Assembly (NCBI GenBank): GCA_016186945.1
Contig: JACPKR010000004.1
Coordinates: forward strand, 1 to 64,000
Length of the DNA: 64,000 nucleotides
Reading direction: 5' to 3'
From: Deltaproteobacteria bacterium
GTDB lineage: Bacteria; Bdellovibrionota_B; Oligoflexia; Oligoflexales; Bog-1112
Under the pieces are notes generated by a model that was given only the letters and a program-made list of their open reading frames with translations, made no database searches and was not told the origin of the DNA. This document shows, in pieces, positions 1 through 64,000 of the stretch; positions within the stretch are counted from its first letter, which is position 1, and every line of letters starts with the position of its first letter. Position numbers and translations under genes: made by a program.

Positions 1-180
1 GCGGGATGACAGACTAAGCCGCGGGATGACAGACCAAGCCGCGGGATGACAGACTAAGCCGCGGGATGACAGACTAAGCCGCGGGATGACAGACCAAGCC
101 GCGGGATGACAGACCAAGCCGCGGGATGACAGACTAAGCCGCGGGATGACAGACTAAGCCGCGGGATGACAGACCAAGCC
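1..180. repeat. 20-bp tandem repeat array, nine copies
   Basis: Nine head-to-tail copies of a 20-bp unit beginning GCGGGATGACAGAC, differing only by T or C at unit position 15. The array runs off the left edge, so its full length is unknown. The unit matches one arm of the dispersed CCGCGG palindrome seen at 182-238, 48470-48550 and 50390-50480 (AAGCCGCGGGATGACAG), so it looks like local amplification of that arm. There are no spacers, so it is not a CRISPR array. Twenty is not a multiple of three, so it does not encode a periodic peptide. Confidence 0.95.
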
Positions 181-181
181 A

Positions 182-238
182 CCGTCATCCCGCGGCTTGA
201 CCGCGGGATCCAACGGCAGCCTCCAAACCACCTCCTTG
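182..238 (+). repeat. Dispersed palindromic repeat, partial copy
   Basis: One CCGCGG-type palindrome arm (ATCCCGCGGCTTGACCGCGG) is followed by the sequence CTCCAAACCACCTCCTTGC that ends the larger composite elements at 48380-48590 and 56245-56372. It adjoins the tandem array. The rest of the stretch to 303 holds no gene that I can support. Confidence 0.85.
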
Positions 239-315
239 CTAGGATCACATCCTTGCTTGCCGCAAGCGCGTGAATCCAGTATCGTAAATGGGTTAAAACC
301 CTCAGGGAGGCTAGC

Positions 316-2733
316 ATGGATGGATTGACTGGCATCTTTTCGAATCTTTCCTGGTTCAATTCTTTCCTTATTTTTTTCCTACTTTTTTTAGCATTTGGTT
401 ATTTTTCGTTACCCATCTGGGTATGGGCGATCGGTTTTCTGGGGTTATGTTTCGCTTTTGGGTTTCCTCCTTGGATCATCGCCAGTGCGGGCGTGGTCTT
501 CGCAATTTTTGCGGTCCCGCTTTTGCGGCGTATTTGTTTTACCGCACCGCTGATGAGTTTCATCAAGGCGCGTAAGCTTCTTCCTGCGATTTCAGAAACC
601 GAGAGGGTGGCATTGGAAGCAGGCAGCACCTGGGTGGATGGTGATCTGTTTTCCGGGAAGCCCGATTTTTCAAAGATTCTCAAAGAGCCTCTGGGAAACC
701 TTAGTGCCGAAGAGCAAGCGTTCCTTGACGGACCGTGTGAAAAAGTTTGTGCGATGACGGACGACGAGCTGACCTATCAACAAAACGATCTGTCTCGCGA
801 GGTCTGGGCTTTTCTCAAAAGGGAGAAGTTCTTCGGCCTGGTCATTCCGAAGGAGTATGGAGGTCTTGGGTTTTCCGCTCTTGGGCACAGCGAGGTGATT
901 CACAAACTTTCCTCCCGAAGCATTCCCCTAGGTATAACAGTGATGGTCCCCAATTCGCTAGGCCCTGCTGAACTTCTCGTCCTCTACGGGACGCAGGAAC
1001 AGAAAGACTATTATCTCCCTCGTCTTGCCTCCGGTGAAGAAATTCCCTGCTTCGGCCTGACCGAACCCAACGCGGGTTCAGACGCAGGATCCTTGGAAGC
1101 TTCCGGGGTCCTCTTTCGGGGTGACGATAAAACCCTCTACTTGAAACTCAACTGGTCCAAGCGCTACATCACACTCGGTTCGGTTTCATCCGTCATTGGT
1201 TTGGCGGTTCGCATCTTTGACCCCGACCGTTTGTTTGGGAAACAAAACGATCTCGGTATTACGTGTGTGCTCGTGCCTTCCCGCACGAAAGGGGTAAATA
1301 TCGCCATGCGGCATAACCCGCTCGGTATTCCCTTCATCAATTCCCCACTTGAGGGCAAAGACGTCGTAGTGCCGATCAAGCAGGTGATCGGTGGGGAAGC
1401 CGGAGTGGGACAAGGTTGGCGCATGTTGATGGAATGTCTAGCTGCGGGTCGGGGTATTTCGTTGCCCTCTTACAGTACGGGAGCTGTGAAGAAGGTTGTG
1501 CGTGCGACGAGTTCCTACGCGAAGGTAAGGCATCAGTTTGGTATGCCTCTCTGGCGCTTTGAGGGAGTTGATGAAGTTATAGGCGAAATTGCCAGCTTTG
1601 CCTATCTTCTGGAAGCTTCCCGTCTCTTCACGTGCGGTGCCATTGACCAAGGGATGAAGCCCGCAGTTGTCTCGGCTATTTGCAAGTACCATTCGACGGA
1701 AATTCATCGCAGCGTCGTAGCAAAGGCTATGGACGTATGGGGAGGAGCAGGGATTTCACAAGGCCCGAAGAACGTCATTGCGCGCAATTACATTGCCTCT
1801 CCCATTTCTATAACCGTAGAAGGTGCCAACATCCTCACTCGCTCGATGATTATCTTCGGGCAGGGGGCAATACGCTGCCATCCTTACGCATACCAAGAGA
1901 TCAAAGCCCTTCAGGATGATGATATCAAAGGATTCGATAACGCGTTTTCAGGTCATGTCGGACGAATTATCAACTGTTTCTGCCGGATGCTGGTCTTGTC
2001 TCCGACACGAGCCTTGTTTGTGAAAACGCCGCCGTCGGTCATGGCACAGTACTATCGAAAACTTTCCTGGGCTTCTAACACCTTTGCCTTCATGAGTGAA
2101 CTTGTGATGCTGATGTTCGGTGGCAGTTTGAAATTTCGGGAAAAAATGACGGGCCGCTTTGCCGACGTCCTTTCCTGGATGTACCTTGTCACGGCTGCCT
2201 TGCGTCGTTATGAAGAGCGAAAAGACAAGCAGGAGGAAGACGTCGTCCACTACCTTGCTCAATATGGGTTGCATCAGATCAAAAGGGCCTTTGAGGGAAT
2301 CTACCAGAATTTCGATGTCCCCTTTTTTGGTGGCCTGTTTCGTTTTTTCGTTCTCCCTTGGACGAGACTGAATAGCTTTGCCTCGGGGCCCTTCGATACA
2401 CTCGGCTCAAAGATAACAAAACGTTTGCTCACCGAGCCTGATTTTCGCGATATGCTTACCAAGCGTTCGGTTTATCTTCCTGAAAACGGTGAGGAGCGGA
2501 TTCGCGAGTTGGAGGAAGCCTACGAGCTGGCAGGAAAGTCGGAGGATATTACTCACAAAATCACAAAGGCAATGAAAAAAGGTGTGATCGGCAAAGGTCG
2601 GCCTCACAAGAAAGTGGGAGAAGCTGTGGAGAAGGGCTTGATCGACAGAGAAGAAGCAGAGTTGATCACCTCCTATCTTGCTTATCAGGAATCTATCGTG
2701 GCGGTGGACTCTTTCGAGGTTTCGAGAGGTTAA
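316..2733 (+). CDS. fadE: Acyl-CoA dehydrogenase, FadE type
   Basis: Membrane-linked acyl-CoA dehydrogenase for the first oxidation step of fatty-acid beta-oxidation (FAD-dependent formation of trans-2-enoyl-CoA). The 805-residue length fits the FadE family (about 815), not the 380-residue soluble dehydrogenases. Residues 1-75 hold several hydrophobic segments. Signature text includes WVDGDLFSGKPD, ISETER, AEEQAFLDGP and CFGLTEPNAGSDAGS (substrate/FAD-binding region). ITVEGANILTRSMIIFGQGA lies in the C-terminal dehydrogenase domain. The ATG at 316 follows AGGGAGG at 304-310. The 3' end overlaps the convergent CapA-type gene by 41 bp. Confidence 0.95.
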   Translation: MDGLTGIFSNLSWFNSFLIFFLLFLAFGYFSLPIWVWAIGFLGLCFAFGFPPWIIASAGVVFAIFAVPLLRRICFTAPLMSFIKARKLLPAISETERVALEAGSTWVDGDLFSGKPDFSKILKEPLGNLSAEEQAFLDGPCEKVCAMTDDELTYQQNDLSREVWAFLKREKFFGLVIPKEYGGLGFSALGHSEVIHKLSSRSIPLGITVMVPNSLGPAELLVLYGTQEQKDYYLPRLASGEEIPCFGLTEPNAGSDAGSLEASGVLFRGDDKTLYLKLNWSKRYITLGSVSSVIGLAVRIFDPDRLFGKQNDLGITCVLVPSRTKGVNIAMRHNPLGIPFINSPLEGKDVVVPIKQVIGGEAGVGQGWRMLMECLAAGRGISLPSYSTGAVKKVVRATSSYAKVRHQFGMPLWRFEGVDEVIGEIASFAYLLEASRLFTCGAIDQGMKPAVVSAICKYHSTEIHRSVVAKAMDVWGGAGISQGPKNVIARNYIASPISITVEGANILTRSMIIFGQGAIRCHPYAYQEIKALQDDDIKGFDNAFSGHVGRIINCFCRMLVLSPTRALFVKTPPSVMAQYYRKLSWASNTFAFMSELVMLMFGGSLKFREKMTGRFADVLSWMYLVTAALRRYEERKDKQEEDVVHYLAQYGLHQIKRAFEGIYQNFDVPFFGGLFRFFVLPWTRLNSFASGPFDTLGSKITKRLLTEPDFRDMLTKRSVYLPENGEERIRELEEAYELAGKSEDITHKITKAMKKGVIGKGRPHKKVGEAVEKGLIDREEAELITSYLAYQESIVAVDSFEVSRG

Positions 2734-3754
2734 GCAGTAAGCCTTCTTTAATGTCGGTAAAACTTGTCCCCCAGCCCTCAGACAGGCTTTTCATCCGTTC
2801 GACTGTCCAGCGAAAGTCCTCGCCTTTAGCAAGATTCACCTGGCTTTCACTTATGAGCACGGGAAACAAGGTCACGTCTTTTAACTGCTTGCCGCGTACT
2901 GTCACACGAAACAAGAACGAGCGGTCGTTTCGGAGGGCAGGGGTTACATAGTAGTCGTCCACAAAGTCTCCTGTGTCGTAGAGAATCAGCTTGTTTTTGT
3001 AAATCTCAAGTCCCTGGAAAATATGGGCGCTGTGGCCGTGGAAAATGTCGACTCCCAGGTCGATAGCTTTGCGAGCAAATTCCTGAAATCCTTTGGTGGG
3101 ACGTTCCCTCATATTGGGCCCCCAGTGAATACTGAGGATAAGAATGTCGGAGTCTTTGCGTGCTGCTAAAATTTGCGCCTCCAAAGATTTCAGATCCCCT
3201 ACTGAGATGTAATTTGTGCCTGGCAGCTCATCTCTGGCTAACCAGCTAGGCTCGTTATCTGTCATGCCAATGATGCCAACGCGCACACCCCTACGCGAGA
3301 GGATGATAGGTTTCCTTGCTTCCTCAAGCGTTCTCCCTGCGCCCACCCGTGCGATGGCAGCCTTGTCCAAAACGTCCAGTGTTTCGAGGAGACCGCTCAC
3401 AGAAAAATCGAGGATGTGGTTGTTCGCAATTGTGACGACGTGAATGTTTGCTCCTGTCAGGCAAGCAACCTTGTCAGGAGTGGCTTTGAAGTTAAAAACC
3501 TTGGGGACCGTCTGGGTGCTGTCAGTGAGCGTAGTTTCCAGGTTGATGAGGTTGAGGTCGTGGTCTTTGAGCAAGGGAAGGACATCGCCCCAGGGGTAGT
3601 TGTAGTCCTTTTTTTGCGTGATGACTTGGTTAACGAGCCGTCCCAGCATGATGTCACCAGCGAGACCAATGCTTAGGTCGCCTTTTGCTTGTGTCTGGGC
3701 TTGTACGTGTGCGTTCAATACCATAAAGGCGAGAGTCCACCTTACATTTGCCAT
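2693..3754 (-). CDS. CapA family protein (PGA_cap metallophosphatase-like)
   Basis: Exported protein of the CapA/PgsA family, named for poly-gamma-glutamate capsule synthesis; its true substrate here is unknown. After an N-terminal signal-like segment (residues 1-20, ending AQAQ), family motifs appear in order: GLAGDIMLGRLV near residue 30, NLETTL, ANNHILDF, GMTDNEP, SIHWGPNMRERP and FHGHSAHIFQGLEIY. The last, with its His pair, is the usual metal-site region. A good ribosome site (AAGGAGA) precedes the ATG. It follows the receiver-PilZ gene on the same strand after a G-rich hairpin, so it may be separately transcribed. No cap or pgs partners are present. Confidence 0.85.
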   Translation of the reverse strand: MANVRWTLAFMVLNAHVQAQTQAKGDLSIGLAGDIMLGRLVNQVITQKKDYNYPWGDVLPLLKDHDLNLINLETTLTDSTQTVPKVFNFKATPDKVACLTGANIHVVTIANNHILDFSVSGLLETLDVLDKAAIARVGAGRTLEEARKPIILSRRGVRVGIIGMTDNEPSWLARDELPGTNYISVGDLKSLEAQILAARKDSDILILSIHWGPNMRERPTKGFQEFARKAIDLGVDIFHGHSAHIFQGLEIYKNKLILYDTGDFVDDYYVTPALRNDRSFLFRVTVRGKQLKDVTLFPVLISESQVNLAKGEDFRWTVERMKSLSEGWGTSFTDIKEGLLLNLSKPRKSPPPR

Positions 3755-3765
3755 GTATGTCTCCT

Positions 3766-3816
3766 TAACCTGGGGGGCGACGGTTCCCTCGCCCCCCCAG
3801 ACCCCCCTCTCCCCTA
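3766..3816 (-). repeat. G-rich hairpin element behind the receiver-PilZ gene
   Basis: On the minus strand this reads GGGGAGAGGGGGGTCTGGGG followed by an arm CGA...TCG flanked by G6 and C6. It can fold as a stem of about 11 bp (CTGGGGGG-CGA with TCG-CCCCCCAG), and the upstream G runs could form a quadruplex. It starts a few bases after the stop codon at 3820 in sense orientation, matching six other copies behind genes in this window. It may be a terminator or a 3'-end stabiliser; there is no U tract. Confidence 0.8.
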
Positions 3817-3819
3817 CAG

Positions 3820-4584
3820 TTAGAGTTCCTCTCCTTTTGGGATGGTCTTCGTAGCATGAGATTGCTTGATATAATCCACAACATGGCTGTTACAACATGG
3901 ATCAAGATATTCGAAAAAAATACCGCATCCCACAAGAAGTTCGTTATGCCTGTCTTGTCGAATCCACGCTGTGGTCCCAAGTCCCTGCAACTTTCTAATC
4001 GAACCTTCCTTAAACGCAAAATCTATGCCGACTGTTTGATTCGCTCGTAATTGTTCGAACGAGGGGATCATCTCACGGGACACGAAAAAACCGCCCCTTC
4101 CTAACTGGAACCGCTTGTCGCCCTCAAATTTTTCAAAAGAAGCTTTAATCTCCACGACTGGTTTTTCATCAGGTTCTTCGTTCCAGCGTTGCGAGATTGG
4201 CGTAAGTAGTTTGCATCCTAAATTATGAAAGAACTCAAGATCGAGGGGCTTTTCGATAAAGGCGTCTGCGCCCGCGTCCAAAGCATCAAAAATTGTAATA
4301 TCCGCAAAACCGCTCATAAATATAAAGGGAGGCTGCACACCAGAAATCTTCCTGAGTTCTACGAGAAACCTTCCGCCATCCCACTCCGGCATACGAACGT
4401 CAGAGACAATGAGGTCGACGTTTCTAAATTTCATGAAGCTTTCCAAGCCCTCTTTGCCGTTAGAGGCCGCGACTGTCCGACAACCCCACATCTCACACTC
4501 GAAGGATACCGCATCTCGAAAGGTCTCGTTATCATCGGCGATGATGATAAGAACCTTTTTGTCTTTGCAAATATCTTTTTTCAT
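3820..4584 (-). CDS. Response regulator with C-terminal PilZ-like domain
   Basis: Output protein of a two-component pair. Residues 8-120 are a receiver domain with the acidic pair near D17-D18, the predicted phospho-acceptor D62 in IVSDVRMPEWDG and the conserved Lys in FIEKPL (K112). Residues about 150-235 look PilZ-like (KRFQLGRGGFFVSRE, then GIDFAFKEGS and LLVGCGIFFEYLD), but the classic RxxxR motif is not clear, so cyclic-di-GMP binding is uncertain. There is no DNA-binding domain. It lies 38 bp behind the kinase gene and is surely its partner. Confidence 0.85.
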   Translation of the reverse strand: MKKDICKDKKVLIIIADDNETFRDAVSFECEMWGCRTVAASNGKEGLESFMKFRNVDLIVSDVRMPEWDGGRFLVELRKISGVQPPFIFMSGFADITIFDALDAGADAFIEKPLDLEFFHNLGCKLLTPISQRWNEEPDEKPVVEIKASFEKFEGDKRFQLGRGGFFVSREMIPSFEQLRANQTVGIDFAFKEGSIRKLQGLGTTAWIRQDRHNELLVGCGIFFEYLDPCCNSHVVDYIKQSHATKTIPKGEEL

Positions 4585-4622
4585 CTCACCTCCTACGGTG
4601 CCGAGCCAGATTTGTTAGACGA

Positions 4623-6452
4623 TCAGTTCGCGTTCGGTTGTCGACTGCGTAGTTCTTTGGGAAGAATTACACCGAAGGCTGTATTTTTGTTCTGTTTATC
4701 CAGGTAAAGAGACCCGCCATGGGCTTCTACAATGCCCTTGGAGATACTCAGACCGAGTCCTGTACCCTGTCCTACAGGTTTCGTTGTATAGAAAGGCTGG
4801 AATATTTTTTCTGCCACTTTTTCGGGAATGCCTTCCCCGCAATCCACAACCATCAGCCGAATATTTTCGCCCTGATCAAGGTACTGTAATTCTACCCACT
4901 TATCCTTACCTGGGGATTCTTTGACCGCAAAAAAGGCGTTGCTAAGAAGGTTAAGCAGGACCTGACTGATTTGAGTGTGGTTACATTTAATTTCCACATC
5001 TTCCGGAACCATTGCTACCTTTAGATCGATGCCATTGTGGAAAAATTTCTCCGAGCATAATACTAATGTATCTTTAACGATTCTTGCAACGGATGTAGAG
5101 AGAAAAATATCGTCCTTTCCAGTCCGAGCAAAAGATTGCAGTCCGGCGACAATATCTTTGATCCGAATTCCTGTTTTCTCAATTGCTTGCAGGAACTTCT
5201 GGGCTTGTTCTAAATCGGCATTTTCGAGTTGGAGAAGGCGTGCAATCTGGTTGGCTCTCATCATGATGACGCCAAGTGGGTTGTTTATTTCATGTGCTAC
5301 ACCTCCAGCCATTTCACCTAACGCTGCCATTTTACTGCTCTGAATAAGTTCGAATTGCGTTCTACGCAGTTCTGTCACAAGCCGTGAGTCCCTTTGATCC
5401 TTCAGGGAAAAAACGTATAGGCCTTGTATTTGCATGATACGACGATTCAACAATACCGGAATTTTTTCCCCTGATTTATTTACGCAAATAGCTTCCATTT
5501 CATTGATCTCGTCTCCTTCCCATAAAATTGGGGCCCCGTCCTCTTGTGTTATCAATGTCGGGAATTTCATCTCAAGAAGCTCATTCGGTGTGAAGCCTGT
5601 AATGCCTACCGACCTTGCATTTGCAAATTCAACCCTTCCCTGTCCGTTGACAACAAGGATTGCTTCGGAAACTGAGGCGACGACATGGTCTGTATATTCC
5701 TTTGCTTTGCGAAGCTCTGACTTGTGGAATTCAATATTAGTCGCCATTTGCTTCATACCGTGGAGAAGCGTGGAAAATTCAAAAATAGGTGAAGTTCCGA
5801 TCTTGATGGCAGACTCACCTTTTCCGATCCGCTCGGAAATTTCACCTAAATTGGCAAGCGATCGTGAAAAAACATTGCCCAGCCAGTAAAGGAATCCGAA
5901 CGCTAAAATACCTGCAATTAGAAATATCAGGAGCAGGCTTTTCGTACTGTCCTTGAGAGCCTTATTGAGTAGCTCAAGGCTTAGGTTTAGCTTTACATAC
6001 CCTACTATTGATCCGTCGGGAAGATCCACCGGTGACAACATCTCCAGGCGATCCTGGCCTGTCAGTAGTGTTAAAGAACGAATCGATGACACGTCATCTG
6101 TATGAGAGGAGCTTTCCAAAATAGGGTAGGTAGTCTCACCATTCTGATTCAAACTAACCAGAACATCCCCTTCCTTACTCAGGACGGATGCGGATAGAAC
6201 GTTCGGATTCAAATTAAGGTTTCCAACAGCAATCTTGATCGAATTAAGGTCGTCAAAAAAAAGGGAATCCCTAATTGTGGAAATGAAAGAACCAATCGTT
6301 TCAATTGCGGATTCTCTGAAGGATTCACGCAGCTTCTGGTTTTGTTGGTGGATGCTAAAGAAAAAAACGAAAGATAACAGGGACGCCATTGAAAGGAGTA
6401 ATAACCAGGAAAGGACAAAATTAATTCTAGGTTTTATTTTTCCTACGATCAT
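4623..6452 (-). CDS. Sensor histidine kinase (two TM, HAMP-like, PAS, HisKA, HATPase)
   Basis: Membrane sensor kinase of 609 residues. A TM segment near residues 10-32 and another near 175-200 bracket a periplasmic domain of about 140 residues. A linker, a PAS domain (VVNGQGRVEFANARSVGITG), the HisKA phospho-site in GEMAGGVAHEINNPLG and a HATPase_c domain (DCGEGIPEKVAEKIFQPFYT, GQGTGLGLSI) follow. I chose ATG 6452, which overlaps the stop of the upstream binding-protein gene as ATGA and has AGAGG upstream; a 10-residue longer start is possible. The coupling suggests the kinase responds to the PhnD-like protein encoded just before it. Confidence 0.93.
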   Translation of the reverse strand: MIVGKIKPRINFVLSWLLLLSMASLLSFVFFFSIHQQNQKLRESFRESAIETIGSFISTIRDSLFFDDLNSIKIAVGNLNLNPNVLSASVLSKEGDVLVSLNQNGETTYPILESSSHTDDVSSIRSLTLLTGQDRLEMLSPVDLPDGSIVGYVKLNLSLELLNKALKDSTKSLLLIFLIAGILAFGFLYWLGNVFSRSLANLGEISERIGKGESAIKIGTSPIFEFSTLLHGMKQMATNIEFHKSELRKAKEYTDHVVASVSEAILVVNGQGRVEFANARSVGITGFTPNELLEMKFPTLITQEDGAPILWEGDEINEMEAICVNKSGEKIPVLLNRRIMQIQGLYVFSLKDQRDSRLVTELRRTQFELIQSSKMAALGEMAGGVAHEINNPLGVIMMRANQIARLLQLENADLEQAQKFLQAIEKTGIRIKDIVAGLQSFARTGKDDIFLSTSVARIVKDTLVLCSEKFFHNGIDLKVAMVPEDVEIKCNHTQISQVLLNLLSNAFFAVKESPGKDKWVELQYLDQGENIRLMVVDCGEGIPEKVAEKIFQPFYTTKPVGQGTGLGLSISKGIVEAHGGSLYLDKQNKNTAFGVILPKELRSRQPNAN

Positions 6453-7372
6453 TTTTTTTCGGCCTCTTGCGACTTGTCCCAAATATTCACAGAAGGTATC
6501 TCAGCAAGAGACGTAACGATCTCATCGAGAGTTTCTATTTCCAGAGATGAAACTTCGTCAAACTTTGCCGTGTTACTTAATTGAATCAGGGCTTGCTGAG
6601 CATCTGGATCCTTATGCATCTCCAAGAGGATTTGTTTTAAAACAGGCTCATTTTCCCCGAATCCTTCGCGGACAAACGCAAGCTGCCTTGGGAGAGGAGG
6701 GCCTGAAAAGACGACACGAAGAGAGTCCTTTACATTTTTGGACAGGGACTCAAACGTCCAATTATCTATTGACCCCACGTCGACTTTATTCTTCAACACC
6801 CAAAACACAGTATTTGCATCTTTACCAGAAAAACCGTATCGAACAGCGTTTACATCATCATATTTTTCCGTCGACGAGACCAAAGTAAGGCCGTTTTTAA
6901 GCAGCATGTAGTAGGGAGCCAGAAAACCGCTCGATGAAAATCTCAGTTCAAACGCAAGCGTTTTCCCTCGGAGATCCGCAAGTTTGTAAATCGAGCTGTC
7001 ACTCCTTGCGAAAACAAGCGTCTGATACTGTGACTTTCCCTTTTTCCAGCTCCGCAGAAGAGGGTGACAACCAGCACGATAGCATATAAAGGAACCGATC
7101 AACGGACTGTCTATAAAGATATCCGCCTCATTTTCGGACAGTAGTCTGGCCATTGCTTCATGGTTTTTGACGATCCGCAGTCTTGCTTCCTTAACTCCAA
7201 GGGCGGCCATTTTTTTTGCAACATAATCCGCAAACGGACGCAACTGTGTCATCTCTCTCGTCGGTTCAAGGGAGATGGAAGCAAAGGTTAGAAAGTCCTT
7301 GGATATAGAAACCGCGGGAACGCTGAAAAGCAGAAAAACCAGGACAAATTTTTCGATAAACTCGAGCTGCAT
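6449..7372 (-). CDS. PhnD-like periplasmic substrate-binding protein
   Basis: Periplasmic binding protein of the PhnD/phosphonate-binding-like superfamily (307 residues) with a signal peptide in residues 1-24. Typical text: SLEPTREMTQLRPFADYVAK near the start, ADIFIDSPLIGSFICYRAGC, then FARSDSSIYKLADLRGKTLA and a lobe ending GSIDNWTFESL. No ABC permease or ATPase is nearby. Instead it is translationally coupled to a sensor kinase, a layout known for binding proteins that act as ligand receptors rather than transport components. The ligand cannot be read from sequence; phosphonate or phosphite is only a family-based guess. It starts 8 bp behind the beta-barrel gene. Confidence 0.85.
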   Translation of the reverse strand: MQLEFIEKFVLVFLLFSVPAVSISKDFLTFASISLEPTREMTQLRPFADYVAKKMAALGVKEARLRIVKNHEAMARLLSENEADIFIDSPLIGSFICYRAGCHPLLRSWKKGKSQYQTLVFARSDSSIYKLADLRGKTLAFELRFSSSGFLAPYYMLLKNGLTLVSSTEKYDDVNAVRYGFSGKDANTVFWVLKNKVDVGSIDNWTFESLSKNVKDSLRVVFSGPPLPRQLAFVREGFGENEPVLKQILLEMHKDPDAQQALIQLSNTAKFDEVSSLEIETLDEIVTSLAEIPSVNIWDKSQEAEKK

Positions 7373-7380
7373 CTCTTATC

Positions 7381-8424
7381 TCAAATCTCCATCTTCAGTC
7401 GAACAAGAAACTGATCATCCCTGACGCTGAGAGCCGAGCCAGTTTCTTCTTCAAGGAGACAGTACTCAATATTCAAAGCCAGGTGGCGATCCAAGCCGAG
7501 TATGATTGCAAGCGTTTTCATGGCCCGATCCCAGGTTAGAGGATTGGCCAACTGGGGAGACACACCCCCGATCTTTAATGTATCGGACCGGAAGAGGGGT
7601 TCTATTGAGTGAATCAGGTAAGTTCCTGGTAATTCTAGGAGATACGAAGCCTCCCAGTAGTAACCATGACGTGGCAGAAGGCCATCCTGTGATTTAATGA
7701 TTTCACCCCGGAGATGCCATGATGCGAGATCGAAGTCCAGGCGGGAGCCTATCCAAAAATGGGTTCGGTCTGTCTTATCTCCCAGGTCATCGTAGTGTTG
7801 AATACTTTGGGATAGCTGATTTTTCCAGTCAAAGTCGTCGATGAGGGTTCCACGAAATCCCCACGCTGCGAGCTTGAGAGGCCGATATTGGACGCTGAGG
7901 CCGGCTCCTCCTTCGAATGTCTGGCCATCTTTAGGGGGGCCATCATCGTAAACCAGCATCTTGAATGATGGATCCTTTGCAGCTTCCCGTGTCCCTAAGT
8001 GACGCTGTTGAGCGAGGCTTGCGTTGAAAGTTAAGTTTAGTGAATTCAATTCAAACTGAGTTTCAGAAACCAGATGATACTGTCTGTTTCGCCAATAGGC
8101 TGTACCGATCAAAGGATACACTTCGGTTCGTCTGTCAGTCTTAATGAAAGGTCGGTTTTTCCCCAGTTCGAATTTCGTGTTGAGGGAGGGAAGTCTAAAC
8201 GTAAAATAGTGGCGATCGATATGGGCTGAGGAGTCCGTGAACTTTGCTTCCACAGCGTAATCGAGTGCCGGACGAATCGGAAACTGTAGAGAGAAAGCAG
8301 CCTTGTCCAAACCTACCTGAGGACTTCTGGTCGCAACTTTGTTGACTCCGCTATCCTGATGGGAAAAACCGCCTTCTCCTTCGACATCGACGTATTGAAG
8401 TTCCACGACTGTTTTGAGAGTCAC
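7381..8424 (-). CDS. Outer-membrane beta-barrel-like protein, N-terminal frame broken
   Basis: Not assigned to a named family. The 347 readable residues alternate polar and aromatic/hydrophobic positions in many short strands (HYFTFRLPSLNTKFELGKN, AWGFRGTLIDDF, FLVRLKMEI with a terminal hydrophobic residue), as in outer-membrane barrels or porins. The open frame can start only at a GTG at 8424, which has no signal peptide. Upstream in the same frame is a fine signal sequence ending SASA, but its ATG (8516, behind GGAGG) is one base out of frame across the poly-T tracts at 8469-8488. The original gene was therefore 7381-8516. It lies within the five-gene sensory unit. Confidence 0.7.
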   Translation of the reverse strand: MTLKTVVELQYVDVEGEGGFSHQDSGVNKVATRSPQVGLDKAAFSLQFPIRPALDYAVEAKFTDSSAHIDRHYFTFRLPSLNTKFELGKNRPFIKTDRRTEVYPLIGTAYWRNRQYHLVSETQFELNSLNLTFNASLAQQRHLGTREAAKDPSFKMLVYDDGPPKDGQTFEGGAGLSVQYRPLKLAAWGFRGTLIDDFDWKNQLSQSIQHYDDLGDKTDRTHFWIGSRLDFDLASWHLRGEIIKSQDGLLPRHGYYWEASYLLELPGTYLIHSIEPLFRSDTLKIGGVSPQLANPLTWDRAMKTLAIILGLDRHLALNIEYCLLEEETGSALSVRDDQFLVRLKMEI

Positions 8425-8468
8425 CGGAAGCTCAGAGATGAGTTCAGCCGATGCGGAATCTAAGGGGG

Positions 8469-8488
8469 AAAAAAAGAGGAAAAAAAAA
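8469..8488 (-). other. Poly-T slippage site in signal-peptide codons
   Basis: On the coding (minus) strand there is a run of nine T, then CCTC, then seven T. Starting from ATG 8516 (ribosome site GGAGG four bases behind the previous stop), the frame ends at a TAG 18 codons on. One extra T in either run restores MRHFSPNRYLFFFLFF-type signal sequence fused in frame to the barrel protein. This is either a real off-phase contingency tract, a recent mutation, or a sequencing/assembly indel. Confidence 0.75.
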
Positions 8489-8519
8489 GGTAACGATTGG
8501 GCGAAAAATGTCTCATCGT

Positions 8520-9824
8520 TTAACCTCCACTCGCCAGCACATCATTGGTCCACGAGGACTTCAACATGGTAACGGATCCTTCGCGTTCATTGGCCGTAAA
8601 GACTATGCCGTTATTGGTATGAACCGCAAGCCCTTCAGTTCCGACAAGGCTTGATTTTGTCCCGCCTGCACTTTGATCCTCTGTCCATTTGTTGCCGACT
8701 TTGGCAACGGAATCAAACGTGGGAGTTTTGGGGTCCGTGATGTCATAAACAATAACCGCGTGAGACTCCTGTAGGGCCAGTAAGCCGTAAAGATGCCCTG
8801 ACTTTTCAACGATTCCGCATTCTTCCGGCTCAATATTCTTCGTCGATTTTCTTTTATCTCGATTGTAGTCCGAAGGCAGGGCATCGGTGATGCGGGTTGT
8901 TGATAGAAATGTGTTGTCAGCAAAATTGAACATAGAGAATGAATCATTTTTTTCGTTTGAAATGAGGGCGTATTTTCCATCTTTGTCGATGCAGACTCCA
9001 TCGGGTTCGGCAGCCAGGCCAGCAGCTTTTTCCCCGGAAGGGTCAGTGACCGTTGGCATGTCGATGACTGTTAAAGTAGCAGACGGTACCAGTGATAACT
9101 TGAAGATTCCGATTTCGCTTGTCTCCTGTATGGTTACAATAACGGTATCATTGTCGGAAGAGATAGCAACACCTTCGGGTTCAGAGTCTTCACTATGGCT
9201 TACTTCGATTTCTTGTTTGAGTTCCCACGAGTTTGGATCCGTGGCGCTGCTATCTATGACGGAAACGCTACCGCCATGACGGGAATCTGGTTTGCACGCT
9301 CGGTCCTCCCTATCATCCTCGTTCACAACGACTAACCATTTCCCATCAGACGAGAATTGAGCTGAGTCAGGATTAAAACCAACATCCATTTTTCTGGTAA
9401 GCGAAAGATCCTCACTTTTGACAATGAGGATGCTACCTTTATTACAAACACTGTTATCCGAATCATACCCTTCGATATCGATCAATGTCGCTACAATCCA
9501 TTTCCCATCGGGAGAAACCGTGATGGCTGACATCCCGGATTGTGAGTCCTGCTCGTAGAATTGTGGGGAGCCCAAAGTGAAGCCATCTGCCGTGTAAGTT
9601 AGCTGGGTTAGTGACTTCTGCACGGCTGATACATAGACAGCTTTGTTATTGGTCCCGGGAATCATGCGAATAATCTCAGGGTTGGCGTCTGCAGGGGTTG
9701 CAAGCGTCTGTACTGTAGAAATCGAGAACGAGCTGTAGGTCGTTGCGGAATCACCAGAATCATCATTCTTTCCGCATCCTACCAAACCAATGACGAACAC
9801 CGAGTAGAAGATTTTTCTTTTCAC
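8520..9824 (-). CDS. Beta-propeller lipoprotein (choice-of-anchor-I/phytase-like)
   Basis: Predicted lipoprotein: MKRKIFYSVFVIGLVGCGK carries a lipobox (LVGC). I chose GTG 9824, which has GAGGG upstream; GTG 9836 has no ribosome site. The mature part is made of repeated propeller blades of the type SPDGKWIVATL, SSDGKWLVVVNEDD, EPEGVAISSDNDTVIVTI, AEPDGVCIDKDGKYALIS and GTEGLAVHTNNGIVFTANER. This is the pattern of choice-of-anchor-I and esterase-like phytase propellers. First gene of the minus-strand unit with barrel, PhnD-like protein, kinase and regulator. An envelope partner that binds or processes the signal is plausible but inferred. Confidence 0.8.
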   Translation of the reverse strand: MKRKIFYSVFVIGLVGCGKNDDSGDSATTYSSFSISTVQTLATPADANPEIIRMIPGTNNKAVYVSAVQKSLTQLTYTADGFTLGSPQFYEQDSQSGMSAITVSPDGKWIVATLIDIEGYDSDNSVCNKGSILIVKSEDLSLTRKMDVGFNPDSAQFSSDGKWLVVVNEDDREDRACKPDSRHGGSVSVIDSSATDPNSWELKQEIEVSHSEDSEPEGVAISSDNDTVIVTIQETSEIGIFKLSLVPSATLTVIDMPTVTDPSGEKAAGLAAEPDGVCIDKDGKYALISNEKNDSFSMFNFADNTFLSTTRITDALPSDYNRDKRKSTKNIEPEECGIVEKSGHLYGLLALQESHAVIVYDITDPKTPTFDSVAKVGNKWTEDQSAGGTKSSLVGTEGLAVHTNNGIVFTANEREGSVTMLKSSWTNDVLASGG

Positions 9825-9911
9825 AGGGGCCCTCACGAACGATTATTTATACTTAGTGCTCGGCATAGTTTCGCATTTCTATAGCCCCTTTTGCAAAAGT
9901 TGCCGTATGCT

Positions 9912-9962
9912 GCTTTTTTTTGGAGTGCGACGCATTCCTCGCCCCCCCAGACCCCCCTCTCC
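9912..9962 (-). repeat. G-rich hairpin element behind tadA
   Basis: On the minus strand it reads AGGGAGAGGGGGGTCTGGGG with a following CGAGGAATGCGTCG hairpin. It begins exactly at the tadA stop codon in sense orientation and matches the copies at 3766-3816, 34893-34977, 48380-48590 and 56269-56310. The rest of 9837-9911 shows only an AT-rich stretch that may carry the promoter of the lipoprotein gene. Confidence 0.8.
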
Positions 9963-10424
9963 CTATTTTGAGACACGTTTCTTATGAAAAAATGTGCTCA
10001 GCATATTTCCGCATTCTTGGGAGAGGACGCCCCCTACTACTTCTAATCGGTGGTTCAAACGTTTATCCTCATGCAATTTGTAGAGGCTGCCGAGGGCGCC
10101 GGCTTTTGGGTCATAAGCGCCGAAGTACACTGTGCGGATGCGAGCTTGGACGAGGGCACCAGCACACATGATGCAGGGTTCAAGGGTTACGTATATGTCG
10201 CAATCCGGTAGGCGCCAGTTTTTCAATTGTTTGCAGGCATCTTCCAGCGCGATGATTTCCGCATGGCGGGTGATACAACGCAGTGATTCACGAACGTTGA
10301 AGCCCGTTCCGATCACGCGATCGTTCTGAACGATCACGGCTCCTATGGGAACTTCGTCGATTTGCTCAGCCTGACGGGCCAGTGCGATCGCCTGTTCCAT
10401 GTATTGTTCCGGAGAACTGCTCAC
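9963..10424 (-). CDS. tadA: tRNA-specific adenosine deaminase
   Basis: Converts adenosine-34 to inosine in tRNA-Arg(ACG). The 153-residue length fits the family. Zinc-site motifs are complete: HAE at residues 54-56 (catalytic Glu56) and PCIMC at 83-87, within a CDA fold (VPIGAVIV, NWRLPDCDIYVTLEPC). The start is a GTG. The gene starts 3 bp behind the recombinase-like gene, so the two are probably cotranscribed. The stop codon touches the G-rich repeat. Confidence 0.95.
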   Translation of the reverse strand: MSSSPEQYMEQAIALARQAEQIDEVPIGAVIVQNDRVIGTGFNVRESLRCITRHAEIIALEDACKQLKNWRLPDCDIYVTLEPCIMCAGALVQARIRTVYFGAYDPKAGALGSLYKLHEDKRLNHRLEVVGGVLSQECGNMLSTFFHKKRVSK

Positions 10425-10427
10425 GTG

Positions 10428-11327
10428 TTATCTCATATGTTTGCGAATATTCCCCAGCCTTCTAAGGCCGAGGTGCTTCATGACATCATCCGGTGTTTTA
10501 CCTTGACTCAGCAGATAGCTTACCGAGTGGTGCCGGAGTTTTTCCGAATTGAGCTTGCGAAGCTTACAAGCGCTCCCCAATTCGTACAGCATGAATTTCA
10601 ACCCATGTCGGCTTACTTTGGGCTGAGGGGTGAGAGAGTCCTTTCCACTGAAACCGACGAGAAGTTTTGCATCCGCTAGCTTAGGGTTGTTTTCTTGGAC
10701 GAGTCGCTGCTTGTATTTCAAAAGAAGCTCTTTAGTGATGGGGGCAAGGATAAGCACGCGGGCACGTTCTCCCCGGATGAGGAGGGTCCCTTGTCCTTTT
10801 TGGCAAAGGAAGTCACTCCATTCCAGGTCGATCAACTCGCTGACTTTGACACCTTCGAAACCCAAGAGGCAGAGGATGACCTGGTCTCTCTCAGCTTTGA
10901 TGGGGATTGCATGTTTTGCAAGTTCAATCAGCCGCTCAAGGTCCTTGATCTGCATCCGGGGGGCATGGTTTTCAAAGCGAGTCGGGATGGGGTATTCATC
11001 AAAGGGGGAAGAGCTTGTTTCCTTCGAGAGAAAGCGGAAAAACTGGCGTATGGCTATGACCGAACGCCGGATGGAATTCTGCTTTCCGTGGCGATTGGTT
11101 CGCTTGACTTCTTCCTGGTAGTAATGGAGGAGTTTTTCGTCGACATGGTTTAACGGAAGACCGATGACTAGAAGATGTTCCAGGAAAAACAAGACGTCTC
11201 GGCAGTATGATTGGATCGTTGCTTCTTTTTTTCCTCTTTCTTTCAGGTGGGTTCCAAACGTGTTTACAAGACCAATGTAGTCCAAGCTGGCCGTTCTACT
11301 CATTCCACTCATCAGGGATCTCCCCAT
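10428..11327 (-). CDS. Tyrosine-recombinase-like protein with degenerate active site
   Basis: The fold matches XerC/XerD: an N-terminal SAM-like core-binding domain (residues 15-100, RGKKEATIQSYCRDVLFFLE) and a C-terminal catalytic-type domain. The catalytic residues are mostly gone. The usual GLRVSEL Arg is Lys (GVKVSEL), the HxLR His position is Glu in SEKLRH, the LGH His is Leu in HLGLRR, and the nucleophile Tyr position is occupied by NIRKHMR. Only the second Arg remains. It may bind DNA or regulate a real Xer pair without cutting; it is unlikely to be an active integrase. No att sites or phage genes are adjacent. Confidence 0.8.
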   Translation of the reverse strand: MGRSLMSGMSRTASLDYIGLVNTFGTHLKERGKKEATIQSYCRDVLFFLEHLLVIGLPLNHVDEKLLHYYQEEVKRTNRHGKQNSIRRSVIAIRQFFRFLSKETSSSPFDEYPIPTRFENHAPRMQIKDLERLIELAKHAIPIKAERDQVILCLLGFEGVKVSELIDLEWSDFLCQKGQGTLLIRGERARVLILAPITKELLLKYKQRLVQENNPKLADAKLLVGFSGKDSLTPQPKVSRHGLKFMLYELGSACKLRKLNSEKLRHHSVSYLLSQGKTPDDVMKHLGLRRLGNIRKHMR

Positions 11328-11407
11328 TTGCCTTAAGTCTTATTTTAGACTTTAATTGAAGGTAGAGAAAGCAAAGGAAAGAATTTGATGTAAGGTGTAG
11401 GGAGGGG

Positions 11408-12115
11408 ATGATGTCTGGATCAAGTAAACTTGGGGTCTTGTTCCCGTTTGTTGTTATTAGCGGAGCGTGGACTGTCCCACCTTACTACCAATCCTTTGAG
11501 AAAGCGTCGAAGCATGAGGCTCAGTTAGATTCTGTCATTATTGAAGTCAACGGCGAGCCGAGGAGTGTGAAGAATGGAGAGGAATTGTCGTTCGTTCGAG
11601 GAGACGAGCTTCTTGTCAAAAAAGTTTTGCTAAATTCCCCGGAAGCGAAACCTTCCATCACCAATGTTGTCGGTTTTGTAAATGAAGGGTCCGGGTCTAA
11701 CGATCTTGGTTACAAGATCGACACTTCAACGGAACTGACAAAAAAGACCTGGGCGCTGAATCCCGAAGGAACGGTCTACACCGTCGTCGCCTATAGTCAG
11801 AGGATCCTCCACGGGGCGGTGTTCCTTAACCGGGTTGAGCCGCGCTTGGAGTATATAGATGTCGACATTAATGGAAAAACAAGGGTCATGCGCGAGGGTG
11901 AAAAACTACTTGTGAAAAAAAGCGACAGTTTTAAAGTCGAGCGAGTGGTTACGAATCTACGGGATAACGAGACTATAACCTTTGCTATAGTCCCTGTTAT
12001 AAGAGGCGAGCAAGAAGCTGAAGTACCTGCAGAAAAAGGCGCCAAGGAGTACCGGATCGTTTTCCGCCACAAAGAGTATACCTTTGCCAAGATTCCCATG
12101 ATTGTTGAAAATTGA
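11408..12115 (+). CDS. Exported hypothetical protein with internal duplication
   Basis: I do not recognise a family. An N-terminal hydrophobic segment (residues 8-22) suggests export. Two similar segments occur: residues about 42-76 (DSVIIEVNGEPRSVKNGEEL, then RGDELLVKKV) and about 150-185 (EYIDVDINGKTRVMREGEKL, then KSDSFKVERV), so a beta-rich domain appears duplicated. The last bases overlap the start of the NtrY-like kinase gene (ATGA), which points to a linked role, possibly in the periplasmic part of that sensor. Ribosome site GGGAGGGG lies just ahead of the ATG. Confidence 0.75.
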   Translation: MMSGSSKLGVLFPFVVISGAWTVPPYYQSFEKASKHEAQLDSVIIEVNGEPRSVKNGEELSFVRGDELLVKKVLLNSPEAKPSITNVVGFVNEGSGSNDLGYKIDTSTELTKKTWALNPEGTVYTVVAYSQRILHGAVFLNRVEPRLEYIDVDINGKTRVMREGEKLLVKKSDSFKVERVVTNLRDNETITFAIVPVIRGEQEAEVPAEKGAKEYRIVFRHKEYTFAKIPMIVEN

Positions 12116-14370
12116 TGAATTTTCCGTTTCCAAAAACCTACGACGAGAGACGGCGCGTCGTCGAATTCGCTGTGATTCTCCTGTGTGCGGTTTTGCTGAT
12201 CGCTATAAGTCGGCTGGAAGTCCGTCTATTTTCCCTCGGCGAATTACTTTCCGCCAATCGTGAATTTTTCACTACCCTGGTTTATTTTGCCCTGATCAAT
12301 CTGAACGTTATCTTGATCCTGATTTTAAGCTTCTTGATTTTCCGTAACTTGACGAAGTTAGTACTGGAGCGGCGGAGGGGGATGCTCGGTTCGAAGCTTC
12401 GCTCGAAGCTGGTTGTTTCGCTAGTATTTTTCGCTCTGGCACCTACTCTTCTTCTTTTTTATGTAACGACGCAGTTTATCATGACGAGCTTTGAAACCTG
12501 GTTTTCAGAGAAGGTTCAGACAACCATTCAAAAGACGCAGGAGGCTGGTTCTCATATTTATAAGCAGGATCAGAAGCGTCTGGCAAGTCTAGCTCGGATC
12601 GCCCTTCAGCGGGTTGTCTTGCAAGGCCCGGCGGAAATTTTCGCAGATGAAAACACGGTGATTGATGCGAAGGCCCTGACGGGTTTTGATACGGACTACG
12701 GGCTTAATTCTTTGCGTATTTATGGGATAGACGGCTCGATCATTTGGGCTAGCGATAAAAGCGATAAAGAGGGAGCAGGATATTTTTCTACTGGCGGGGT
12801 TTATCCGCGAGACGTTATCCGCCTGTTTCTGCGTGAACCCGACCTCAAGTCTCACAGCCGTGTGGTCGGGGAGGAAGGTCAGGATGTTGTCCTAGGGGGA
12901 GCACCCCTGCGGGAACCGTCCAACCAACGATTGCTGGCTGTGGTGATTGCCGAAGTGCGATTTGAGACGCAGATTTTGAAAAGCGTAGAACAGATTCTTG
13001 CGGATTTTGCCGACATCAAGCCCGGAGCCAATCTGATCCGCCTAAGCTACATGATCACAATTGTCATGATCGTTCTTCTCATAGTCTTTTCAGCAAGCTG
13101 GCTTGGATTCTATGTAGCTCGTGAAATTACAGGGCCTATTCAAAATCTTGCGGAAGCGACAAGGGAAGTGGCTCTTGGAAATTACAGCGTAAATCTGCAA
13201 GCTTCATCTGACGATGAGGCGGGGCAACTTGTGAATTCGTTCAACTCCATGACTCGCGACTTGCGTGATCAACGAAAAGTGACCGAACTGGCTCAAGCCC
13301 ATTTGCAAGCGTCTAACGAGGAACTGGACCAGAAAAGGCAGTACCTGGAAATTGTTCTCAAGCACATTGCCGCAGGGGTGATCGCCCTGGACTCAAGGCA
13401 ACGCGTGACTTCTGTGAACGCCGCCGCGGAGAAAATTCTGAAAGTGAAAGCGACGGATCTTATAGGCCACCACGCACAGATAGGCTTTGGCCAGGAACTT
13501 TACGAAGCGTTCTGGCAGCCGCTGGTGGAGGGCTTAGCCGACAGTGGAAGTTTCCACGGCCAGGTGGAACTGAGCAAGATCGGGCGGGAACTAACGCTTA
13601 TTGTCAATGCGCTGCGCCTTCATGATGAAAACGACGTGGAAATGGGCTATGTGATCGTTTTTGACGATGCTCTTGCCAAACTTCGTGCGCAGCGGGTGCT
13701 TGCGTGGCGGGAAGTGGCGCGCCGAATTGCACATGAAATCAAAAATCCCATAACACCCATTAAACTCAACGCACAGAGGTTAGTGAGGAAATTTCATGAC
13801 CGATTCGAGGAGAAAGATCAGGAAATTTTTGAAACCTGTATGGAGACAATTGTCACTCAGGTAGACTCACTGCGGGATCTGGTGAATGAATTTACGAAGT
13901 TTTCCAAACTTCCCAGTATCAATCCCAAGCCTGAAGATGTAGGGACGGTTGTGGCCGATGCGGTGAAACTCTTTCGTATGAGTTACGGAGACATTGATTT
14001 TGAGGTTTTAGGAACAGAGGGACTTCCTCGCTTCCCGGTCGATAAAGAGCAGCTAAATCGTGCGCTGGTCAATATTCTTGGCAACGCCGTATCGTCTCTT
14101 CAAGAAGGGAGGAAGGGGCGCATAGAGGTGCGCTGCCAGTTCCTCAACGACTTGAAACTGGTGCGGATTGAAGTGGCTGACAATGGGTGCGGGGTGCCAA
14201 ACGAATTGAAAGAACGGGTGCTGGAACCGTACTTTTCAACGAAAGATGAGGGGACAGGCTTGGGTTTGGCAATCGTCCATCAAATTATCACCGATCATGG
14301 GGGGTATTTGAGACTGACTGATAATCATCCTCAGGGTACCGTGATTATTATCGAGTTACCAATTGCCTAG
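12112..14370 (+). CDS. ntrY: NtrY-like sensor histidine kinase
   Basis: Large membrane kinase of 752 residues. Two hydrophobic segments lie in residues 15-110, a third near 108-128, then a periplasmic or extracytoplasmic region and a TM near 315-340. HAMP (AREITGPIQNLAEATREVAL), PAS (AAGVIALDSRQRVTSVNAAA), HisKA (RRIAHEIKNPITPIKLNAQR, the NtrY-type phospho-His box) and HATPase_c (ADNGCGVPNELKERVLEPYF, GTGLGLAIV) follow. NtrY kinases signal nitrogen or redox status to NtrX; the exact cue here is unknown. The cognate regulator gene follows 84 bp on, with a repeat element between. Confidence 0.9.
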   Translation: MMNFPFPKTYDERRRVVEFAVILLCAVLLIAISRLEVRLFSLGELLSANREFFTTLVYFALINLNVILILILSFLIFRNLTKLVLERRRGMLGSKLRSKLVVSLVFFALAPTLLLFYVTTQFIMTSFETWFSEKVQTTIQKTQEAGSHIYKQDQKRLASLARIALQRVVLQGPAEIFADENTVIDAKALTGFDTDYGLNSLRIYGIDGSIIWASDKSDKEGAGYFSTGGVYPRDVIRLFLREPDLKSHSRVVGEEGQDVVLGGAPLREPSNQRLLAVVIAEVRFETQILKSVEQILADFADIKPGANLIRLSYMITIVMIVLLIVFSASWLGFYVAREITGPIQNLAEATREVALGNYSVNLQASSDDEAGQLVNSFNSMTRDLRDQRKVTELAQAHLQASNEELDQKRQYLEIVLKHIAAGVIALDSRQRVTSVNAAAEKILKVKATDLIGHHAQIGFGQELYEAFWQPLVEGLADSGSFHGQVELSKIGRELTLIVNALRLHDENDVEMGYVIVFDDALAKLRAQRVLAWREVARRIAHEIKNPITPIKLNAQRLVRKFHDRFEEKDQEIFETCMETIVTQVDSLRDLVNEFTKFSKLPSINPKPEDVGTVVADAVKLFRMSYGDIDFEVLGTEGLPRFPVDKEQLNRALVNILGNAVSSLQEGRKGRIEVRCQFLNDLKLVRIEVADNGCGVPNELKERVLEPYFSTKDEGTGLGLAIVHQIITDHGGYLRLTDNHPQGTVIIIELPIA

Positions 14371-14372
14371 CC

Positions 14373-14432
14373 AAGGAATTTCTTGGAGGAACCAGCTGCG
14401 CAGTTTCCTCCAAACCACCTCCTTGCCCCATG
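14373..14432 (+). repeat. GGAGGAA hairpin repeat between ntrY and ntrX
   Basis: It holds the 3' half of the composite element: TTGGAGGAA and TTCCTCCAA form a 9-bp stem around CCAGCTGCGCAGT, followed by ACCACCTCCTTGCCCCA. It begins two bases after the ntrY stop, in sense orientation. Closely similar copies lie at 45838-45920 and 56310-56372. Confidence 0.85.
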
Positions 14433-14454
14433 CAGCTTTTTCTAAGGACCTAAG

Positions 14455-15849
14455 ATGAGCAATTCAAGCAACACAAAAAAGTACCTTGCCCTCATCGTCG
14501 ACGATGAGAAAAGCATCTGCGATACCCTTGCGGGCGTGCTCTCAGATGAGGGATGGGAGAGTGTGAGCGCATACACGGGGAAGGACGGACTGGATATTTT
14601 CAAAAAGCAGCCTGTCGACCTCGTTTTCCTTGATGTGTGGATGAAGAAAATGGATGGCATCCAGGCGCTTCAGAAAATGAAGGAAATACGAGAAGACACC
14701 CTCATCGTTGTCATGAGTGGACATGGGAACATTGAAACAGCTGTGAAAGCGACGAAACTCGGAGCCTTCGATTTTCTTGAAAAGCCGCTCTCTCTCGAAA
14801 AAATACTCCCCATCCTCGACCATATAGAAACCAAGAAGAAGGAAGAAAAGGAACCAGCGAGTGTGGCAGCCAAAGGCTACGAGCTGATCGGAATCTCGGA
14901 CGATATTGCTTCAGTCCATCGACAAATCAAGATGATTGCACGTCGTAACAGTTGGGTGCTCATTACGGGAGAAAATGGGACGGGGAAGGAAGTCGTAGCA
15001 CGTAACATTCACCTGCAAAGTCTGAGGGCCGACAAAAACTTCGTGGCGGTCAACTGCGCCGCTATCCCTGAGGAACTTATAGAAAGCGAATTGTTTGGTT
15101 ATACGAAGGGGGCTTTCACGCACGCCATTCAGTCAAAAATGGGCAAGTTCGAGTTAGCCCACCATGGGACGCTCTTTCTTGACGAAATTGGCGACATGTC
15201 ACTAAAGACACAGGCAAAAATTTTGAGGATTTTGCAGGAGCAGTCCTTCCAGCGCCTGGGGGACAATAAGACGATTTCTGTCGACGTCCGGGTGGTCGCC
15301 GCCACAAACAAGAACCTACAGGAAGAGATTGAGAGAGGTAGTTTTCGCGAAGACCTATTCTACCGTTTGAAAGTGATCCCCATTCACATGACCCCCCTGC
15401 GAGATAGGAACGAGGACATTCCGGTACTCTGTCAGCATTTTCTGAGCAGGACAGCAGATGAATTTGGTGAAGAGACAAAGGCGATGTCGGAGGAGGCTCT
15501 GGAGTTCTTCCGGCACTACCACTGGCCTGGTAACGCGAGAGAGCTGAAGAATATGATCGAGCGCCTTTGCATTATGGTCCCCGGGACGACGATAAAGGAA
15601 GACGATGTTCGCGAGCTTATCGCGATCAAACCAGGACAGGAAGAGCAAGGAAGCTCCATGACCGTCTTTGGAGATACTTTGAAGGAAGCTCGGTCGAGGT
15701 TTGAGAAGTCGTTCATCATTGATAAACTTGAAGAAAATGAGTGGAATATTTCCAAGACCGCCGAAGCAATCGGTTTGGAACGGAGCAATCTCCACCGCAA
15801 GATGCGCCTTTATGATATCGAGCTGAAGCGTCGTCGCTTGCAAAATTAG
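14455..15849 (+). CDS. ntrX: NtrX-like sigma-54 response regulator
   Basis: Three-domain NtrC-family regulator (464 residues). The receiver has D60 as predicted phospho-acceptor in LVFLDVWMKKMDG. The AAA+ domain has Walker A GENGTGKE (the form typical of NtrX), Walker B GTLFLDEIGDM and the arginine-finger region. The C-terminal Fis-type helix-turn-helix is NISKTAEAIGLERSNLHRKM. The sigma-54 contact loop reads GAFTHA instead of GAFTGA, so direct sigma-54 activation may be altered or absent. A ribosome site (AAGGA) precedes ATG 14455. Paired with the upstream NtrY-like kinase. Confidence 0.9.
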   Translation: MSNSSNTKKYLALIVDDEKSICDTLAGVLSDEGWESVSAYTGKDGLDIFKKQPVDLVFLDVWMKKMDGIQALQKMKEIREDTLIVVMSGHGNIETAVKATKLGAFDFLEKPLSLEKILPILDHIETKKKEEKEPASVAAKGYELIGISDDIASVHRQIKMIARRNSWVLITGENGTGKEVVARNIHLQSLRADKNFVAVNCAAIPEELIESELFGYTKGAFTHAIQSKMGKFELAHHGTLFLDEIGDMSLKTQAKILRILQEQSFQRLGDNKTISVDVRVVAATNKNLQEEIERGSFREDLFYRLKVIPIHMTPLRDRNEDIPVLCQHFLSRTADEFGEETKAMSEEALEFFRHYHWPGNARELKNMIERLCIMVPGTTIKEDDVRELIAIKPGQEEQGSSMTVFGDTLKEARSRFEKSFIIDKLEENEWNISKTAEAIGLERSNLHRKMRLYDIELKRRRLQN

Positions 15850-15868
15850 AAAGGCAGGGGGGAAGTCC

Positions 15869-17083
15869 ATGATGGGCAAGAACTTGACGGCCGTTCGTGA
15901 TCGGAACGGTCTAGTGATTTCCGGATTTTCGCAACCGATTGGGGAAAGGGAAGCATGGCAGGTTTCTTCCTTCAATGAAGACTTTCTGCTGGCTAAGAAG
16001 GCTGCAGCGTCTACGGATACTGTGATGGGGGCATCGTTTTGTTCTACGGATGTTTTTGCGGACTTCCTTTTGGGGATGCACCTTCGCAAGTGGAGCGGAG
16101 CGGTCGTGATCGACTCCGGCTATGGGGAGAAACGCCTCTACCTTCGCGACGGGGAGCTTGTTTTTGCCACTTCCGACCTTTTCGACGACAGGTTGGGGGA
16201 AATTGCGTACCGCAAGGGAATGATCACGCTCGACCAATTGACGGAATCCGCAGCGAAAGTGACCCGAGGCTTGAGGTTTGGCCAGGTTAGCGTGCGCTCG
16301 GGAATTTTTACCGACTTTGAACTGTGGTTGGCCTTGAAAGAGCAGGTTAAGGAAATTCTGAAATCTGTTTTTATGGTCGATTCGGTTTACTTTGAATTGG
16401 GTGCGGGACGACATGAAAGTTCAGAAGTTATTTTTAGCGAAGGGGCGGCATCTCTGGTCGAATCGTGCTATGGATACGGCGCTATGTTTAGAAGTTTCGT
16501 GGAAACACTGAAGCCAACGAGCTGGGTAACGATGCAGAACCCGGCGCGTGCGGAAGAGGGAACGTTCCTGGGTGATCTGATTGCGATCATTGGGCGAAGG
16601 ATTTCCGTAAAGGATTTCATCAATCAGTCGAAGCTTCAACGTCCCTACATCCTAAGTGCTCTCATGGACCTTGTGAATAGAGGAGTTTGCCTGATAGAGG
16701 AAGCCAAGGTGCGAACTTTCGACGAGTACGGCCCCAAGTTGTTTGCCATCCGCAAGCTTGTGAAAGCGTATGAAATCGCTGTCAAGATTGCACAGAAAGC
16801 TTTCGAGGACGAGAGTATGCTTTTCCCGATCGCTGATTTGCGCAGTCTTGTCAGTTCCTTCAACATAGACATGCCTGTCTTTTTTCTCGACCCGTCCGGA
16901 AATATCAGCCCTGAGTCGACGTATAGTATCTACAGTCAGTGTTCCTTCGTCAAAGGGCGGTACGAATTTTTCGAGATTAGAATCAAAAGCTTAATTGAAT
17001 TCCTGGTGCAAGTGACAGGCGATCATCTTTCGGATGCTGTGGTCAGGCAAATCCGTTCCTCCATCCGGGAATATTACGCGTGA
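15869..17083 (+). CDS. DUF4388 (PATAN) domain protein
   Basis: A 404-residue protein with a PATAN/DUF4388 domain at about residues 55-165 (FADFLLGMHLRKWSGAVVID, RLYLRDGELVFATSDLFDDR, GEIAYRKGMITLDQL). The family is common in deltaproteobacteria and is linked to receiver domains, gliding and GTPase signalling; its molecular role is unproven. The C-terminal half (LGDLIAIIGRRISVKDFI onward) is helical with no clear family. It begins 19 bp behind the NtrX-like gene and its end overlaps the methyltransferase start by 4 bp, so it is part of the same transcription unit. Confidence 0.8.
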   Translation: MMGKNLTAVRDRNGLVISGFSQPIGEREAWQVSSFNEDFLLAKKAAASTDTVMGASFCSTDVFADFLLGMHLRKWSGAVVIDSGYGEKRLYLRDGELVFATSDLFDDRLGEIAYRKGMITLDQLTESAAKVTRGLRFGQVSVRSGIFTDFELWLALKEQVKEILKSVFMVDSVYFELGAGRHESSEVIFSEGAASLVESCYGYGAMFRSFVETLKPTSWVTMQNPARAEEGTFLGDLIAIIGRRISVKDFINQSKLQRPYILSALMDLVNRGVCLIEEAKVRTFDEYGPKLFAIRKLVKAYEIAVKIAQKAFEDESMLFPIADLRSLVSSFNIDMPVFFLDPSGNISPESTYSIYSQCSFVKGRYEFFEIRIKSLIEFLVQVTGDHLSDAVVRQIRSSIREYYA

Positions 17084-17829
17084 AGGAAAAGAAGGAAACC
17101 CGAAAGGACGGAAACCAGTTTACCATAGAAGGCCTCTCAGCCCTGTCGGAGTTTGTGAAATTCAGGCCTGATCGCATTCGTCAAATCTTCTGCAAACAAT
17201 CAGCAGAGGGAAAAGTTAGACGGCTCTTGAGCGATTGTTCCCAGCAAAAGCTCCCGCTTCAAGTTCTCAACGAGATGGACAAGCGAGACAGGGGACCAGT
17301 CTCTGCCTTAGTAGAAGTTCATGTCGTTGATTTCCAAACCGCCCAGCAACGATTTCAAAAACGAGCGGGGGCTGATCTGGTTCTTGCCCTTGACCATATT
17401 GTGGACCCCAGAAATCTGGGTGCGATTGTGCGGTCGGCTGCCTTCTTCGGTGTACGAGAAGTGATTGTCCCTCGAACGCGGCAAGTTCTGTTGACAGAAG
17501 CGTCGGTAGGAACGTCCCAGGGAGCTTTTGCTCTGACTGATTTGGTTCTGGTGCCGAACCTGGTCCGTGCTTTGGAAATTCTTAAAGATTTTGGTTACTG
17601 GATCCTCGCCGCAGATGGGGAGGGAGAAGCGTTTCAAAAAAATGTTGGCATGTTTGACAAAGTTGTTTTAGTCCTTGGCGCCGAACAGGACGGTGTGTCA
17701 GCGCTAGTGAAAAAGAAGGCTGACAAGCTTATTGGCATCACCGGCGCAAAACGTTCAGTCGAGTCTTTGAATGTCAGTGTTGCAGCGGGTATACTCTTGC
17801 ATAGTTTTTCGCACTCCACCGTTTCTTGA
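17080..17829 (+). CDS. rlmB: TrmH/RlmB-type SPOUT RNA 2'-O-methyltransferase
   Basis: S-adenosylmethionine-dependent 2'-O-ribose methyltransferase of the SpoU family, 249 residues. It has an N-terminal substrate-binding domain (IEGLSALSEFVKFRPDRIRQ) and the three SPOUT motifs: DPRNLGAIVRSA (motif 1), LVLGAEQDGVSALV (motif 2) and SVESLNVSVAAGILL (motif 3, knot). This architecture fits RlmB (23S Gm2251), although TrmH-family paralogues cannot be excluded. The GTG start overlaps the previous stop codon. The tRNA cluster follows 57 bp on. Confidence 0.88.
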   Translation: MKEKKETRKDGNQFTIEGLSALSEFVKFRPDRIRQIFCKQSAEGKVRRLLSDCSQQKLPLQVLNEMDKRDRGPVSALVEVHVVDFQTAQQRFQKRAGADLVLALDHIVDPRNLGAIVRSAAFFGVREVIVPRTRQVLLTEASVGTSQGAFALTDLVLVPNLVRALEILKDFGYWILAADGEGEAFQKNVGMFDKVVLVLGAEQDGVSALVKKKADKLIGITGAKRSVESLNVSVAAGILLHSFSHSTVS

Positions 17830-17886
17830 CCTTTTGAGGTAGCTGGGATAATTAAAACCATCTCTCTCGAAAGAGTCGGGACTTGG

Positions 17887-17962
17887 GCTGGCTTAGCTCA
17901 GCTGGTAGAGCGGCTGATTTGTAATCAGCAGGTCGTAGGTTCGATTCCTATAGCCAGCTCCA
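17887..17962 (+). tRNA. tRNA-Thr (anticodon TGT)
   Basis: Cloverleaf with acceptor GCTGGCT/AGCCAGC, anticodon stem GCTGA/TCAGC and loop TTTGTAA, T-arm GTAGGTTCGATTCCTAT, CCA encoded. It reads ACA codons. First in the order Thr-Tyr-Gly-Thr-tuf, the same order as E. coli thrU-tyrU-glyT-thrT-tufB. Confidence 0.97.
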
Positions 17963-17972
17963 TGTAATAACC

Positions 17973-18058
17973 GGAGGGGTGCCCGAGTGGCCAAAGGGGG
18001 CGGGCTGTAAACCCGCTGACGTACGTCTTCATAGGTTCAAATCCTATCCCCTCCACCA
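17973..18058 (+). tRNA. tRNA-Tyr (anticodon GTA)
   Basis: 86-nt class II tRNA with a long variable arm (GCTGACGTACGTC region). Acceptor GGAGGGG/CCCCTCC, anticodon stem-loop CGGGCTGTAAACCCG with GTA, T-arm ATAGGTTCAAATCCTAT, CCA encoded. The only class II tRNA in the cluster. Confidence 0.97.
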
Positions 18059-18067
18059 GTCAACAAA

Positions 18068-18144
18068 GCGGGAGTAGCTCAGCTGGCTAGAGCATTAGCC
18101 TTCCAAGCTAAGGGTCGCGGGTTCGAATCCCGTCTCCCGCTCCA
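18068..18144 (+). tRNA. tRNA-Gly (anticodon TCC)
   Basis: 77-nt tRNA with acceptor GCGGGAG/CTCCCGC, anticodon stem TTAGC/GCTAA around CTTCCAA, T-arm GCGGGTTCGAATCCCGT, CCA encoded. It reads GGA and GGG codons. Confidence 0.97.
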
Positions 18145-18213
18145 TTGTCTCCGACGGCCAGAAACCTACGGTTTCCGGACTTCCTTTCAAGGGAGTGTCG
18201 TTCAGATAAGGAC

Positions 18214-18288
<75 letters not shown>

Positions 18289-18405
18289 CAAAATTCGGTA
18301 GCATTTTTTGCTCAATTCTGGGATACAAGGCGTTCGACATCATGTTACCATGTTTAGTTAATGATATCAGTGATGACAGAAGTCATTACTCTTTGGAGGA
18401 AAGAA

Positions 18406-19599
18406 ATGGCTAAGGCAAAGTTCGAGCGAAAAAAACCACATGTGAACATAGGTACCATTGGCCATGTGGACCACGGAAAGACAACACTTACAGCTGCCAT
18501 TACAAAGGTTATGTCCTTTGTTACGGGAAGCGCTTTTACAAAATTTGACGAGATCGACAAGGCGCCAGAAGAGAAGGCGCGCGGTATCACGATCGCGTCC
18601 TCACACGTTGAGTATGAGAGTCCCAAACGTCACTACGCACACGTTGACTGCCCGGGTCACGCCGACTACGTCAAAAACATGATCACCGGGGCTGCCCAAA
18701 TGGACGGCGCCATTCTTGTTGTCAGTGCTTCTGACGGTCCCATGCCTCAGACTCGCGAGCATATCCTGCTAGCCCGCCAAGTTGGTGTGCCTAAGATTGT
18801 TGTATTCCTTAATAAAGTAGACATGGTGGAAGACGAGGAACTCCTTGAACTTGTAGAAATGGAGATCCGCGAGCTTCTTAACACATATCAGTTCCCTGGG
18901 GACGAGACCCCCATCATCCGCGGTTCTGCTCTCAAAGCTTTGGAAGCTGATAAAGTCGATGACCCTTGGGCAAAGAAAATTGTCGAACTGATCGAAACTT
19001 GTGACTCCTATGTTCCCGTGCCAAAGCGGGACTTGGACAAAGACTTCCTCATGCCCATTGAAGACGTCTTCTCAATTTCTGGACGCGGTACCGTAGTAAC
19101 GGGTCGTGTGGAGACAGGGATTGTAAAAGTAGGCGATGAGCTTGAAATCATTGGTATCCGCGAAACGGTCAAAACAACCTGCACGGGGATTGAGATGTTT
19201 AGAAAACTTCTCGATCAAGGTCAGGCCGGCGATAACGTCGGTGTTCTTCTCCGCGGTGTAAAAAGGGAAGATGTTTTGCGCGGACAGGTTTTAGCAAAAC
19301 CAGGGACGATTAAGCCTCACACGAAATTCAAGGCAAAAGTCTATGTTCTAACAAAAGAAGAAGGCGGTCGACACACCCCTTTCTTCAAGGGTTATAGACC
19401 TCAGTTCTACTTCCGCACAACGGACGTAACAGGATCTGTGAAACTTCCTGAGGCTGTAGAGATGGTGATGCCGGGGGATAACGTCGATATGGATGTCGAA
19501 TTGATCAACCCTATCGCCATGGACGCCGAAGTTCGTTTCGCTATCCGCGAGGGTGGTCGTACGGTAGGTGCTGGTGTCGTTGCGCAAGTGATTGAGTAA
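18406..19599 (+). CDS. tuf: Elongation factor Tu
   Basis: GTPase that delivers aminoacyl-tRNA to the ribosome; 397 residues, the standard length. G motifs: GHVDHGKT (P-loop), DCPGHADY (G3), NKVDM (G4) and GSALK (G5), then domains 2 and 3 ([36 protein letters not shown] near the end). I chose ATG 18406 ([14 protein letters not shown]), which has GGAGG 6 bp upstream; an in-frame ATG at 18361 would add 15 non-family residues. No second tuf copy follows fusA in this window. Confidence 0.97.
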
Positions 19600-19626
19600 G
19601 TAAGTAGATGCGATAAAAATCTGCGA

Positions 19627-19699
19627 AGGCGAGTAGCTCCAATGGTAGAGCGGCGGATTCCAAATCCGCATGTTGGGGGTTCGAGTCCCTCCTCGCCTG
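19627..19699 (+). tRNA. tRNA-Trp (anticodon CCA)
   Basis: 73-nt tRNA with acceptor AGGCGAG/CTCGCCT and discriminator G; the 3' CCA is not encoded, unlike the four tRNAs upstream. Anticodon stem GCGGA/TCCGC around TTCCAAA. It sits between tuf and secE, a common bacterial arrangement. Confidence 0.97.
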
Positions 19700-19738
19700 C
19701 GCATAAGCGAGAAACATATTCAACCTGAGGTGCCTGTC

Positions 19739-20119
19739 ATGGGCAAAGATGATGCTACCTGGCTCAATATTTGTTACGTGATCTTCGCTATCATCATGGC
19801 CTATGTCGGCTTCAAATTCATTGCAACTTTAGGCATTCAGCTAGGTTGGACGGATCGATACGATGAATGGTTCCCCTCTGTGAACAATATCGGAGGGCTT
19901 GCCATAGGTGCTGCGGCAGCTCTCTGGTTACGGGCGGCTGTTCCCCGAAGGGAGTATCATGAGTCCGCCATCAGCGAGGTTCGTAAGGTAACGTGGCCAA
20001 GTTTTGAAGATACCAAGAAGATGACTGTTATCGTGGCGGTAGTGGTAGCTATCTTTTCTGTTATTCTCGCCGCGTTCGATATTTTGTGGGCAAAGGTTTT
20101 ACAGTTTATTCTACCCTAA
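19739..20119 (+). CDS. secE: Preprotein translocase subunit SecE
   Basis: Essential small subunit of the SecYEG channel. 126 residues with three hydrophobic segments (residues 12-32, 50-65 and 97-122), as in the three-TM E. coli protein. The conserved amphipathic SecE box before the last segment is [22 protein letters not shown] 19739 follows CTGAGG; a GTG three codons upstream is an alternative. Position between tRNA-Trp and nusG supports the call. Confidence 0.94.
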
Positions 20120-20171
20120 GAGCATACGGTTAAATCCCGCGCTCTGGGGTGGCGACATTGAGGAAGGTTCC

Positions 20172-20837
20172 TTGGCGGAGCAAAATCTAAAAGCAAACGA
20201 AAAGGGTGAAGGGGATGTCGTGGTGGATCACAACGCCGGTACATTGAAAGCCCAGGATCCCCGAGAGGAAACTGTGGATAAGGACAAATTCACGGATCCT
20301 CGGTTTAAATGGTACATCGTCAACACCTATTCGGGTTCCGAAGAGACGGTGAGAAATTCTCTCATCGAGAGGGTCGGCAAAGCTCACCTAGAGGAGCAGT
20401 TCGGCGAGATTTACGTCCCCAAGACTTCGGTTGAGAAGGTTCTCAAGAGTGGTAAGAAAAAGAAAATAGACAAAACGTCTTTCCCAGGTTATTTACTCGT
20501 CCAGATGACCCTCAGTGATCAGAGCATGGCGTGTGTGACCAACACTCCCAAGGTGACGGGTTTTGTGGGTAACCGCAGAAATCCTCGTCCCATGCCCATT
20601 CGTGAGGTTCTGCATCTGATTGACCGCACGCTTGCCGCGCAGGCGAAGATTGAAGCAAGCGCAGCCATGACCTTTACCAAAGGTGAGTCGGTGAAAGTGA
20701 CGGATGGACCTTTTACCAACTTCGACGGAGTGGTCGAAGAAGTTCGTGCGGACAAGATGAAAGTGAAGGTTTTGGTAAGTATTTTCGGTCGAGAAACCCC
20801 TGTCGAGCTAAACTTTTCCCAGGTGGCCAAGACTTAA
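20172..20837 (+). CDS. nusG: Transcription termination/antitermination factor NusG
   Basis: RNA-polymerase-binding factor that promotes processivity and links transcription to Rho or to the ribosome. 221 residues: an unusual acidic leader of about 45 residues, then the NGN domain ([42 protein letters not shown]) and a C-terminal KOW domain ([19 protein letters not shown]). The start is TTG 20172 with AGGAAGG upstream. It lies between secE and rplK, the standard order. Confidence 0.96.
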
Positions 20838-20966
20838 ATGGCTTCGACAAGACACTTCGCGATTGCGAAATCTTAAGAAACCGTTTGACTTTTTTTGAGG
20901 TTGTAATAAAAAACTCCTCCCTGCGACTTCCGCAAAGGACAAACATTCTCTGAAGATATAGAGGAG

Positions 20967-21398
20967 ATGAAGGTGGCTAAGAAGGTTGCCAGTATCGTCA
21001 AATTGCAGATTCCAGCTGGAAAAGCAAGCCCAGCTCCCCCGGTCGGAACGGCGCTTGGACCACGCGGTGTGAATATCATGGGCTTCTGTAAGGATTTCAA
21101 CGACCGCACCAAAAACCAGGCGGGATCAATTCTGCCGACCGTGATTTCCATTTACGCTGACAAGACGTTCAGCTTCATCACGAAAAGTCCCCCCGCATCG
21201 GACCTCCTCAAAAAGGCCGCTAAAGTGGAAAAAGGTTCCCAGACTCCAGGAACGGCAGCCTCCGGTACAGTGACGAAGCAACAAGTCAAGGAAATCGCAG
21301 AACTGAAGATGAAAGACCTGAACGCTTATGACATCGACGCTGCTATGAAAATCATCATGGGATCAGCCCGAAGCATGGGCCTGACAGTCGCCGAATAA
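20967..21398 (+). CDS. rplK: 50S ribosomal protein L11
   Basis: Stalk-base protein of the GTPase centre; 143 residues, full length. N-terminal domain [20 protein letters not shown] and C-terminal rRNA-binding domain [20 protein letters not shown] followed by [10 protein letters not shown]. Ribosome site GAGGAG ahead of ATG. The 129-bp leader after nusG contains a small hairpin TTCGC/GCGAA and a TTGACT box, which may be a promoter, but its spacing to an AT-rich -10 is poor. Confidence 0.97.
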
Positions 21399-21451
21399 CC
21401 TTCAAGTAGGAGAATCGCTAGCGCGGTTCGCATGCACTACGGAGATTTGAA

Positions 21452-22144
21452 ATGGCTAGAGGAAAAAAATATAGAAAAGTTCTGGAGAAAGTCGATAGTG
21501 GCAAAAACTATCCTCTCCAGGAAGCTATCGCTCTTGTAAAGGAAATGTCCTACAGTAAGTTCGTCGGAGCCGTCGATCTTGCCGTGAATCTGGGTGTTGA
21601 CCCCCGACACGCTGAACAGAACGTCCGAGGAGCAGTCGCGCTTCCTCACGGCCGCGGCAAGGTCGTAAGGATCGTTGTTTTCGCAAAAGGACAAAAAGCG
21701 ATCGAAGCGAATGATTACGGAGTTGAGCAAGTCGGCGGTGAAGACTTAGCGCAGAAGATCCAGGACGGCTGGCTTGACTTCGACCAGGTTGTTGCTACCC
21801 CCGATATGATGGGTGTTGTCGGTAAATTGGGGAAAGTGCTAGGACCTCGCGGTCTCATGCCCAACCCGAAGATGGGTACCGTTACATTTGAGTTAAAACA
21901 GGCTATTCAAGAACTTAAAGCCGGGCGGGCCGAATTCAAAGTCGATAAGGCGGGAATTGTTCACACGGCTGTCGGTAGGGTCGATATGGATTCCGAAAAA
22001 TTAAAGGAAAACGTCGATGCTGTGATCGAAGCCTTGGTCAAGGCAAAACCCTCTACGGCAAAGGGAACCTACCTGAAAAAGGTCTCTCTTTCAGCGACCA
22101 TGAGTCCGGGGGTCAAAGTCGATACAACACCTTATCGAACGTAA
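21452..22144 (+). CDS. rplA: 50S ribosomal protein L1
   Basis: Binds 23S rRNA at the L1 stalk and, in many bacteria, represses its own L11-L1 mRNA. 230 residues with [40 protein letters not shown] and the family signature [20 protein letters not shown]. Lies 53 bp behind rplK. Confidence 0.97.
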
Positions 22145-22162
22145 AGGAAAAAGGAGTCGCCC

Positions 22163-22696
22163 ATGGCAAAGATGAGATCAGCAAAAGTAGAGCTTGGTAA
22201 GGAAATCGCAGAGCGATTCAAACAGTCTAAAGCCTCTATCATTGCGGAATATCGCGGGATGAAAGCCGAGGAATTGAGAGATCTGCGCGTCGATCTGCGC
22301 GCAGTAGGTTGCGAATTTCAGGTTGTAAAGAACCGTATCGCTCGCAAAGCTATTATGGAATCTGTGCCCGAACTTGCGGAACTCGCTCCACAACTCAAAG
22401 GCCCTCTCGGTGTCGTCTATTTGAAGAAAGACGTCGGAGAAGGTACGAAGACTGTTATTAAATTTACAAAAGAGAAGTCAGAACTTTTTAAAATAACCGG
22501 CGGGGTGATAGATGGCCGTTTGGTGTCGACTGACGATATCGACGCTATAGCCACGTTGCCAAGTCGGGAAGTTCTGCTCGCTAGGATGCTCGGAAGCCTT
22601 ATTGCTCCTCATCGCCGCTTGATGGGTGTTGTGAATGGGGTTGCTGGCAATCTGGTAAGGACAATAGCAGCGATTAGGGATAAGAAATCTCAATAG
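22163..22696 (+). CDS. rplJ: 50S ribosomal protein L10
   Basis: Base of the L7/L12 stalk; 177 residues. N-terminal RNA-binding part SIIAEYRGMKAEELRDLRVD and VVKNRIARKAIME, with C-terminal helix binding L7/L12 dimers (ASREVLLARMLGSLIAPHRR type). Only 18 bp separate it from rplA, so the long L10 leader used for autoregulation in other bacteria is absent here. Confidence 0.96.
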   Translation: MAKMRSAKVELGKEIAERFKQSKASIIAEYRGMKAEELRDLRVDLRAVGCEFQVVKNRIARKAIMESVPELAELAPQLKGPLGVVYLKKDVGEGTKTVIKFTKEKSELFKITGGVIDGRLVSTDDIDAIATLPSREVLLARMLGSLIAPHRRLMGVVNGVAGNLVRTIAAIRDKKSQ

Positions 22697-22757
22697 AATC
22701 AAAATATCGGCATGACGGATCTTCCGGCTGACGATTGGTGAAACATTGGAGGAAAAG

Positions 22758-23141
22758 ATGGCAACTGTTACTAAAGAGCAAGTTATTGAGTTCCTGGAAC
22801 GCCTGACCCTGTTGGAAGCGGCGGAACTGGTAAAGGACTTGGAAGGCAAATTCGGCGTAAGCGCAGCGGCCCCGGTCGTTGTCGGTGCCGTTGGTGGAGG
22901 AGCCGCAGGTGGAGCCCCCGCTGTTGAGAAGACTGAATTCACGGTCGTTCTTAAAGCCTTCGGTGACAAGAAGATTAATGTTATAAAGGAAGTTAGAGGC
23001 TTGACAGGACTCGGACTGAAAGAAGCAAAAGACTTGGTCGAAGGCGCTCCCAAGGAACTGAAACACGGCCTAAGCAAAGAAGAAGCAGAGAAAATGAAAG
23101 CAGTTCTCGAAAAAGAAGGCGCGACCGTCGAAATTAAGTAA
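22758..23141 (+). CDS. rplL: 50S ribosomal protein L7/L12
   Basis: Mobile stalk protein recruiting translation GTPases; 127 residues. N-terminal dimerisation helix (residues 1-35), Ala/Gly/Val hinge ([15 protein letters not shown]) and C-terminal domain [37 protein letters not shown] chose ATG 22758, which has GGAGG 5 bp upstream, over a TTG four codons earlier. Confidence 0.97.
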
Positions 23142-23190
23142 ATTCGGGTGCTTTGTTATAAAATCTATTCACAAACCTTAAAGAATCCAG

Positions 23191-23226
23191 AAAACCTGTG
23201 AGCAAGGGCGCACAGGTTTTGTGTAT
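23191..23226 (+). terminator. rplL-rpoB hairpin (attenuator-like)
   Basis: Perfect 10-bp inverted repeat AAAACCTGTG/CACAGGTTTT with a 10-base loop, followed by GTGTATCTTT. It lies 50 bp behind rplL and just upstream of rpoB, where other bacteria have a partial terminator that lowers rpoBC expression relative to ribosomal protein genes. The 3' T run is weak, so readthrough is likely. Confidence 0.6.
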
Positions 23227-23243
23227 CTTTGTGACGGGAGCGT

Positions 23244-26200
23244 ATGATGACCTCGTTGGCCGCGACTTTTGCGAGACCCAGGAAGAATTATCAGAAAATC
23301 AACCCTTCCATCAAGCATCCTTATTTGATCGAAATCCAGCAGATGAGTTACGAAAAGTTTCTCCAGCGGGATATAGATCCTAATAAGCGAGAAATGGTTG
23401 GTCTGCAAGCGGTCTTCCACTCCGTTTTTCCCGTCAAGGATTTTGCGGATACCGCATCGGTGGAATTTGTAAGCTACTCTTTCGAAGAGCCAAAGTATGC
23501 CGTTGGAGAATGCCGCCAGAGAGGGATGAGCTACGCTGCGCCCCTTAAAGTTGTTGTGCGACTGGTCCTTTGGGATGTGGATAAAGAATCGAACGTCAGG
23601 ACGATTCGAGATGTCAAGGAGCAGGAAGTTTACTTCGGTGAACTTCCCCTTATGACGGAGAATGGAACGTTCATCATCAATGGTACCGAGCGCGTGGTCG
23701 TATCTCAGTTGCATCGGTCAGCTGGTGTTTTTTTCGATCACGACAAGGGAAAAAATTCCTCTGTAGGTAAAATCCTCTATACGTCACGTGTCATCCCTTA
23801 CAGGGGCAGTTGGTTGGATTTTGAGTTTGATCTCAAAGACATTCTCTATGTCCGTATCGACCGTCGTCGCAAAATGCACGCGACAATCCTTCTAAAAGCG
23901 CTGGGCTTTTCTGAGGAAGAGCTGCTGAATCAGTTTTATAGAAAAGAACATATTACCGTAGAAAAGGGGAAGTTCCGAGTCCAGCTGGAATATAAACTTC
24001 TCAGGGGTCAAAGAGCGACGCAAGACATTGTGGATCCTAAGACCGGAAAAGTCTTCGTCAAGAAAAACCGACGTATCACGGTCGGAGCGGTGCGACAAAT
24101 GGAATCCTCTGGGTTGAAACATCAACACATCGAAGATGAGTACCTTCTGGGGAAAGTTATCGCCCAGGATGTTCTCGATAAGGATGGTAATGTTCTCGTC
24201 GCCCTCAACACGGAGATTTCACAAGATGAGCTAGACGTCCTCGTTAAGAATGGCATCAAGGCCTTCGACATACTCTTCATCGACGGAATTAACGTCGAAA
24301 GCACTTTCCGAGACACCTTGCTCAGCGATCGAGTTCAAAGCAAGGAAGAAGCTTTACTTGAAATTTATCGTCGTCTTCGTCCTGGCGACCCTCCTTCCGT
24401 CGAGTCTGCAGAGGCTTTGCTTAACAACTTGTTTTTCAATGCTGATCGTTACGACCTGAGCGCGGTTGGTCGCTTGAAGCTTAATGAGCGGCTGGGCCTG
24501 GAACTACCCATTGAGCACCGCACCCTGACGAAGGAAGATATTCTCAAGACAATCGATTATCTTTTGAAGCTCAAGACGGGCCAAGGTGATATAGACGACA
24601 TTGATCACTTGGGCAACCGACGTGTGCGAGCTGTGGGCGAGTTATTGGAAAACCAATACCGGATAGGTTTGCTGCGCATCGAGCGGGCCATAAGGGAGCG
24701 TTTGCAGATTCAAGATATTGAAACGTTGCTTCCCCATGATTTGATAAACAACAAGCCAGCTTCAGCAGTGGTCAAGGAATTTTTCGGAAGTTCTCAGTTA
24801 AGCCAATTCATGGATCAGACAAACCCGCTTTCGGAAGTGACCCACAAACGTCGTTTGTCGGCTCTTGGACCGGGAGGTTTGAGTCGTGAACGCGCAGGTT
24901 TTGAGGTCCGCGACGTCCATGCCACTCATTACGGACGTATTTGCCCCGTCGAAACACCTGAGGGTCCAAATATCGGTCTTATCTCCTCTCTGGCGTCCTA
25001 TGCCCGTGTAAACGAGTACGGATTCATCGAAACTCCGTACAAAGTCATTCGCACGGAAGACGGCGATCCAAAAGATATTGGTAAGGTCAAATACCTCAGT
25101 GCATCGGAAGAACACAAGGATCACGTCATTTCCCAAGCGAGTGAGTCGGAAAGACTTGTTGAAGGCGAATATGTCAGTGCTCGTCGACGCGGCGAGCCTG
25201 AGATTGTCCCTGGTGAAGAAGTTGACATGAGTGACGTTGCCACAACCCAGCTTGTGTCTGTTGCTGCAAACCTGATTCCTTTCCTTCAAAACGATGACGC
25301 GAACCGAGCTTTGATGGGTTCCAACATGATGCGGCAGGCTGTGCCCCTCATCAAGACTAAGGCTCCCCTCGTGGGAACCGAGATGGAGCGCATCGTTGCA
25401 AGGGACTCCGGAGCGTCGGTCGTTGTGAAACGAGACGGCGTTGTAGCTTCCGTGGATGCGGAACGGATTGTCGTAAAAATTGATAGAGAAGAAGAAACCG
25501 CACTGACTGAAGTAGGAACTGACGCAGACATTTACGGTCTTAAGAAATATACACGTTCGAATCTCGATACGTGCATAAATCAAAAGCCTATCGTGAAAGT
25601 CGGAGAGCGAGTCAGGAAAGGTGACGTGATAGCTGACGGTTTTGCAACCGAAATGGGTGAGCTTGCCCTAGGTCAAAACGTAACAGTCGCCTTTATGCCT
25701 TGGAACGGCTACAACTTCGAGGACTCTATTCTTATATCTGAGCGAGTTGTAAAGGAAGACCTTTACACATCTGTCCATATTCAAGAATTCGAGTGTATTT
25801 CTCGCGACACGAAGCTTGGTCAGGAAGAGATCACAGGCGATATTCCCAACGTTGGAGAAGAAGCTCTCGCTGACCTAGATGAGGCCGGAATTATCCGCAT
25901 TGGTGCGGAAGTGAATCCTGGGGATATACTCGTCGGGAAAATCACACCTAAGGGTGAAACACAACTTTCCCCGGAAGAAAAACTGCTGAGGGCTATTTTC
26001 GGTGAAAAGGCAGGAGACGTTCGTGATACCTCCCTTCGCGTCCCACCCGGGGTGGAAGGCACGGTGATTGGCTGTAAAGTCTTTTCTCGTGAAGGTGCGG
26101 AAAGAGATCTGCGAAGCAAACAGATAGAGGAAAGCGAAGCTGCCAAGTTACGCAAGGACGAACGTGACACGATCAACATCATTAAAGATTCAGCCTTACG

Positions 26201-27404
26201 AAAAATCCTAAAGATCTCTGAGAAATCAAAACTCGGCAGGGATATCAAAGATAAAGACGGCCAGATCCTCCTGGTGAAGGGTGATGATCTTACAGAAGAG
26301 CGACTTGTGGCTTTGGACTACGTTAGCTGGTACGATCTGACGCTTTCCAGTGCGGAAAAAAACAAGCTGCTTTCCAAAGTCCTTGTCAACCTTAAGGAAA
26401 AAATAAACCAGATCAAAGGCATGACAGACTTGCAGCTTAAGAAGTTGAGTAAGGGGGATGAACTTCCTCCGGGCGTTATAAAGATGGTCAAAGTTTACGT
26501 GGCCATCAAAAGAAAGCTTCGAGTCGGTGACAAGATGGCGGGTCGTCACGGTAATAAAGGTGTGATCTCGCGGATTCTAGCCGAGCAGGATATGCCTTTC
26601 ACGGCAGACGGGCATCCCGTGGACCTCGTATTGAACCCTCTCGGTGTACCATCTCGTATGAACGTAGGTCAGATTTTAGAAACTCACTTGGGCTGGGCAG
26701 CGCGCCACCTTGGTGTCAAGTTGAATCAGATCATGGAAGAAGCTTTCAATCGCAAAGAGTTAGAAAAGCTTATCATGCAAGTCTGGGAAGGAGATCATGT
26801 AAAGGGTGAAATCGAGGCGTTCGTCAAAGGATGCAGCGATGACGAACTCAGGGAATTCATCGCGAAATATCAGGACGGAATTTTTATCTCCAACCCCGTC
26901 TTCGATGGCGCGAATGAAGAAGAGATTGAAAAAGCACTGGAACTTGCAGGTGTCGAAAAGATCGGACAGACGGAGCTTTACGACGGACTTTCCGGCGAGA
27001 AATTCCACAATAAGGTAACCGTCGGAGTGATGTACATGATGAAGCTTCATCACTTGGTTGATGAAAAGATTCACGCTCGTTCGATAGGTCCTTACTCCCT
27101 CGTGACACAGCAACCTTTGGGCGGTAAGGCGCAGTTTGGTGGTCAGCGGCTGGGAGAGATGGAAGTTTGGGCGATGGAGGCTTACGGTGCTGCCTTTACC
27201 CTCCAGGAGATGTTGACCGTGAAATCCGACGACGTGCAGGGACGTACACGCATGTATGAGTCTATAGTCAAAGGCTCGAACATTGCGACACCTGGATTGC
27301 CAGAAAGCTTTAACGTACTGATCAAGGAACTGCAGAGCTTGGCTCTCGATATTAATTTGCTAAAAGATGACGGACAGGTCTTTGTTCCGCAGAATGTTCA
27401 TTAA
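23244..27404 (+). CDS. rpoB: RNA polymerase beta subunit
   Basis: Catalytic core subunit; 1386 residues, slightly longer than E. coli (1342). Landmarks: the rifampicin region [20 protein letters not shown] then [20 protein letters not shown], catalytic-region [33 protein letters not shown] and the C-terminal [20 protein letters not shown]-type segment (here VWAME). At the rifampicin positions the sequence is of the common susceptible type ([19 protein letters not shown]). ATG 23244 is followed by a second ATG; GGGAG lies upstream. Confidence 0.98.
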
Positions 27405-27424
27405 ATCCTTTCGAGGAGAACGGT

Positions 27425-30400
27425 TTGAACGACTTATTAAATTTTTTCGAAAAACCAACAGACACTTTGAATTTCAGTGCCGTACGCATTTCTCTCGCTT
27501 CTCCGGAAAAGATTCGTAGCTGGTCTTACGGGGAAGTAAAGAAGCCGGAGACCATCAATTACCGAACGTTCAAACCTGAGCGAGACGGTCTCTTCTGCGC
27601 AAAAATCTTCGGTCCTGTAAGGGACTACGAATGTATCTGCGGCAAGTACAAGCGTATGAAGCACCGCGGTATCGTGTGCGACAAATGCGGGGTGGAAGTC
27701 ATCCACTCTCGTGTTCGTCGTGAGCGGCTGGGGCACATCAACTTGGCTGCGCCCGTTGCGCATATTTGGTTTTTGAAGTCGCTGCCCTCTCGTATTGGGA
27801 CCATCCTCGACATTTCTTTGAAAGATGTGGAGCGAATTCTTTATAGCGAATCGTTCGTAGTCCTCGATCCAGGGGACACTGCGGTAACCAATCTCGAAAA
27901 AGGGACGGTTCTGAGCGAGGAAGAATACGACGAAACCGTCGCCAAACTCGGTAACGGAGCGTTCCGTGTGGGAGGTGGAGCGGAAGCGGTGCTAGAATTG
28001 CTGCAGGGCATTGATATTGACGCCCAGCTTGAGGAATTAAAGCAGCAATTCAACGAAGCCACGTCTGAAGCAGTGCGTAAGAAACTGCAAAAGCGGATTA
28101 AAGTTATCGAATCGTTCAACGTTCGTGACGAGAGTGGCCACTTCATGGCCAAGCCAGAGTGGATGATGTTAAATGTGATTCCTGTGTTACCACCTGACTT
28201 ACGTCCTCTTGTTCCTCTGGACGGTGGCCGTTTTGCGACGTCGGATCTGAACGACCTCTATCGTCGGGTGATCAATCGTAACAACCGTCTGTTACGGCTC
28301 ATTGAGTTGAACGCTCCTGACATCATCGTGCGCAATGAAAAAAGGATGCTCCAGGAATCCGTCGATGCCTTGTTTGACAACGGACGTCGGGGGAAAGTTT
28401 TCACGGGACCCAATAAACGTCCCCTGCGCTCACTTTCCGACTTCCTTAAGGGAAAGCAAGGACGCTTCCGTCAAAACTTGCTCGGTAAGCGGGTTGACTA
28501 TTCCGGACGTTCCGTCATTGTTGTCGGGCCCGACCTGAAATTGCATCAAGCTGGTCTGCCTAAGAAGATGGCGATCGAGCTTTTCAAACCCTTTCTTTAT
28601 TGCAAATTGGAAGAGCACGGAGTTGTTTCAACAATCAAGAGCGCGAAGAAGCTTGTAGAAAAAGAACATCCAGAAGTCTGGGACGTTCTGGAAGAGGTAA
28701 CAAAGGAACATCCTATACTTCTTAACCGCGCTCCGACCTTGCACCGGCTTGGTATCCAAGCATTCGAGCCTGTCTTGATTGAAGGCAAAGCCATTCGCCT
28801 GCACCCGCTAGTATGTTTCGCTTTTAACGCAGACTTTGACGGTGACCAGATGGCTGTTCACCTCCCGCTTTCCATCGAGGCACAGATGGAAGCCCGGGTC
28901 TTGATGATGTCGACGAACAACATTCTCAGCCCGGCTTCAGGTTCTCCAGTTGTCGTACCGTCTCAGGATATCGTTCTTGGGGTCTACTACCTTACAAAGG
29001 AAAACCTGGTGGAATTGGGAGCAGGCCATGTGTTCTCGTGCCTGGAAGAAGCTCGTTCAGCGTATGACCACGGTGAAGTAGGCTTGCAGGCACCCGTGCA
29101 GGTACGGTTGAAAGGCAGGCTCGTCAAGACAACTGTCGGTCGCGCTTTGCTCTCTGACATTATCCCGGAGGAACTCCCCTTCGAGTCTTACAACAAAGTG
29201 ATCGGGAAAAAGGAGTTAGCTGATCTCGTCGATACGTGTTTCCGTGTATGCGGTCCCAAGAAGACCGTATTGATGGCAGACGCATTACGAACGATGGGCT
29301 ACACCTTTTCGACAAAAGCAGGTCTTTCGATCGCTATCGGAGATATGATTATTCCAGGAGAAAAGAAGAAGCTTCTCCACGAGGCAGAAGAAGAAGTTAA
29401 GAAGATCAAGGAACAGTATTCCGAAGGGCTTTTAACCGAGGGTGAGCGTTATAACAAAGTTGTTGATATCTGGGCGAACGTGACGGAACGGATTGCCGAG
29501 TCAATGTTCAGCAACATTGCCGAAGAGGAAGTTATAGATAAGGAAGGGAAGACTCGTAGGGTTCCTTCCAGCAACAGTATTTTCATGATGGCTGATTCCG
29601 GAGCCAGGGGTTCTGCCCAACAAATTCGCCAGCTGGCGGGGATGCGGGGTCTGATGTCGAAGCCGTCAGGTGAGATTATCGAAACTCCGATTACCGCGAA
29701 TTTCCGAGAAGGATTGACGGTACTTCAGTACTTCACTTCGACTCACGGTGCGCGCAAAGGTTTGGCTGACACGGCATTGAAGACTGCCAGTTCTGGATAC
29801 CTCACTCGTCGTCTGGTAGACGTTTCTCAGGATGCCATTATTACGGAAGACGATTGCGGAGTTAGCAAAGGAGTGAAGGTTACCCATGTGCGAGAAGGTG
29901 CCGAGGTAAGGCTTAACCTGGCTGAGCGCGTCCTGGGACGAACAGTAGTAAGTAGTGACATTAAAAATCCAGTTTCCGGAGCAGTGATTGCAAAAGTCGG
30001 GAAAATTCTCGACGAGGCGGATTGCGACAAGATACAGGAAGCAGGGATTGAAGAAATTGAGGTGCGCAACCTCCTCATCTGCCAATCTAAGCGAGGAGTT
30101 TGTGCGCTTTGCTACGGACGCGACCTATCTTCTGGTCATAGGGTGGATATTGGTGAAGCCGTCGGTGTGATAGCTGCCCAATCTATCGGTGAGCCTGGAA
30201 CACAGCTCACGATGCGTACCTTCCACTTTGGTGGTACGGCGACACACAAAGTTGAGACCAGCACTTTGGAAAGCCGTTTTTCAGGTTCGATTCGGTTCAA
30301 AAATATTCGCTGCATCCGAAGCAGGGAAAATAAGCTCGTTGTGCTGTCTCGAAATGGTGAAGTGCAAGTCATAGATGACAGCGGTCGCGTGCGCGATAGT

Positions 30401-31603
30401 TACCCGATTGTTTATGGTGCGAGTCTTATCGTGAAGGATGAAGACAAAATCGCAGCAGGTGATCGAATCGGTGAATGGGATCCCTTCGCTGTTCCTATCG
30501 TTTCCGAAGCGAGAGGAAAGATCAGATATAAGGAACTTGTCGAAGGTAGGTCGTTGGAGGAGAAAATTGATGACGTCACCTTCCTCATTCGTAAGGTTGT
30601 CATCGAGTCCAAAGGGGAGACCTTTAAACCCGCTATCGAAATTGTTGATAACAAGGGAGCGATCGTTCTTTCAGAAAGCGGGAAAAGTTCCTATTCGTTA
30701 CCGATCGGTTGTATTGTTAACGTGGATGAAGGTTTGGAAGTGCAGCCGGGGGATATTCTTGCAAAGATTCCTCGTGAAGCAACCAGGACAAAAGATATCA
30801 CCGGTGGTCTTCCTCGTGTAGCTGAGCTTTTCGAGGCGAGAAAGCCGAAAGAAGCCTCAGTAATGGCAGATAGCGATGGGACGATTACCTACGGAGAAGA
30901 TACGAAAGGAAAACGTAAACTCGTCATTACGGACAATAAGGGGGCGAGCACAGAGTACTTGATTCCTAAAGGCCGTCACATCCTAGTGAGTGAAGGTGAC
31001 TATGTCCGCAAGGGCGAGGCGTTAGTGGATGGGCAGTCTAATCCGCATGACATTTTGCGCATTATGGGTGTGGAAGCATTGACGGATTTCTTCGTAAATG
31101 AAATCCAAAGTGTCTACCGACTACAGGGCGTGAAGATCAACGATAAGCACATCGAGGTCATCATCAGGCAGATGCTGAGACGTGTCATGATCCTCGAAAC
31201 CGGGGACTCGCGTTACCTTCCCCAGGAGACCGTTTCCAAGAACGAACTCATGGAGGAAAACGCCAGGCTTGAGAAGGAAGGCCTGAAGCCAGCCGTATGG
31301 GAACACGTCCTACTGGGGATAACAAAAGCCTCTCTTACGACGGAAAGCTTCATTTCTGCGGCTTCCTTCCAGGAGACAACCAAGGTGCTGACACAGGCTT
31401 CCATCTCAAGCAAGATGGATAATCTGAGAGGACTCAAAGAAAACGTAATCATGGGTCGCCTCATTCCCGCAGGAACAGGCAGTGAGCATTACAAAAACCT
31501 TACAGCCAAGGAAAGCGGTGAGATTGAGGAAGAAGAAGAGACTAGCGCCATAAGTGAGACTCATGAAGAGGTGGCTGAAAGTGCAACGACGAGCGGAATG
31601 TAG
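27425..31603 (+). CDS. rpoC: RNA polymerase beta' subunit
   Basis: Catalytic subunit of 1392 residues. Landmarks: N-terminal zinc site [20 protein letters not shown], lid/rudder region, active-site [12 protein letters not shown] with the three Mg-binding Asp, bridge helix and trigger loop ([39 protein letters not shown]), and the second zinc site ([19 protein letters not shown]). The C-terminus ends in a short acidic tail rich in Glu, Ser and Thr. TTG start at 27425, 20 bp behind rpoB, with GGAG upstream. Confidence 0.98.
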
Positions 31604-31610
31604 TTTTCCG

Positions 31611-31620
31611 TTGCTATAAT
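31611..31620 (+). promoter_or_regulatory. Extended -10 promoter before rpsL
   Basis: TTGCTATAAT places a perfect TATAAT (31615-31620) behind a TGn extended -10. No -35 match lies at the right distance. It is 56 bp ahead of rpsL, directly behind the rpoC stop, and would give the rpsL-rpsG operon its own transcription start. Confidence 0.5.
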
Positions 31621-31675
31621 TCGGTCGCTCTGATAGATAGGCCAGCGGCAATAAAAGAAAAAATAGAGGAAATCA

Positions 31676-32050
31676 ATGCCAACGATCAACCAGTTGATTA
31701 AAAGAGGACGTAGAGACCAAGGAGCAAAATCCAAAGGTCCAGCCTTACAACGCTGTCCGCAGAAACGCGGTGTTTGCCTGAGAGTTTATACAACTACACC
31801 AAAAAAACCTAACTCGGCCCTTCGTAAAGTCGCTAGGGTGCGTTTAACAAACGGTATGGAAGTGACCTCTTATATCGGTGGAGAAGGGCATAACCTACAA
31901 GAACACAGTGTTGTTGTTGTGCGTGGGGGGAAGGTGAAAGACCTCCCCGGTGTTCGCTATCACATTGTACGAGGCTCCCTCGACACGCAGGGGGTTAACA
32001 ATCGAAAACAGAGTCGTAGCAAGTACGGCACCAAGAAACCAAAAAGTTAA
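31676..32050 (+). CDS. rpsL: 30S ribosomal protein S12
   Basis: Decoding-centre protein, 124 residues. Text: [48 protein letters not shown] and [20 protein letters not shown]. The streptomycin-determining lysines appear wild type ([11 protein letters not shown]), with the second site in the usual place near PGVRYH. Ribosome site GAGGAAA. Confidence 0.97.
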
Positions 32051-32066
32051 GTGGAGTTAAGCAGAT

Positions 32067-32555
32067 ATGGCACGTCGAAGAAGAGCTGTTAAGCGAGTCA
32101 TCCTTCCCGATCCAGTTTATGGAGAAGAGATCGTTACAAAGTTTATGGGTAGCATGATGATTGATGGCAAGCGTTCTTGCGCAGAGAAGATATTCTATGG
32201 CGCCATGGAGATCATCAAAGAAAAGGGAATGAAAACGTTTCAAGGCTGTGCCAGCGAACTGGAAGTTTTCAAACTCGCTATTGATAATGCGAAACCCCTG
32301 CTCGAAGTGAAATCACGACGCGTGGGCGGTTCCAACTATCAGGTACCTGTAGAAGTAAGGCCAGAACGTCGCCAGGCCCTCGCTTTCCGTTGGATTATCG
32401 AATTTGCACGGAAACGACAGGGAAACAGTATGACAAGCAAACTTGCTGGTGAATTTATGGACGCAGCTTTGAAAAAAGGAGCGACCATTAAACGACGTGA
32501 AGAAGTTCATAAGATGGCAGATGCGAACAAAGCCTTTGCCCACTACCGTTGGTAA
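32067..32555 (+). CDS. rpsG: 30S ribosomal protein S7
   Basis: Head-assembly protein binding 16S rRNA and E-site tRNA; 162 residues. Text: [38 protein letters not shown] and [20 protein letters not shown]. 16 bp behind rpsL, with a good terminator 11 bp after its stop. Confidence 0.97.
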
Positions 32556-32566
32556 TCTGTTAAAGA

Positions 32567-32604
32567 AATCCCGTGCATTCTCTTAGCGAAGCACGGGATT
32601 TTTC
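32567..32604 (+). terminator. Intrinsic terminator behind rpsG
   Basis: AATCCCGTGC pairs with GCACGGGATT (10 bp) around a 14-base loop, followed by TTTCT. It lies only 16 bp ahead of the fusA start, so fusA is either reached by readthrough or expressed from a promoter overlapping this site. Confidence 0.85.
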
Positions 32605-32619
32605 TGTTAAGGGCGAGTG

Positions 32620-34677
32620 ATGGCAGACTTAACGCGCGTGCGCAATATCGGGATCATGGCCCACATTGATGCAGGGAAGACAACCACTACAGAACGTATC
32701 CTCTACTACACGGGAAACATTTATAAGGTCGGAGAGGTTCACGAAGGGACGGCTACGACCGACTGGATGATTCAGGAACAGGAACGAGGAATTACCATAA
32801 CCTCGGCTGCCGTGTCGTGCTCCTGGAAAGACCACACCATCAACATCATTGACACCCCCGGTCATGTCGATTTCACAATCGAGGTGGAACGTTCCCTGAG
32901 AGTTTTGGACGGGGCTGTTGCTGTACTCGACGGAGTACATGGGGTGGAACCTCAGACAGAAACTGTGTGGCGCCAGGCTGATCGCTACAGGGTTCCTCGG
33001 ATCTGCTTTGTCAACAAACTTGACCGGGTGGGGGCAAGTTTTGAGAACTCAGTCGAAACGATTAAGACAAAACTTCTCGCCCATCCCCTGCCTTTGCAAA
33101 TTCCCATCGGGATCGAGGAAAATTTTCGCGGTGTAATCGACCTCATCAATCAAAAAGCTCTCATCTGGCAAGGAGATGAAGAATGGGGCAAACACTACGA
33201 TGAAGTCGAGATTCCCGAGGATATGAAAGCTCCGGCTCAGGCGGCACGCGAAAAAATGATTGAAACGCTAAGCGAGTTCGATGAGTCCTTGATGGAAAAA
33301 TACCTTGAAGGATCAAGCATCAGTTCAGAGGAAATAGACAAAACAATCCGTCGCGTGACACTTTCCATTCGTATAATCCCCGTCTTGTGTGGGAGCGCCT
33401 TTCGCAACAAAGGTGTACAGCCTCTCCTTGACGCGATCGTCAAGTATCTGCCTGACCCCATGGAGCTGGGAGACGTTATCGGTCTGACTACAGATGACAA
33501 GGAGGAAGCTCTAGCAAGGAGACGAAGTCCAGACGAGCCTTTTTCGGCCCTTGCCTTCAAGATTGTGAGCGACAACTTTGTCGGACTGTTGACATACGTA
33601 CGCATTTACTCAGGAAAGTTAAAGAGCGGGGAAGTCTTTCTCAACGCAAGGACAGGGAAAAAAGATAGGGTTCAAAAAATTTTCAAGATGCAAGCTGCTC
33701 AACGCAAGGAACTTAAGGAAGTGATTTGCGGGGATATTGTAGGTATTGTCGGGCCGAAAATGCTGGCAACAGGCGACACTCTTTGTGATCCTAAGCACCC
33801 CATACGCTATGAGTCGGTCTTGTTCCCCGAACCCGTCATCTTTCAAGCTATCGAGGCGAAACAGACCTCGGACATGGAACGTCTGGAGAAGTCGCTCAGA
33901 CGGCTTGAGGTGGAAGATCCTACCTTGCAAATTAAGGAGGATCAGGAGACTGGCCAGATCCTCATCGGGGGGATGGGAGAACTGCACCTTGAAATCATTG
34001 TCGACCGTTTGAAACGGGAATTTCGCGTAGAAGCCAATGTTGGAAAACCACAGGTTGCGTATAGGGAAGGAATTTCCTTTTCCAGTACGGTGGAAAAAGT
34101 ATGGGACCGGCACGTCGGTGAACGAAGACAATATGCCAGGATTGAAATCAAGGTGGAGCCAACAGACGATCAAACCGGACTTGTGTTTGAAAACAAGGTG
34201 GCCAATTTGCCAGAACCATACGCGAAGGCGGTTCAAAAAGGTCTTCGCAATGCCCTGACCGCAGGTCCCATTGCGGGGTTTCCCGTCGTTGGAGTTAAGG
34301 CAACCCTTCTCGGTGCGTCGGTAGACAAAGAGTGCTCCGACGAATCAGCTTTTGAAATAGTCGCAGGGCTGACGTTGAGAGAGTGCCTTCAGAAAGGACA
34401 GCCTAAACTTCTTGAGCCGATGATGTCTCTTGAAGTTCTTGTTCCCGATGCCTATCTGTCCAACGTTATCACGGATCTCAACGGGCGGAGAGCAAAAATT
34501 CAGCAGCTTTCTCAAAAAGGGGAGCTTCAAATTGTCGATGCCTTAACTCCTCTTTCTGAGATGTTTGGCTACTCAACTGACTTACGGTCGGTTTCTCAAG
34601 GGAGAGCCAACTATTCCATGAAATTTTCTCGTTATAACGAAGTTCCCGAAGAAGTGATGACAAAGTTCCACTATTGA
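32620..34677 (+). CDS. fusA: Elongation factor G
   Basis: Ribosomal translocase GTPase; 685 residues, all five domains. P-loop [15 protein letters not shown]2/G3 [14 protein letters not shown] and [11 protein letters not shown]4 NKLDRVG, then domain II ([17 protein letters not shown]) and domain IV-V ([38 protein letters not shown]). A GTG one codon upstream could also serve. No tuf copy follows; a tRNA gene on the other strand does. Confidence 0.97.
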
Positions 34678-34703
34678 TTGTTCTAGATGATGTTTTAGAA
34701 AAG

Positions 34704-34780
34704 TGGTGGGCGATAGAGAACTCGAATCTCTGACCTCTACGATGTCAACGTAGCGCTCTAACCAACTGAGCTAATCGCCC
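34704..34780 (-). tRNA. tRNA-Val (anticodon GAC)
   Basis: On the minus strand: acceptor GGGCGAT/ATCGCCC, anticodon stem CTACG/CGTAG around TTGACAT, T-arm with GATTCGAGT, CCA encoded. It reads GUC and GUU. Convergent with fusA. Confidence 0.95.
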
Positions 34781-34796
34781 TTTGTGCCTTAAGCTG

Positions 34797-34977
34797 TTTG
34801 TGGCAAGGAGGTGGTTCGGAGGAAACTGGTTCCTCCAACGTAATTCAAGCAAAGTAAAACATTGGTTCGCTTTGTCAAGTATGGAACTAAAGTCCTGGGG
34901 GAGCGACCCTTCGCTTTGCTCAGGGCAGGCTTTTCCCTCGCCCCCCCAAACCCCCTCTCCCTTTTTGCCCCAAGTTG
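34797..34977 (-). repeat. Composite G-rich/GGAGGAA repeat behind ftsY
   Basis: Read on the minus strand, starting six bases after the ftsY stop: ACTTGGGGCA, then AAGGGAGAGGGGGTTTGGGG with a CGAGGG...GGGTCG hairpin, and 100 bases later GGAGGAACCAGTTTCCTCC followed by CCACCTCCTTGCC. This is the same order as in the 56245-56372 copy, with a longer central part. The stretch 34781-34982 has no gene. Confidence 0.8.
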
Positions 34978-34982
34978 ATGCT

Positions 34983-36125
34983 CTAGGAAAGCATGGAATC
35001 CACGAATTCCTTGGCGTTGAATTGCCTCAAATCGGCAGCCTTTTCCCCTACACCGATGTAGCGTATGGGCACTTGGAATTCATCCGAGAGGCCTATAATG
35101 ACCCCGCCCTTCGCTGTCCCGTCGAGTTTGGTCACGCAGATACCCGACAGGTTGACGACCTCCTTAAACGCTCGTACTTGGAGAAAGGCGTTCTGTCCTG
35201 TTGTCGCATCAATGACGAGGAAGGTTTCGTGGGGGGCGTTTGGAATTTCTCTACTGATGACGCGCTTGATTTTTCCGAGTTCGTCCATCAGGTATTGTTT
35301 GTTGTGGAGGCGACCGGCTGTGTCGATCAGAAGGATCTGGGTCCCCCGTGCTTTCGCTGCTTTGATCGCGTCGAAGGCAACAGCTGCGGGATCGCTCCCT
35401 TCCTGGTGGGCGATCACCTTCACTCCAAGTCTGTCTCCCCAGATTTTCAGTTGGTCGATAGCTGCTGCTCGATAGGTGTCGGCAGCGCATAGCATGACCG
35501 AATGGTTTTCGGCAAGGAAATGGGCGGCGAGTTTCCCGATGGTTGTTGTTTTCCCAACACCGTTAACTCCGACCACGAGAATGACGAGGGGTTCGTTTTC
35601 TGCTGCGGTTGCGGTGTTTGGTGTGATGCTGAGGATTTTCTCAGCTTCCTGCGAAAGGATATCTCGGATTTGTTCCCACGTCAGAACCGAGGATTCCTTC
35701 AGTGTTTTGTTCACGTGGGAGATAAGTTTTTCGGTTGTTCTAACGCCGATGTCTGAGCGGTAGAGGATTTCGTGAATGGAGTCGAGAGTGTCAGCATCGA
35801 GGTTTGCTTTTGAGTTGAGCAGTGTTTCAAAATGGGAGCGTAGGGAGTCTCTTGTTTTGCTGAGTCCGTTTCTCAGGCGTTGAAGCCAGGCTTGGGAGTT
35901 GAGATGTCGTATCTCCTCAATATCCTGGGGCAAGCTAGCTCGCTCTTCTGCTTCTGTTGCAAGTTCATCACGTTTCTCACCTGGCTGTTCTGTCTTTTTG
36001 CGGGAAGATAAAACATAATAAGAAAGCAGGAGGAGCACAATCACTGAGACGATCAGGGCAAGTAGGCCCCAGAAAAGTTCCGGCTTTGCTTTCAAGGCGT
36101 CTATAAGGTTTAAATAATTAGGCAT
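34983..36125 (-). CDS. ftsY: Signal recognition particle receptor FtsY
   Basis: SRP receptor GTPase for cotranslational membrane targeting; 380 residues. Residues 15-40 are a transmembrane helix (WGLLALIVSVIVLLLLSYYV), so this FtsY is membrane-anchored directly, then a short charged A domain. The N domain follows, then the G domain with GVNGVGKTTTIGKLA (P-loop), DTAGRLHNKQYLMDEL, TKLDGTAKGGV and the C-terminal GVGEKAADLRQFNAKEF. The stop codon adjoins the G-rich repeat. Divergent from the 36204 gene. Confidence 0.96.
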   Translation of the reverse strand: MPNYLNLIDALKAKPELFWGLLALIVSVIVLLLLSYYVLSSRKKTEQPGEKRDELATEAEERASLPQDIEEIRHLNSQAWLQRLRNGLSKTRDSLRSHFETLLNSKANLDADTLDSIHEILYRSDIGVRTTEKLISHVNKTLKESSVLTWEQIRDILSQEAEKILSITPNTATAAENEPLVILVVGVNGVGKTTTIGKLAAHFLAENHSVMLCAADTYRAAAIDQLKIWGDRLGVKVIAHQEGSDPAAVAFDAIKAAKARGTQILLIDTAGRLHNKQYLMDELGKIKRVISREIPNAPHETFLVIDATTGQNAFLQVRAFKEVVNLSGICVTKLDGTAKGGVIIGLSDEFQVPIRYIGVGEKAADLRQFNAKEFVDSMLS

Positions 36126-36203
36126 ATTATCTCATTTTCTTCATGGTTGGATCAATGATGGCTGAGAAGACTAGCACAGTGAATTGAGGGAGTGAACTTA
36201 AAG

Positions 36204-36929
36204 ATGAGGGTCAAGGGGTGGACAATTTGCTTTGTATTAGCGTTATCAGGCCTGACAGAGACCTTGCGGGGGCAGGGGCTTTCTGAGGATGGCGTTATTC
36301 CTGAGGCACCGGTATTCCAGGAGCGAGGTGGGGAGGGGTGGATATTGATGCCGACTCGTTGGGACCACAATATCGGCATTACTTTTGGGATGAGCCGAGG
36401 GACCTGGGAACTGGAGGGCTTGGATCCTGTAAGGGGCCAGCAATTTCCTTCCCAAGCTTTTTTGGGAAAAGTGCAGTACACGTTTCATCTACCGATCGTA
36501 GGAAACCTTGGATATGTTCTGGGGTCGTCCCTCGGATATTACTTGGAAGAAGGTCGTTATCATGATGAATTGCACAGGGTGTCGTCGATCCACTTCCCCG
36601 GTATACATTTGGGTCTGGTGTTGAATGTCACCCCCGGTCTGCGCGTTGAGGGAGCTTTCGAAACTTACCTGGAGCGCATAGACGAGTTGGCTTTAGACAC
36701 GAAGGAAGGGCGAAAGAAAATCAGTATGACTATGCGGCCGGATTATGATCTGATGCTAAGCATGGATATGTTCTACAGCCTGCACTGGGGGGTAAGGGTG
36801 GAATGGCACAAAAGAAGGGTTTCCAACACTCCCCCTCGCGAGTCAGAAGGTCAGATTGTAGATTCCCTGATACGAAAAAAAGACAATTGGATTGCCGTAG
36901 GATTCATTTTTCACTTTTTTGCTGGATGA
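36204..36929 (+). CDS. Putative outer-membrane beta-barrel protein
   Basis: Not assigned to a known family. A signal peptide fits residues 1-26 (MRVKGWTICFVLALSG onward). The rest shows alternating strands (GWILMPTRWDHNIGITFG, GKVQYTFHLPIVGNLGYVLG, HLGLVLNVTPGLRVEGAFE, GVRVEWHKRRVS) and ends in IAVGFIFHFFAG, in the style of an 8-10 strand barrel. I chose ATG 36204 behind GAGGGAG; a GTG four codons earlier is possible. Function unknown. Confidence 0.7.
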   Translation: MRVKGWTICFVLALSGLTETLRGQGLSEDGVIPEAPVFQERGGEGWILMPTRWDHNIGITFGMSRGTWELEGLDPVRGQQFPSQAFLGKVQYTFHLPIVGNLGYVLGSSLGYYLEEGRYHDELHRVSSIHFPGIHLGLVLNVTPGLRVEGAFETYLERIDELALDTKEGRKKISMTMRPDYDLMLSMDMFYSLHWGVRVEWHKRRVSNTPPRESEGQIVDSLIRKKDNWIAVGFIFHFFAG

Positions 36930-36945
36930 AAAAGCATTATTTTTC

Positions 36946-36975
36946 TTGGCCTGTTTCCTTTTTCGCATATATAAT
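36946..36975 (+). promoter_or_regulatory. Sigma-70-like promoter for the HU gene
   Basis: TTGGCC (36946-36951) and TATAAT (36970-36975) are separated by 18 bp. The HU start codon is 34 bp past the -10 box. Confidence 0.6.
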
Positions 36976-37009
36976 TCAATATTAATCATCACCACAGAGG
37001 AGAAAAGGA

Positions 37010-37471
37010 ATGGCCAAACAGAAAAAAAGGGCACAAAAAAAAGGTACTACGAAAGCTCAAGGGGCTAAGAAACGAACCGCATCAAAAACATCGACAAATA
37101 AAGGAAAGAAAACGATGAAGACAACAAAAGAGGTTCAACCAGTTTCCAGGATTGCTAAATCTGCTAACAAGGCACGCACAAAAAGTGAAATTGTGCGACT
37201 CTTGGCGGAGAGCACAGGCCTTTCCAAGAGGGAAGTGGATACAGTGTTCGGCAGTCTTTCTGAGTTGATCGGCATGGATGTCGGGAAGAAAGGACCAGGT
37301 GTGTTCAGTGTTCCCGGTCTTATGAAGATTGTTCGCGTGAGCAAGCCTGCGACAAAAGCTCGCAAAGGAGTCAATCCTTTCACCGGTGAAGAAACCGTAT
37401 TCAAAGCAAAGCCAGCACGCAATGTTGTCAAAGTCAGAGCACTTAAGGCTTTGAAAGACATGGTGAAGTAG
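37010..37471 (+). CDS. HU-family DNA-binding protein with lysine-rich N-terminal tail
   Basis: Nucleoid-type protein. Residues 1-45 are almost entirely Lys, Ala, Thr, Gln and Ser (AKKRTASKTSTNKGKK), like a histone H1 tail; residues about 58-153 form an HU-like domain with KSEIVRLLAESTGLSKREVD (dimerisation helices), GVFSVPGLMKI and the DNA-binding arm KGVNPFTGEETVFKAKPARN. Possibly compacts DNA with both parts. Its own promoter lies just upstream. It is convergent with the permease genes. Confidence 0.88.
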   Translation: MAKQKKRAQKKGTTKAQGAKKRTASKTSTNKGKKTMKTTKEVQPVSRIAKSANKARTKSEIVRLLAESTGLSKREVDTVFGSLSELIGMDVGKKGPGVFSVPGLMKIVRVSKPATKARKGVNPFTGEETVFKAKPARNVVKVRALKALKDMVK

Positions 37472-37482
37472 GCCACGAGGGG

Positions 37483-38364
37483 TCAGGACTTTCTCCTCTC
37501 GGAGCCTTTCTCTCGAGGATCAAAGATATCCCGAAGACTATCCCCTAAGAAATTAAAAGCCAGCACTACTACGGCAATCATCATTCCCGGAATGATGCTT
37601 AAGTTCGGTGCCTCGGTTAGAACTGCCCTGCCCTGAAAAAGCAGGCTTCCCCACGTCGGGGTTGATGAGTTTGCTCCGAGGCCCAAAAAACTTAAACTCG
37701 CCTCGACGATAATCACGCCAGATAGTGAAAATGTTGCAGACACGAGTAATGGTGTCCACAGGAAGGGGAGTATATGCTTGGTGAGCAGTCGGAAGGATCC
37801 AGCACCCAGGGAACGTGAGGCAAGAACATGGTCTCGCTCACGCAGACTTAAGACTTGCCCCCTGACAAGACGCGCTGTTCCCGTCCACCCCGTCACACTT
37901 ATCGCCAGAATGACGTTGTGAACGCTTGGTCCGAGGATCGACGAGAGGGACATCGCAAGAAGTATGCCAGGAAAGGCCATAAGTATGTCAACAAGACGCA
38001 TGATCAGAATGTCGGTAATTCCCCCCCAGTAGCCCGCAATCAATCCAAGGCTTACGCCTAAAATACTCGATAGCGCAACCGTCAAAACAGCTATATAGAG
38101 CGTGATACGTGAGCCTAAGATTACAGCACTGAAAACGTCCCGCCCGAGTGTGTCACAACCAAACGGGTGCGCAGCATTCGGTGGGCATAAGCGAAGGCTT
38201 AAATTGATTTCCTCAGGGTCAACCCAGATTAAGAAATTACCCAGTAGTGCTGATCCAAAAAATAAAACAAGGATAAGTGACGCAAACAGAAAACGAGGGT
38301 TTCTAAGCGCCTTTCGTAAGTGTCGGCCCGCTTTGGGAACATGACTAAGCGTTGCTTTACGCAT
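37483..38364 (-). CDS. ABC transporter permease, DppC/OppC type
   Basis: Inner-membrane permease of the peptide/nickel import family, 293 residues, about six TM helices. N-terminal OppC segment (LASLILVLFF type) and family text HPFGCDTLGRDVFSAVILGS, with the cytoplasmic EAA-like loop ASRSLGAGSFRLLTKHILP and the signature SLSFLGLG. Its start shares one base with the stop of the DppB-type gene. No ATPase or binding-protein gene is next to the pair, so the transported substrate is unknown. Confidence 0.9.
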   Translation of the reverse strand: MRKATLSHVPKAGRHLRKALRNPRFLFASLILVLFFGSALLGNFLIWVDPEEINLSLRLCPPNAAHPFGCDTLGRDVFSAVILGSRITLYIAVLTVALSSILGVSLGLIAGYWGGITDILIMRLVDILMAFPGILLAMSLSSILGPSVHNVILAISVTGWTGTARLVRGQVLSLRERDHVLASRSLGAGSFRLLTKHILPFLWTPLLVSATFSLSGVIIVEASLSFLGLGANSSTPTWGSLLFQGRAVLTEAPNLSIIPGMMIAVVVLAFNFLGDSLRDIFDPREKGSERRKS

Positions 38365-39281
38365 TAGAACTTCACCCTTGGGTCTACCACCTTGTAGAAA
38401 AGGTCCGTGACTAAATTGACAATAAGATATCCACTTGAGAAAAATAGGACACAGCCCTGGACAAGGGGATAGTCTCGATTTCCCAACGCATCGAGAATGA
38501 GAGTCCCCAGCCCAGGCCAGTCGTAAATTTTCTCCGTTACGACGGCTCCCGTTAAAAGGACACCGAATTGCAAGCCTAATATGGTGACAAGAGGTAACGA
38601 GGCGTTCCTGAGAACGTGTTTAAAAATCACAAAGAAAGGGTGAGCCCCTTTGGCCCGCGCTGTGCGTACGTAATCTTCCCTGAGCGTATCTAAAATGGAG
38701 TTGCGTGCCATACGACTTATGATTGCGGCAAGGGAAGTCCCTATCGTCAGAGCAGGAAGAATAAAATGCGTCCAGTTTCCCATCCCGGAAACCGGAAGCA
38801 TGTTCATATGAATTGAGAAGAGCAAAATCAGCATGGGGCCAAGCCAAAAGTTGGGAATGGCAACCCCCAGGAGGGCGAAGGTCATGGCCAAATGATCCGA
38901 AAAGCGGTCTTTTCGCAAAGCCCCTAAAACCCCCAGGGGGAGGCCCATAACAATAGCGACCAGAAGCGAGGCCAAGGCGAGTTCCAGAGTCGGCGGTAAA
39001 CGTTCCAGCAGCAAACTGAGCACAGGACGGTTGTAAATCAAGGACTTGCCAAGATTTCCATGGAAGAGGCCCTCAATATACTTGAAGATCTGCTGATAGA
39101 TGGGTAGATTTAATCCCAGCTGGGTACGTACAAGCTGTTTTGCTTCCGCCGTCGCAAAATCCCCCAACATGAGGTCCACAGGGTCTCCCGGGACCAAGTG
39201 AATCATCAAGCTGATGATTATAACCACACCTAAGGCGACGGGTATTAGAGTTAACAGTCGATTCAAAATGAAAGAAAACAT
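38364..39281 (-). CDS. ABC transporter permease, DppB/OppB type
   Basis: Partner permease, 305 residues with six TM helices. Typical start FILNRLLTLIPVALGVVIII, then HLVPGDPVDLMLG near residue 30, the EAA loop RTARAKGAHPFFVIFKHVLR and the C-terminal KVVDPRVKF. Ahead of it lies a 346-bp stretch (39282-39627) holding the AT-rich repeat 39376-39542 and no other gene. Confidence 0.9.
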   Translation of the reverse strand: MFSFILNRLLTLIPVALGVVIIISLMIHLVPGDPVDLMLGDFATAEAKQLVRTQLGLNLPIYQQIFKYIEGLFHGNLGKSLIYNRPVLSLLLERLPPTLELALASLLVAIVMGLPLGVLGALRKDRFSDHLAMTFALLGVAIPNFWLGPMLILLFSIHMNMLPVSGMGNWTHFILPALTIGTSLAAIISRMARNSILDTLREDYVRTARAKGAHPFFVIFKHVLRNASLPLVTILGLQFGVLLTGAVVTEKIYDWPGLGTLILDALGNRDYPLVQGCVLFFSSGYLIVNLVTDLFYKVVDPRVKF

Positions 39282-39375
39282 GTTGGAGACGTACCTTGGT
39301 TTTTAGATTGACTTAAACAGGATGCTTAGGGCATCAATGACAAACTGACGAACAGTTTCCGAGAACCTACATATA

Positions 39376-39542
39376 TATAGTATTTGGGAAAAAGAATTTG
39401 TGAAGAGGGCCTTTTTTGGAAAAAAGTTCCCCTCCACACCTCCCCCCAAAAAACTTTAGATATTGAAGTTTTTGAAAAGGGGCTTGGGGATAGAACTTTT
39501 TTCAAAAAGTTTTTCCCCAAATTGATTATCTTGAATACTATA
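39376..39542. repeat. AT-rich inverted-repeat element, full copy
   Basis: 167 bp bounded by TATAGTATT and AATACTATA, a perfect 9-bp terminal inverted repeat. It contains GGGAAAAAGAATTTGTG, a run of GG/CC-flanked poly-A and poly-T segments able to form long hairpins, and ends TTGATTATCTTG before the right terminus. Other copies are at 41365-41448 (deleted centre), 53665-53830 (inverted) and 59516-59612 (truncated). It looks like a MITE; no clear target-site duplication was seen. Confidence 0.85.
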
Positions 39543-39627
39543 GTTTAATTTTAAATTCGAATCTAGTGTAGCGGCTTCCGGTCCTTTTTCACTTTTGTTC
39601 ACGATAATTAAATAATAAGGAGAAACT

Positions 39628-40038
39628 TTGAGTCGAACAGATTTGCTTTCGGAAAGTTCAAACGTTCCTAAAAAGGACAACGAAAATGTCCTTTCCCTTC
39701 ATTTGTCCTCTGCCCTTCTTCGGAAACTTACAGAGAAAGCAGCAGTGGAAGGCATAGGGGTCAACGATCTGGCAAGTGAACTTCTAGCAGAGGGACTTGT
39801 CCTACGAGCTTGGGAGATCGTAGAGAAAAAAAATGCGATGCGTGGGCCAAGCGACCAGGCTTCCCAGTACGGTAAGAATCGAGGCCAGAAGACAGGTTTT
39901 CGTAACAATAACAACTATGGCCGCAAACAAACAGATTCCTCGTCTCGTTATAACCAACAGAGTTACAAAAATATTATGGAAGATGGGGCAAGCTTTCTGG
40001 AGTACGTCCGCAGTCAGGAGAAAGGAAAGAGGGTCTGA
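39628..40038 (+). CDS. Small hypothetical protein, ribbon-helix-helix-like with Asn/Gln-rich tail
   Basis: Not a known named gene. Residues about 20-57 (VLSLHLSSALLRKLTEKAAV and following LASELLAEGLV) resemble a ribbon-helix-helix DNA- or partner-binding fold; residues 75-115 are low complexity, rich in Asn, Gln, Arg, Gly and Ser; the end is EDGASFLEYVRSQEK. TTG start with AAGGAG upstream. Its 3' end overlaps the convergent phosphopantetheinyl transferase gene by 65 bp. Could be RNA-binding; no firm basis. Confidence 0.6.
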   Translation: MSRTDLLSESSNVPKKDNENVLSLHLSSALLRKLTEKAAVEGIGVNDLASELLAEGLVLRAWEIVEKKNAMRGPSDQASQYGKNRGQKTGFRNNNNYGRKQTDSSSRYNQQSYKNIMEDGASFLEYVRSQEKGKRV

Positions 40039-40711
40039 ACGGAAAAACAAGACCCCACAAAACCGTGACGAAGAGTCGTTCCTGTGGCGATTCTATCCAG
40101 GTGAAGGAACCTTTAAATTTTGAGCCTGAGGGGAAACTGGGTAGAGCCTTCAATAGTTGGATAGAGAAACTTTTTTCTGCCCACCCGATTTCAATGATCC
40201 GAGCGTCTTGAAAACCGAACCAGGTCTGTGAGCGTGGGTAACAGTATTTAAACAAAGACTCCTTTGCGGAAAAGATGAGTGATAGCACGTCTTGATGTGA
40301 CCGCTCGGAATTAGTAAGCAACGCAAGATCGTCGGTGTGGCAGATATGCGATTGAATCGACGGGGAGATTTTTGCGGGAATCTCAATATCGATCCCCAGA
40401 TCAGGGTACCCTTGCTCTGATGATGTGACTACAACGACGTGTCCGTTCTTGTGCGAGACGGACCCTCGGATTCCTTCGGGCCAGACAGGCATTCCTCCAG
40501 TATCTTTCAAGACGGGGCCCATCTCCGGGTTCAATGCATGAAGGAGCCAGCGGCCTTTCAGAAATTCATCCCGTCTTCCCTGATGTCTGTAGCTTTCCAC
40601 AAGCCTTTTTTCCTCCATAGGGAGATCTTTTAATTCTTCCTTGCCTAGTTTAGAACACTTGTCAAGGTAGGCAACAGAGAGAGGGCCAAGTTGAAAGGTG
40701 TGAAACTTCAT
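39974..40711 (-). CDS. 4'-phosphopantetheinyl transferase superfamily protein
   Basis: Transfers phosphopantetheine from CoA to a carrier-protein serine. 245 residues with the Sfp/EntD-type motifs GSVSHKNGHVVVV near the centre, LGIDIE (Mg-binding Asp/Glu) and FSAKESLFKY. No carrier-protein or NRPS/PKS gene is adjacent, so it may serve fatty-acid ACP or a distant cluster. Its start overlaps the Orn stop (ATGA). Convergent with the small gene at 39628. Confidence 0.85.
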   Translation of the reverse strand: MKFHTFQLGPLSVAYLDKCSKLGKEELKDLPMEEKRLVESYRHQGRRDEFLKGRWLLHALNPEMGPVLKDTGGMPVWPEGIRGSVSHKNGHVVVVTSSEQGYPDLGIDIEIPAKISPSIQSHICHTDDLALLTNSERSHQDVLSLIFSAKESLFKYCYPRSQTWFGFQDARIIEIGWAEKSFSIQLLKALPSFPSGSKFKGSFTWIESPQERLFVTVLWGLVFPFRPSFLSPDCGRTPESLPHLP

Positions 40712-41277
40712 GTGTTCTCGGAGGGGGCCTTGAAGATGGTTTGACGGAAAAACTTCAACTCCTCAATACTTTCTCTAATATCATCCATCGCTCGATGAGC
40801 ATCTTGTTTTTTCGGGATTTTAATTTTTGGATACCAGGACTGGCATAGAAGTTTAGCACTGCTCACATCGACCATCCGGTAGTGAAGGAGTTCATCCAGA
40901 CGGGGCATGTGTTTTATGATAAACCGTCGATCATGCCAGATGCTGTTCCCGGCAAGGATTGCTTTTTCCTTCAACGAGAAATAGTTGCTTAAGAAATTCA
41001 GGAGCTGATCCTCTGCTTCTTTTATACTTGTTGAGGAGTGGATGGCTTTTTCCCATAGTCCGGATTTGGAGTGGTGTTTTTGGTTCCATTTATCCATACG
41101 AGCAAATACATCAGCCTCATGCTTAATGACAAACTCAGGAGCAGTATCGAGTATCTCCAGGTGTTTATCGGTCACGATTGCGGCGATTTCGAGGATGGAG
41201 TCGGTTTCCGGAAAAAGTCCCGTCATTTCCATATCGACCCAAAGGAAATACTTCCGCGATATTTTGTTTTCCGCCAA
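40708..41277 (-). CDS. orn: Oligoribonuclease
   Basis: 3'-5' exonuclease that removes dinucleotides in RNA decay and pGpG turnover. DEDDh motifs: WVDMEMTGL (Exo I), AGNSIWHDRRFI (Exo II) and HRAMDDIRESIEEL (Exo III). I chose TTG 41277 because AGGGAG lies 5 bp upstream and the resulting 189 residues fit the family; a longer reading to 41334 adds residues of no family character. Translationally coupled to the phosphopantetheinyl transferase gene. Confidence 0.92.
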   Translation of the reverse strand: MAENKISRKYFLWVDMEMTGLFPETDSILEIAAIVTDKHLEILDTAPEFVIKHEADVFARMDKWNQKHHSKSGLWEKAIHSSTSIKEAEDQLLNFLSNYFSLKEKAILAGNSIWHDRRFIIKHMPRLDELLHYRMVDVSSAKLLCQSWYPKIKIPKKQDAHRAMDDIRESIEELKFFRQTIFKAPSENT

Positions 41278-41364
41278 ACGGGACTCCCTGCTGCAAGGAG
41301 GGGACCTTCGCCATAGGTCGTGGAAGGGGGCCACCTCTCTATTTTCAATACGACGAAATTAACC

Positions 41365-41448
41365 TATAGTATTTGAGAAAAAGAATTTGTGGAGAGTACC
41401 TTTTTTGAAAAAAAGTTTTTCCCAAAATTGATTATCTTGAATACTATA
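41365..41448. repeat. AT-rich inverted-repeat element, short copy
   Basis: Same termini as 39376-39542 (TATAGTATT and AATACTATA) but the centre is deleted, leaving 84 bp. It lies ahead of the DsbA-like gene. Confidence 0.85.
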
Positions 41449-41490
41449 CAATAACGTTTTGGACAAAAGATTTTCACATACGGAGTGCTC

Positions 41491-42564
41491 ATGAACAGTT
41501 TTCACCATGTTCTATCGATCGCGATATTTCTGGCATCGTTCCTAACGGTGTCGAGTCAGGCTCAGGCAAACAAGTCACCAGCCTACAAAGTCTATGGCGA
41601 AACAGTGACTCTTGGTGATGCGAAAAAGAAGGATATTTCCACCTTCTATGAACTTGACAAGAAAGCTTATGACCGCGTTCAGGAAATGGCTCACCAGGAC
41701 TATTTAGACAGATTCTGGACGAAAATCGCAACGGACCAAAAAACCTCGGTGGAAAAAGCCAAGGAAAAGTATTTGGCGGATAAGATCAAAGTCAGCGACA
41801 AGGAAATCGCAGAAATCCTGATAAAATTCAAAGATCATCCCCAGCTCAGTAAGCTTTCTGCCGATGAACAGCGAAGTCAGGTTGTCAGTTATCTGGGTGA
41901 AAGAGAGAAGCAAAGAATTTACGAGGGAATCATCTCAAACGCGATTCAGTCGGGTGATCTGGTCGTTCTGCTTCCTCAGCCTGAGGAACCTGTCTATCAG
42001 CTGACATACTGGGACAACGACCATGTGCGCTACGGGCCGGAGGTGTCGGACACAAAACCCGTTAACTGCAAGGGCAACGACTGCCCCGTAACTGTCGTTG
42101 AATATTCTGAGTTCCAGTGTCCCTTCTGCGGCAAAGTGGTTCCGGATACAAAAAGAGTTATGAGCGAATACAAAGGGAAGATCCGATGGATCGTGAGGGA
42201 TTTTCCTCTCGACAGCATCCATGCACGCGCCAGACCCGCTGCCATAGCTGCTAAGTGTTCGCAAAAGCAGGGGAAATATTGGGAATACTACAATAAACTG
42301 TTCGACAATCAACGCGCTCTTTCCGACCAGGACCTTGAAAAATACGCAAAGGAAATCAGTCTCGATCTTGGCAAATTCAAAAAATGTCTCAGCAGTGATC
42401 AGGCGGAAGTGACGGCCTTGATCGATCGAAATTTCAACTCTGGGCGGGATTTTGGGGTAACGGGAACTCCAACGTTCTTCATAAATGGTCGAAAAGTCTC
42501 GGGAGCCCTTGGGTTTGGCGAATTTAAGCGGATGATCGACGAAGAGTTGGCGAAGAAAAAGTAA
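41491..42564 (+). CDS. DsbA-family thioredoxin-fold protein with N-terminal helical domain
   Basis: Secreted thiol-disulfide protein of 357 residues. A signal peptide occupies residues 1-26 (FLTVSSQAQA). Residues about 40-155 are a charged helical domain that resembles the N-terminal part of SurA-like or similar chaperones. The thioredoxin fold begins at VTVVEYSEFQCPFCGKVV (CPFC active site) and has the cis-Pro loop FGVTGTPTFFINGR and closing helix. This is the DsbA-like thioredoxin_4 family. I chose ATG 41491, with CGGAG upstream. Confidence 0.88.
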   Translation: MNSFHHVLSIAIFLASFLTVSSQAQANKSPAYKVYGETVTLGDAKKKDISTFYELDKKAYDRVQEMAHQDYLDRFWTKIATDQKTSVEKAKEKYLADKIKVSDKEIAEILIKFKDHPQLSKLSADEQRSQVVSYLGEREKQRIYEGIISNAIQSGDLVVLLPQPEEPVYQLTYWDNDHVRYGPEVSDTKPVNCKGNDCPVTVVEYSEFQCPFCGKVVPDTKRVMSEYKGKIRWIVRDFPLDSIHARARPAAIAAKCSQKQGKYWEYYNKLFDNQRALSDQDLEKYAKEISLDLGKFKKCLSSDQAEVTALIDRNFNSGRDFGVTGTPTFFINGRKVSGALGFGEFKRMIDEELAKKK

Positions 42565-42618
42565 AGATTTTCATGGCCTTGACGATACGAAGGAAAGAAC
42601 CCTCGTGGAGTGAAGGTC

Positions 42619-43065
42619 ATGGGCGGAAGAGAACATCGTCGAACCCTTCGTATTAGTCTCCAGAAACCTCTACAGGTGATCATTGGATCCATTGGGTCTG
42701 ATGTCCGTTACGATTTGGAGACACGAGATATTTCTACCCGGGGGTTCTTTCTGGAATTCGAGAAGCCGGGGCGTTTCCCCTTCACAAGTTCCAGTATCAT
42801 GGAAATATGGCTGGAGCTATCCCCGGGGGATTCGATTTTTTTCAACGGAAAGATGGCCAGAGTTGTCTTGCCCGCAGAAGCAGAAAGTCAAGGGACTAAC
42901 CCCGGAATAGCCGTGCGTATCGTCCAAATCGAGCCTGAGGAAGAAAAGAGATTGGCGGATTTCGTGCAGGCTCAAGAAGACGAAGCGATTAAGGCAGAGG
43001 AAGAAGAAGAGAAAAAAGGTAAGAAAACCCCACCAGCTCCCCCAAAATCCAACGCTGTGGCATAA
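42619..43065 (+). CDS. PilZ domain protein
   Basis: 148 residues. The N-terminal REHRRTLRISL carries the RxxxR c-di-GMP motif, followed by DISTRGFFLEF (the D/NxSxxG motif with a Thr-Arg in the middle) and ending with the beta-barrel text GIAVRIVQIEPEE. The acidic, Lys-rich tail AEEEEEKKGKKT is probably disordered. ATG 42619 follows GGAG. A c-di-GMP effector candidate for motility or envelope functions; no enzyme partner is adjacent. Confidence 0.85.
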   Translation: MGGREHRRTLRISLQKPLQVIIGSIGSDVRYDLETRDISTRGFFLEFEKPGRFPFTSSSIMEIWLELSPGDSIFFNGKMARVVLPAEAESQGTNPGIAVRIVQIEPEEEKRLADFVQAQEDEAIKAEEEEEKKGKKTPPAPPKSNAVA

Positions 43066-43097
43066 TGAGAAGCAGGTACTAGATAAGGAGTTAGAGA

Positions 43098-44318
43098 ATG
43101 CAAATCGGGCTGGAATGCCTGCTAGGCTCACCGGAAAAAATAAAAAATTGGGGAAAATGTGCGATCCTCTGCAATCAAGCCTCAGTAAGCAAAGACCTGC
43201 GTCATATTCTCCCCTTATTACAGGAAACGATGGGAAGCAAACTCGTCAAAATTTTCAGCCCTCAACACGGTCTTAGCTCTACAGTCCAGGACAATATGAT
43301 CGAATCCGAGCATGGCAGAGATCCTCTTAGCGGCCTTCCCGTCTGGTCTTTATACTCCGAAAGTAGGCAACCCACCGAGGCAATGCTTGAAAACGTGGAC
43401 ACGATCATCATTGATTTGCAAATCGTGGGCTGCCGAGTCTATACCTTCAAGGCGACCATACGGGCCTGCCTAGAAGCTGCTAAACAGTGGGACAAGAAGG
43501 TCGTCGTCTTGGATCGCCCCAACCCCATCGGAGGGACCGTTTTAGAAGGTCGTTGCGTCGATAACAGTTATCGTTCCTTCGTTGCCCCTGATTTCATTCC
43601 CATGCGACATGGTTTGACGGCTGCGGAAGTTGCACGTTTTCTTAATCAGGAAATCGGATGTGAACTCGACTGGGTTGGATTGAGAGACTGGGAACCTGAG
43701 ATGGGATGGCCTTCCGATCGACCTTGGGTTCTGACCTCGCCCAATCTGCCTACACTCGATGCAGTGACTGTTTACCCAGGAATGGTGCTGCTCGAAGGGA
43801 CGAATCTGTCTGAGGGGAGAGGGACAGGTCTTCCCTTCCAACTCATCGGATCTCCGTTCGTGGAAGATCCACATACCTTGGTCGGAGATATCTATAAATA
43901 CTTCCCCATGACTCTCGCGGGTCTTCATCTGCGTCCAACCTGTTTCATGCCTACTTCTGGCAAATGGGCAAACGAAGTCTGCTACGGTCTCCAGATTCAT
44001 GTTTTGAACCCCAGAGCCGTCAACAGCTTCTCCTTAGGTCTTGCGATTATCCATTCCTGCATGTCCTTCACAGGATTCGCCTGGCGTCAGCCTCCCTACG
44101 AATATGAATACGAAAAACTGCCGATGTCTGTCATTCTTGGTTCTCCTGGCGTTGAGAAACATGTCAGAGACCTTAAGACCGACGATCCTTTCTGGGAAGA
44201 AGGGATAAAGCGGTTTATTGAAAGGTCATCCTCTTGTCTTCTTTATGAACGGGTGAGGGTGCATGATCGACAGGCAAATTTTCAAGCAAACCCGCATTTT
44301 GAGTCGTTAGCTTTTTGA
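43098..44318 (+). CDS. DUF1343/NamZ family protein (exo-beta-N-acetylmuramidase-like)
   Basis: 406 residues of the family once called DUF1343, which includes the cell-wall hydrolase NamZ that releases N-acetylmuramic acid from disaccharides. Typical text: IGLECLLGSPEKIKNWGKCA, FSPQHGL, DLQIVGCRVYTFKATI, VLDRPNPIGG, GLTAAEVARFL and EGTNLSEGRGTGLPFQLIGS. No signal peptide is obvious, so it may act in the cytoplasm. The 3' end overlaps the convergent TPR gene by 104 bp. Confidence 0.85.
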   Translation: MQIGLECLLGSPEKIKNWGKCAILCNQASVSKDLRHILPLLQETMGSKLVKIFSPQHGLSSTVQDNMIESEHGRDPLSGLPVWSLYSESRQPTEAMLENVDTIIIDLQIVGCRVYTFKATIRACLEAAKQWDKKVVVLDRPNPIGGTVLEGRCVDNSYRSFVAPDFIPMRHGLTAAEVARFLNQEIGCELDWVGLRDWEPEMGWPSDRPWVLTSPNLPTLDAVTVYPGMVLLEGTNLSEGRGTGLPFQLIGSPFVEDPHTLVGDIYKYFPMTLAGLHLRPTCFMPTSGKWANEVCYGLQIHVLNPRAVNSFSLGLAIIHSCMSFTGFAWRQPPYEYEYEKLPMSVILGSPGVEKHVRDLKTDDPFWEEGIKRFIERSSSCLLYERVRVHDRQANFQANPHFESLAF

Positions 44319-45732
44319 AGAGGGGAAGATCGGCAATTTTTTCAAAGTCCCTGTCGTGACGCGCAACGTCTTGTAAGGACGGATCAATCAGAATCGCTTT
44401 CTTTAAATGACTGAGGGCCAATTGTTGGAAGCCGCTCAATGAATAAATACACGCTTTGTTATAGAGCGCCACGGCATCCGTAGGGTCCAGCTGAATCGCT
44501 TGGTCGAAGAAATCCAGTGCATTGAGAAAATCTTCAAGATGGTAGAAAGATAATCCAACGGCGTTGTAATAAGCTGAGTTCCGAGGTTCAAGGACGATGG
44601 CTTTCTTATAGGAGTCAATCGCCCGGGTATGAAGTTTCAGCTCCTCCGAATAGACTTGGCCAAGGATAGCGTAAAACGCAGCGTTGCCTGGGAACTCACT
44701 GTTCACCACATCGCAAAATTCTTGGAGTCGGTCTATCTTTTTCAAGCTAACGAAGGCATTGACGGCGACTTTCAGAGTGTTGGTTTTGTCGGAACTTAGG
44801 TGAAGCGCCTGTATGAACTCCCGTGATGCGAGGTCAACTTGATTTCTCTTCACCGCTATCACACCTAGTTGACTATGAATGATGGATTTCACGACATCGG
44901 GAACACGATCTTGTAACGCCTGACGGAGTAGCGTTTCTGCCTTTTCATCTTGCTCTTTGAAGCGAGACAGGAAGATTCCGTAGTTGATCCTAAGTTCTGG
45001 TTCAGGGTTGTTAGGTGCCGTCAGAAGCTTCACATAGATAGCTTCTGTCTTGTCATACTCTTGCGTCTCGATAAAGCGGAGGGCTAGTGCCTGACTTGCG
45101 AGTGAGCTGTGAGTTGTCTCCTCAATTCTAATGAGAGCATCCTGAAGAGAGACTCCCTCAAGAGAATCAGCCATTAGACCAAGGAGGAATGGTAAGATCA
45201 GCCCTCGACTTTCGGGATAGACATTCGCAAGCGTTTCCAACTCGGACAACGTGTTGCTCTCCTTCCCCATGCTTAACGCAAGGCTTATTTTGCTGAATTT
45301 CAGACGCCATGATTCCGTTGGCGCACTGTTAAGGATTTCTTTCGCGTTGTCACGTAGCCCCAGGGCTTCAAAAACATGCGAAAGCGCGACATACCCAAAC
45401 TCAGTCTGAGGGTCAAGTTCTAACGCTTGCTGCGCAAGTTCCAGCGCTTTTTTCGCAAATTCCTCTTGCAAAGGCTGTAAGGAGAATTTGCGAATGAAAA
45501 TGTGGGAGAGGATATAGTGAGCATAAGCTGAAGAAGGCTGCAGCTGAATCACCCGCACGACCTCATTTTCAAGTTCGGAAAGAAACTCGTCATGCTCTGT
45601 CCACGCTTTGATTTCAAGCTCGCTTAGTTTATCGGGCAACGAAAAAGCAACGGCAGAATAGAAGGCCGGGAAAAGCAGGAGAGATAAGCTAAGGAAGAAT
45701 CTGCATAATTTCTTCGGTAATTTTGCAACCAT
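44215..45732 (-). CDS. TPR-repeat exported protein
   Basis: 505 residues. A signal peptide fits residues 1-29 (FFLSLSLLLFPAFYSAVA). Many tetratricopeptide repeats follow (for example AKKALELAQQALELDPQTEF, AIDSYKKAIVLEPRNSAYYN, NALDFFDQAIQLDPTDAVAL, ALSHLKKAILIDPSLQD). A periplasmic scaffold is likely. The final 35 residues are encoded opposite the NamZ-like gene end. GGAGATTTT precedes ATG 45732. Specific partners unknown. Confidence 0.8.
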   Translation of the reverse strand: MVAKLPKKLCRFFLSLSLLLFPAFYSAVAFSLPDKLSELEIKAWTEHDEFLSELENEVVRVIQLQPSSAYAHYILSHIFIRKFSLQPLQEEFAKKALELAQQALELDPQTEFGYVALSHVFEALGLRDNAKEILNSAPTESWRLKFSKISLALSMGKESNTLSELETLANVYPESRGLILPFLLGLMADSLEGVSLQDALIRIEETTHSSLASQALALRFIETQEYDKTEAIYVKLLTAPNNPEPELRINYGIFLSRFKEQDEKAETLLRQALQDRVPDVVKSIIHSQLGVIAVKRNQVDLASREFIQALHLSSDKTNTLKVAVNAFVSLKKIDRLQEFCDVVNSEFPGNAAFYAILGQVYSEELKLHTRAIDSYKKAIVLEPRNSAYYNAVGLSFYHLEDFLNALDFFDQAIQLDPTDAVALYNKACIYSLSGFQQLALSHLKKAILIDPSLQDVARHDRDFEKIADLPLFKKLTTQNAGLLENLPVDHAPSPVHKEDKRMTFQ

Positions 45733-45752
45733 AAAATCTCCATTGTTATAAT
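45723..45752 (+). promoter_or_regulatory. Sigma-70-like promoter for the S41 protease gene
   Basis: TTGCAA (45723-45728), 18 bp, then TATAAT (45747-45752) preceded by TG (extended). It points to the protease, giving a leader of about 200 bases that includes the repeat at 45838-45920. It overlaps the TPR start on the other strand. Confidence 0.6.
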
Positions 45753-45837
45753 CGGCAAAAATTGTTTGATTTTCATAAAAAACATTTAAGATGCGGATTG
45801 TATTGATTAATTTCGGCTATTGCGTCTAAAGATACGG

Positions 45838-45920
45838 AAGGATTTCTTGGAGGAACCAGCTGCGCAGTTTCCTCCAAACCACCTCCTTGCAACAAGCGGG
45901 ACCACCTCCTTGCCACAAGG
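45838..45920 (+). repeat. GGAGGAA hairpin repeat ahead of S41 protease gene
   Basis: TTTCTTGGAGGAACCAGCTG, GCGCAGTTTCCTCCAAACC and a doubled ACCACCTCCTTGC end. Reading the plus strand in the protease frame gives FLEEPAAQFPPNHLLA, nearly the peptide also read at FlgA (FLDEPAAQFPPNHLLA). Unlike most copies it is not behind a stop codon. Confidence 0.85.
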
Positions 45921-45966
45921 CTTGGGTAAACGTTTTAACTTCCGATACGAAGTCGGGAGCATACCC

Positions 45967-48378
45967 TTGTTGAAGAGAATTCCCCAAATCATTCCCCTCG
46001 CTATCCTGTTTATGGGCTTTCTGTATGGACTCGTGCCATTATTCGAAATTCTGTTTGGGAAAAAAATCGAACAGCCAAACTCTGGCTATAGGGAACAGGA
46101 CAGAAGTCGGGATGACTCTCTATTTGGGGAGCTTCTTCTGTCTATTTTGAAAACGTACTACGTAGATGCTGCGAACATTCACTACGCAAGCTTACTGGTG
46201 CAGACTCTTATGAACCTTAATCAGAGTGGTGCTTACGGCTTTTCGGTTAGGGAGACGGGCAACTCTTTGATGATCGAGTGGGGAGAACGTGCGTTAGCAA
46301 TGCCCAAGCCATCGGACGATGACGATTTGGAATTTACGCAACAGATAGTGAAATTGATTGAGTTTCTAGAAAGCGAGAAGGAGGCGGAAGGAAAGAGCGG
46401 AAGCAATGTCATGTTTGATGTGTTCAGTGCGCTTACAGATTCATTTGACCCGCATACTAAGTTGATGTCGAAGGAGGAGTATAGGGAACTGAAGGAAGGG
46501 ACAGAGGGGAGTTTCGGTGGCTTAGGGATTCTTGTCGGCATACGGGACAAAATGCTAACCGTGATGGAATCTCTTCCCCAGAGTCCTGCTGAGCGTGCAG
46601 GGATTAGGGAGCATGACAGAATATTGTCTATTGATGGAATGCCGACGTTTGGATTGGGGTTACGCGATCTCATCAAGGTTATCAGGGGTGACCCTGGGTC
46701 GGAGATGGCCTTGCTTCTTCTCCGAGATAACTCCCTTGCTCCTCAGCGGGTCTTTGTTAAAAGGGAGCTTGTGGAGATGGATCCTGTCTCATCTCTAAGC
46801 CTTGAGTCGCCTGAAAAACAAAATGTCATCATGATGAAGATCGAATCGTTCTCAGCGAAGACCTACTTAGAATTTCTCAATGAACTGAATTTAGCGATGA
46901 TGAAAACAGAGGAAGTGGACGGACTGATCATCGACTTACGCTCCAATCCTGGAGGCTTACTAGACCAAGCCGTGCGTATCGCTGACCTGTTCATCAGCAA
47001 GGGAACGATCGTGATGACCGAGGGGCAGACCGTTGAATCAGAGGTGGCGACGAAAGATGTCGTGCCTCTCTCGGTACCCATCGTTTTACTTGTCGACGAA
47101 AACACAGCCTCTGCAAGTGAAATACTGGCAGGAGCATTGCAGGATCATGGAAAAGCGCTGGTCATAGGTCAGCCAAGTTTTGGAAAAGGGACAGTACAGA
47201 CGGTGTTTGAACTTCCCAACGACCTTGCATTGAAACTTACCGTCGCTCGTTATTTCACGCCTAAGGCGCGCAAGATTCAGGATGTAGGCATCGTTCCTGA
47301 CATATGGCTGCAGCCTGTCAGAAAAAATAGTGTCAACCTCAACCTCTTCGGAGATTTGCGCTATCGGAGAGAGAAGTTCCTCAGCCATCTTCGATACAAG
47401 AGCGGCGCCAATCCCTCCGACTTTGACCAGGGTGATGCCACCGAAACGCCCTCGATTGCAAAAAGCTACTATTTAGACGATGGAGAAAGCCCACAGACTA
47501 GAGAACATGAAGTCGAACTCGCCCTTCATGTTATTGACAGCCTTAACACCAGAGCGCCCTCGAGTCCAAGGCGCTCCTTGCTTTCAGGGATACGGAAAGT
47601 TCTAAGCAAATGGAACACAGAAGCGGATTCCTTTCTAAAGGAACATTTTGCCATTCATTGGTTGAAGGAACCTCGCAGCCCGAGCATTAAACTTCGCATC
47701 GCGAATCTTTCGCTCGATCGAGCTAGCGTCTTCCCAGGAGAAGATGTCCAATTGTACTACGAAGTGGTCAACGAGGGATCGCGCGATGCTGAACAAACGT
47801 CTCTATTTGTGCGCTCTTTCGACGAAGATACCGTCGAGGTACTCCTTGGAACGATTAGGAAAGGCGAGACGAATCGAGGCGTAGTGAAGGTTTCCATACC
47901 CTCGACTTGGGAAAAGCCTCTTGTGGATTATGAGACAGGTTTGGCTGTGGGAGCAGCGTACCTGCAAGGGTCGCTGAGGCCTATTCAAGTGGGGGTAAAG
48001 CACAAGGACCCTGCGATCCTCCTGGCCCAGAGCCAATTGATTGAGGAGAAGGGGGGAAGTCTCTCTGGTGTTCTGGAAGTTGCTGAGGCAGCAAAGCTCT
48101 TGATCACGGTCAGCAACTCAAGCGGGTTCCCGGTTGAGATCGAAGCTGTGGATCTGGTTAATCTGTCAGGGCGACAGATCATTGTAGGAGCAATCGATCA
48201 GCTTCGTCTGGGGCGTATTCCTCCTCACAGTAACAAGTTAGTGACAGTGGAAATAGCTGCCTCCGCTCAACTTGAATCCGACGAGTTAAACCTCGGACTG
48301 TCCATAGAGAGCAGGGACTTGAAAGTGCCCTTTTTCAGAACCTTCGACATAAAGGCAGTCCCCGGTCGAAAAAGGTAA
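45967..48378 (+). CDS. S41 (C-terminal-processing) protease with PDZ and extra C-terminal domains
   Basis: Serine protease of the Ctp family. An N-terminal TM (residues 8-30) is followed by an S41 N-terminal part, a PDZ domain (FGGLGILVGIRDKMLTVMES, AERAGIREHDRILSIDGMP) and the catalytic core with the Ser-Lys dyad: NTASASEILAGALQDHGKA (Ser) and GQPSFGKGTVQTVFELP (Lys). The C-terminal third (IANLSLDRASVFPGEDVQLY) looks like CARDB/immunoglobulin-type beta domains, as in MXAN_5808-like proteases. I prefer TTG 45967 behind GGGAG; ATG 45820 would start in a repeat-encoded peptide. Confidence 0.88.
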   Translation: MLKRIPQIIPLAILFMGFLYGLVPLFEILFGKKIEQPNSGYREQDRSRDDSLFGELLLSILKTYYVDAANIHYASLLVQTLMNLNQSGAYGFSVRETGNSLMIEWGERALAMPKPSDDDDLEFTQQIVKLIEFLESEKEAEGKSGSNVMFDVFSALTDSFDPHTKLMSKEEYRELKEGTEGSFGGLGILVGIRDKMLTVMESLPQSPAERAGIREHDRILSIDGMPTFGLGLRDLIKVIRGDPGSEMALLLLRDNSLAPQRVFVKRELVEMDPVSSLSLESPEKQNVIMMKIESFSAKTYLEFLNELNLAMMKTEEVDGLIIDLRSNPGGLLDQAVRIADLFISKGTIVMTEGQTVESEVATKDVVPLSVPIVLLVDENTASASEILAGALQDHGKALVIGQPSFGKGTVQTVFELPNDLALKLTVARYFTPKARKIQDVGIVPDIWLQPVRKNSVNLNLFGDLRYRREKFLSHLRYKSGANPSDFDQGDATETPSIAKSYYLDDGESPQTREHEVELALHVIDSLNTRAPSSPRRSLLSGIRKVLSKWNTEADSFLKEHFAIHWLKEPRSPSIKLRIANLSLDRASVFPGEDVQLYYEVVNEGSRDAEQTSLFVRSFDEDTVEVLLGTIRKGETNRGVVKVSIPSTWEKPLVDYETGLAVGAAYLQGSLRPIQVGVKHKDPAILLAQSQLIEEKGGSLSGVLEVAEAAKLLITVSNSSGFPVEIEAVDLVNLSGRQIIVGAIDQLRLGRIPPHSNKLVTVEIAASAQLESDELNLGLSIESRDLKVPFFRTFDIKAVPGRKR

Positions 48379-48379
48379 T

Positions 48380-48590
48380 GCGTAAGCCACTTGGGGCAAG
48401 GAGGAGGGTTGGGGGGCGAGTGAAGCGTCGCCTCACCCAAGGAATTCAGGGAGGAGCCTCCACTGTCATCCCGCGGCTTGACTGCGGGACCCAAACGGCC
48501 GCCTCCCCCGAAAAAGTTGGATCCCGCGGTCAAGCCGCGGGATGACAGTAGTTTCCTCCCAACCACCTCCTTGCCCCAGTGGCTGACGCA
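48380..48590 (+). repeat. Composite palindromic element with terminal inverted repeats
   Basis: Begins at the S41 stop codon (GCGTAAGCCACTTGGGGCAA) and ends GTGGCTGACGC near 48589; the ends are inverted copies of each other over about 24 bp. Inside: G-rich hairpin (GGGGGGCGAGTGAAGCG, then TCGCCTC), GGGAGGAGCCTCC, and two inverted CCGCGG-type palindrome arms around ACGGCCGCCTCCCCCGAAAA, then CCACCTCCTTGCC. Nearly the same structure is found behind dut, opposite strand. Sense orientation to the upstream gene. Confidence 0.88.
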
Positions 48591-48639
48591 TTGCGTCAAG
48601 TTGATTTTCTTCTGTCCGATGACAGGAGAGGAGGAGACG

Positions 48640-50346
48640 ATGCCCAAGGATGGGAAAATTGCCGTTATTGTTGGAACCCTTGATATTCCCAGAATCTTGC
48701 TTACCCTTCAGCCACTTGCGAGCCGTTTTTCCCTGACTCTCTTTGTTTTGGAAGGTGCAAAAATACCCGACAGTATCAGCAAGTTTTGCGAGGTTAGGAT
48801 TTACCAGCATGTGGAAGACATGCCAGGTTTTATGCGAGGCTTGGAGAAAGAGGCTGCCCATTATGACTTATTGCTGGGCTTGGAAGGAGCGCGTTTAAGC
48901 ACTTATCAGGCTTTGCAACTCAGCAAGCGGTTTGCTAAGCCACTGGTCATATTTTCGAGTGAGACTAAACCTCTGAAGGACGAACAGTTTAAGAATGTCC
49001 AATCTTTGCAGAAAGACCTCTTCAAAAACACAGATCTTTTTCTCGTTCCTTGTCAAAAATCTAAGAACCACCTTCTCTTTCAAGGCGTTTCAGCGGATAG
49101 AATCGCCAATGTTCCCCTCCTGGTCGATAGGGAAAGGTTTAGTCCCCAGTCAGGTTCCAAGGGGAAGTTTCGACGCTATATCGGTGTGGGGGAAGATGAT
49201 TTTGTGGTTCTCTTTTACGACGACCTAGAAGCTAACCCGGCACCTGAGGCTTTGCTCAGAAGCCTGGTTCTGATGCGACAAAAGAACGCAGACCTTGCTG
49301 CCCGTATCAAAGTGATTTTTGCAGGTTGTGGGGCGGACGAAAAAACCCTCAAGTATATGGCTTACGACTGGGGGGTGGGCGATGCAGTGTATTTCATTCA
49401 TCAGGAGATTGATGGGTTTTGCGAGGATGTCTTTCTGGCGAGTGACGCGCTGCTGTGTGCCCCAGGCCATGATAAAGATCGACTACCTCGGCTTCCTTTT
49501 GAAGTTTTGGAAGCTATGGCATGTGGGGTTATTCCTGTCGTCGTCCCTTCATCTTCAGTCAAGGACTTGGTGGGCGACTACGGAATGCTTGCCGATGATT
49601 TGTCCCCGACTTCTCTTGCTTTTGTATTATTTCAACTTGCTGGCGATCGCTCCTTTCTCCTGGAGAAACGCGAGGTCTTGAGACGAGCGAGCTTCCTGGG
49701 TGAAGGAGGTGAATGGGTTGATCGCATCGGCAAACTTCTGTCTGTACTAAAAAGAAGGGCGGGTGAGAATGACGAGAATGTTCGCAACTTCGTGGTGCAG
49801 ATCCAAGGAGACCAGGTCAGTTCAATTCTCAAGCAGGCAGGCGTGGATGAGTTCATGAAGGCCCATGAGCTGACAGATAAGCAGAGAGGTCTTCTCCTGA
49901 GAACGAAAGCAGACATCTTGCACCAGAACGGTGAGCTGGAAGAAGCTATAGGTGCCTTTGAGTCAGCCATAATATGTGATGAAAAAAATGTAGATGCCTA
50001 TGTCGGGCTAGGAACAATTGCATTGAGCAGTTTTGCCCAGGAGGAAGCTGTCACCTTCTTCCGTAAGGCTATCTCTTTTGACCCCGGAAATGCGAAGGCC
50101 GCTCTTGGTCTTGGATTGGTGTTCTTTCGTGCTGGCCTCGCCTCTGACTCGCTCTATTGGCTTGAACGTAGCCTGCTGAGTGGAGTGGCCAACTCCACGC
50201 TTCCTCTCAACACGATTTCACGAATATGCCGGGAGGCGAAAGATATCGAGTGGGCCTTAGGAGCACTGGAGAAGATTATCGAGAATGTTGGGGAACAGGA
50301 CTTGCTGATGCATAGCCTTCGAGATCTTCGTTTACGAAACGGTTGA
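48640..50346 (+). CDS. Glycosyltransferase (GT-B, group 1-like) with C-terminal TPR
   Basis: 568 residues. The N-terminal domain is a Rossmann-like fold (KIAVIVGTLDIPRILLTLQP), the middle resembles the GT4 family C-terminal domain with PRLPFEVLEAMACGVIPVVV (Glu motif EAMACG), then TPR units (GELEEAIGAFESAIICDEKN, AQEEAVTFFRKAISFDPGNA). Donor and acceptor unknown. I chose ATG 48640 behind GAGGAGG; ATG 48619 also possible. A longer reading from 48478 is repeat-derived. Overlaps the repeat-encoded tail of dut by 71 bp. Confidence 0.8.
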   Translation: MPKDGKIAVIVGTLDIPRILLTLQPLASRFSLTLFVLEGAKIPDSISKFCEVRIYQHVEDMPGFMRGLEKEAAHYDLLLGLEGARLSTYQALQLSKRFAKPLVIFSSETKPLKDEQFKNVQSLQKDLFKNTDLFLVPCQKSKNHLLFQGVSADRIANVPLLVDRERFSPQSGSKGKFRRYIGVGEDDFVVLFYDDLEANPAPEALLRSLVLMRQKNADLAARIKVIFAGCGADEKTLKYMAYDWGVGDAVYFIHQEIDGFCEDVFLASDALLCAPGHDKDRLPRLPFEVLEAMACGVIPVVVPSSSVKDLVGDYGMLADDLSPTSLAFVLFQLAGDRSFLLEKREVLRRASFLGEGGEWVDRIGKLLSVLKRRAGENDENVRNFVVQIQGDQVSSILKQAGVDEFMKAHELTDKQRGLLLRTKADILHQNGELEEAIGAFESAIICDEKNVDAYVGLGTIALSSFAQEEAVTFFRKAISFDPGNAKAALGLGLVFFRAGLASDSLYWLERSLLSGVANSTLPLNTISRICREAKDIEWALGALEKIIENVGEQDLLMHSLRDLRLRNG

Positions 50347-50977
50347 GGCAAGGAGGCGGTTTGGAGGAAACTGCGCAGCTGGTTCCTCCACTGTCATCCC
50401 GCGGCTTGACCGCGGGATCCAACTTTTTCGGGGGAGGCGGCCGTTGGATCCCGCGGTCAAGCCGCGGGATGACAGTGGAGGCTCCTCCCTGAATTCCGGG
50501 GGAGGCGACGCTTCCCTCGCCCTCCCCAAAAACCTCCCTCTCCCTTTTCGCCCTGCCGGTGGAACCAAATCCACCCATTCTCTTACCCAGACAGACCAAG
50601 TGTGGCAAGCGATAGCTCAACCCCAAGACGAGTTGGGCGATTCTGTCACCTGCCTTAACTTCGTAGGGTTTCGTGGAGACGTTCCACAATAAGACTTCAA
50701 ATTCATCAGGAAAGTCGGCGTCCACTGTTCCTACTGCATTGGCAAGAGTGATGCCGTGTTTGAACGCCAAGCCGGAACGAGCGCGGACTTGAATTTCGGG
50801 AACGGCTCCTGCGGGAACGTTTTCCCAGTCCACGCGGTCAATCCACACACCTGTGGGAACTTTCACAACCGCTCCCGGGGGAATGCTTGTCGTCACTCTT
50901 GCCTTGAGGTCTGCACCGGCACTGAGTTCGGTCTGATAAGCCGGTTCGCAATCAGCTTGCCATCTAAGAATGATCAT
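50276..50977 (-). CDS. dut: dUTP diphosphatase with repeat-encoded C-terminal tail
   Basis: Hydrolyses dUTP to dUMP and PPi. Residues 1-141 hold all five motifs: SAGADLKARVTTSIPPG, RARSGLAFKHGI, GTVDADFPDEFEVLLWN, AGDRIAQLV and GGFGSTG (motif 5, residues about 134-140). Family proteins end near here. The frame then runs about 92 more codons through the composite repeat at 50345-50548 (REREVFGEGEGSVAS, then VIPRLDRGIQRPPPPKKLDP) and stops inside the 3' end of the convergent glycosyltransferase gene. Whether the tail is translated and tolerated is unknown; a motif-5 tail usually closes over the active site. Confidence 0.9.
   Translation of the reverse strand: MIILRWQADCEPAYQTELSAGADLKARVTTSIPPGAVVKVPTGVWIDRVDWENVPAGAVPEIQVRARSGLAFKHGITLANAVGTVDADFPDEFEVLLWNVSTKPYEVKAGDRIAQLVLGLSYRLPHLVCLGKRMGGFGSTGRAKREREVFGEGEGSVASPGIQGGASTVIPRLDRGIQRPPPPKKLDPAVKPRDDSGGTSCAVSSKPPPCLNRFVNEDLEGYASASPVPQHSR
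50345..50548 (-). repeat. Composite palindromic element inside the dut reading frame
   Basis: On the minus strand: G-rich hairpin, GGAATTCAGGGAGGAGCCTC, then a CCGCGG-type palindrome and its inverted copy (about 33 bp each) around ACGGCCGCCTCCCCCGAAAA, and the GGAGGAACCAGCTGCGCAG hairpin with CCTCCTTGCC. Same order as the element behind the S41 gene. It lies in sense to dut and supplies its last codons. Confidence 0.9.
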
Positions 50978-50987
50978 CGGCGTGGGG

Positions 50988-53084
50988 CTATGAAAATGTG
51001 GGTTTCATACCGAAGGCATCCCGTCGGGAGAGTTTAATTCTTCCCTGACGGTCGATGTCGATGACTTTCACTAACACTTCATCTCCGAGTTTTACCGCGT
51101 CTTCGATGCTTTCGATCCTTTTATCATCCATGTGTGATATGTGGCACAAACCGTCAACTCCGGGACGCAGCTCAATAAAGGCTCCGAAGTCTACGACGCG
51201 GACCACTCGTCCCAGGTAAACTTCCCCGACTTGTGGGGTTGTTGTATAGGCACGGATGAGGGTTTTAGCAGCTTGAGCGGATAACGAGTCGGGCGCGACG
51301 ATCGTGACCACACCGTTATCGCCGATATCCATTTTAACACCAGCTTCAGAGCTGATTTTCTTGATGTTCTTTCCTCCTGGTCCGATCAAGTCTTTGATTT
51401 TGTCGGAACCGATCTTCAGTTTGAACATGCGGGGTGCAAGGGAGCTTAGGTCTTGCGGTTCGGCGATTGCTTCAGCCATTTTGCCGAGGATGTGCAAGCG
51501 GCCTTCGCGTGCCTGTTCCAGAGCCTGCATCATGAGTTCAGGCGAAATGCCGCCTATCTTGATGTCCATTTGCAGTGCTGTGATTCCTTTTTTTGTACCG
51601 CAGACTTTGAAGTCCATGTCGCCCACGTGATCTTCATCACCTAGGATGTCGGACAGGATAGCGCTTTGTTCGCCTTCCTTAACGAGTCCCATGGCGATAC
51701 CTGCCACAGAGTCTTTGAGAGGGACCCCTGCTTTCAGAAGGGCCATCGTTCCTGCGCAGACGGTTGCCATGGAGGAGCTTCCGTTGGACTCCAGAATTTC
51801 AGAAACCAGCCGGATCGTGTAAGCAAAATCGTTCTCACTAGGCACCATAGGATAAAGTGCGCGACGTGCAAGGCTTCCGTGACCGATTTCGCGACGGCTC
51901 GGGGTCCTCTGCATGCGAGCTTCCCCTACACTAAAGGGAGGGAAGTTGTAGTGCAGCATGAATCGGTCCTTGATTTCCGTGTCCCAGAGCGATTCCAGAC
52001 GTTGTTGATCCTCGGCCGCAGCGAGAGTGACGGAAGCAAGAGCTTGTGTCTCACCCCTTGTAAAGAGGGAAGAACCGTGTGGTCGTGAAAGAATACCCGT
52101 CTCGCACTTGATGGGTCGTATCTGCGCCAGACCCCTTCCGTCGATGCGTCGCTTGTCCCTGAGTATCATTGTGCGCATGAGTTCTGAACGCAGCTTGCCA
52201 GCAAGCTGACTGATGGCTTGTTCTCGTGCAGAGTCGTTCTCAGGGTTCAACTGGGTGATCGCGTCTTGTGTGACTTTGCTGATAGCCTTGCTGCGCTCCT
52301 GCTTATCGGAAATCCCGAGAGCATCGTTCAGCGGGCCTTGAATGAGTTCCCTGACCTTTGTCTGAAGTTCTGTATCGGTTTGCATTTCGGGAACCGACAT
52401 TTTTGCCTTGCCAATCTCCTGCTGTATTTTTTTCTGGAATTCGAAGAAGGGCCGCATTTCATTGTGTGCAAACTGAATGGCGTCCAGCATTTCCTTTTCT
52501 GAAGCTTCGTTAGCACCCGCTTCCACCATCAAGACAGCATCGGGGCTGCAAGCGACTGTGAGGAAGAGGTCTCCCTCACCTGCCTCGCCTTCAAGAGGAT
52601 CGACCATAAGTTGACCCTCTTTGCGACCAATGTTTAAGGCAGCAACTGGGCCTGCGAAAGGAATATCACTGATCATCAGAGCGGTACTGGCACCGACAAG
52701 AGCCAAGGGGCCAGGGTTATGCCCGTGCTCATAAGAAAGGACAGTCGCTGTGATGACAGTCTCGTTTTTGAATGCTTTGGGAAAGAGAGGGCGTAAAGGC
52801 CGGTCGATCAAACGAGCCGTCAAGGCTGCTTTGTCGGAAGGCTTTCCCTCGCGTTTGAAATAGCCACCGGGCACTCGGCCCGCAGCATAGGTTTTTTCAA
52901 TATAGTCGACACCGAGGGGGAAAAAGTCCAGGCCAGGGGAAGCTTTGTCTGCGGCGCATACGGTGACAAGAACCTGGGTGTCACCTGAGCTGACCATGAC
53001 GGAGCCGTTTGCCTGGCGTGCGAATTTCTGAAACTCGAACTTAATGGTTCGACCGTTGATATTAACTTCGTGTGAAATAGACAT
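50988..53084 (-). CDS. pnp: Polyribonucleotide nucleotidyltransferase
   Basis: PNPase, phosphorolytic 3'-5' exonuclease and RNA quality enzyme; 698 residues. Two RNase PH cores (VMVSSGDTQVLVTVCA; PHGSSLFTRGETQALASVTL), linker helices, KH domain (IKDLIGPGGKNIKKISSEAG) and S1 domain (YLGRVVRVVDFGAFIELRPG). I chose ATG 53084 (MSISHEVNINGRTIKFEF), which has AAAGGA upstream; a start at 53135 adds 17 non-family residues. It stops 10 bp ahead of dut and starts 110 bp behind rpsO, the usual rpsO-pnp order. Confidence 0.97.
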   Translation of the reverse strand: MSISHEVNINGRTIKFEFQKFARQANGSVMVSSGDTQVLVTVCAADKASPGLDFFPLGVDYIEKTYAAGRVPGGYFKREGKPSDKAALTARLIDRPLRPLFPKAFKNETVITATVLSYEHGHNPGPLALVGASTALMISDIPFAGPVAALNIGRKEGQLMVDPLEGEAGEGDLFLTVACSPDAVLMVEAGANEASEKEMLDAIQFAHNEMRPFFEFQKKIQQEIGKAKMSVPEMQTDTELQTKVRELIQGPLNDALGISDKQERSKAISKVTQDAITQLNPENDSAREQAISQLAGKLRSELMRTMILRDKRRIDGRGLAQIRPIKCETGILSRPHGSSLFTRGETQALASVTLAAAEDQQRLESLWDTEIKDRFMLHYNFPPFSVGEARMQRTPSRREIGHGSLARRALYPMVPSENDFAYTIRLVSEILESNGSSSMATVCAGTMALLKAGVPLKDSVAGIAMGLVKEGEQSAILSDILGDEDHVGDMDFKVCGTKKGITALQMDIKIGGISPELMMQALEQAREGRLHILGKMAEAIAEPQDLSSLAPRMFKLKIGSDKIKDLIGPGGKNIKKISSEAGVKMDIGDNGVVTIVAPDSLSAQAAKTLIRAYTTTPQVGEVYLGRVVRVVDFGAFIELRPGVDGLCHISHMDDKRIESIEDAVKLGDEVLVKVIDIDRQGRIKLSRRDAFGMKPTFS

Positions 53085-53194
53085 GATTTTTTTTTCCTTT
53101 AAGGGTGACAGTAAGAATTTTCGAACTCTCAGCACCCGGTATTAAGGGGGGTAAGGCTTAGTTGATCTTAACATAAGAGCCGGCGAAGACTACT

Positions 53195-53464
53195 TTATTT
53201 ACGAATACCAAGCTTGGTGATGAGATCTTTGTAGGCGCTGCTATCTTTTCGATTAAGGTAATTGAGCAGTTGGCGCCGCTGGCCGACCAATTGCATCAAA
53301 CCTCGCCGTGAGTGATGATCTTTCTCATTGTTTTTAAAGTGTTCCGTGAGATAGTTCAGCCGCTCCGATATTAAAGCAACCTGAACTTGGGGAGATGCGG
53401 TGTCTCGTTCATGCAAACGATACGTGTTGAGGACTTCCGCTTTCCGTTCCTTTGTAAGGGCCAT
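53195..53464 (-). CDS. rpsO: 30S ribosomal protein S15
   Basis: 89 residues. Text: ALTKERKAEVLNTYRLHERD, SPQVQVALISERLNYLTEHF, HHSRRGLMQLVGQRRQLLNY. ATG 53464 fits the family; an in-frame start at 53485 adds seven residues. Upstream 53486-53664 is a leader region without a gene; AT-rich text there may hold its promoter. Confidence 0.97.
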   Translation of the reverse strand: MALTKERKAEVLNTYRLHERDTASPQVQVALISERLNYLTEHFKNNEKDHHSRRGLMQLVGQRRQLLNYLNRKDSSAYKDLITKLGIRK

Positions 53465-53664
53465 TTCCAATCCTTTTATAAACAATTATCAATAAGTTAA
53501 GTGTATTAGATTCAAGAACGACAGGGCTTTTTGCCCATTTCACCTAGCTTGTAGGATAGTATGTCTTTACTCGATGGGGCGGAATTTACAAGAAAAAAGT
53601 GAAACGTGCAAGGTGCATTTTCCCCTTCTGCCTGCCATGCGGTAAACTGAAAGGACTGAACCTA

Positions 53665-53830
53665 TATGTAGTATTCAGGATAATCAATTTGGGGAAAAAC
53701 TTTTTGAAAAAAGTTGTTTCCCCAAGCCCCTTTTTAAAAACTTCAATATTTAAAGTTTTTTGGGGGGAGGCGTGGAGGGGAACTTTTTTTCAAAAAAGGT
53801 CCTCTCCACAAGTTCTATTTCTCAAAGACT
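53665..53830. repeat. AT-rich inverted-repeat element, inverted copy
   Basis: Reverse complement version of the 39376-39542 element: starts GTAGTATTCAGGATAATCAA, has the same A/T-run hairpins and GGGGGGAGGCGTGGAGGGG core, and ends near CTCAAAGACTA with an eroded terminus. It fills most of the gap 53465-53848, with the rpsO leader at 53486-53664; no gene is seen there. Confidence 0.85.
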
Positions 53831-53848
53831 AATTAAAGGAAGGGCTTC

Positions 53849-54475
53849 ATGTTTCTAGTCAATGTTATGGCCATCAGCGTCGACGGGGAAATTGCCGCCG
53901 AACCGTTAGAGGATAACGACGGCAGGGTCACAGTAGGTCTGAGCAATGCTTACGACCAGAAACTTGTCGATGATGAACTCGCCTCCTGCGACGCCGTCAT
54001 CCTGGGGGCCGAATCGGTCCGCGCGGCAGGAAAACTCCGGCCCGTGAAAAACCGCCTGGGCGTCTACCCCATGTGGGTCATCTTTACTGTGAAAGGCCTC
54101 GATATGTCGCTGCCCTTCTGGCAGCAAAAAAACATCCCCCGGCTCGTTGTCTCCCCCACGCCAGTCAAACTACATGGCGATACGGTTATGAATCTTAACT
54201 ACCAGGACAAAAAACCAGGCGAGTACATTTTGGGACATTTAAAGGAACTCGGCGCCGAGAAGGTTCTGCTTTTCGGAGGAGGACAGATAAACAAGATTTT
54301 CTACGATGAGAATCTGGTCGATGAGGTCAAAATCACCCTAGCCCCCCTTCTTCTGGGTCAAGGGATCGCTCGCTTTCTCGGAACACCTTTGCTTTCTCCT
54401 CGCCGTCTACAGCTTCTCAACTTTCACGAGATGGATGATTTTCTTTACCTCCACTACCGTGTCGAAAAGGAGTGA
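53849..54475 (+). CDS. RibD C-terminal-domain (dihydrofolate-reductase-like) protein
   Basis: 208 residues of the RibD_C/bacterial DHFR-like reductase fold: MAISVDGEIAAEPLEDNDGR, DAVILGAESVRAAGKLRPVK, LGAEKVLLFGGGQINKIF and DEVKITLAPLLLGQGIARF. Family members reduce pyrimidine intermediates of riboflavin synthesis, or unknown substrates. The deaminase half of RibD is absent and no rib genes are near, so the reaction is uncertain. Confidence 0.8.
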   Translation: MFLVNVMAISVDGEIAAEPLEDNDGRVTVGLSNAYDQKLVDDELASCDAVILGAESVRAAGKLRPVKNRLGVYPMWVIFTVKGLDMSLPFWQQKNIPRLVVSPTPVKLHGDTVMNLNYQDKKPGEYILGHLKELGAEKVLLFGGGQINKIFYDENLVDEVKITLAPLLLGQGIARFLGTPLLSPRRLQLLNFHEMDDFLYLHYRVEKE

Positions 54476-54611
54476 GCGTCAAATTTCAGACGCCTGGAAA
54501 TTGACATTGCTCTGATTTTTCCCAACGTCCCAGGGAAAAGCATGGTTAAGCAAAGCCCAAATACTTCCTACTTTTCACGTTAATCTCTGTCGTTACAAAC
54601 ACAAGAGAGAT

Positions 54612-54627
54612 TGGCCCGGTTCTTGCT
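54612..54627 (+). promoter_or_regulatory. Sigma-54 promoter ahead of flgF
   Basis: TGGCCCGGTTCTTGCT has GG and GC at the required 10-base gap and matches the TGGCACG-N4-TTGCW consensus at all but one position. It is 23 bp ahead of flgF. The preceding bases hold an inverted AATCTCT/AGAGATT pair that could be an activator site. Sigma-54 control of the flg operon by an FlrC/FleR-type activator is a likely reading. Confidence 0.85.
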
Positions 54628-54650
54628 CCTAATCAGCTTGGAGGAAAGGT

Positions 54651-55439
54651 ATGCTGCAAAACGTCCACACATCACTGTCGGGAGCCTTGGCGCAAGAACG
54701 TGTCCTTGAAATCATTGCCAATAACCTTGCGAATCTAAATACCGTCGGATTTAAGGAAGAAAATGTAACCTTCAAACTTTTGACACCTGAGCCTAACCAG
54801 TATTATACGGAACCGCTTCCCGAAGAAAATTTCCGCATCACGCTTGAAGACGTCCTTCCCCTCAGAGGAAACGAAAACAAATATGTCGGGATTGCGGAAG
54901 TGAGCCGCAACGAATTACAGGGCAGCCCGTCTGAAACCAAAAACCCACTCGACGTCATGATCGAAGGAGGGGGTTACTTTGCTGTCCATACACCTTCCGG
55001 TATCCGCTACACACGAGCAGGCTCGTTTTCACTCAGCACGGAAGGCGGCCTGGTCGACAAATGGGGACACCCCGTTCTCGGAGAACGTGGCAATATCTTC
55101 CTGTCAGGTGCAAAAGTAGAGATCAATCACTTGGGAGAAGTTTATCAGAACGGAGAATTTATCGACCGCCTGCAAGTTCATACATTCAAGGACAATACGC
55201 TCCTGGAGAAGGTCGGCCTGAACCACTACTTCTACCACGGCCCAGAGGAAGATGACAGCGTGGTCGCCTTTCCCACAGTTAAGCAAGGCTATCTGGAATC
55301 TTCCAATGTCAACGCGATCAAGAATTTGACGAACATGATCATTGCTCATCGTTCCTACGAAGCTTACCAGAAGGCAATCAAGAACTACGACTCTATGATG
55401 GAAAAATCAAGCAACACTCTCGGAGACACTAAAGGGTAA
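54651..55439 (+). CDS. flgF: Flagellar basal-body rod protein FlgF
   Basis: Proximal rod component; 262 residues. N-terminal ALAQERVLEIIANNLANLNT (rod/hook family motif) and C-terminal SNVNAIKNLTNMIIAHRSYE. Central text DVMIEGGGYFAVHTPSGIRY with YTRAGSFSLSTEGGLV. GGAGGAAAGG precedes ATG. First gene of the flagellar operon, 18 bp before flgG. Confidence 0.93.
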   Translation: MLQNVHTSLSGALAQERVLEIIANNLANLNTVGFKEENVTFKLLTPEPNQYYTEPLPEENFRITLEDVLPLRGNENKYVGIAEVSRNELQGSPSETKNPLDVMIEGGGYFAVHTPSGIRYTRAGSFSLSTEGGLVDKWGHPVLGERGNIFLSGAKVEINHLGEVYQNGEFIDRLQVHTFKDNTLLEKVGLNHYFYHGPEEDDSVVAFPTVKQGYLESSNVNAIKNLTNMIIAHRSYEAYQKAIKNYDSMMEKSSNTLGDTKG

Positions 55440-55457
55440 CAAAGGGGGGACCTCATC

Positions 55458-56237
55458 ATGATGCGTTCATTACTCACAGCAGCGACAGGCATGGAAGCCC
55501 AACAACTGAACATTGATACGATCGCCAACAACCTTGCGAACGTTAACACGACAGCCTTCAAACGCTCCCGTGCTAACTTCCACGACCTCCTTTATCAGAC
55601 CCTTAGAGCGCCGGGGCAAAGTGCGACAACGGGAAACGTTGTCCCCGGTGGAATTCAAATCGGCACGGGAGTCAAGTTGTCTTCCGTCGACAAGATGTTT
55701 ACAGAAGGTGCCATTCAAGTGACGGGGAATGACCTGGACTTCATGATTGAAGGAGACGGCTTCTTCCGCCTACAGAAAGATGACGGGGAAGTCGTATACA
55801 CACGCAACGGGCACTTCAGCAAGGACGCCACGGGTCGCATCGTTTCCGCTGATGGGTATGCTCTATCTCCCGAAATTGTCATCCCTGCGGATGCGAAAAA
55901 TATAACCGTCGGCTATGACGGCACTGTAACGATTAAAATCGAGGGAGAAACCCAAGAACTCGGGCAAATCCTATTGGCATCCTTTATCAACCCTACGGGA
56001 CTTGTCTCCCTAGGGGGCAACAACTTTGCAACGTCCCGAGCGAGTGGGGAACCGATCGTAGGTGCGCCCAACCAAGGGGGCATGGGGAAAATCGGTCAGG
56101 CAGAGCTGGAAAGCTCGAACGTCAATATCGTTGAAGAAATGGTCAACATGATCACTGGGCAGCGAGCCTACGAAATTAGCTCGAAAGTCATTCAGACGGG
56201 TGACCAGATGCTTCAAACCACCAACGGCATAAGGTAA
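55458..56237 (+). CDS. flgG: Flagellar distal rod protein FlgG
   Basis: 259 residues; the distal rod subunit. N-terminal TAATGMEAQQLNIDTIANNL then ANVNTTAFKRSRANF, FMIEGDGFFRLQKDDGEVVY and C-terminal ESSNVNIVEEMVNMITGQRA. Two ATG codons in tandem (55458 and 55461). Followed directly by a repeat element into the flgA frame. Confidence 0.95.
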   Translation: MMRSLLTAATGMEAQQLNIDTIANNLANVNTTAFKRSRANFHDLLYQTLRAPGQSATTGNVVPGGIQIGTGVKLSSVDKMFTEGAIQVTGNDLDFMIEGDGFFRLQKDDGEVVYTRNGHFSKDATGRIVSADGYALSPEIVIPADAKNITVGYDGTVTIKIEGETQELGQILLASFINPTGLVSLGGNNFATSRASGEPIVGAPNQGGMGKIGQAELESSNVNIVEEMVNMITGQRAYEISSKVIQTGDQMLQTTNGIR

Positions 56238-56244
56238 TCGTGTA

Positions 56245-56372
56245 ATGCGTAAGCCACTTGGGGCAAATAGGGAGAGGGGGGTTTGGGGGGCGAGTGAAGC
56301 GTCGCCTCCCCCGGATTTCTTGGATGAACCAGCTGCGCAGTTTCCTCCAAACCACCTCCTTGCCCCAAGCAC
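56245..56372 (+). repeat. Composite G-rich/GGAGGAA repeat between flgG and flgA
   Basis: Cleanest form of the element: GCGTAAGCCACTTGGGGCAA, GGGAGAGGGGGGTTTGGGGG with hairpin CGAGTGAAGCGTCG, then TTTCTTGGATGAACCAGCTG/TTTCCTCCAAACCACCTCC and TTGCCCCA. No CCGCGG palindrome is inserted. It lies 7 bp behind the flgG stop and overlaps the flgA coding start. Confidence 0.9.
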
Positions 56373-57132
56373 TCTTGTGTTTTTACTCCTCAGCATCAGA
56401 GCATGGGGCACGGAGTTGCCGAATATGAATCTCGACACCCAGGCTCATGAAAAGCAAGAACTGTCGGCAGAAGAAGTGAGTAAGACGCTGGAGGACATCC
56501 TTCAGGCAAGAAACCTGGAGTTCGAAGACCGTCGTCTTGTACTTTCAAGACTTACGCTTCAAGACAAGGTGGAAACTGACTCCCAACCCTTCGTGTTGGA
56601 ATTCCCGGCATTGGACAGCCTCTTGACAAAGGGCCTAGGCGACCCTCGCCAATTACGACGTGTGTCCTTACTGGAAGTTGTTTTGAGACCTGTCAGGGAC
56701 CGTTCTCGGGAGCAACATTTTCAAGTGCTAGCTCGTCTTGACGTGGAACGGAAAGTTTTGGTTGCGAAGGAATCCTTGAACCGTGACACGGAGCTTAGCC
56801 CTCACCATCTGGAATGGATATGGAAAGAGGATCGAAGTTTGCAAGGTGATTTGCTCAAGAACACCGAAGATGTTGTGGGTCTAGTGGCAAAACGTCCTCT
56901 CATCAAAGGCCAGGTCGTGCTGCTTAGTTATTTTCAAAAAAAGATTGCAATCAAACGCGGGCAAGTGGTGAGGGTGAATCTGGATCTATCTTCGATTTCC
57001 ATTTCCAGTCATGTGAAGGCCCTTGAAGACGGCATCGTCGGGCAAGATATCCAGGTGCTGCATCCTGTGACAAAAAAAGTCTTACAAGCAAAGGTGATTT
57101 CCGACTCCCATGTGCAAGCGATTACAAATTGA
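56245..57132 (+). CDS. flgA: Flagella basal-body P-ring formation protein FlgA, repeat-encoded N-terminus
   Basis: Periplasmic chaperone for P-ring (FlgI) assembly. The C-terminal SAF-type domain is clear (RDTELSPHHLEWIWKEDRSL, VGLVAKRPLIKGQVVLLSYF, KRGQVVRVNLDL, ALEDGIVGQDIQVLHPVTKK). Residues 1-42 come from the composite repeat (ANRERGVWGASEASPPP, FLDEPAAQFPPNHLLA), then a short hydrophobic stretch LVFLLLSIRAWG that may be the remaining part of the signal peptide. The AAGG ahead of ATG 56245 allows translation; a GTG near 56385 is an alternative start with a very short signal sequence. Confidence 0.85.
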   Translation: MRKPLGANRERGVWGASEASPPPDFLDEPAAQFPPNHLLAPSTLVFLLLSIRAWGTELPNMNLDTQAHEKQELSAEEVSKTLEDILQARNLEFEDRRLVLSRLTLQDKVETDSQPFVLEFPALDSLLTKGLGDPRQLRRVSLLEVVLRPVRDRSREQHFQVLARLDVERKVLVAKESLNRDTELSPHHLEWIWKEDRSLQGDLLKNTEDVVGLVAKRPLIKGQVVLLSYFQKKIAIKRGQVVRVNLDLSSISISSHVKALEDGIVGQDIQVLHPVTKKVLQAKVISDSHVQAITN

Positions 57133-58111
57133 GCTAATGATTCTCATGATGGTCTTGACCGGCTGTTTCGCAAAAATGCGGACAATCGGTAGCAGACCGT
57201 TACAGGTCGAGCCGAAAAACCTTCAGAAAGTAGGAAGTCCCGTCCCAGCTAAGGAGTACCCACAGCAATTCTATAGGAAAAAAACTCAGCTCGATATTCG
57301 TGAAACAGACGAACCTAGTTTAAATGGCAGTCTGTTTAATGTCGAGAATGCAAAGAACGACTTGTATAGAGACACAGCCCCCGATGGGATAGGGAATGTC
57401 GTGGCTATCGCTGTAGTGATCCCTCCTGTCGAAGGAAAGACGGCTGAGGCCAAGGAACAAACAGAGGAGGAAAAGAAGGCTGCTGAGGATGAACTCATCA
57501 AAGACTTTCCTGAGCTTGAACCCCCAACCGATCAGTCTAAGCGTCTCCTTCGTAGCTTCAACATGAAGATTGCGAAGACGTATCCCAACGGGGACGTGCT
57601 TGCGGTTTACACAAGAAGTTCCGAGACAGACTTTGAAGTCAAAGCTGTTGAAGTGTCCGCTAGGATCCCCTACGAGAAACTTGTGAGCTTGGAAGGAGTT
57701 ACCACTAAAGACTTGCGTGACGTGAAATTCCGATCCTCAGATTCCAAGGAAAGCGTCGAGCGCGTTTCGACAACATGGGAGGACGAATATACCTTGCGCA
57801 TCAGTGGCTTTACCGAAGCGCAGTCGAAGGAAGCCTCGGAACTTAACCTAAAACGTCAACAGCTTTTGCAGCTACGGCAAAATATGTACGATCGTCTGAA
57901 AACGTTCAGCTCTGAAAGAGGCACTATCGCGAAGGAACGAGACAAACTTCTGAAAGAACGCAAGGATGAGAAAGAAGAAATGGAAAAACTCAAAACGAAG
58001 ATCAAGGAGCTGGAAGATTCCCTAACCGCCAAGGACCAAGTGATCAAGGAACAAGAAGCAAAAATGGGAGAGTTAGAGAAGAAAGCTCCTGAAGGAACGA
58101 CCACGCAATGA
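57110..58111 (+). CDS. flgH: FlgH-like L-ring lipoprotein with C-terminal coiled coil
   Basis: Outer-membrane flagellar ring protein candidate by position and sequence. A lipobox occurs at MMVLTGCF; FlgH-type text follows: NGSLFNVENAKNDLYRDTAP, GIGNVVAIAVV, and later FEVKAVEVSARIPYEKLVSL and VTTKDLRDVKF. Family proteins are about 230 residues; this one has 333, with a coiled-coil tail (residues about 245-325, KERDKLLKERKDEKEEMEKL) and a K/E-rich insert near residue 105. The first 23 bases overlap flgA; the last 4 overlap flgI. Confidence 0.75.
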   Translation: MCKRLQIELMILMMVLTGCFAKMRTIGSRPLQVEPKNLQKVGSPVPAKEYPQQFYRKKTQLDIRETDEPSLNGSLFNVENAKNDLYRDTAPDGIGNVVAIAVVIPPVEGKTAEAKEQTEEEKKAAEDELIKDFPELEPPTDQSKRLLRSFNMKIAKTYPNGDVLAVYTRSSETDFEVKAVEVSARIPYEKLVSLEGVTTKDLRDVKFRSSDSKESVERVSTTWEDEYTLRISGFTEAQSKEASELNLKRQQLLQLRQNMYDRLKTFSSERGTIAKERDKLLKERKDEKEEMEKLKTKIKELEDSLTAKDQVIKEQEAKMGELEKKAPEGTTTQ

Positions 58112-59121
58112 GATTGAAATGTAACATTTTTAGCGCCGTCATTACTTTCGTAGTTGCCCATACTTTATTTGCACAAACAAAACTAAAAGACCTAGTCAAC
58201 GTCAAGGGCGTGCGGTCTAACCAGCTCATCGGTTACGGACTCGTCATGGGACTTACTGCAACGGGAGATTCAAACTCTGCGACGACTCGACGAAGTGCCG
58301 CATCCATGTTGCGAAAAATGGGGCTGAAGGCCAGTGAGAACGAAATTGCACTGGGAAACGTGGCTTCTATCATCGCCACTGCGGAACTTCCCCCTTTCGC
58401 ACGCATCGGTGACAAAATCGATGTCAGGATCTCCGCAAATAGCGATGCAAAAAGCCTGGCAGGAGGCACCTTGCTTCAAACCCACATGCGGGCAGGGGAC
58501 GGTAAAACTTATGTCATTGCTCAGGGAGCGGTTGTCATCGGGCAAGCAGACGGGCAGGGTGCGAGAGTCCTAACCGTTGCGAGAGTCCCCCAAGGAGGGG
58601 TTGTGGAAAACGAATTTTCCCCCGATTTTGCACATAAGGATGTTGTGCGGTTAAGTCTGAAACATCCCGATTTTACGACCAACTATCGAATTGTTAAAGC
58701 CATCAACGCACACTTCAAGGGATTCTATGCAGACTCCCAGGACCCCACTACCGTCAATATACAGGTTCCTTTTCACTTCCGGGACCGCATTATTCCGTTT
58801 GTTTCCGAGGTCGAACAACTTAGCGTCAACATCGACCGGCGAGCAGTCGTTGTCCTCAATGAAAGGACAGGCACCGTCGTATTGGGCAGTCAGGTGACGA
58901 TCAACCCCGTTACAATCTCTCACGGTGACCTCTCCATCAAAGTCACCCAAAAAGATCAGAAAGAGGAAGCCGATCAGTCCATGCTTACCGTAAAAGGCGC
59001 TACCGTAGGTGAGTTGGTCGAGGCGCTCAACCTCTTCGGTGTTAAACCCGTCGATCTTGTTGGAATCATTCAGGCTATGCACACAGCGGGGGCCTTAAAC
59101 GGAGATCTGGAGTTCATGTAA
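58108..59121 (+). CDS. flgI: Flagellar P-ring protein FlgI
   Basis: 337 residues, periplasmic P-ring subunit. Signal peptide residues 1-22 (ending LFAQT); text KLKDLVNVKGVRSNQLIGYG, GLVMGLTATGDS, GTLLQTHMRAGDGKTYVIAQ, GRVVVLNERTGTVVLG-type (here RAVVVLNERTGTVV) and GATVGELVEALNLFGVKPVD. Overlap ATGA with the FlgH-like gene. Confidence 0.96.
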   Translation: MRLKCNIFSAVITFVVAHTLFAQTKLKDLVNVKGVRSNQLIGYGLVMGLTATGDSNSATTRRSAASMLRKMGLKASENEIALGNVASIIATAELPPFARIGDKIDVRISANSDAKSLAGGTLLQTHMRAGDGKTYVIAQGAVVIGQADGQGARVLTVARVPQGGVVENEFSPDFAHKDVVRLSLKHPDFTTNYRIVKAINAHFKGFYADSQDPTTVNIQVPFHFRDRIIPFVSEVEQLSVNIDRRAVVVLNERTGTVVLGSQVTINPVTISHGDLSIKVTQKDQKEEADQSMLTVKGATVGELVEALNLFGVKPVDLVGIIQAMHTAGALNGDLEFM

Positions 59122-59124
59122 GGG

Positions 59125-59436
59125 GTGCCCGTGGACATTAAACCTGTGGGAGTGGATACCGGACCGATCGCCAATCCACAGCTTCACGAAGTTGCTGAGG
59201 AGTTCGAAGCCCTCTTCCTTGACATCGTCATGAGAGCTATGCGTAAAAGCGTGACCAAATCGGGGTTTATCGACGGAGGAAACGCTGAGGAAATCTACGC
59301 GAGTATGTTGGATTCGGAATACGCCAAGCTTATGTCAAAACAGGGCGTTTCCGGCCTTGCCGATAATATCGAACGCCAGCTCAACCAGATGCAGGGACGG
59401 CATGCCTATAAACCCCCTCGCCTTGCCCCGCCCTAA
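59125..59436 (+). CDS. flgJ: FlgJ-type rod-binding protein (N-terminal domain only)
   Basis: 103 residues with the rod-capping domain: EVAEEFEALFLDIVMRAMRK and GGNAEEIYASMLDSEYAKLM followed by GVSGLADNIERQL. The muramidase domain of enterobacterial FlgJ is absent, as in many deltaproteobacteria. GTG start three bp behind flgI with GGGG upstream. A separate peptidoglycan hydrolase must do the wall step. Confidence 0.9.
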   Translation: MPVDIKPVGVDTGPIANPQLHEVAEEFEALFLDIVMRAMRKSVTKSGFIDGGNAEEIYASMLDSEYAKLMSKQGVSGLADNIERQLNQMQGRHAYKPPRLAPP

Positions 59437-59515
59437 GGAGGTAAAAAGTTTCCACCTGGAGTCATTGCCTGGTCGGACAAAAAAATGGAAAATAATGTCA
59501 GGGTTAATAAATTCC

Positions 59516-59612
59516 TTTTGGGAAAAAGAATTTGTGGAGAGGACCTTTTTTGAAAAAAAGTTCCCCTCCACGCCTCCCCCCAAAAAACTTTAATTGATTA
59601 TCCTGGGAAAAG
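59516..59612. repeat. AT-rich inverted-repeat element, truncated copy
   Basis: Contains GGGAAAAAGAATTTGTGGAG, CCTTTTTTGAAAAAAAGTTC and CTCCACGCCTCCCCCCAAAA followed by TTGATTATCC, the order seen in the 39376 copy with the centre missing. It sits between flgJ and flgM, 10 bp ahead of flgM, so it may change flgM expression. Confidence 0.8.
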
Positions 59613-59621
59613 GATGGAATT

Positions 59622-59969
59622 ATGAAAGTAAGCAACGAGGCAGCGACTCCCTCCGTAAACCGTGAACAGAGTACCCAGGCAAGCGAAAAGACTAAGAAAA
59701 CCAGCGCAACAAAAAGCCTGCAAAAAACCACCGGAGCGGACACAACGGCAACGGATTACGATGTGAACCTATCCCAAGGGTCGAAGGAACTTACACAAGC
59801 CTATGAGAAAGCTTTTGCCATTGCCAAAAACACACCCGACGTTCGTGAAGACAAGGTAAAGGAACTCAAAGAGAAAATCAGTAAAGGACTTTATCGCATC
59901 GACTCCGGTGCGGTAGCTGACGGCATTTTGAAAGAAGCAGTAAGGGATCGTCTAGCAACACGAGAATAG
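59622..59969 (+). CDS. flgM: Anti-sigma-28 factor FlgM
   Basis: Holds sigma-28 (FliA) inactive until the hook is complete. 115 residues with a Thr/Lys/Ser-rich, probably unfolded N-terminus and the C-terminal FlgM motif VREDKVKELKEKISKGLYRI followed by DSGAVADGILKEAV. Placed between rod genes and flgN-flgK, the usual location. Confidence 0.9.
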   Translation: MKVSNEAATPSVNREQSTQASEKTKKTSATKSLQKTTGADTTATDYDVNLSQGSKELTQAYEKAFAIAKNTPDVREDKVKELKEKISKGLYRIDSGAVADGILKEAVRDRLATRE

Positions 59970-59973
59970 ACTT

Positions 59974-60540
59974 ATGAGCCAATCGCAAAGCAAAACTTGG
60001 GAGTCATGGTCGGCGATAGTGCTGACTTTAATCGCTGATGTCGAGCAACTGATGGCAGCATTCAAAGTGCTTCCTGACAACATTCAAAAGGAGCATGCCG
60101 CTGCACTGTCACGAGATATTGAGGCTCTGGAACATGTGGGACAGGAGAAGCAAAAGATCGCCTCTCAAATTAAGCAGGCTTATGCGAAGTTGGGAGATAG
60201 CATCCGTGCCTCGTTTGGAGGCGAGCTTAGGAACCTGTCAGACTGTTTGAAAGCCGTCGCTAAGGAAGCGTCCGTTCTGAACACACTTCAGCCGAAAAAT
60301 GACAACTATCAGAAGCTTCTCCAAAGGTTTGAAACAAAAGTTCACAGGATGGTGGCCCTATCCCAAGAAGTCCGTCCGCACATGGAACGCAACAAGCTTG
60401 TCCTCGACAGACTTCTCAGCTTCCAGAGGCAGAGCCTGCAATTCTGGACTGATCTTGTGCGTGAACGCTCTTCCTTCTATGGGGCGAAGGGCAAAAAAGT
60501 CTCCGTCGACACGGCGATCCAACTTAACGTTGAGGTCTAA
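59974..60540 (+). CDS. flgN: FlgN-family flagellar export chaperone
   Basis: 188-residue helical protein, FlgN-like by its coiled structure (LMAAFKVLPDNIQKEHAAAL, IEALEHVGQEKQKIASQIKQ, VLDRLLSFQRQSLQFWTDLV) and its place directly ahead of flgK. It should guard the hook-associated proteins FlgK and FlgL before export. It shares one base with the flgK start. Confidence 0.8.
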   Translation: MSQSQSKTWESWSAIVLTLIADVEQLMAAFKVLPDNIQKEHAAALSRDIEALEHVGQEKQKIASQIKQAYAKLGDSIRASFGGELRNLSDCLKAVAKEASVLNTLQPKNDNYQKLLQRFETKVHRMVALSQEVRPHMERNKLVLDRLLSFQRQSLQFWTDLVRERSSFYGAKGKKVSVDTAIQLNVEV

Positions 60541-61955
60541 TGAGCGGGCTTAACCAAACTCTAAACATCAGCGATCAGTCCCTCTTTGCATCACGTCAGG
60601 GAATTGACACAACCGCTCACAATATTGCAAACGCACAGACAGAAGGATATTCCCGCCAGGCTGTGAAAATTAACGCGCGCGACCCTATTCTGAAACAGGG
60701 CCTGCTTGTGGGAAGTGGAGCCTATGTTGCCTCCATAGGCAGAGCGCATGATCGCTTTATCGAAAGGCAGGTAAATGGGGCTGGCTCTGCCCATGGCGAG
60801 AGCGAGGGAAAATACAATGCCTATGTAGAACTTGAGGGTCTTTTTAGTCCGGAGCTTGCCACGAATCTGTCGCAGCAGCTTGATCACTTTTTCGATGCCC
60901 TACAAAGCCTTTCTGGTCAGCCTGAAGAGATGACCGTGAGGACTGCCGTGAAGGAACGAGGTGAAAGCCTGGCTCAGTCATTCAATGAAATGGACCGCAG
61001 TTTGAAAACCTTTCGGGACAATTCCAATGAAAAATTGCGAGCCTCGGTCGACAGACTCAACGAGCTTCTGGAGAATATAGCTGGGTTGAACCTCAAAATT
61101 CAAGAAACGGAATATGGCGAGCAACGTATATCAAACGATTTGAGAGATCAGCGCGACAGGCTCGTCCGGGACCTCAGTCAGTATATGGACGTCAATTACT
61201 ATCATGATCAGTTCGGAATGCTCACACTTCGTGGGGCAGGGAGCACGCTTCTGGTAGAAAGGGGGTACGCTTCGCAATTCCGAACACGGCGCAATGACCA
61301 AGGCATGTATGACCTTGTCGTCACGGACGCCGACGGGAACATGGCTCAGGACGTCAGCCGCAAAATCGCAAGTGGTTCACTGAAAGCGATCATCGACACC
61401 CGGGATCATACGATCGGGAAACTTTTGGCACAGAACAACGACCTTGCCTTTAATTTTGCCAAGGAAGTGAACCGAGTCCATAAGGAAGGTTTTGGAATTG
61501 GCGAGTTCAGCGCGGCAAATAGTAGGAATTTTTTTGAAGAACTGAAGGATGTTCATAACGCTGCGCAAAATATCAAAATAGAGTCGACTATCCAGAATTC
61601 TGTCAACGCAATTGCTGCTGCGAGTACGCCGGAAGCAGTCGGTGACAACGTGAATATAAACAAGCTGCTGGATTTGCGTAACCATCGTTTCCTCGCCAAC
61701 GGAACAGCAACATTTCACGAATATTTTGCGAATAATGTCGGGGATCTGGGGACGGAGGCGAAGCGAGCGATGCATAGTATGGAAGCCGACCGGATTCTAT
61801 TCGACGATGTTACGGGGCGCAGGGAAAGTGTAGCAGGGGTGTCCATGGATGAGGAAGCCAGCAATATGATTCGATGGCAGGCAGCTTTCACAGCATCGTC
61901 CAAGCTGATTACAACCATAGATGAGATGTTCCAAACAGTTCTTTCCTTAAAATAG
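60540..61955 (+). CDS. flgK: Flagellar hook-associated protein 1 FlgK
   Basis: 471 residues. N-terminal FASRQGIDTTAHNIANAQTE (rod/hook-type), C-terminal VSMDEEASNMIRWQAAFTAS and KLITTIDEMFQTVLSLK. Central YSQ/LE repeats and GSTLLVERGYASQFRT. Joins hook and filament. Shorter than E. coli FlgK (547), as is usual for this family without a long D-insert. Confidence 0.95.
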   Translation: MSGLNQTLNISDQSLFASRQGIDTTAHNIANAQTEGYSRQAVKINARDPILKQGLLVGSGAYVASIGRAHDRFIERQVNGAGSAHGESEGKYNAYVELEGLFSPELATNLSQQLDHFFDALQSLSGQPEEMTVRTAVKERGESLAQSFNEMDRSLKTFRDNSNEKLRASVDRLNELLENIAGLNLKIQETEYGEQRISNDLRDQRDRLVRDLSQYMDVNYYHDQFGMLTLRGAGSTLLVERGYASQFRTRRNDQGMYDLVVTDADGNMAQDVSRKIASGSLKAIIDTRDHTIGKLLAQNNDLAFNFAKEVNRVHKEGFGIGEFSAANSRNFFEELKDVHNAAQNIKIESTIQNSVNAIAAASTPEAVGDNVNINKLLDLRNHRFLANGTATFHEYFANNVGDLGTEAKRAMHSMEADRILFDDVTGRRESVAGVSMDEEASNMIRWQAAFTASSKLITTIDEMFQTVLSLK

Positions 61956-61969
61956 CATAGGAACATTTA

Positions 61970-62869
61970 GTGAGAGTTTCCGACAGACATCGTTTCCTTA
62001 TCTCCACGAATCGGATTGAAGATGCCAAGGAGCAGAACGCCAAGGTGTTGAAGCAGTTCTCGTCACAGCGGCGTATCAACTTACCCCACGATGACCCGGT
62101 AGGAGCCTCTCAGGCTCTCAAACACACGAATCGCCTTGCAGACTTGCAGAGTCTTCATAATAACCTGCAATTTAGCAAAGGCTTTCTCTCAGTAACGGAG
62201 AGCGCTCTGTCGACGATCCAGGAAAATTTGAATCGAGCGAAAGAACTTTCAATTGGTATGGCCAGCGATACTTTCGGGCCGGATGCGCGTGCATCCACTG
62301 CCAAAGAGATAGGGGAAATTGTTAACAGTATCATTCAGATGGGCAACTCGCGTTTCGGAGCGAAATATGTTTTCTCCGGCTTTCGCACGAGTGCGCCGGC
62401 GTTTGATCGTGACGGAGTTTTTTTAGGCGATGACGGGGAGATTTTTCTCCAAACAGGAGAGGGAAAATCTCAGCGGATAAACTTTTCGGGACGGGAACTT
62501 TTCGAAGCTTCCGCGGGCGGACGGTCGGAAGATACTACGCAGATGATTGACAGCCTCTTGATTCTTAAGCGAGGGATGGAGGAGAATAACAAAGAAACCA
62601 TCCAGCAGAGCTTGGAGAGGATAGACCGGTTCATAGATAAGGCAGCTAGCATGCAAGCTAGTGTCGGGGCCATTACCAACACTTTGAGTGAAGCGGAAAA
62701 GCAGCTCGGTCTGAAGGAAGACCTTGAAAAAGAACAGCTTGCCGTCATCGAGGATGTGGACATGTTCTCAGCTTCCTCCGATTTCAAGCGCAGTGAACAG
62801 GTTCTGCAAAGCGTGTTATTGACATCGAGTAAAATGCTGCAGCCGTCGCTTTTTAACTTTCTGCAGTGA
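61970..62869 (+). CDS. flgL: Flagellar hook-associated protein 3 FlgL
   Basis: 299 residues, flagellin-like. N-terminal TNRIEDAKEQNAKVLKQFSS, INLPHDDPVGASQALKHTNR and the C-terminal DVDMFSASSDFKRSEQVLQS type end. GTG start 14 bp behind flgK. Caps the junction to the filament. Confidence 0.93.
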   Translation: MRVSDRHRFLISTNRIEDAKEQNAKVLKQFSSQRRINLPHDDPVGASQALKHTNRLADLQSLHNNLQFSKGFLSVTESALSTIQENLNRAKELSIGMASDTFGPDARASTAKEIGEIVNSIIQMGNSRFGAKYVFSGFRTSAPAFDRDGVFLGDDGEIFLQTGEGKSQRINFSGRELFEASAGGRSEDTTQMIDSLLILKRGMEENNKETIQQSLERIDRFIDKAASMQASVGAITNTLSEAEKQLGLKEDLEKEQLAVIEDVDMFSASSDFKRSEQVLQSVLLTSSKMLQPSLFNFLQ

Positions 62870-62905
62870 ATTTCACTGAGACCACTTTTACCCAGGGAGG
62901 GGTAG

Positions 62906-63190
62906 GTGCTTGTTCTAACACGGAAACTAGGTGAAGGAATCGCGATTGGTGACGACATCAAAATCATCGTCATGCAGATCAAGGGAAAACAGGTCAGACT
63001 CGGGATTAAAGCTAACCCGAACACGATCGTTCATAGAGAAGAAGTTTACCGTAGGATTCAAGATGAGAACCGAGTTGCGTCGCAAATGAGTCGAGAAGCG
63101 ATAGGAGAAGCGGCTGCGTTGATGGGAATCAGACGGACGGAAAAGAGCAATCTGCGGCTAAAGAAACGATTTCATGGAAAAAAAGACTGA
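62906..63190 (+). CDS. csrA: Carbon storage regulator CsrA
   Basis: RNA-binding translational regulator. Core LVLTRKLGEGIAIGDDIKII then IKGKQVRLGIKANPNTIVHR and EEVYRRIQDEN; RNA-binding residues L4, R6 and R44-type are conserved. At 94 residues it has a longer, basic C-terminal tail (RRTEKSNLRLKKRFHGKKD) than the usual 61-75. GTG start with AGGGAGGGG upstream. Partner of FliW encoded next. Confidence 0.95.
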   Translation: MLVLTRKLGEGIAIGDDIKIIVMQIKGKQVRLGIKANPNTIVHREEVYRRIQDENRVASQMSREAIGEAAALMGIRRTEKSNLRLKKRFHGKKD

Positions 63191-63319
63191 TTTTTGGTTA
63201 TACGTTCAATACACGGGAAATTTGCGGAACCCCTAAGTCTTGCGATAGAATAGAAAATGTAGACCAATCGTCATGAATCAAGTTTCGAGCTCCCACGCAA
63301 CAAAAAGGGAGGAGTCGCT

Positions 63320-63856
63320 TTGATAAAGGTTAGCACAGTAAGGTTTGGAGCCATCGAGGTAAACGAGGAAGATGTAATAGAACTTCCTCATGGGTTGATT
63401 GGATTTCCGGAGCTGAAAAAATTTATCTTGCTGGATCATGACAAAGAATCCCCTTTCAAATGGTTTCAATCACTTGACGACGGGGCGATCGCTTTTGTCA
63501 TCATCAACCCACTGCTCTTCAAACCCGACTACTTCGTCGAAGTTACAGAAGCAGAAGTCAGCGACCTCGAGTTGAAGGATGAAAAAGACGCCGTCGTGTC
63601 GGTCATCATCACCATTCCGTCTGATCCCAACAACATGACCGCAAATCTGAAAGCACCTTTGATCTTCAACCTCAACAATCGCCTTGGTAAGCAAATTATC
63701 CTCAATAACGGAGAATTCACAACGCGACACAACGTTATGGAAGAGATGAAGAAACATAGCTCCGTAAGCGAAGCACAAAAAGTGCAAGAGGTGGTTGAAA
63801 CAGCAAAGAATGTGAATCGCAAGCAAGCAAAAGGAAAACCTGCTACATCTATTTAA
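63320..63856 (+). CDS. fliW: Flagellar assembly factor FliW
   Basis: 178 residues. FliW binds CsrA and also flagellin, releasing csrA repression when flagellin is exported. Text: FGAIEVNEEDVIELPHGLIG, LLDHDKESPFKWFQSLDDGA, FVIINPLLFKPDYFVEVTEA and NLKAPLIFNLNNRLGKQIIL. TTG start with GGGAGGAG upstream. The 129-bp gap from csrA shows no clear promoter. The 3' end overlaps the incoming minus-strand gene by 8 bp. Confidence 0.95.
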   Translation: MIKVSTVRFGAIEVNEEDVIELPHGLIGFPELKKFILLDHDKESPFKWFQSLDDGAIAFVIINPLLFKPDYFVEVTEAEVSDLELKDEKDAVVSVIITIPSDPNNMTANLKAPLIFNLNNRLGKQIILNNGEFTTRHNVMEEMKKHSSVSEAQKVQEVVETAKNVNRKQAKGKPATSI

Positions 63857-64000
63857 GCGCTTTCCCTGTACTCCAGTCGACTGGGAATCCTACTTCCTCT
63901 GCTACCCAATCGTAATACAAATTCATAACGGCGCGACAGACACTTCCTTCCTCTGCGGATTTGAAGGAAAGATCGTCGATTTGTCGTACAGGGTAGATTC
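63849..64000 (-). CDS. Partial minus-strand gene, C-terminal end
   Basis: The last about 50 codons of a gene that enters from the right edge: IYPVRQIDDLSFKSAEEGS, CRAVMNLYYDWVAEEVGFPV and DWSTGKALK, then TAG at 63849-63851. No family recognised from this piece. The frame is open throughout the visible part, while other frames stop. Convergent overlap of 8 bp with fliW. Confidence 0.55.
   Translation of the reverse strand, partial: IYPVRQIDDLSFKSAEEGSVCRAVMNLYYDWVAEEVGFPVDWSTGKALK

Follow-up and report, generated by a model that had tools for sequence, protein, structure and literature searches.

A MITE-like mosaic repeat with an inverted pair of REP-like units, frequent behind gene 3' ends in a bacterium of the Oligoflexales

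Introduction

REP and BIME sequences are short palindromes that occur in hundreds of copies, singly or as inverted pairs, near the 3' ends of genes, with termini that supply stop codons and with some copies lying inside ORFs (PMC3733652). For REPs, a position at most 20 bp from 3' ends, both in convergent and in same-direction gaps, and the supply of stop codons have already been published, including TAG stops from the termini of GTAG REPs, and REP dimers have also been recorded nested inside longer palindromes (PMC3733652). MITEs such as RUP, NEMIS/Correia, ERIC and Nezha are non-coding elements of high copy number with inverted termini and target duplications (PMC3733652). Insertion sequences of the IS66 family have ends with the sequence GTAAGCG and make duplications of 8 bp (PMC11946415), and Rickettsia palindromic elements (RPE) are read through in frame into proteins.

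The repeat described here was found in a bacterium of the Oligoflexales and shares each of the REP and BIME features listed above. Its two palindromic units, B and D, taken alone fit the description of a REP (a palindrome of 20-40 bp, in high copy number and mainly extragenic), but they carry neither a GTAG nor a CGTC tag, and no RAYT gene over the cut-off was found in this genome or its relatives. With the MITEs it has in common a length of 144 bp, 25-bp inverted termini, target duplications, the absence of coding capacity and a high copy number, in line with the 70-300 bp, the terminal inverted repeats of 15-30 bp and the target-site duplications by which MITEs are recognised; however, its sequence is unlike that of the named MITEs, its interior is a REP-like pair and its parent transposase was not found. 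The termini, of 20-30 bp and starting with GTAA, and the 8-bp duplications are like those of IS66, whereas the terminus continues with TGCG instead of GCG, the duplications are of 8 or 9 bp and PF03050 is missing from the genome. As with RPE, there is in-frame read-through into a protein (dut), and one frame of the terminus is open to position 55 on one strand and stop-free on the other, but few copies lie inside genes here (17 of the 226 clusters scored). The sequence family of the repeat is new, but it belongs to a known kind. The initial annotation knew of no named element of this structure, which is correct for the exact sequence, while the architecture, MITE termini with REP units, has been described (PMC3733652).

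Materials and methods

The window is the whole stretch of 64,000 nucleotides that was analysed (C55:1-64000), from a genome of 2.66 Mb in 76 contigs that is 91% complete. The first sample comprised 853 kb, including the window, and replication was done on an independent sample of 376 kb. Genes were called with a hexamer-scored ORF caller, of which the 3' ends are reliable and the starts approximate.

Results

The RpoB protein was at most 62% identical to that of MAGs labelled Myxococcales, Deltaproteobacteria or Bdellovibrio, indicating a little-known lineage. The repeat is far more abundant in this genome than expected by chance. In the 1.23 Mb sampled (46% of the genome) 277 matches were found, which corresponds to about 600 whole or partial copies genome-wide, and termini with at most three mismatches occurred 221 times in the genome in comparison to 0 for a reversed control. 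Searches with the exact terminus against genome_contigs and with the core of D against viral_contigs gave no match, and Rfam detected nothing but tRNAs in the window.

The full-length form measures 144 bp, and 30 near-full copies across the genome align to one unit with the order GTAATGCGTAAGCCACTTGGGGCAA - B - D - TTGCCCCAAGTGGCTTACGCATTAC. The inverted termini (GTAATGCGTAAGCCACTTGGGGCAA) flank the palindromic units B and D, which have opposite orientations. B consists of G-runs and a CGA..TCG hairpin, and D of a GGAGGAA hairpin with a CCTCCTTGC tail; D is nearly palindromic, and the two units share an AAGGGAG/CAAGGAG start. The unit boundaries reappeared at consensus positions 1, 24, 72/73, 123 and 144 in the 853-kb sample, and D alone (CTTGGAGGAACCAGCTGCGCAGTTTCCTCCAAACCACCTCCTTGC) and B alone were each found in unrelated flanks. 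The 144-nt strand has a predicted fold of -95.4 kcal/mol (z -10), and the B strand alone a predicted hairpin fold of -21 kcal/mol. Because of the inverted termini, the opposite orientation of B and D, and target duplications of 8-9 bp, we classify the repeat as a MITE whose interior is formed by two REP-like units in inverted orientation to each other.

The composite repeat reported at 48380 is real and has related copies elsewhere in the window, and its modules, as the initial annotation gave them (G-runs, CGA..TCG hairpin, GGAGGAA hairpin and ends), were recovered in it and in its relatives. It occupies 48375-48594, so that 48380 lies 5 nt inside the element. On the plus strand, the left terminal inverted repeat GTAATGCGTAAGCCACTTGGGGCAA (48375..48399) is an exact match to the terminus, and the TAA of its GTAATG (48376-48378) serves as the stop of the S41 protease gene. 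It is followed by unit B (48400..48458, +; blastn match to the consensus of 144 bp), which in this copy starts with a D-like GGAGG, and, after an interrupting palindrome pair, by the end of unit D (CCTCCTTGCC) with a degenerate right terminal inverted repeat (48550..48594, +; consensus and terminus matches). The interrupting CCGCGG pair (48462..48549, an inverted repeat with a REP match at 48518-48547) had been taken for an optional module; it is indeed present, but it belongs to a different repeat family and is a REP dimer of the TGTC/CGTC type, nested in the mosaic. The CCGCGG-pair repeat, TGTC-ATCCCGCGG-CTTGA-CCGCGGGAT-CCA, was found in 37 copies, with 10 inverted dimers, in 853 kb, and has what defines a CGTC REP, namely the CGTC/TGTC tag, a stem of 8-9 bp starting with AT, a loop of 4-5 nt, a CCA tail and inverted dimers (PMC3733652). 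A side observation is that a 20-bp unit, GCGGGATGACAGACYAAGCC, which resembles half a TGTC/CGTC REP, is repeated about nine times in tandem at window positions 1-200.

The second nested dimer (50392..50474, an inverted repeat) has its tags pointing outward and lies between unit D (50343..50390, -), which overlaps the end of a converging ORF, and unit B (50480..50553, -). All three fall in the dut ORF (50276-50977, -), which encodes 233 amino acids with a dUTPase match at 12-119; we observed that this ORF runs in frame through B, the REP dimer and D, which gives about 90 extra C-terminal residues. A nearly full copy, with terminus, B and D present and the right terminus lost, is located between flgG and the next gene, at 56242..56369 (+; 98% to consensus positions 1-129), and the flgG stop is 4 nt upstream. 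Separately, GTAATG at 56242-56247 offers an ATG in an open frame, and the ORF behind flgG seems to start inside the element; annotated starts like this one are doubtful.

Other copies in the window are partial. B alone follows 6 nt after the stop of a response-regulator gene (3820-4584, -) at 3772..3813 (-), and B alone at 9922..9968 (-) provides, with its AAATAGGG, the TAG stop of a tadA-like deaminase gene. D alone at 14378..14438 (+) lies 7 nt after an ntrY-like histidine kinase gene, and a partial copy with a terminus end and B at 34933..34975 (-) lies 7 nt after ftsY (34983-36125, -). We also located a partial D at 34790..34828 (-), about 10 nt from a tRNA gene (34707-34780), a unit D at 45840..45899 (+) in a 5' location upstream of the S41 protease gene, and a D-tail fragment (AAACCACCTCCTTGC) at 220..239 (+). 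The seven examples said to stand directly behind stop codons thus need some correction, as dut has no stop before the element, and the stops of the S41 protease and tadA genes lie inside the repeat.

As a general statement, the location behind stop codons was strongly confirmed and was replicated. In the sampled sequence an element was present within 20 nt of the 3' end in 160 of 1015 genes, in comparison to 28 with an element at that distance from the 5' end. In same-direction gaps, the upstream stop was no more than 20 nt away for 75% of the clusters and the next start for 14%; 78 copies were near the upstream stop, where uniform placement predicts 33.0 ± 4.1. The replication sample agreed, with 73% near the stop (KS p 3.6e-8). 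Of the 67 copies in same-direction gaps that offer 100 free nt or more, 37 were within 20 nt of the stop; the expectation was 8.6, or 15.4 with the final 60 nt ahead of the next start barred. TGTC REP dimers of the same genome were within 20 nt of the upstream stop in 6% of cases (n = 16) versus the 75% above, and another repeat family, searched with two queries, in 48% and 42% (same-direction gaps). Between divergent genes we found 61 of the 209 intergenic clusters. An excess between convergent genes is not claimed, with 35 versus 14.8 expected in the first sample and 9 versus 9.0 in the second.

As an observation in its own right, a second abundant repeat of 175 nt, with copies about 90% alike, occurs in the window at 39366-39540, 53669-53843 and 59517-59593; its family forms 123 clusters in 1.23 Mb, and in same-direction gaps 48% of its clusters are at most 20 nt from the upstream stop.

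The element can itself end a reading frame. Two frames of the termini contain TAA and one frame of B contains TAG, and it is exactly at these places that gene stops were found, those of the S41 protease and tadA genes included: on the sense strand, at consensus positions 2 (six genes), 9 (three genes) and 27 (three genes).

The element had been said to lie always in the sense of the gene, and this was refuted. Pooled counts outside the window were 49 sense to 39 antisense (p = 0.34), so that the orientation count proposed by the initial annotation, run on 46% of the genome, gave the random orientation that it had named as evidence against the claim. In same-direction gaps of the first sample the ratio was 44:27 with the window and 38:27 outside it (p 0.21), in the independent sample 11:12, and for copies containing B 27:22. 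An apparent sense bias of B-containing copies near stops in the first sample (25:9, p 0.009, window included) was reversed in the independent sample (1:6) and was rejected. The seven examples of the window were a chance run, or partly reflect the choice of which module to read, as D is nearly palindromic.

Beside the element, 8-bp flanks matched at 0.45 versus 0.274 ± 0.027 for shuffled partners and 9-bp flanks at 0.378 versus 0.263, and a recognisable duplication was kept in only about a third of the near-full copies. Derivatives of 77 bp, one with an 8-bp duplication with one mismatch, have lost nearly everything except the two termini, and this suggests that it is the termini that are moved. 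No autonomous partner with matching ends was detected in the sampled sequence or among listed termini, and the check for a REP-like or IS transposase with such ends, which the initial annotation had proposed, likewise returned none in the sampled sequence. The IS66 transposase domain PF03050 had no match in this genome (91% complete assembly). Joined flanks revealed no empty sites within the sample, and relatives are too divergent to align the gaps. A RAYT as the mover was rejected, as NF047646 gave nothing over the cut-off in eight genomes, and the Y1 transposases of this genome group with IS200/IS605, three of them near TnpB-like ORFs. In G005, a genome of the same family and another genus, several RAYT-like Y1 transposases were observed whose scores do not reach the NCBIfam cut-off (74 of 80 bits for the best; L170, L176 and others); those examined had no D unit alongside, and a search with a RAYT-like protein of G005 against viral contigs found none.

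The D hairpin was present, without B or the termini, in G005 and in G007, also of the same family and another genus. B was not found in relatives, and the single genome of the same genus (75% complete) had no match. Across the three genera 90.6% of the cells of the D stem were paired, with a constant loop and a covarying stem. Double-sided changes numbered 60 versus 21.6 ± 3.6 in shuffled alignments, with a covariation of 0.395 versus 0.155; anchoring the alignment on the loop gives structure some advantage, but slid versions were far worse. In G005 and G007 the D unit was within 25 nt of 12 3' ends versus one 5' end. In G007 (L188, L189, L190, L191, L192) we further noticed that D hairpins often face each other at 265-480 bp, with interiors that differ yet share short stretches.

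Discussion

We consider it fairly probable that the repeat is a MITE-like mosaic, with B and D between mobile termini, of which copies are kept behind genes as 3' stem-loops that block exonucleases. D, and probably B too, would be an older unit that was dispersed separately. The termini would be moved in trans, which we infer to be the work of a DDE-type transposase; with their GTAA ends and 8-9 bp duplications they resemble those of the IS66 family, and an IS66 parentage is suggested by these two features. Most copies appear to have been retained within about 20 nt of gene 3' ends, where, if transcribed, they would form very stable stem-loops. Such structures would most likely block 3'-to-5' exonucleases and define the mRNA 3' ends left by Rho. 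Orientation would be irrelevant, since both strands allow folding of the outer palindrome and of each unit. As judged from sequence, a 3'-UTR stem-loop is the most likely function. It is favoured by the position, by a chance frequency of terminator-like sites both in the window and at the 3' ends of genes in general (for U-tract terminators, in the 1.23 Mb sampled), by the presence of rho just outside the window (C55:66983-68218) and by an excess of hairpins, as 3' regions without the element, a set that may include other repeats, had hairpins with z<-2 in 24-34% versus 5-6% in coding controls. A 3'-UTR function, or insertion at transcript ends, had been proposed before; the position on which this was based holds and replicates, but the invariant orientation fails genome-wide. 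For the copies between divergent genes (61 of 209) a 3' role is impossible.

Neutral retention is a serious rival, although we regard it as rather unlikely on balance. Selfish repeats without any role could accumulate behind stops because insertions survive best there, promoters and coding sequence being intolerant and the element bringing its own stop codons, as it does at consensus positions 2, 9 and 27. The variable orientation agrees with this, and as other repeat families lean to 3' ends too (48% and 42%), part of the 3' bias may be simple tolerance of insertions. Tolerance accounts poorly for the 37 of 67 copies found near the stop, versus 8.6 or 15.4 expected, in gaps with at least 100 free nt, or for the TGTC REP dimers of the same genome, which do not cluster at stops. 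A lesser rival, and an improbable one, is targeted insertion, in which the transposase would favour a structure or sequence found at the ends of transcripts. Six of the seven youngest copies in same-direction gaps (full copies with at least 97% identity) do stand at stops already, but that number is small, the flanks inspected by eye show no shared target motif, and of 14 young copies 4 are located between divergent genes.

In favour of intrinsic transcription termination are the strong hairpins, rich in G+C, that are predicted behind stops. The consensus has no U tract after its hairpins, however, and with the element excised none of the 135 ends that bear it had a terminator-like site, such sites being at chance level elsewhere; moreover, one copy stands between flgG and the next gene, which are closely spaced in relatives, and a terminator role is thus very improbable. 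Least probable is that the element acts as a G-quadruplex through the G-runs of unit B: B does contain GGGAGAGGGGGGTTTGGGGGG, but its strand folds as a hairpin (-21 kcal/mol), and copies with D only, without such G-runs, show the same position. Going beyond the stem-loop reading that we prefer, the lineage might have largely given up U-tract terminators, with mobile stem-loops, delivered to transcript ends, as its standard mRNA 3' ends; we think this improbable.

In this repeat two classes of small bacterial repeat, transposon-like ends and an inverted pair of REP-like units, meet in one element. New features are the presence of MITE termini around two unlike REP-like units, the cross-genus family of D and the setting in a genome without evident U-tract terminators. 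About one in six of the sampled genes has the element at its 3' end. If the element fixes mRNA 3' ends in this genome, with its few U-tract terminators, mobile repeats would be a main source of 3'-UTR structure.
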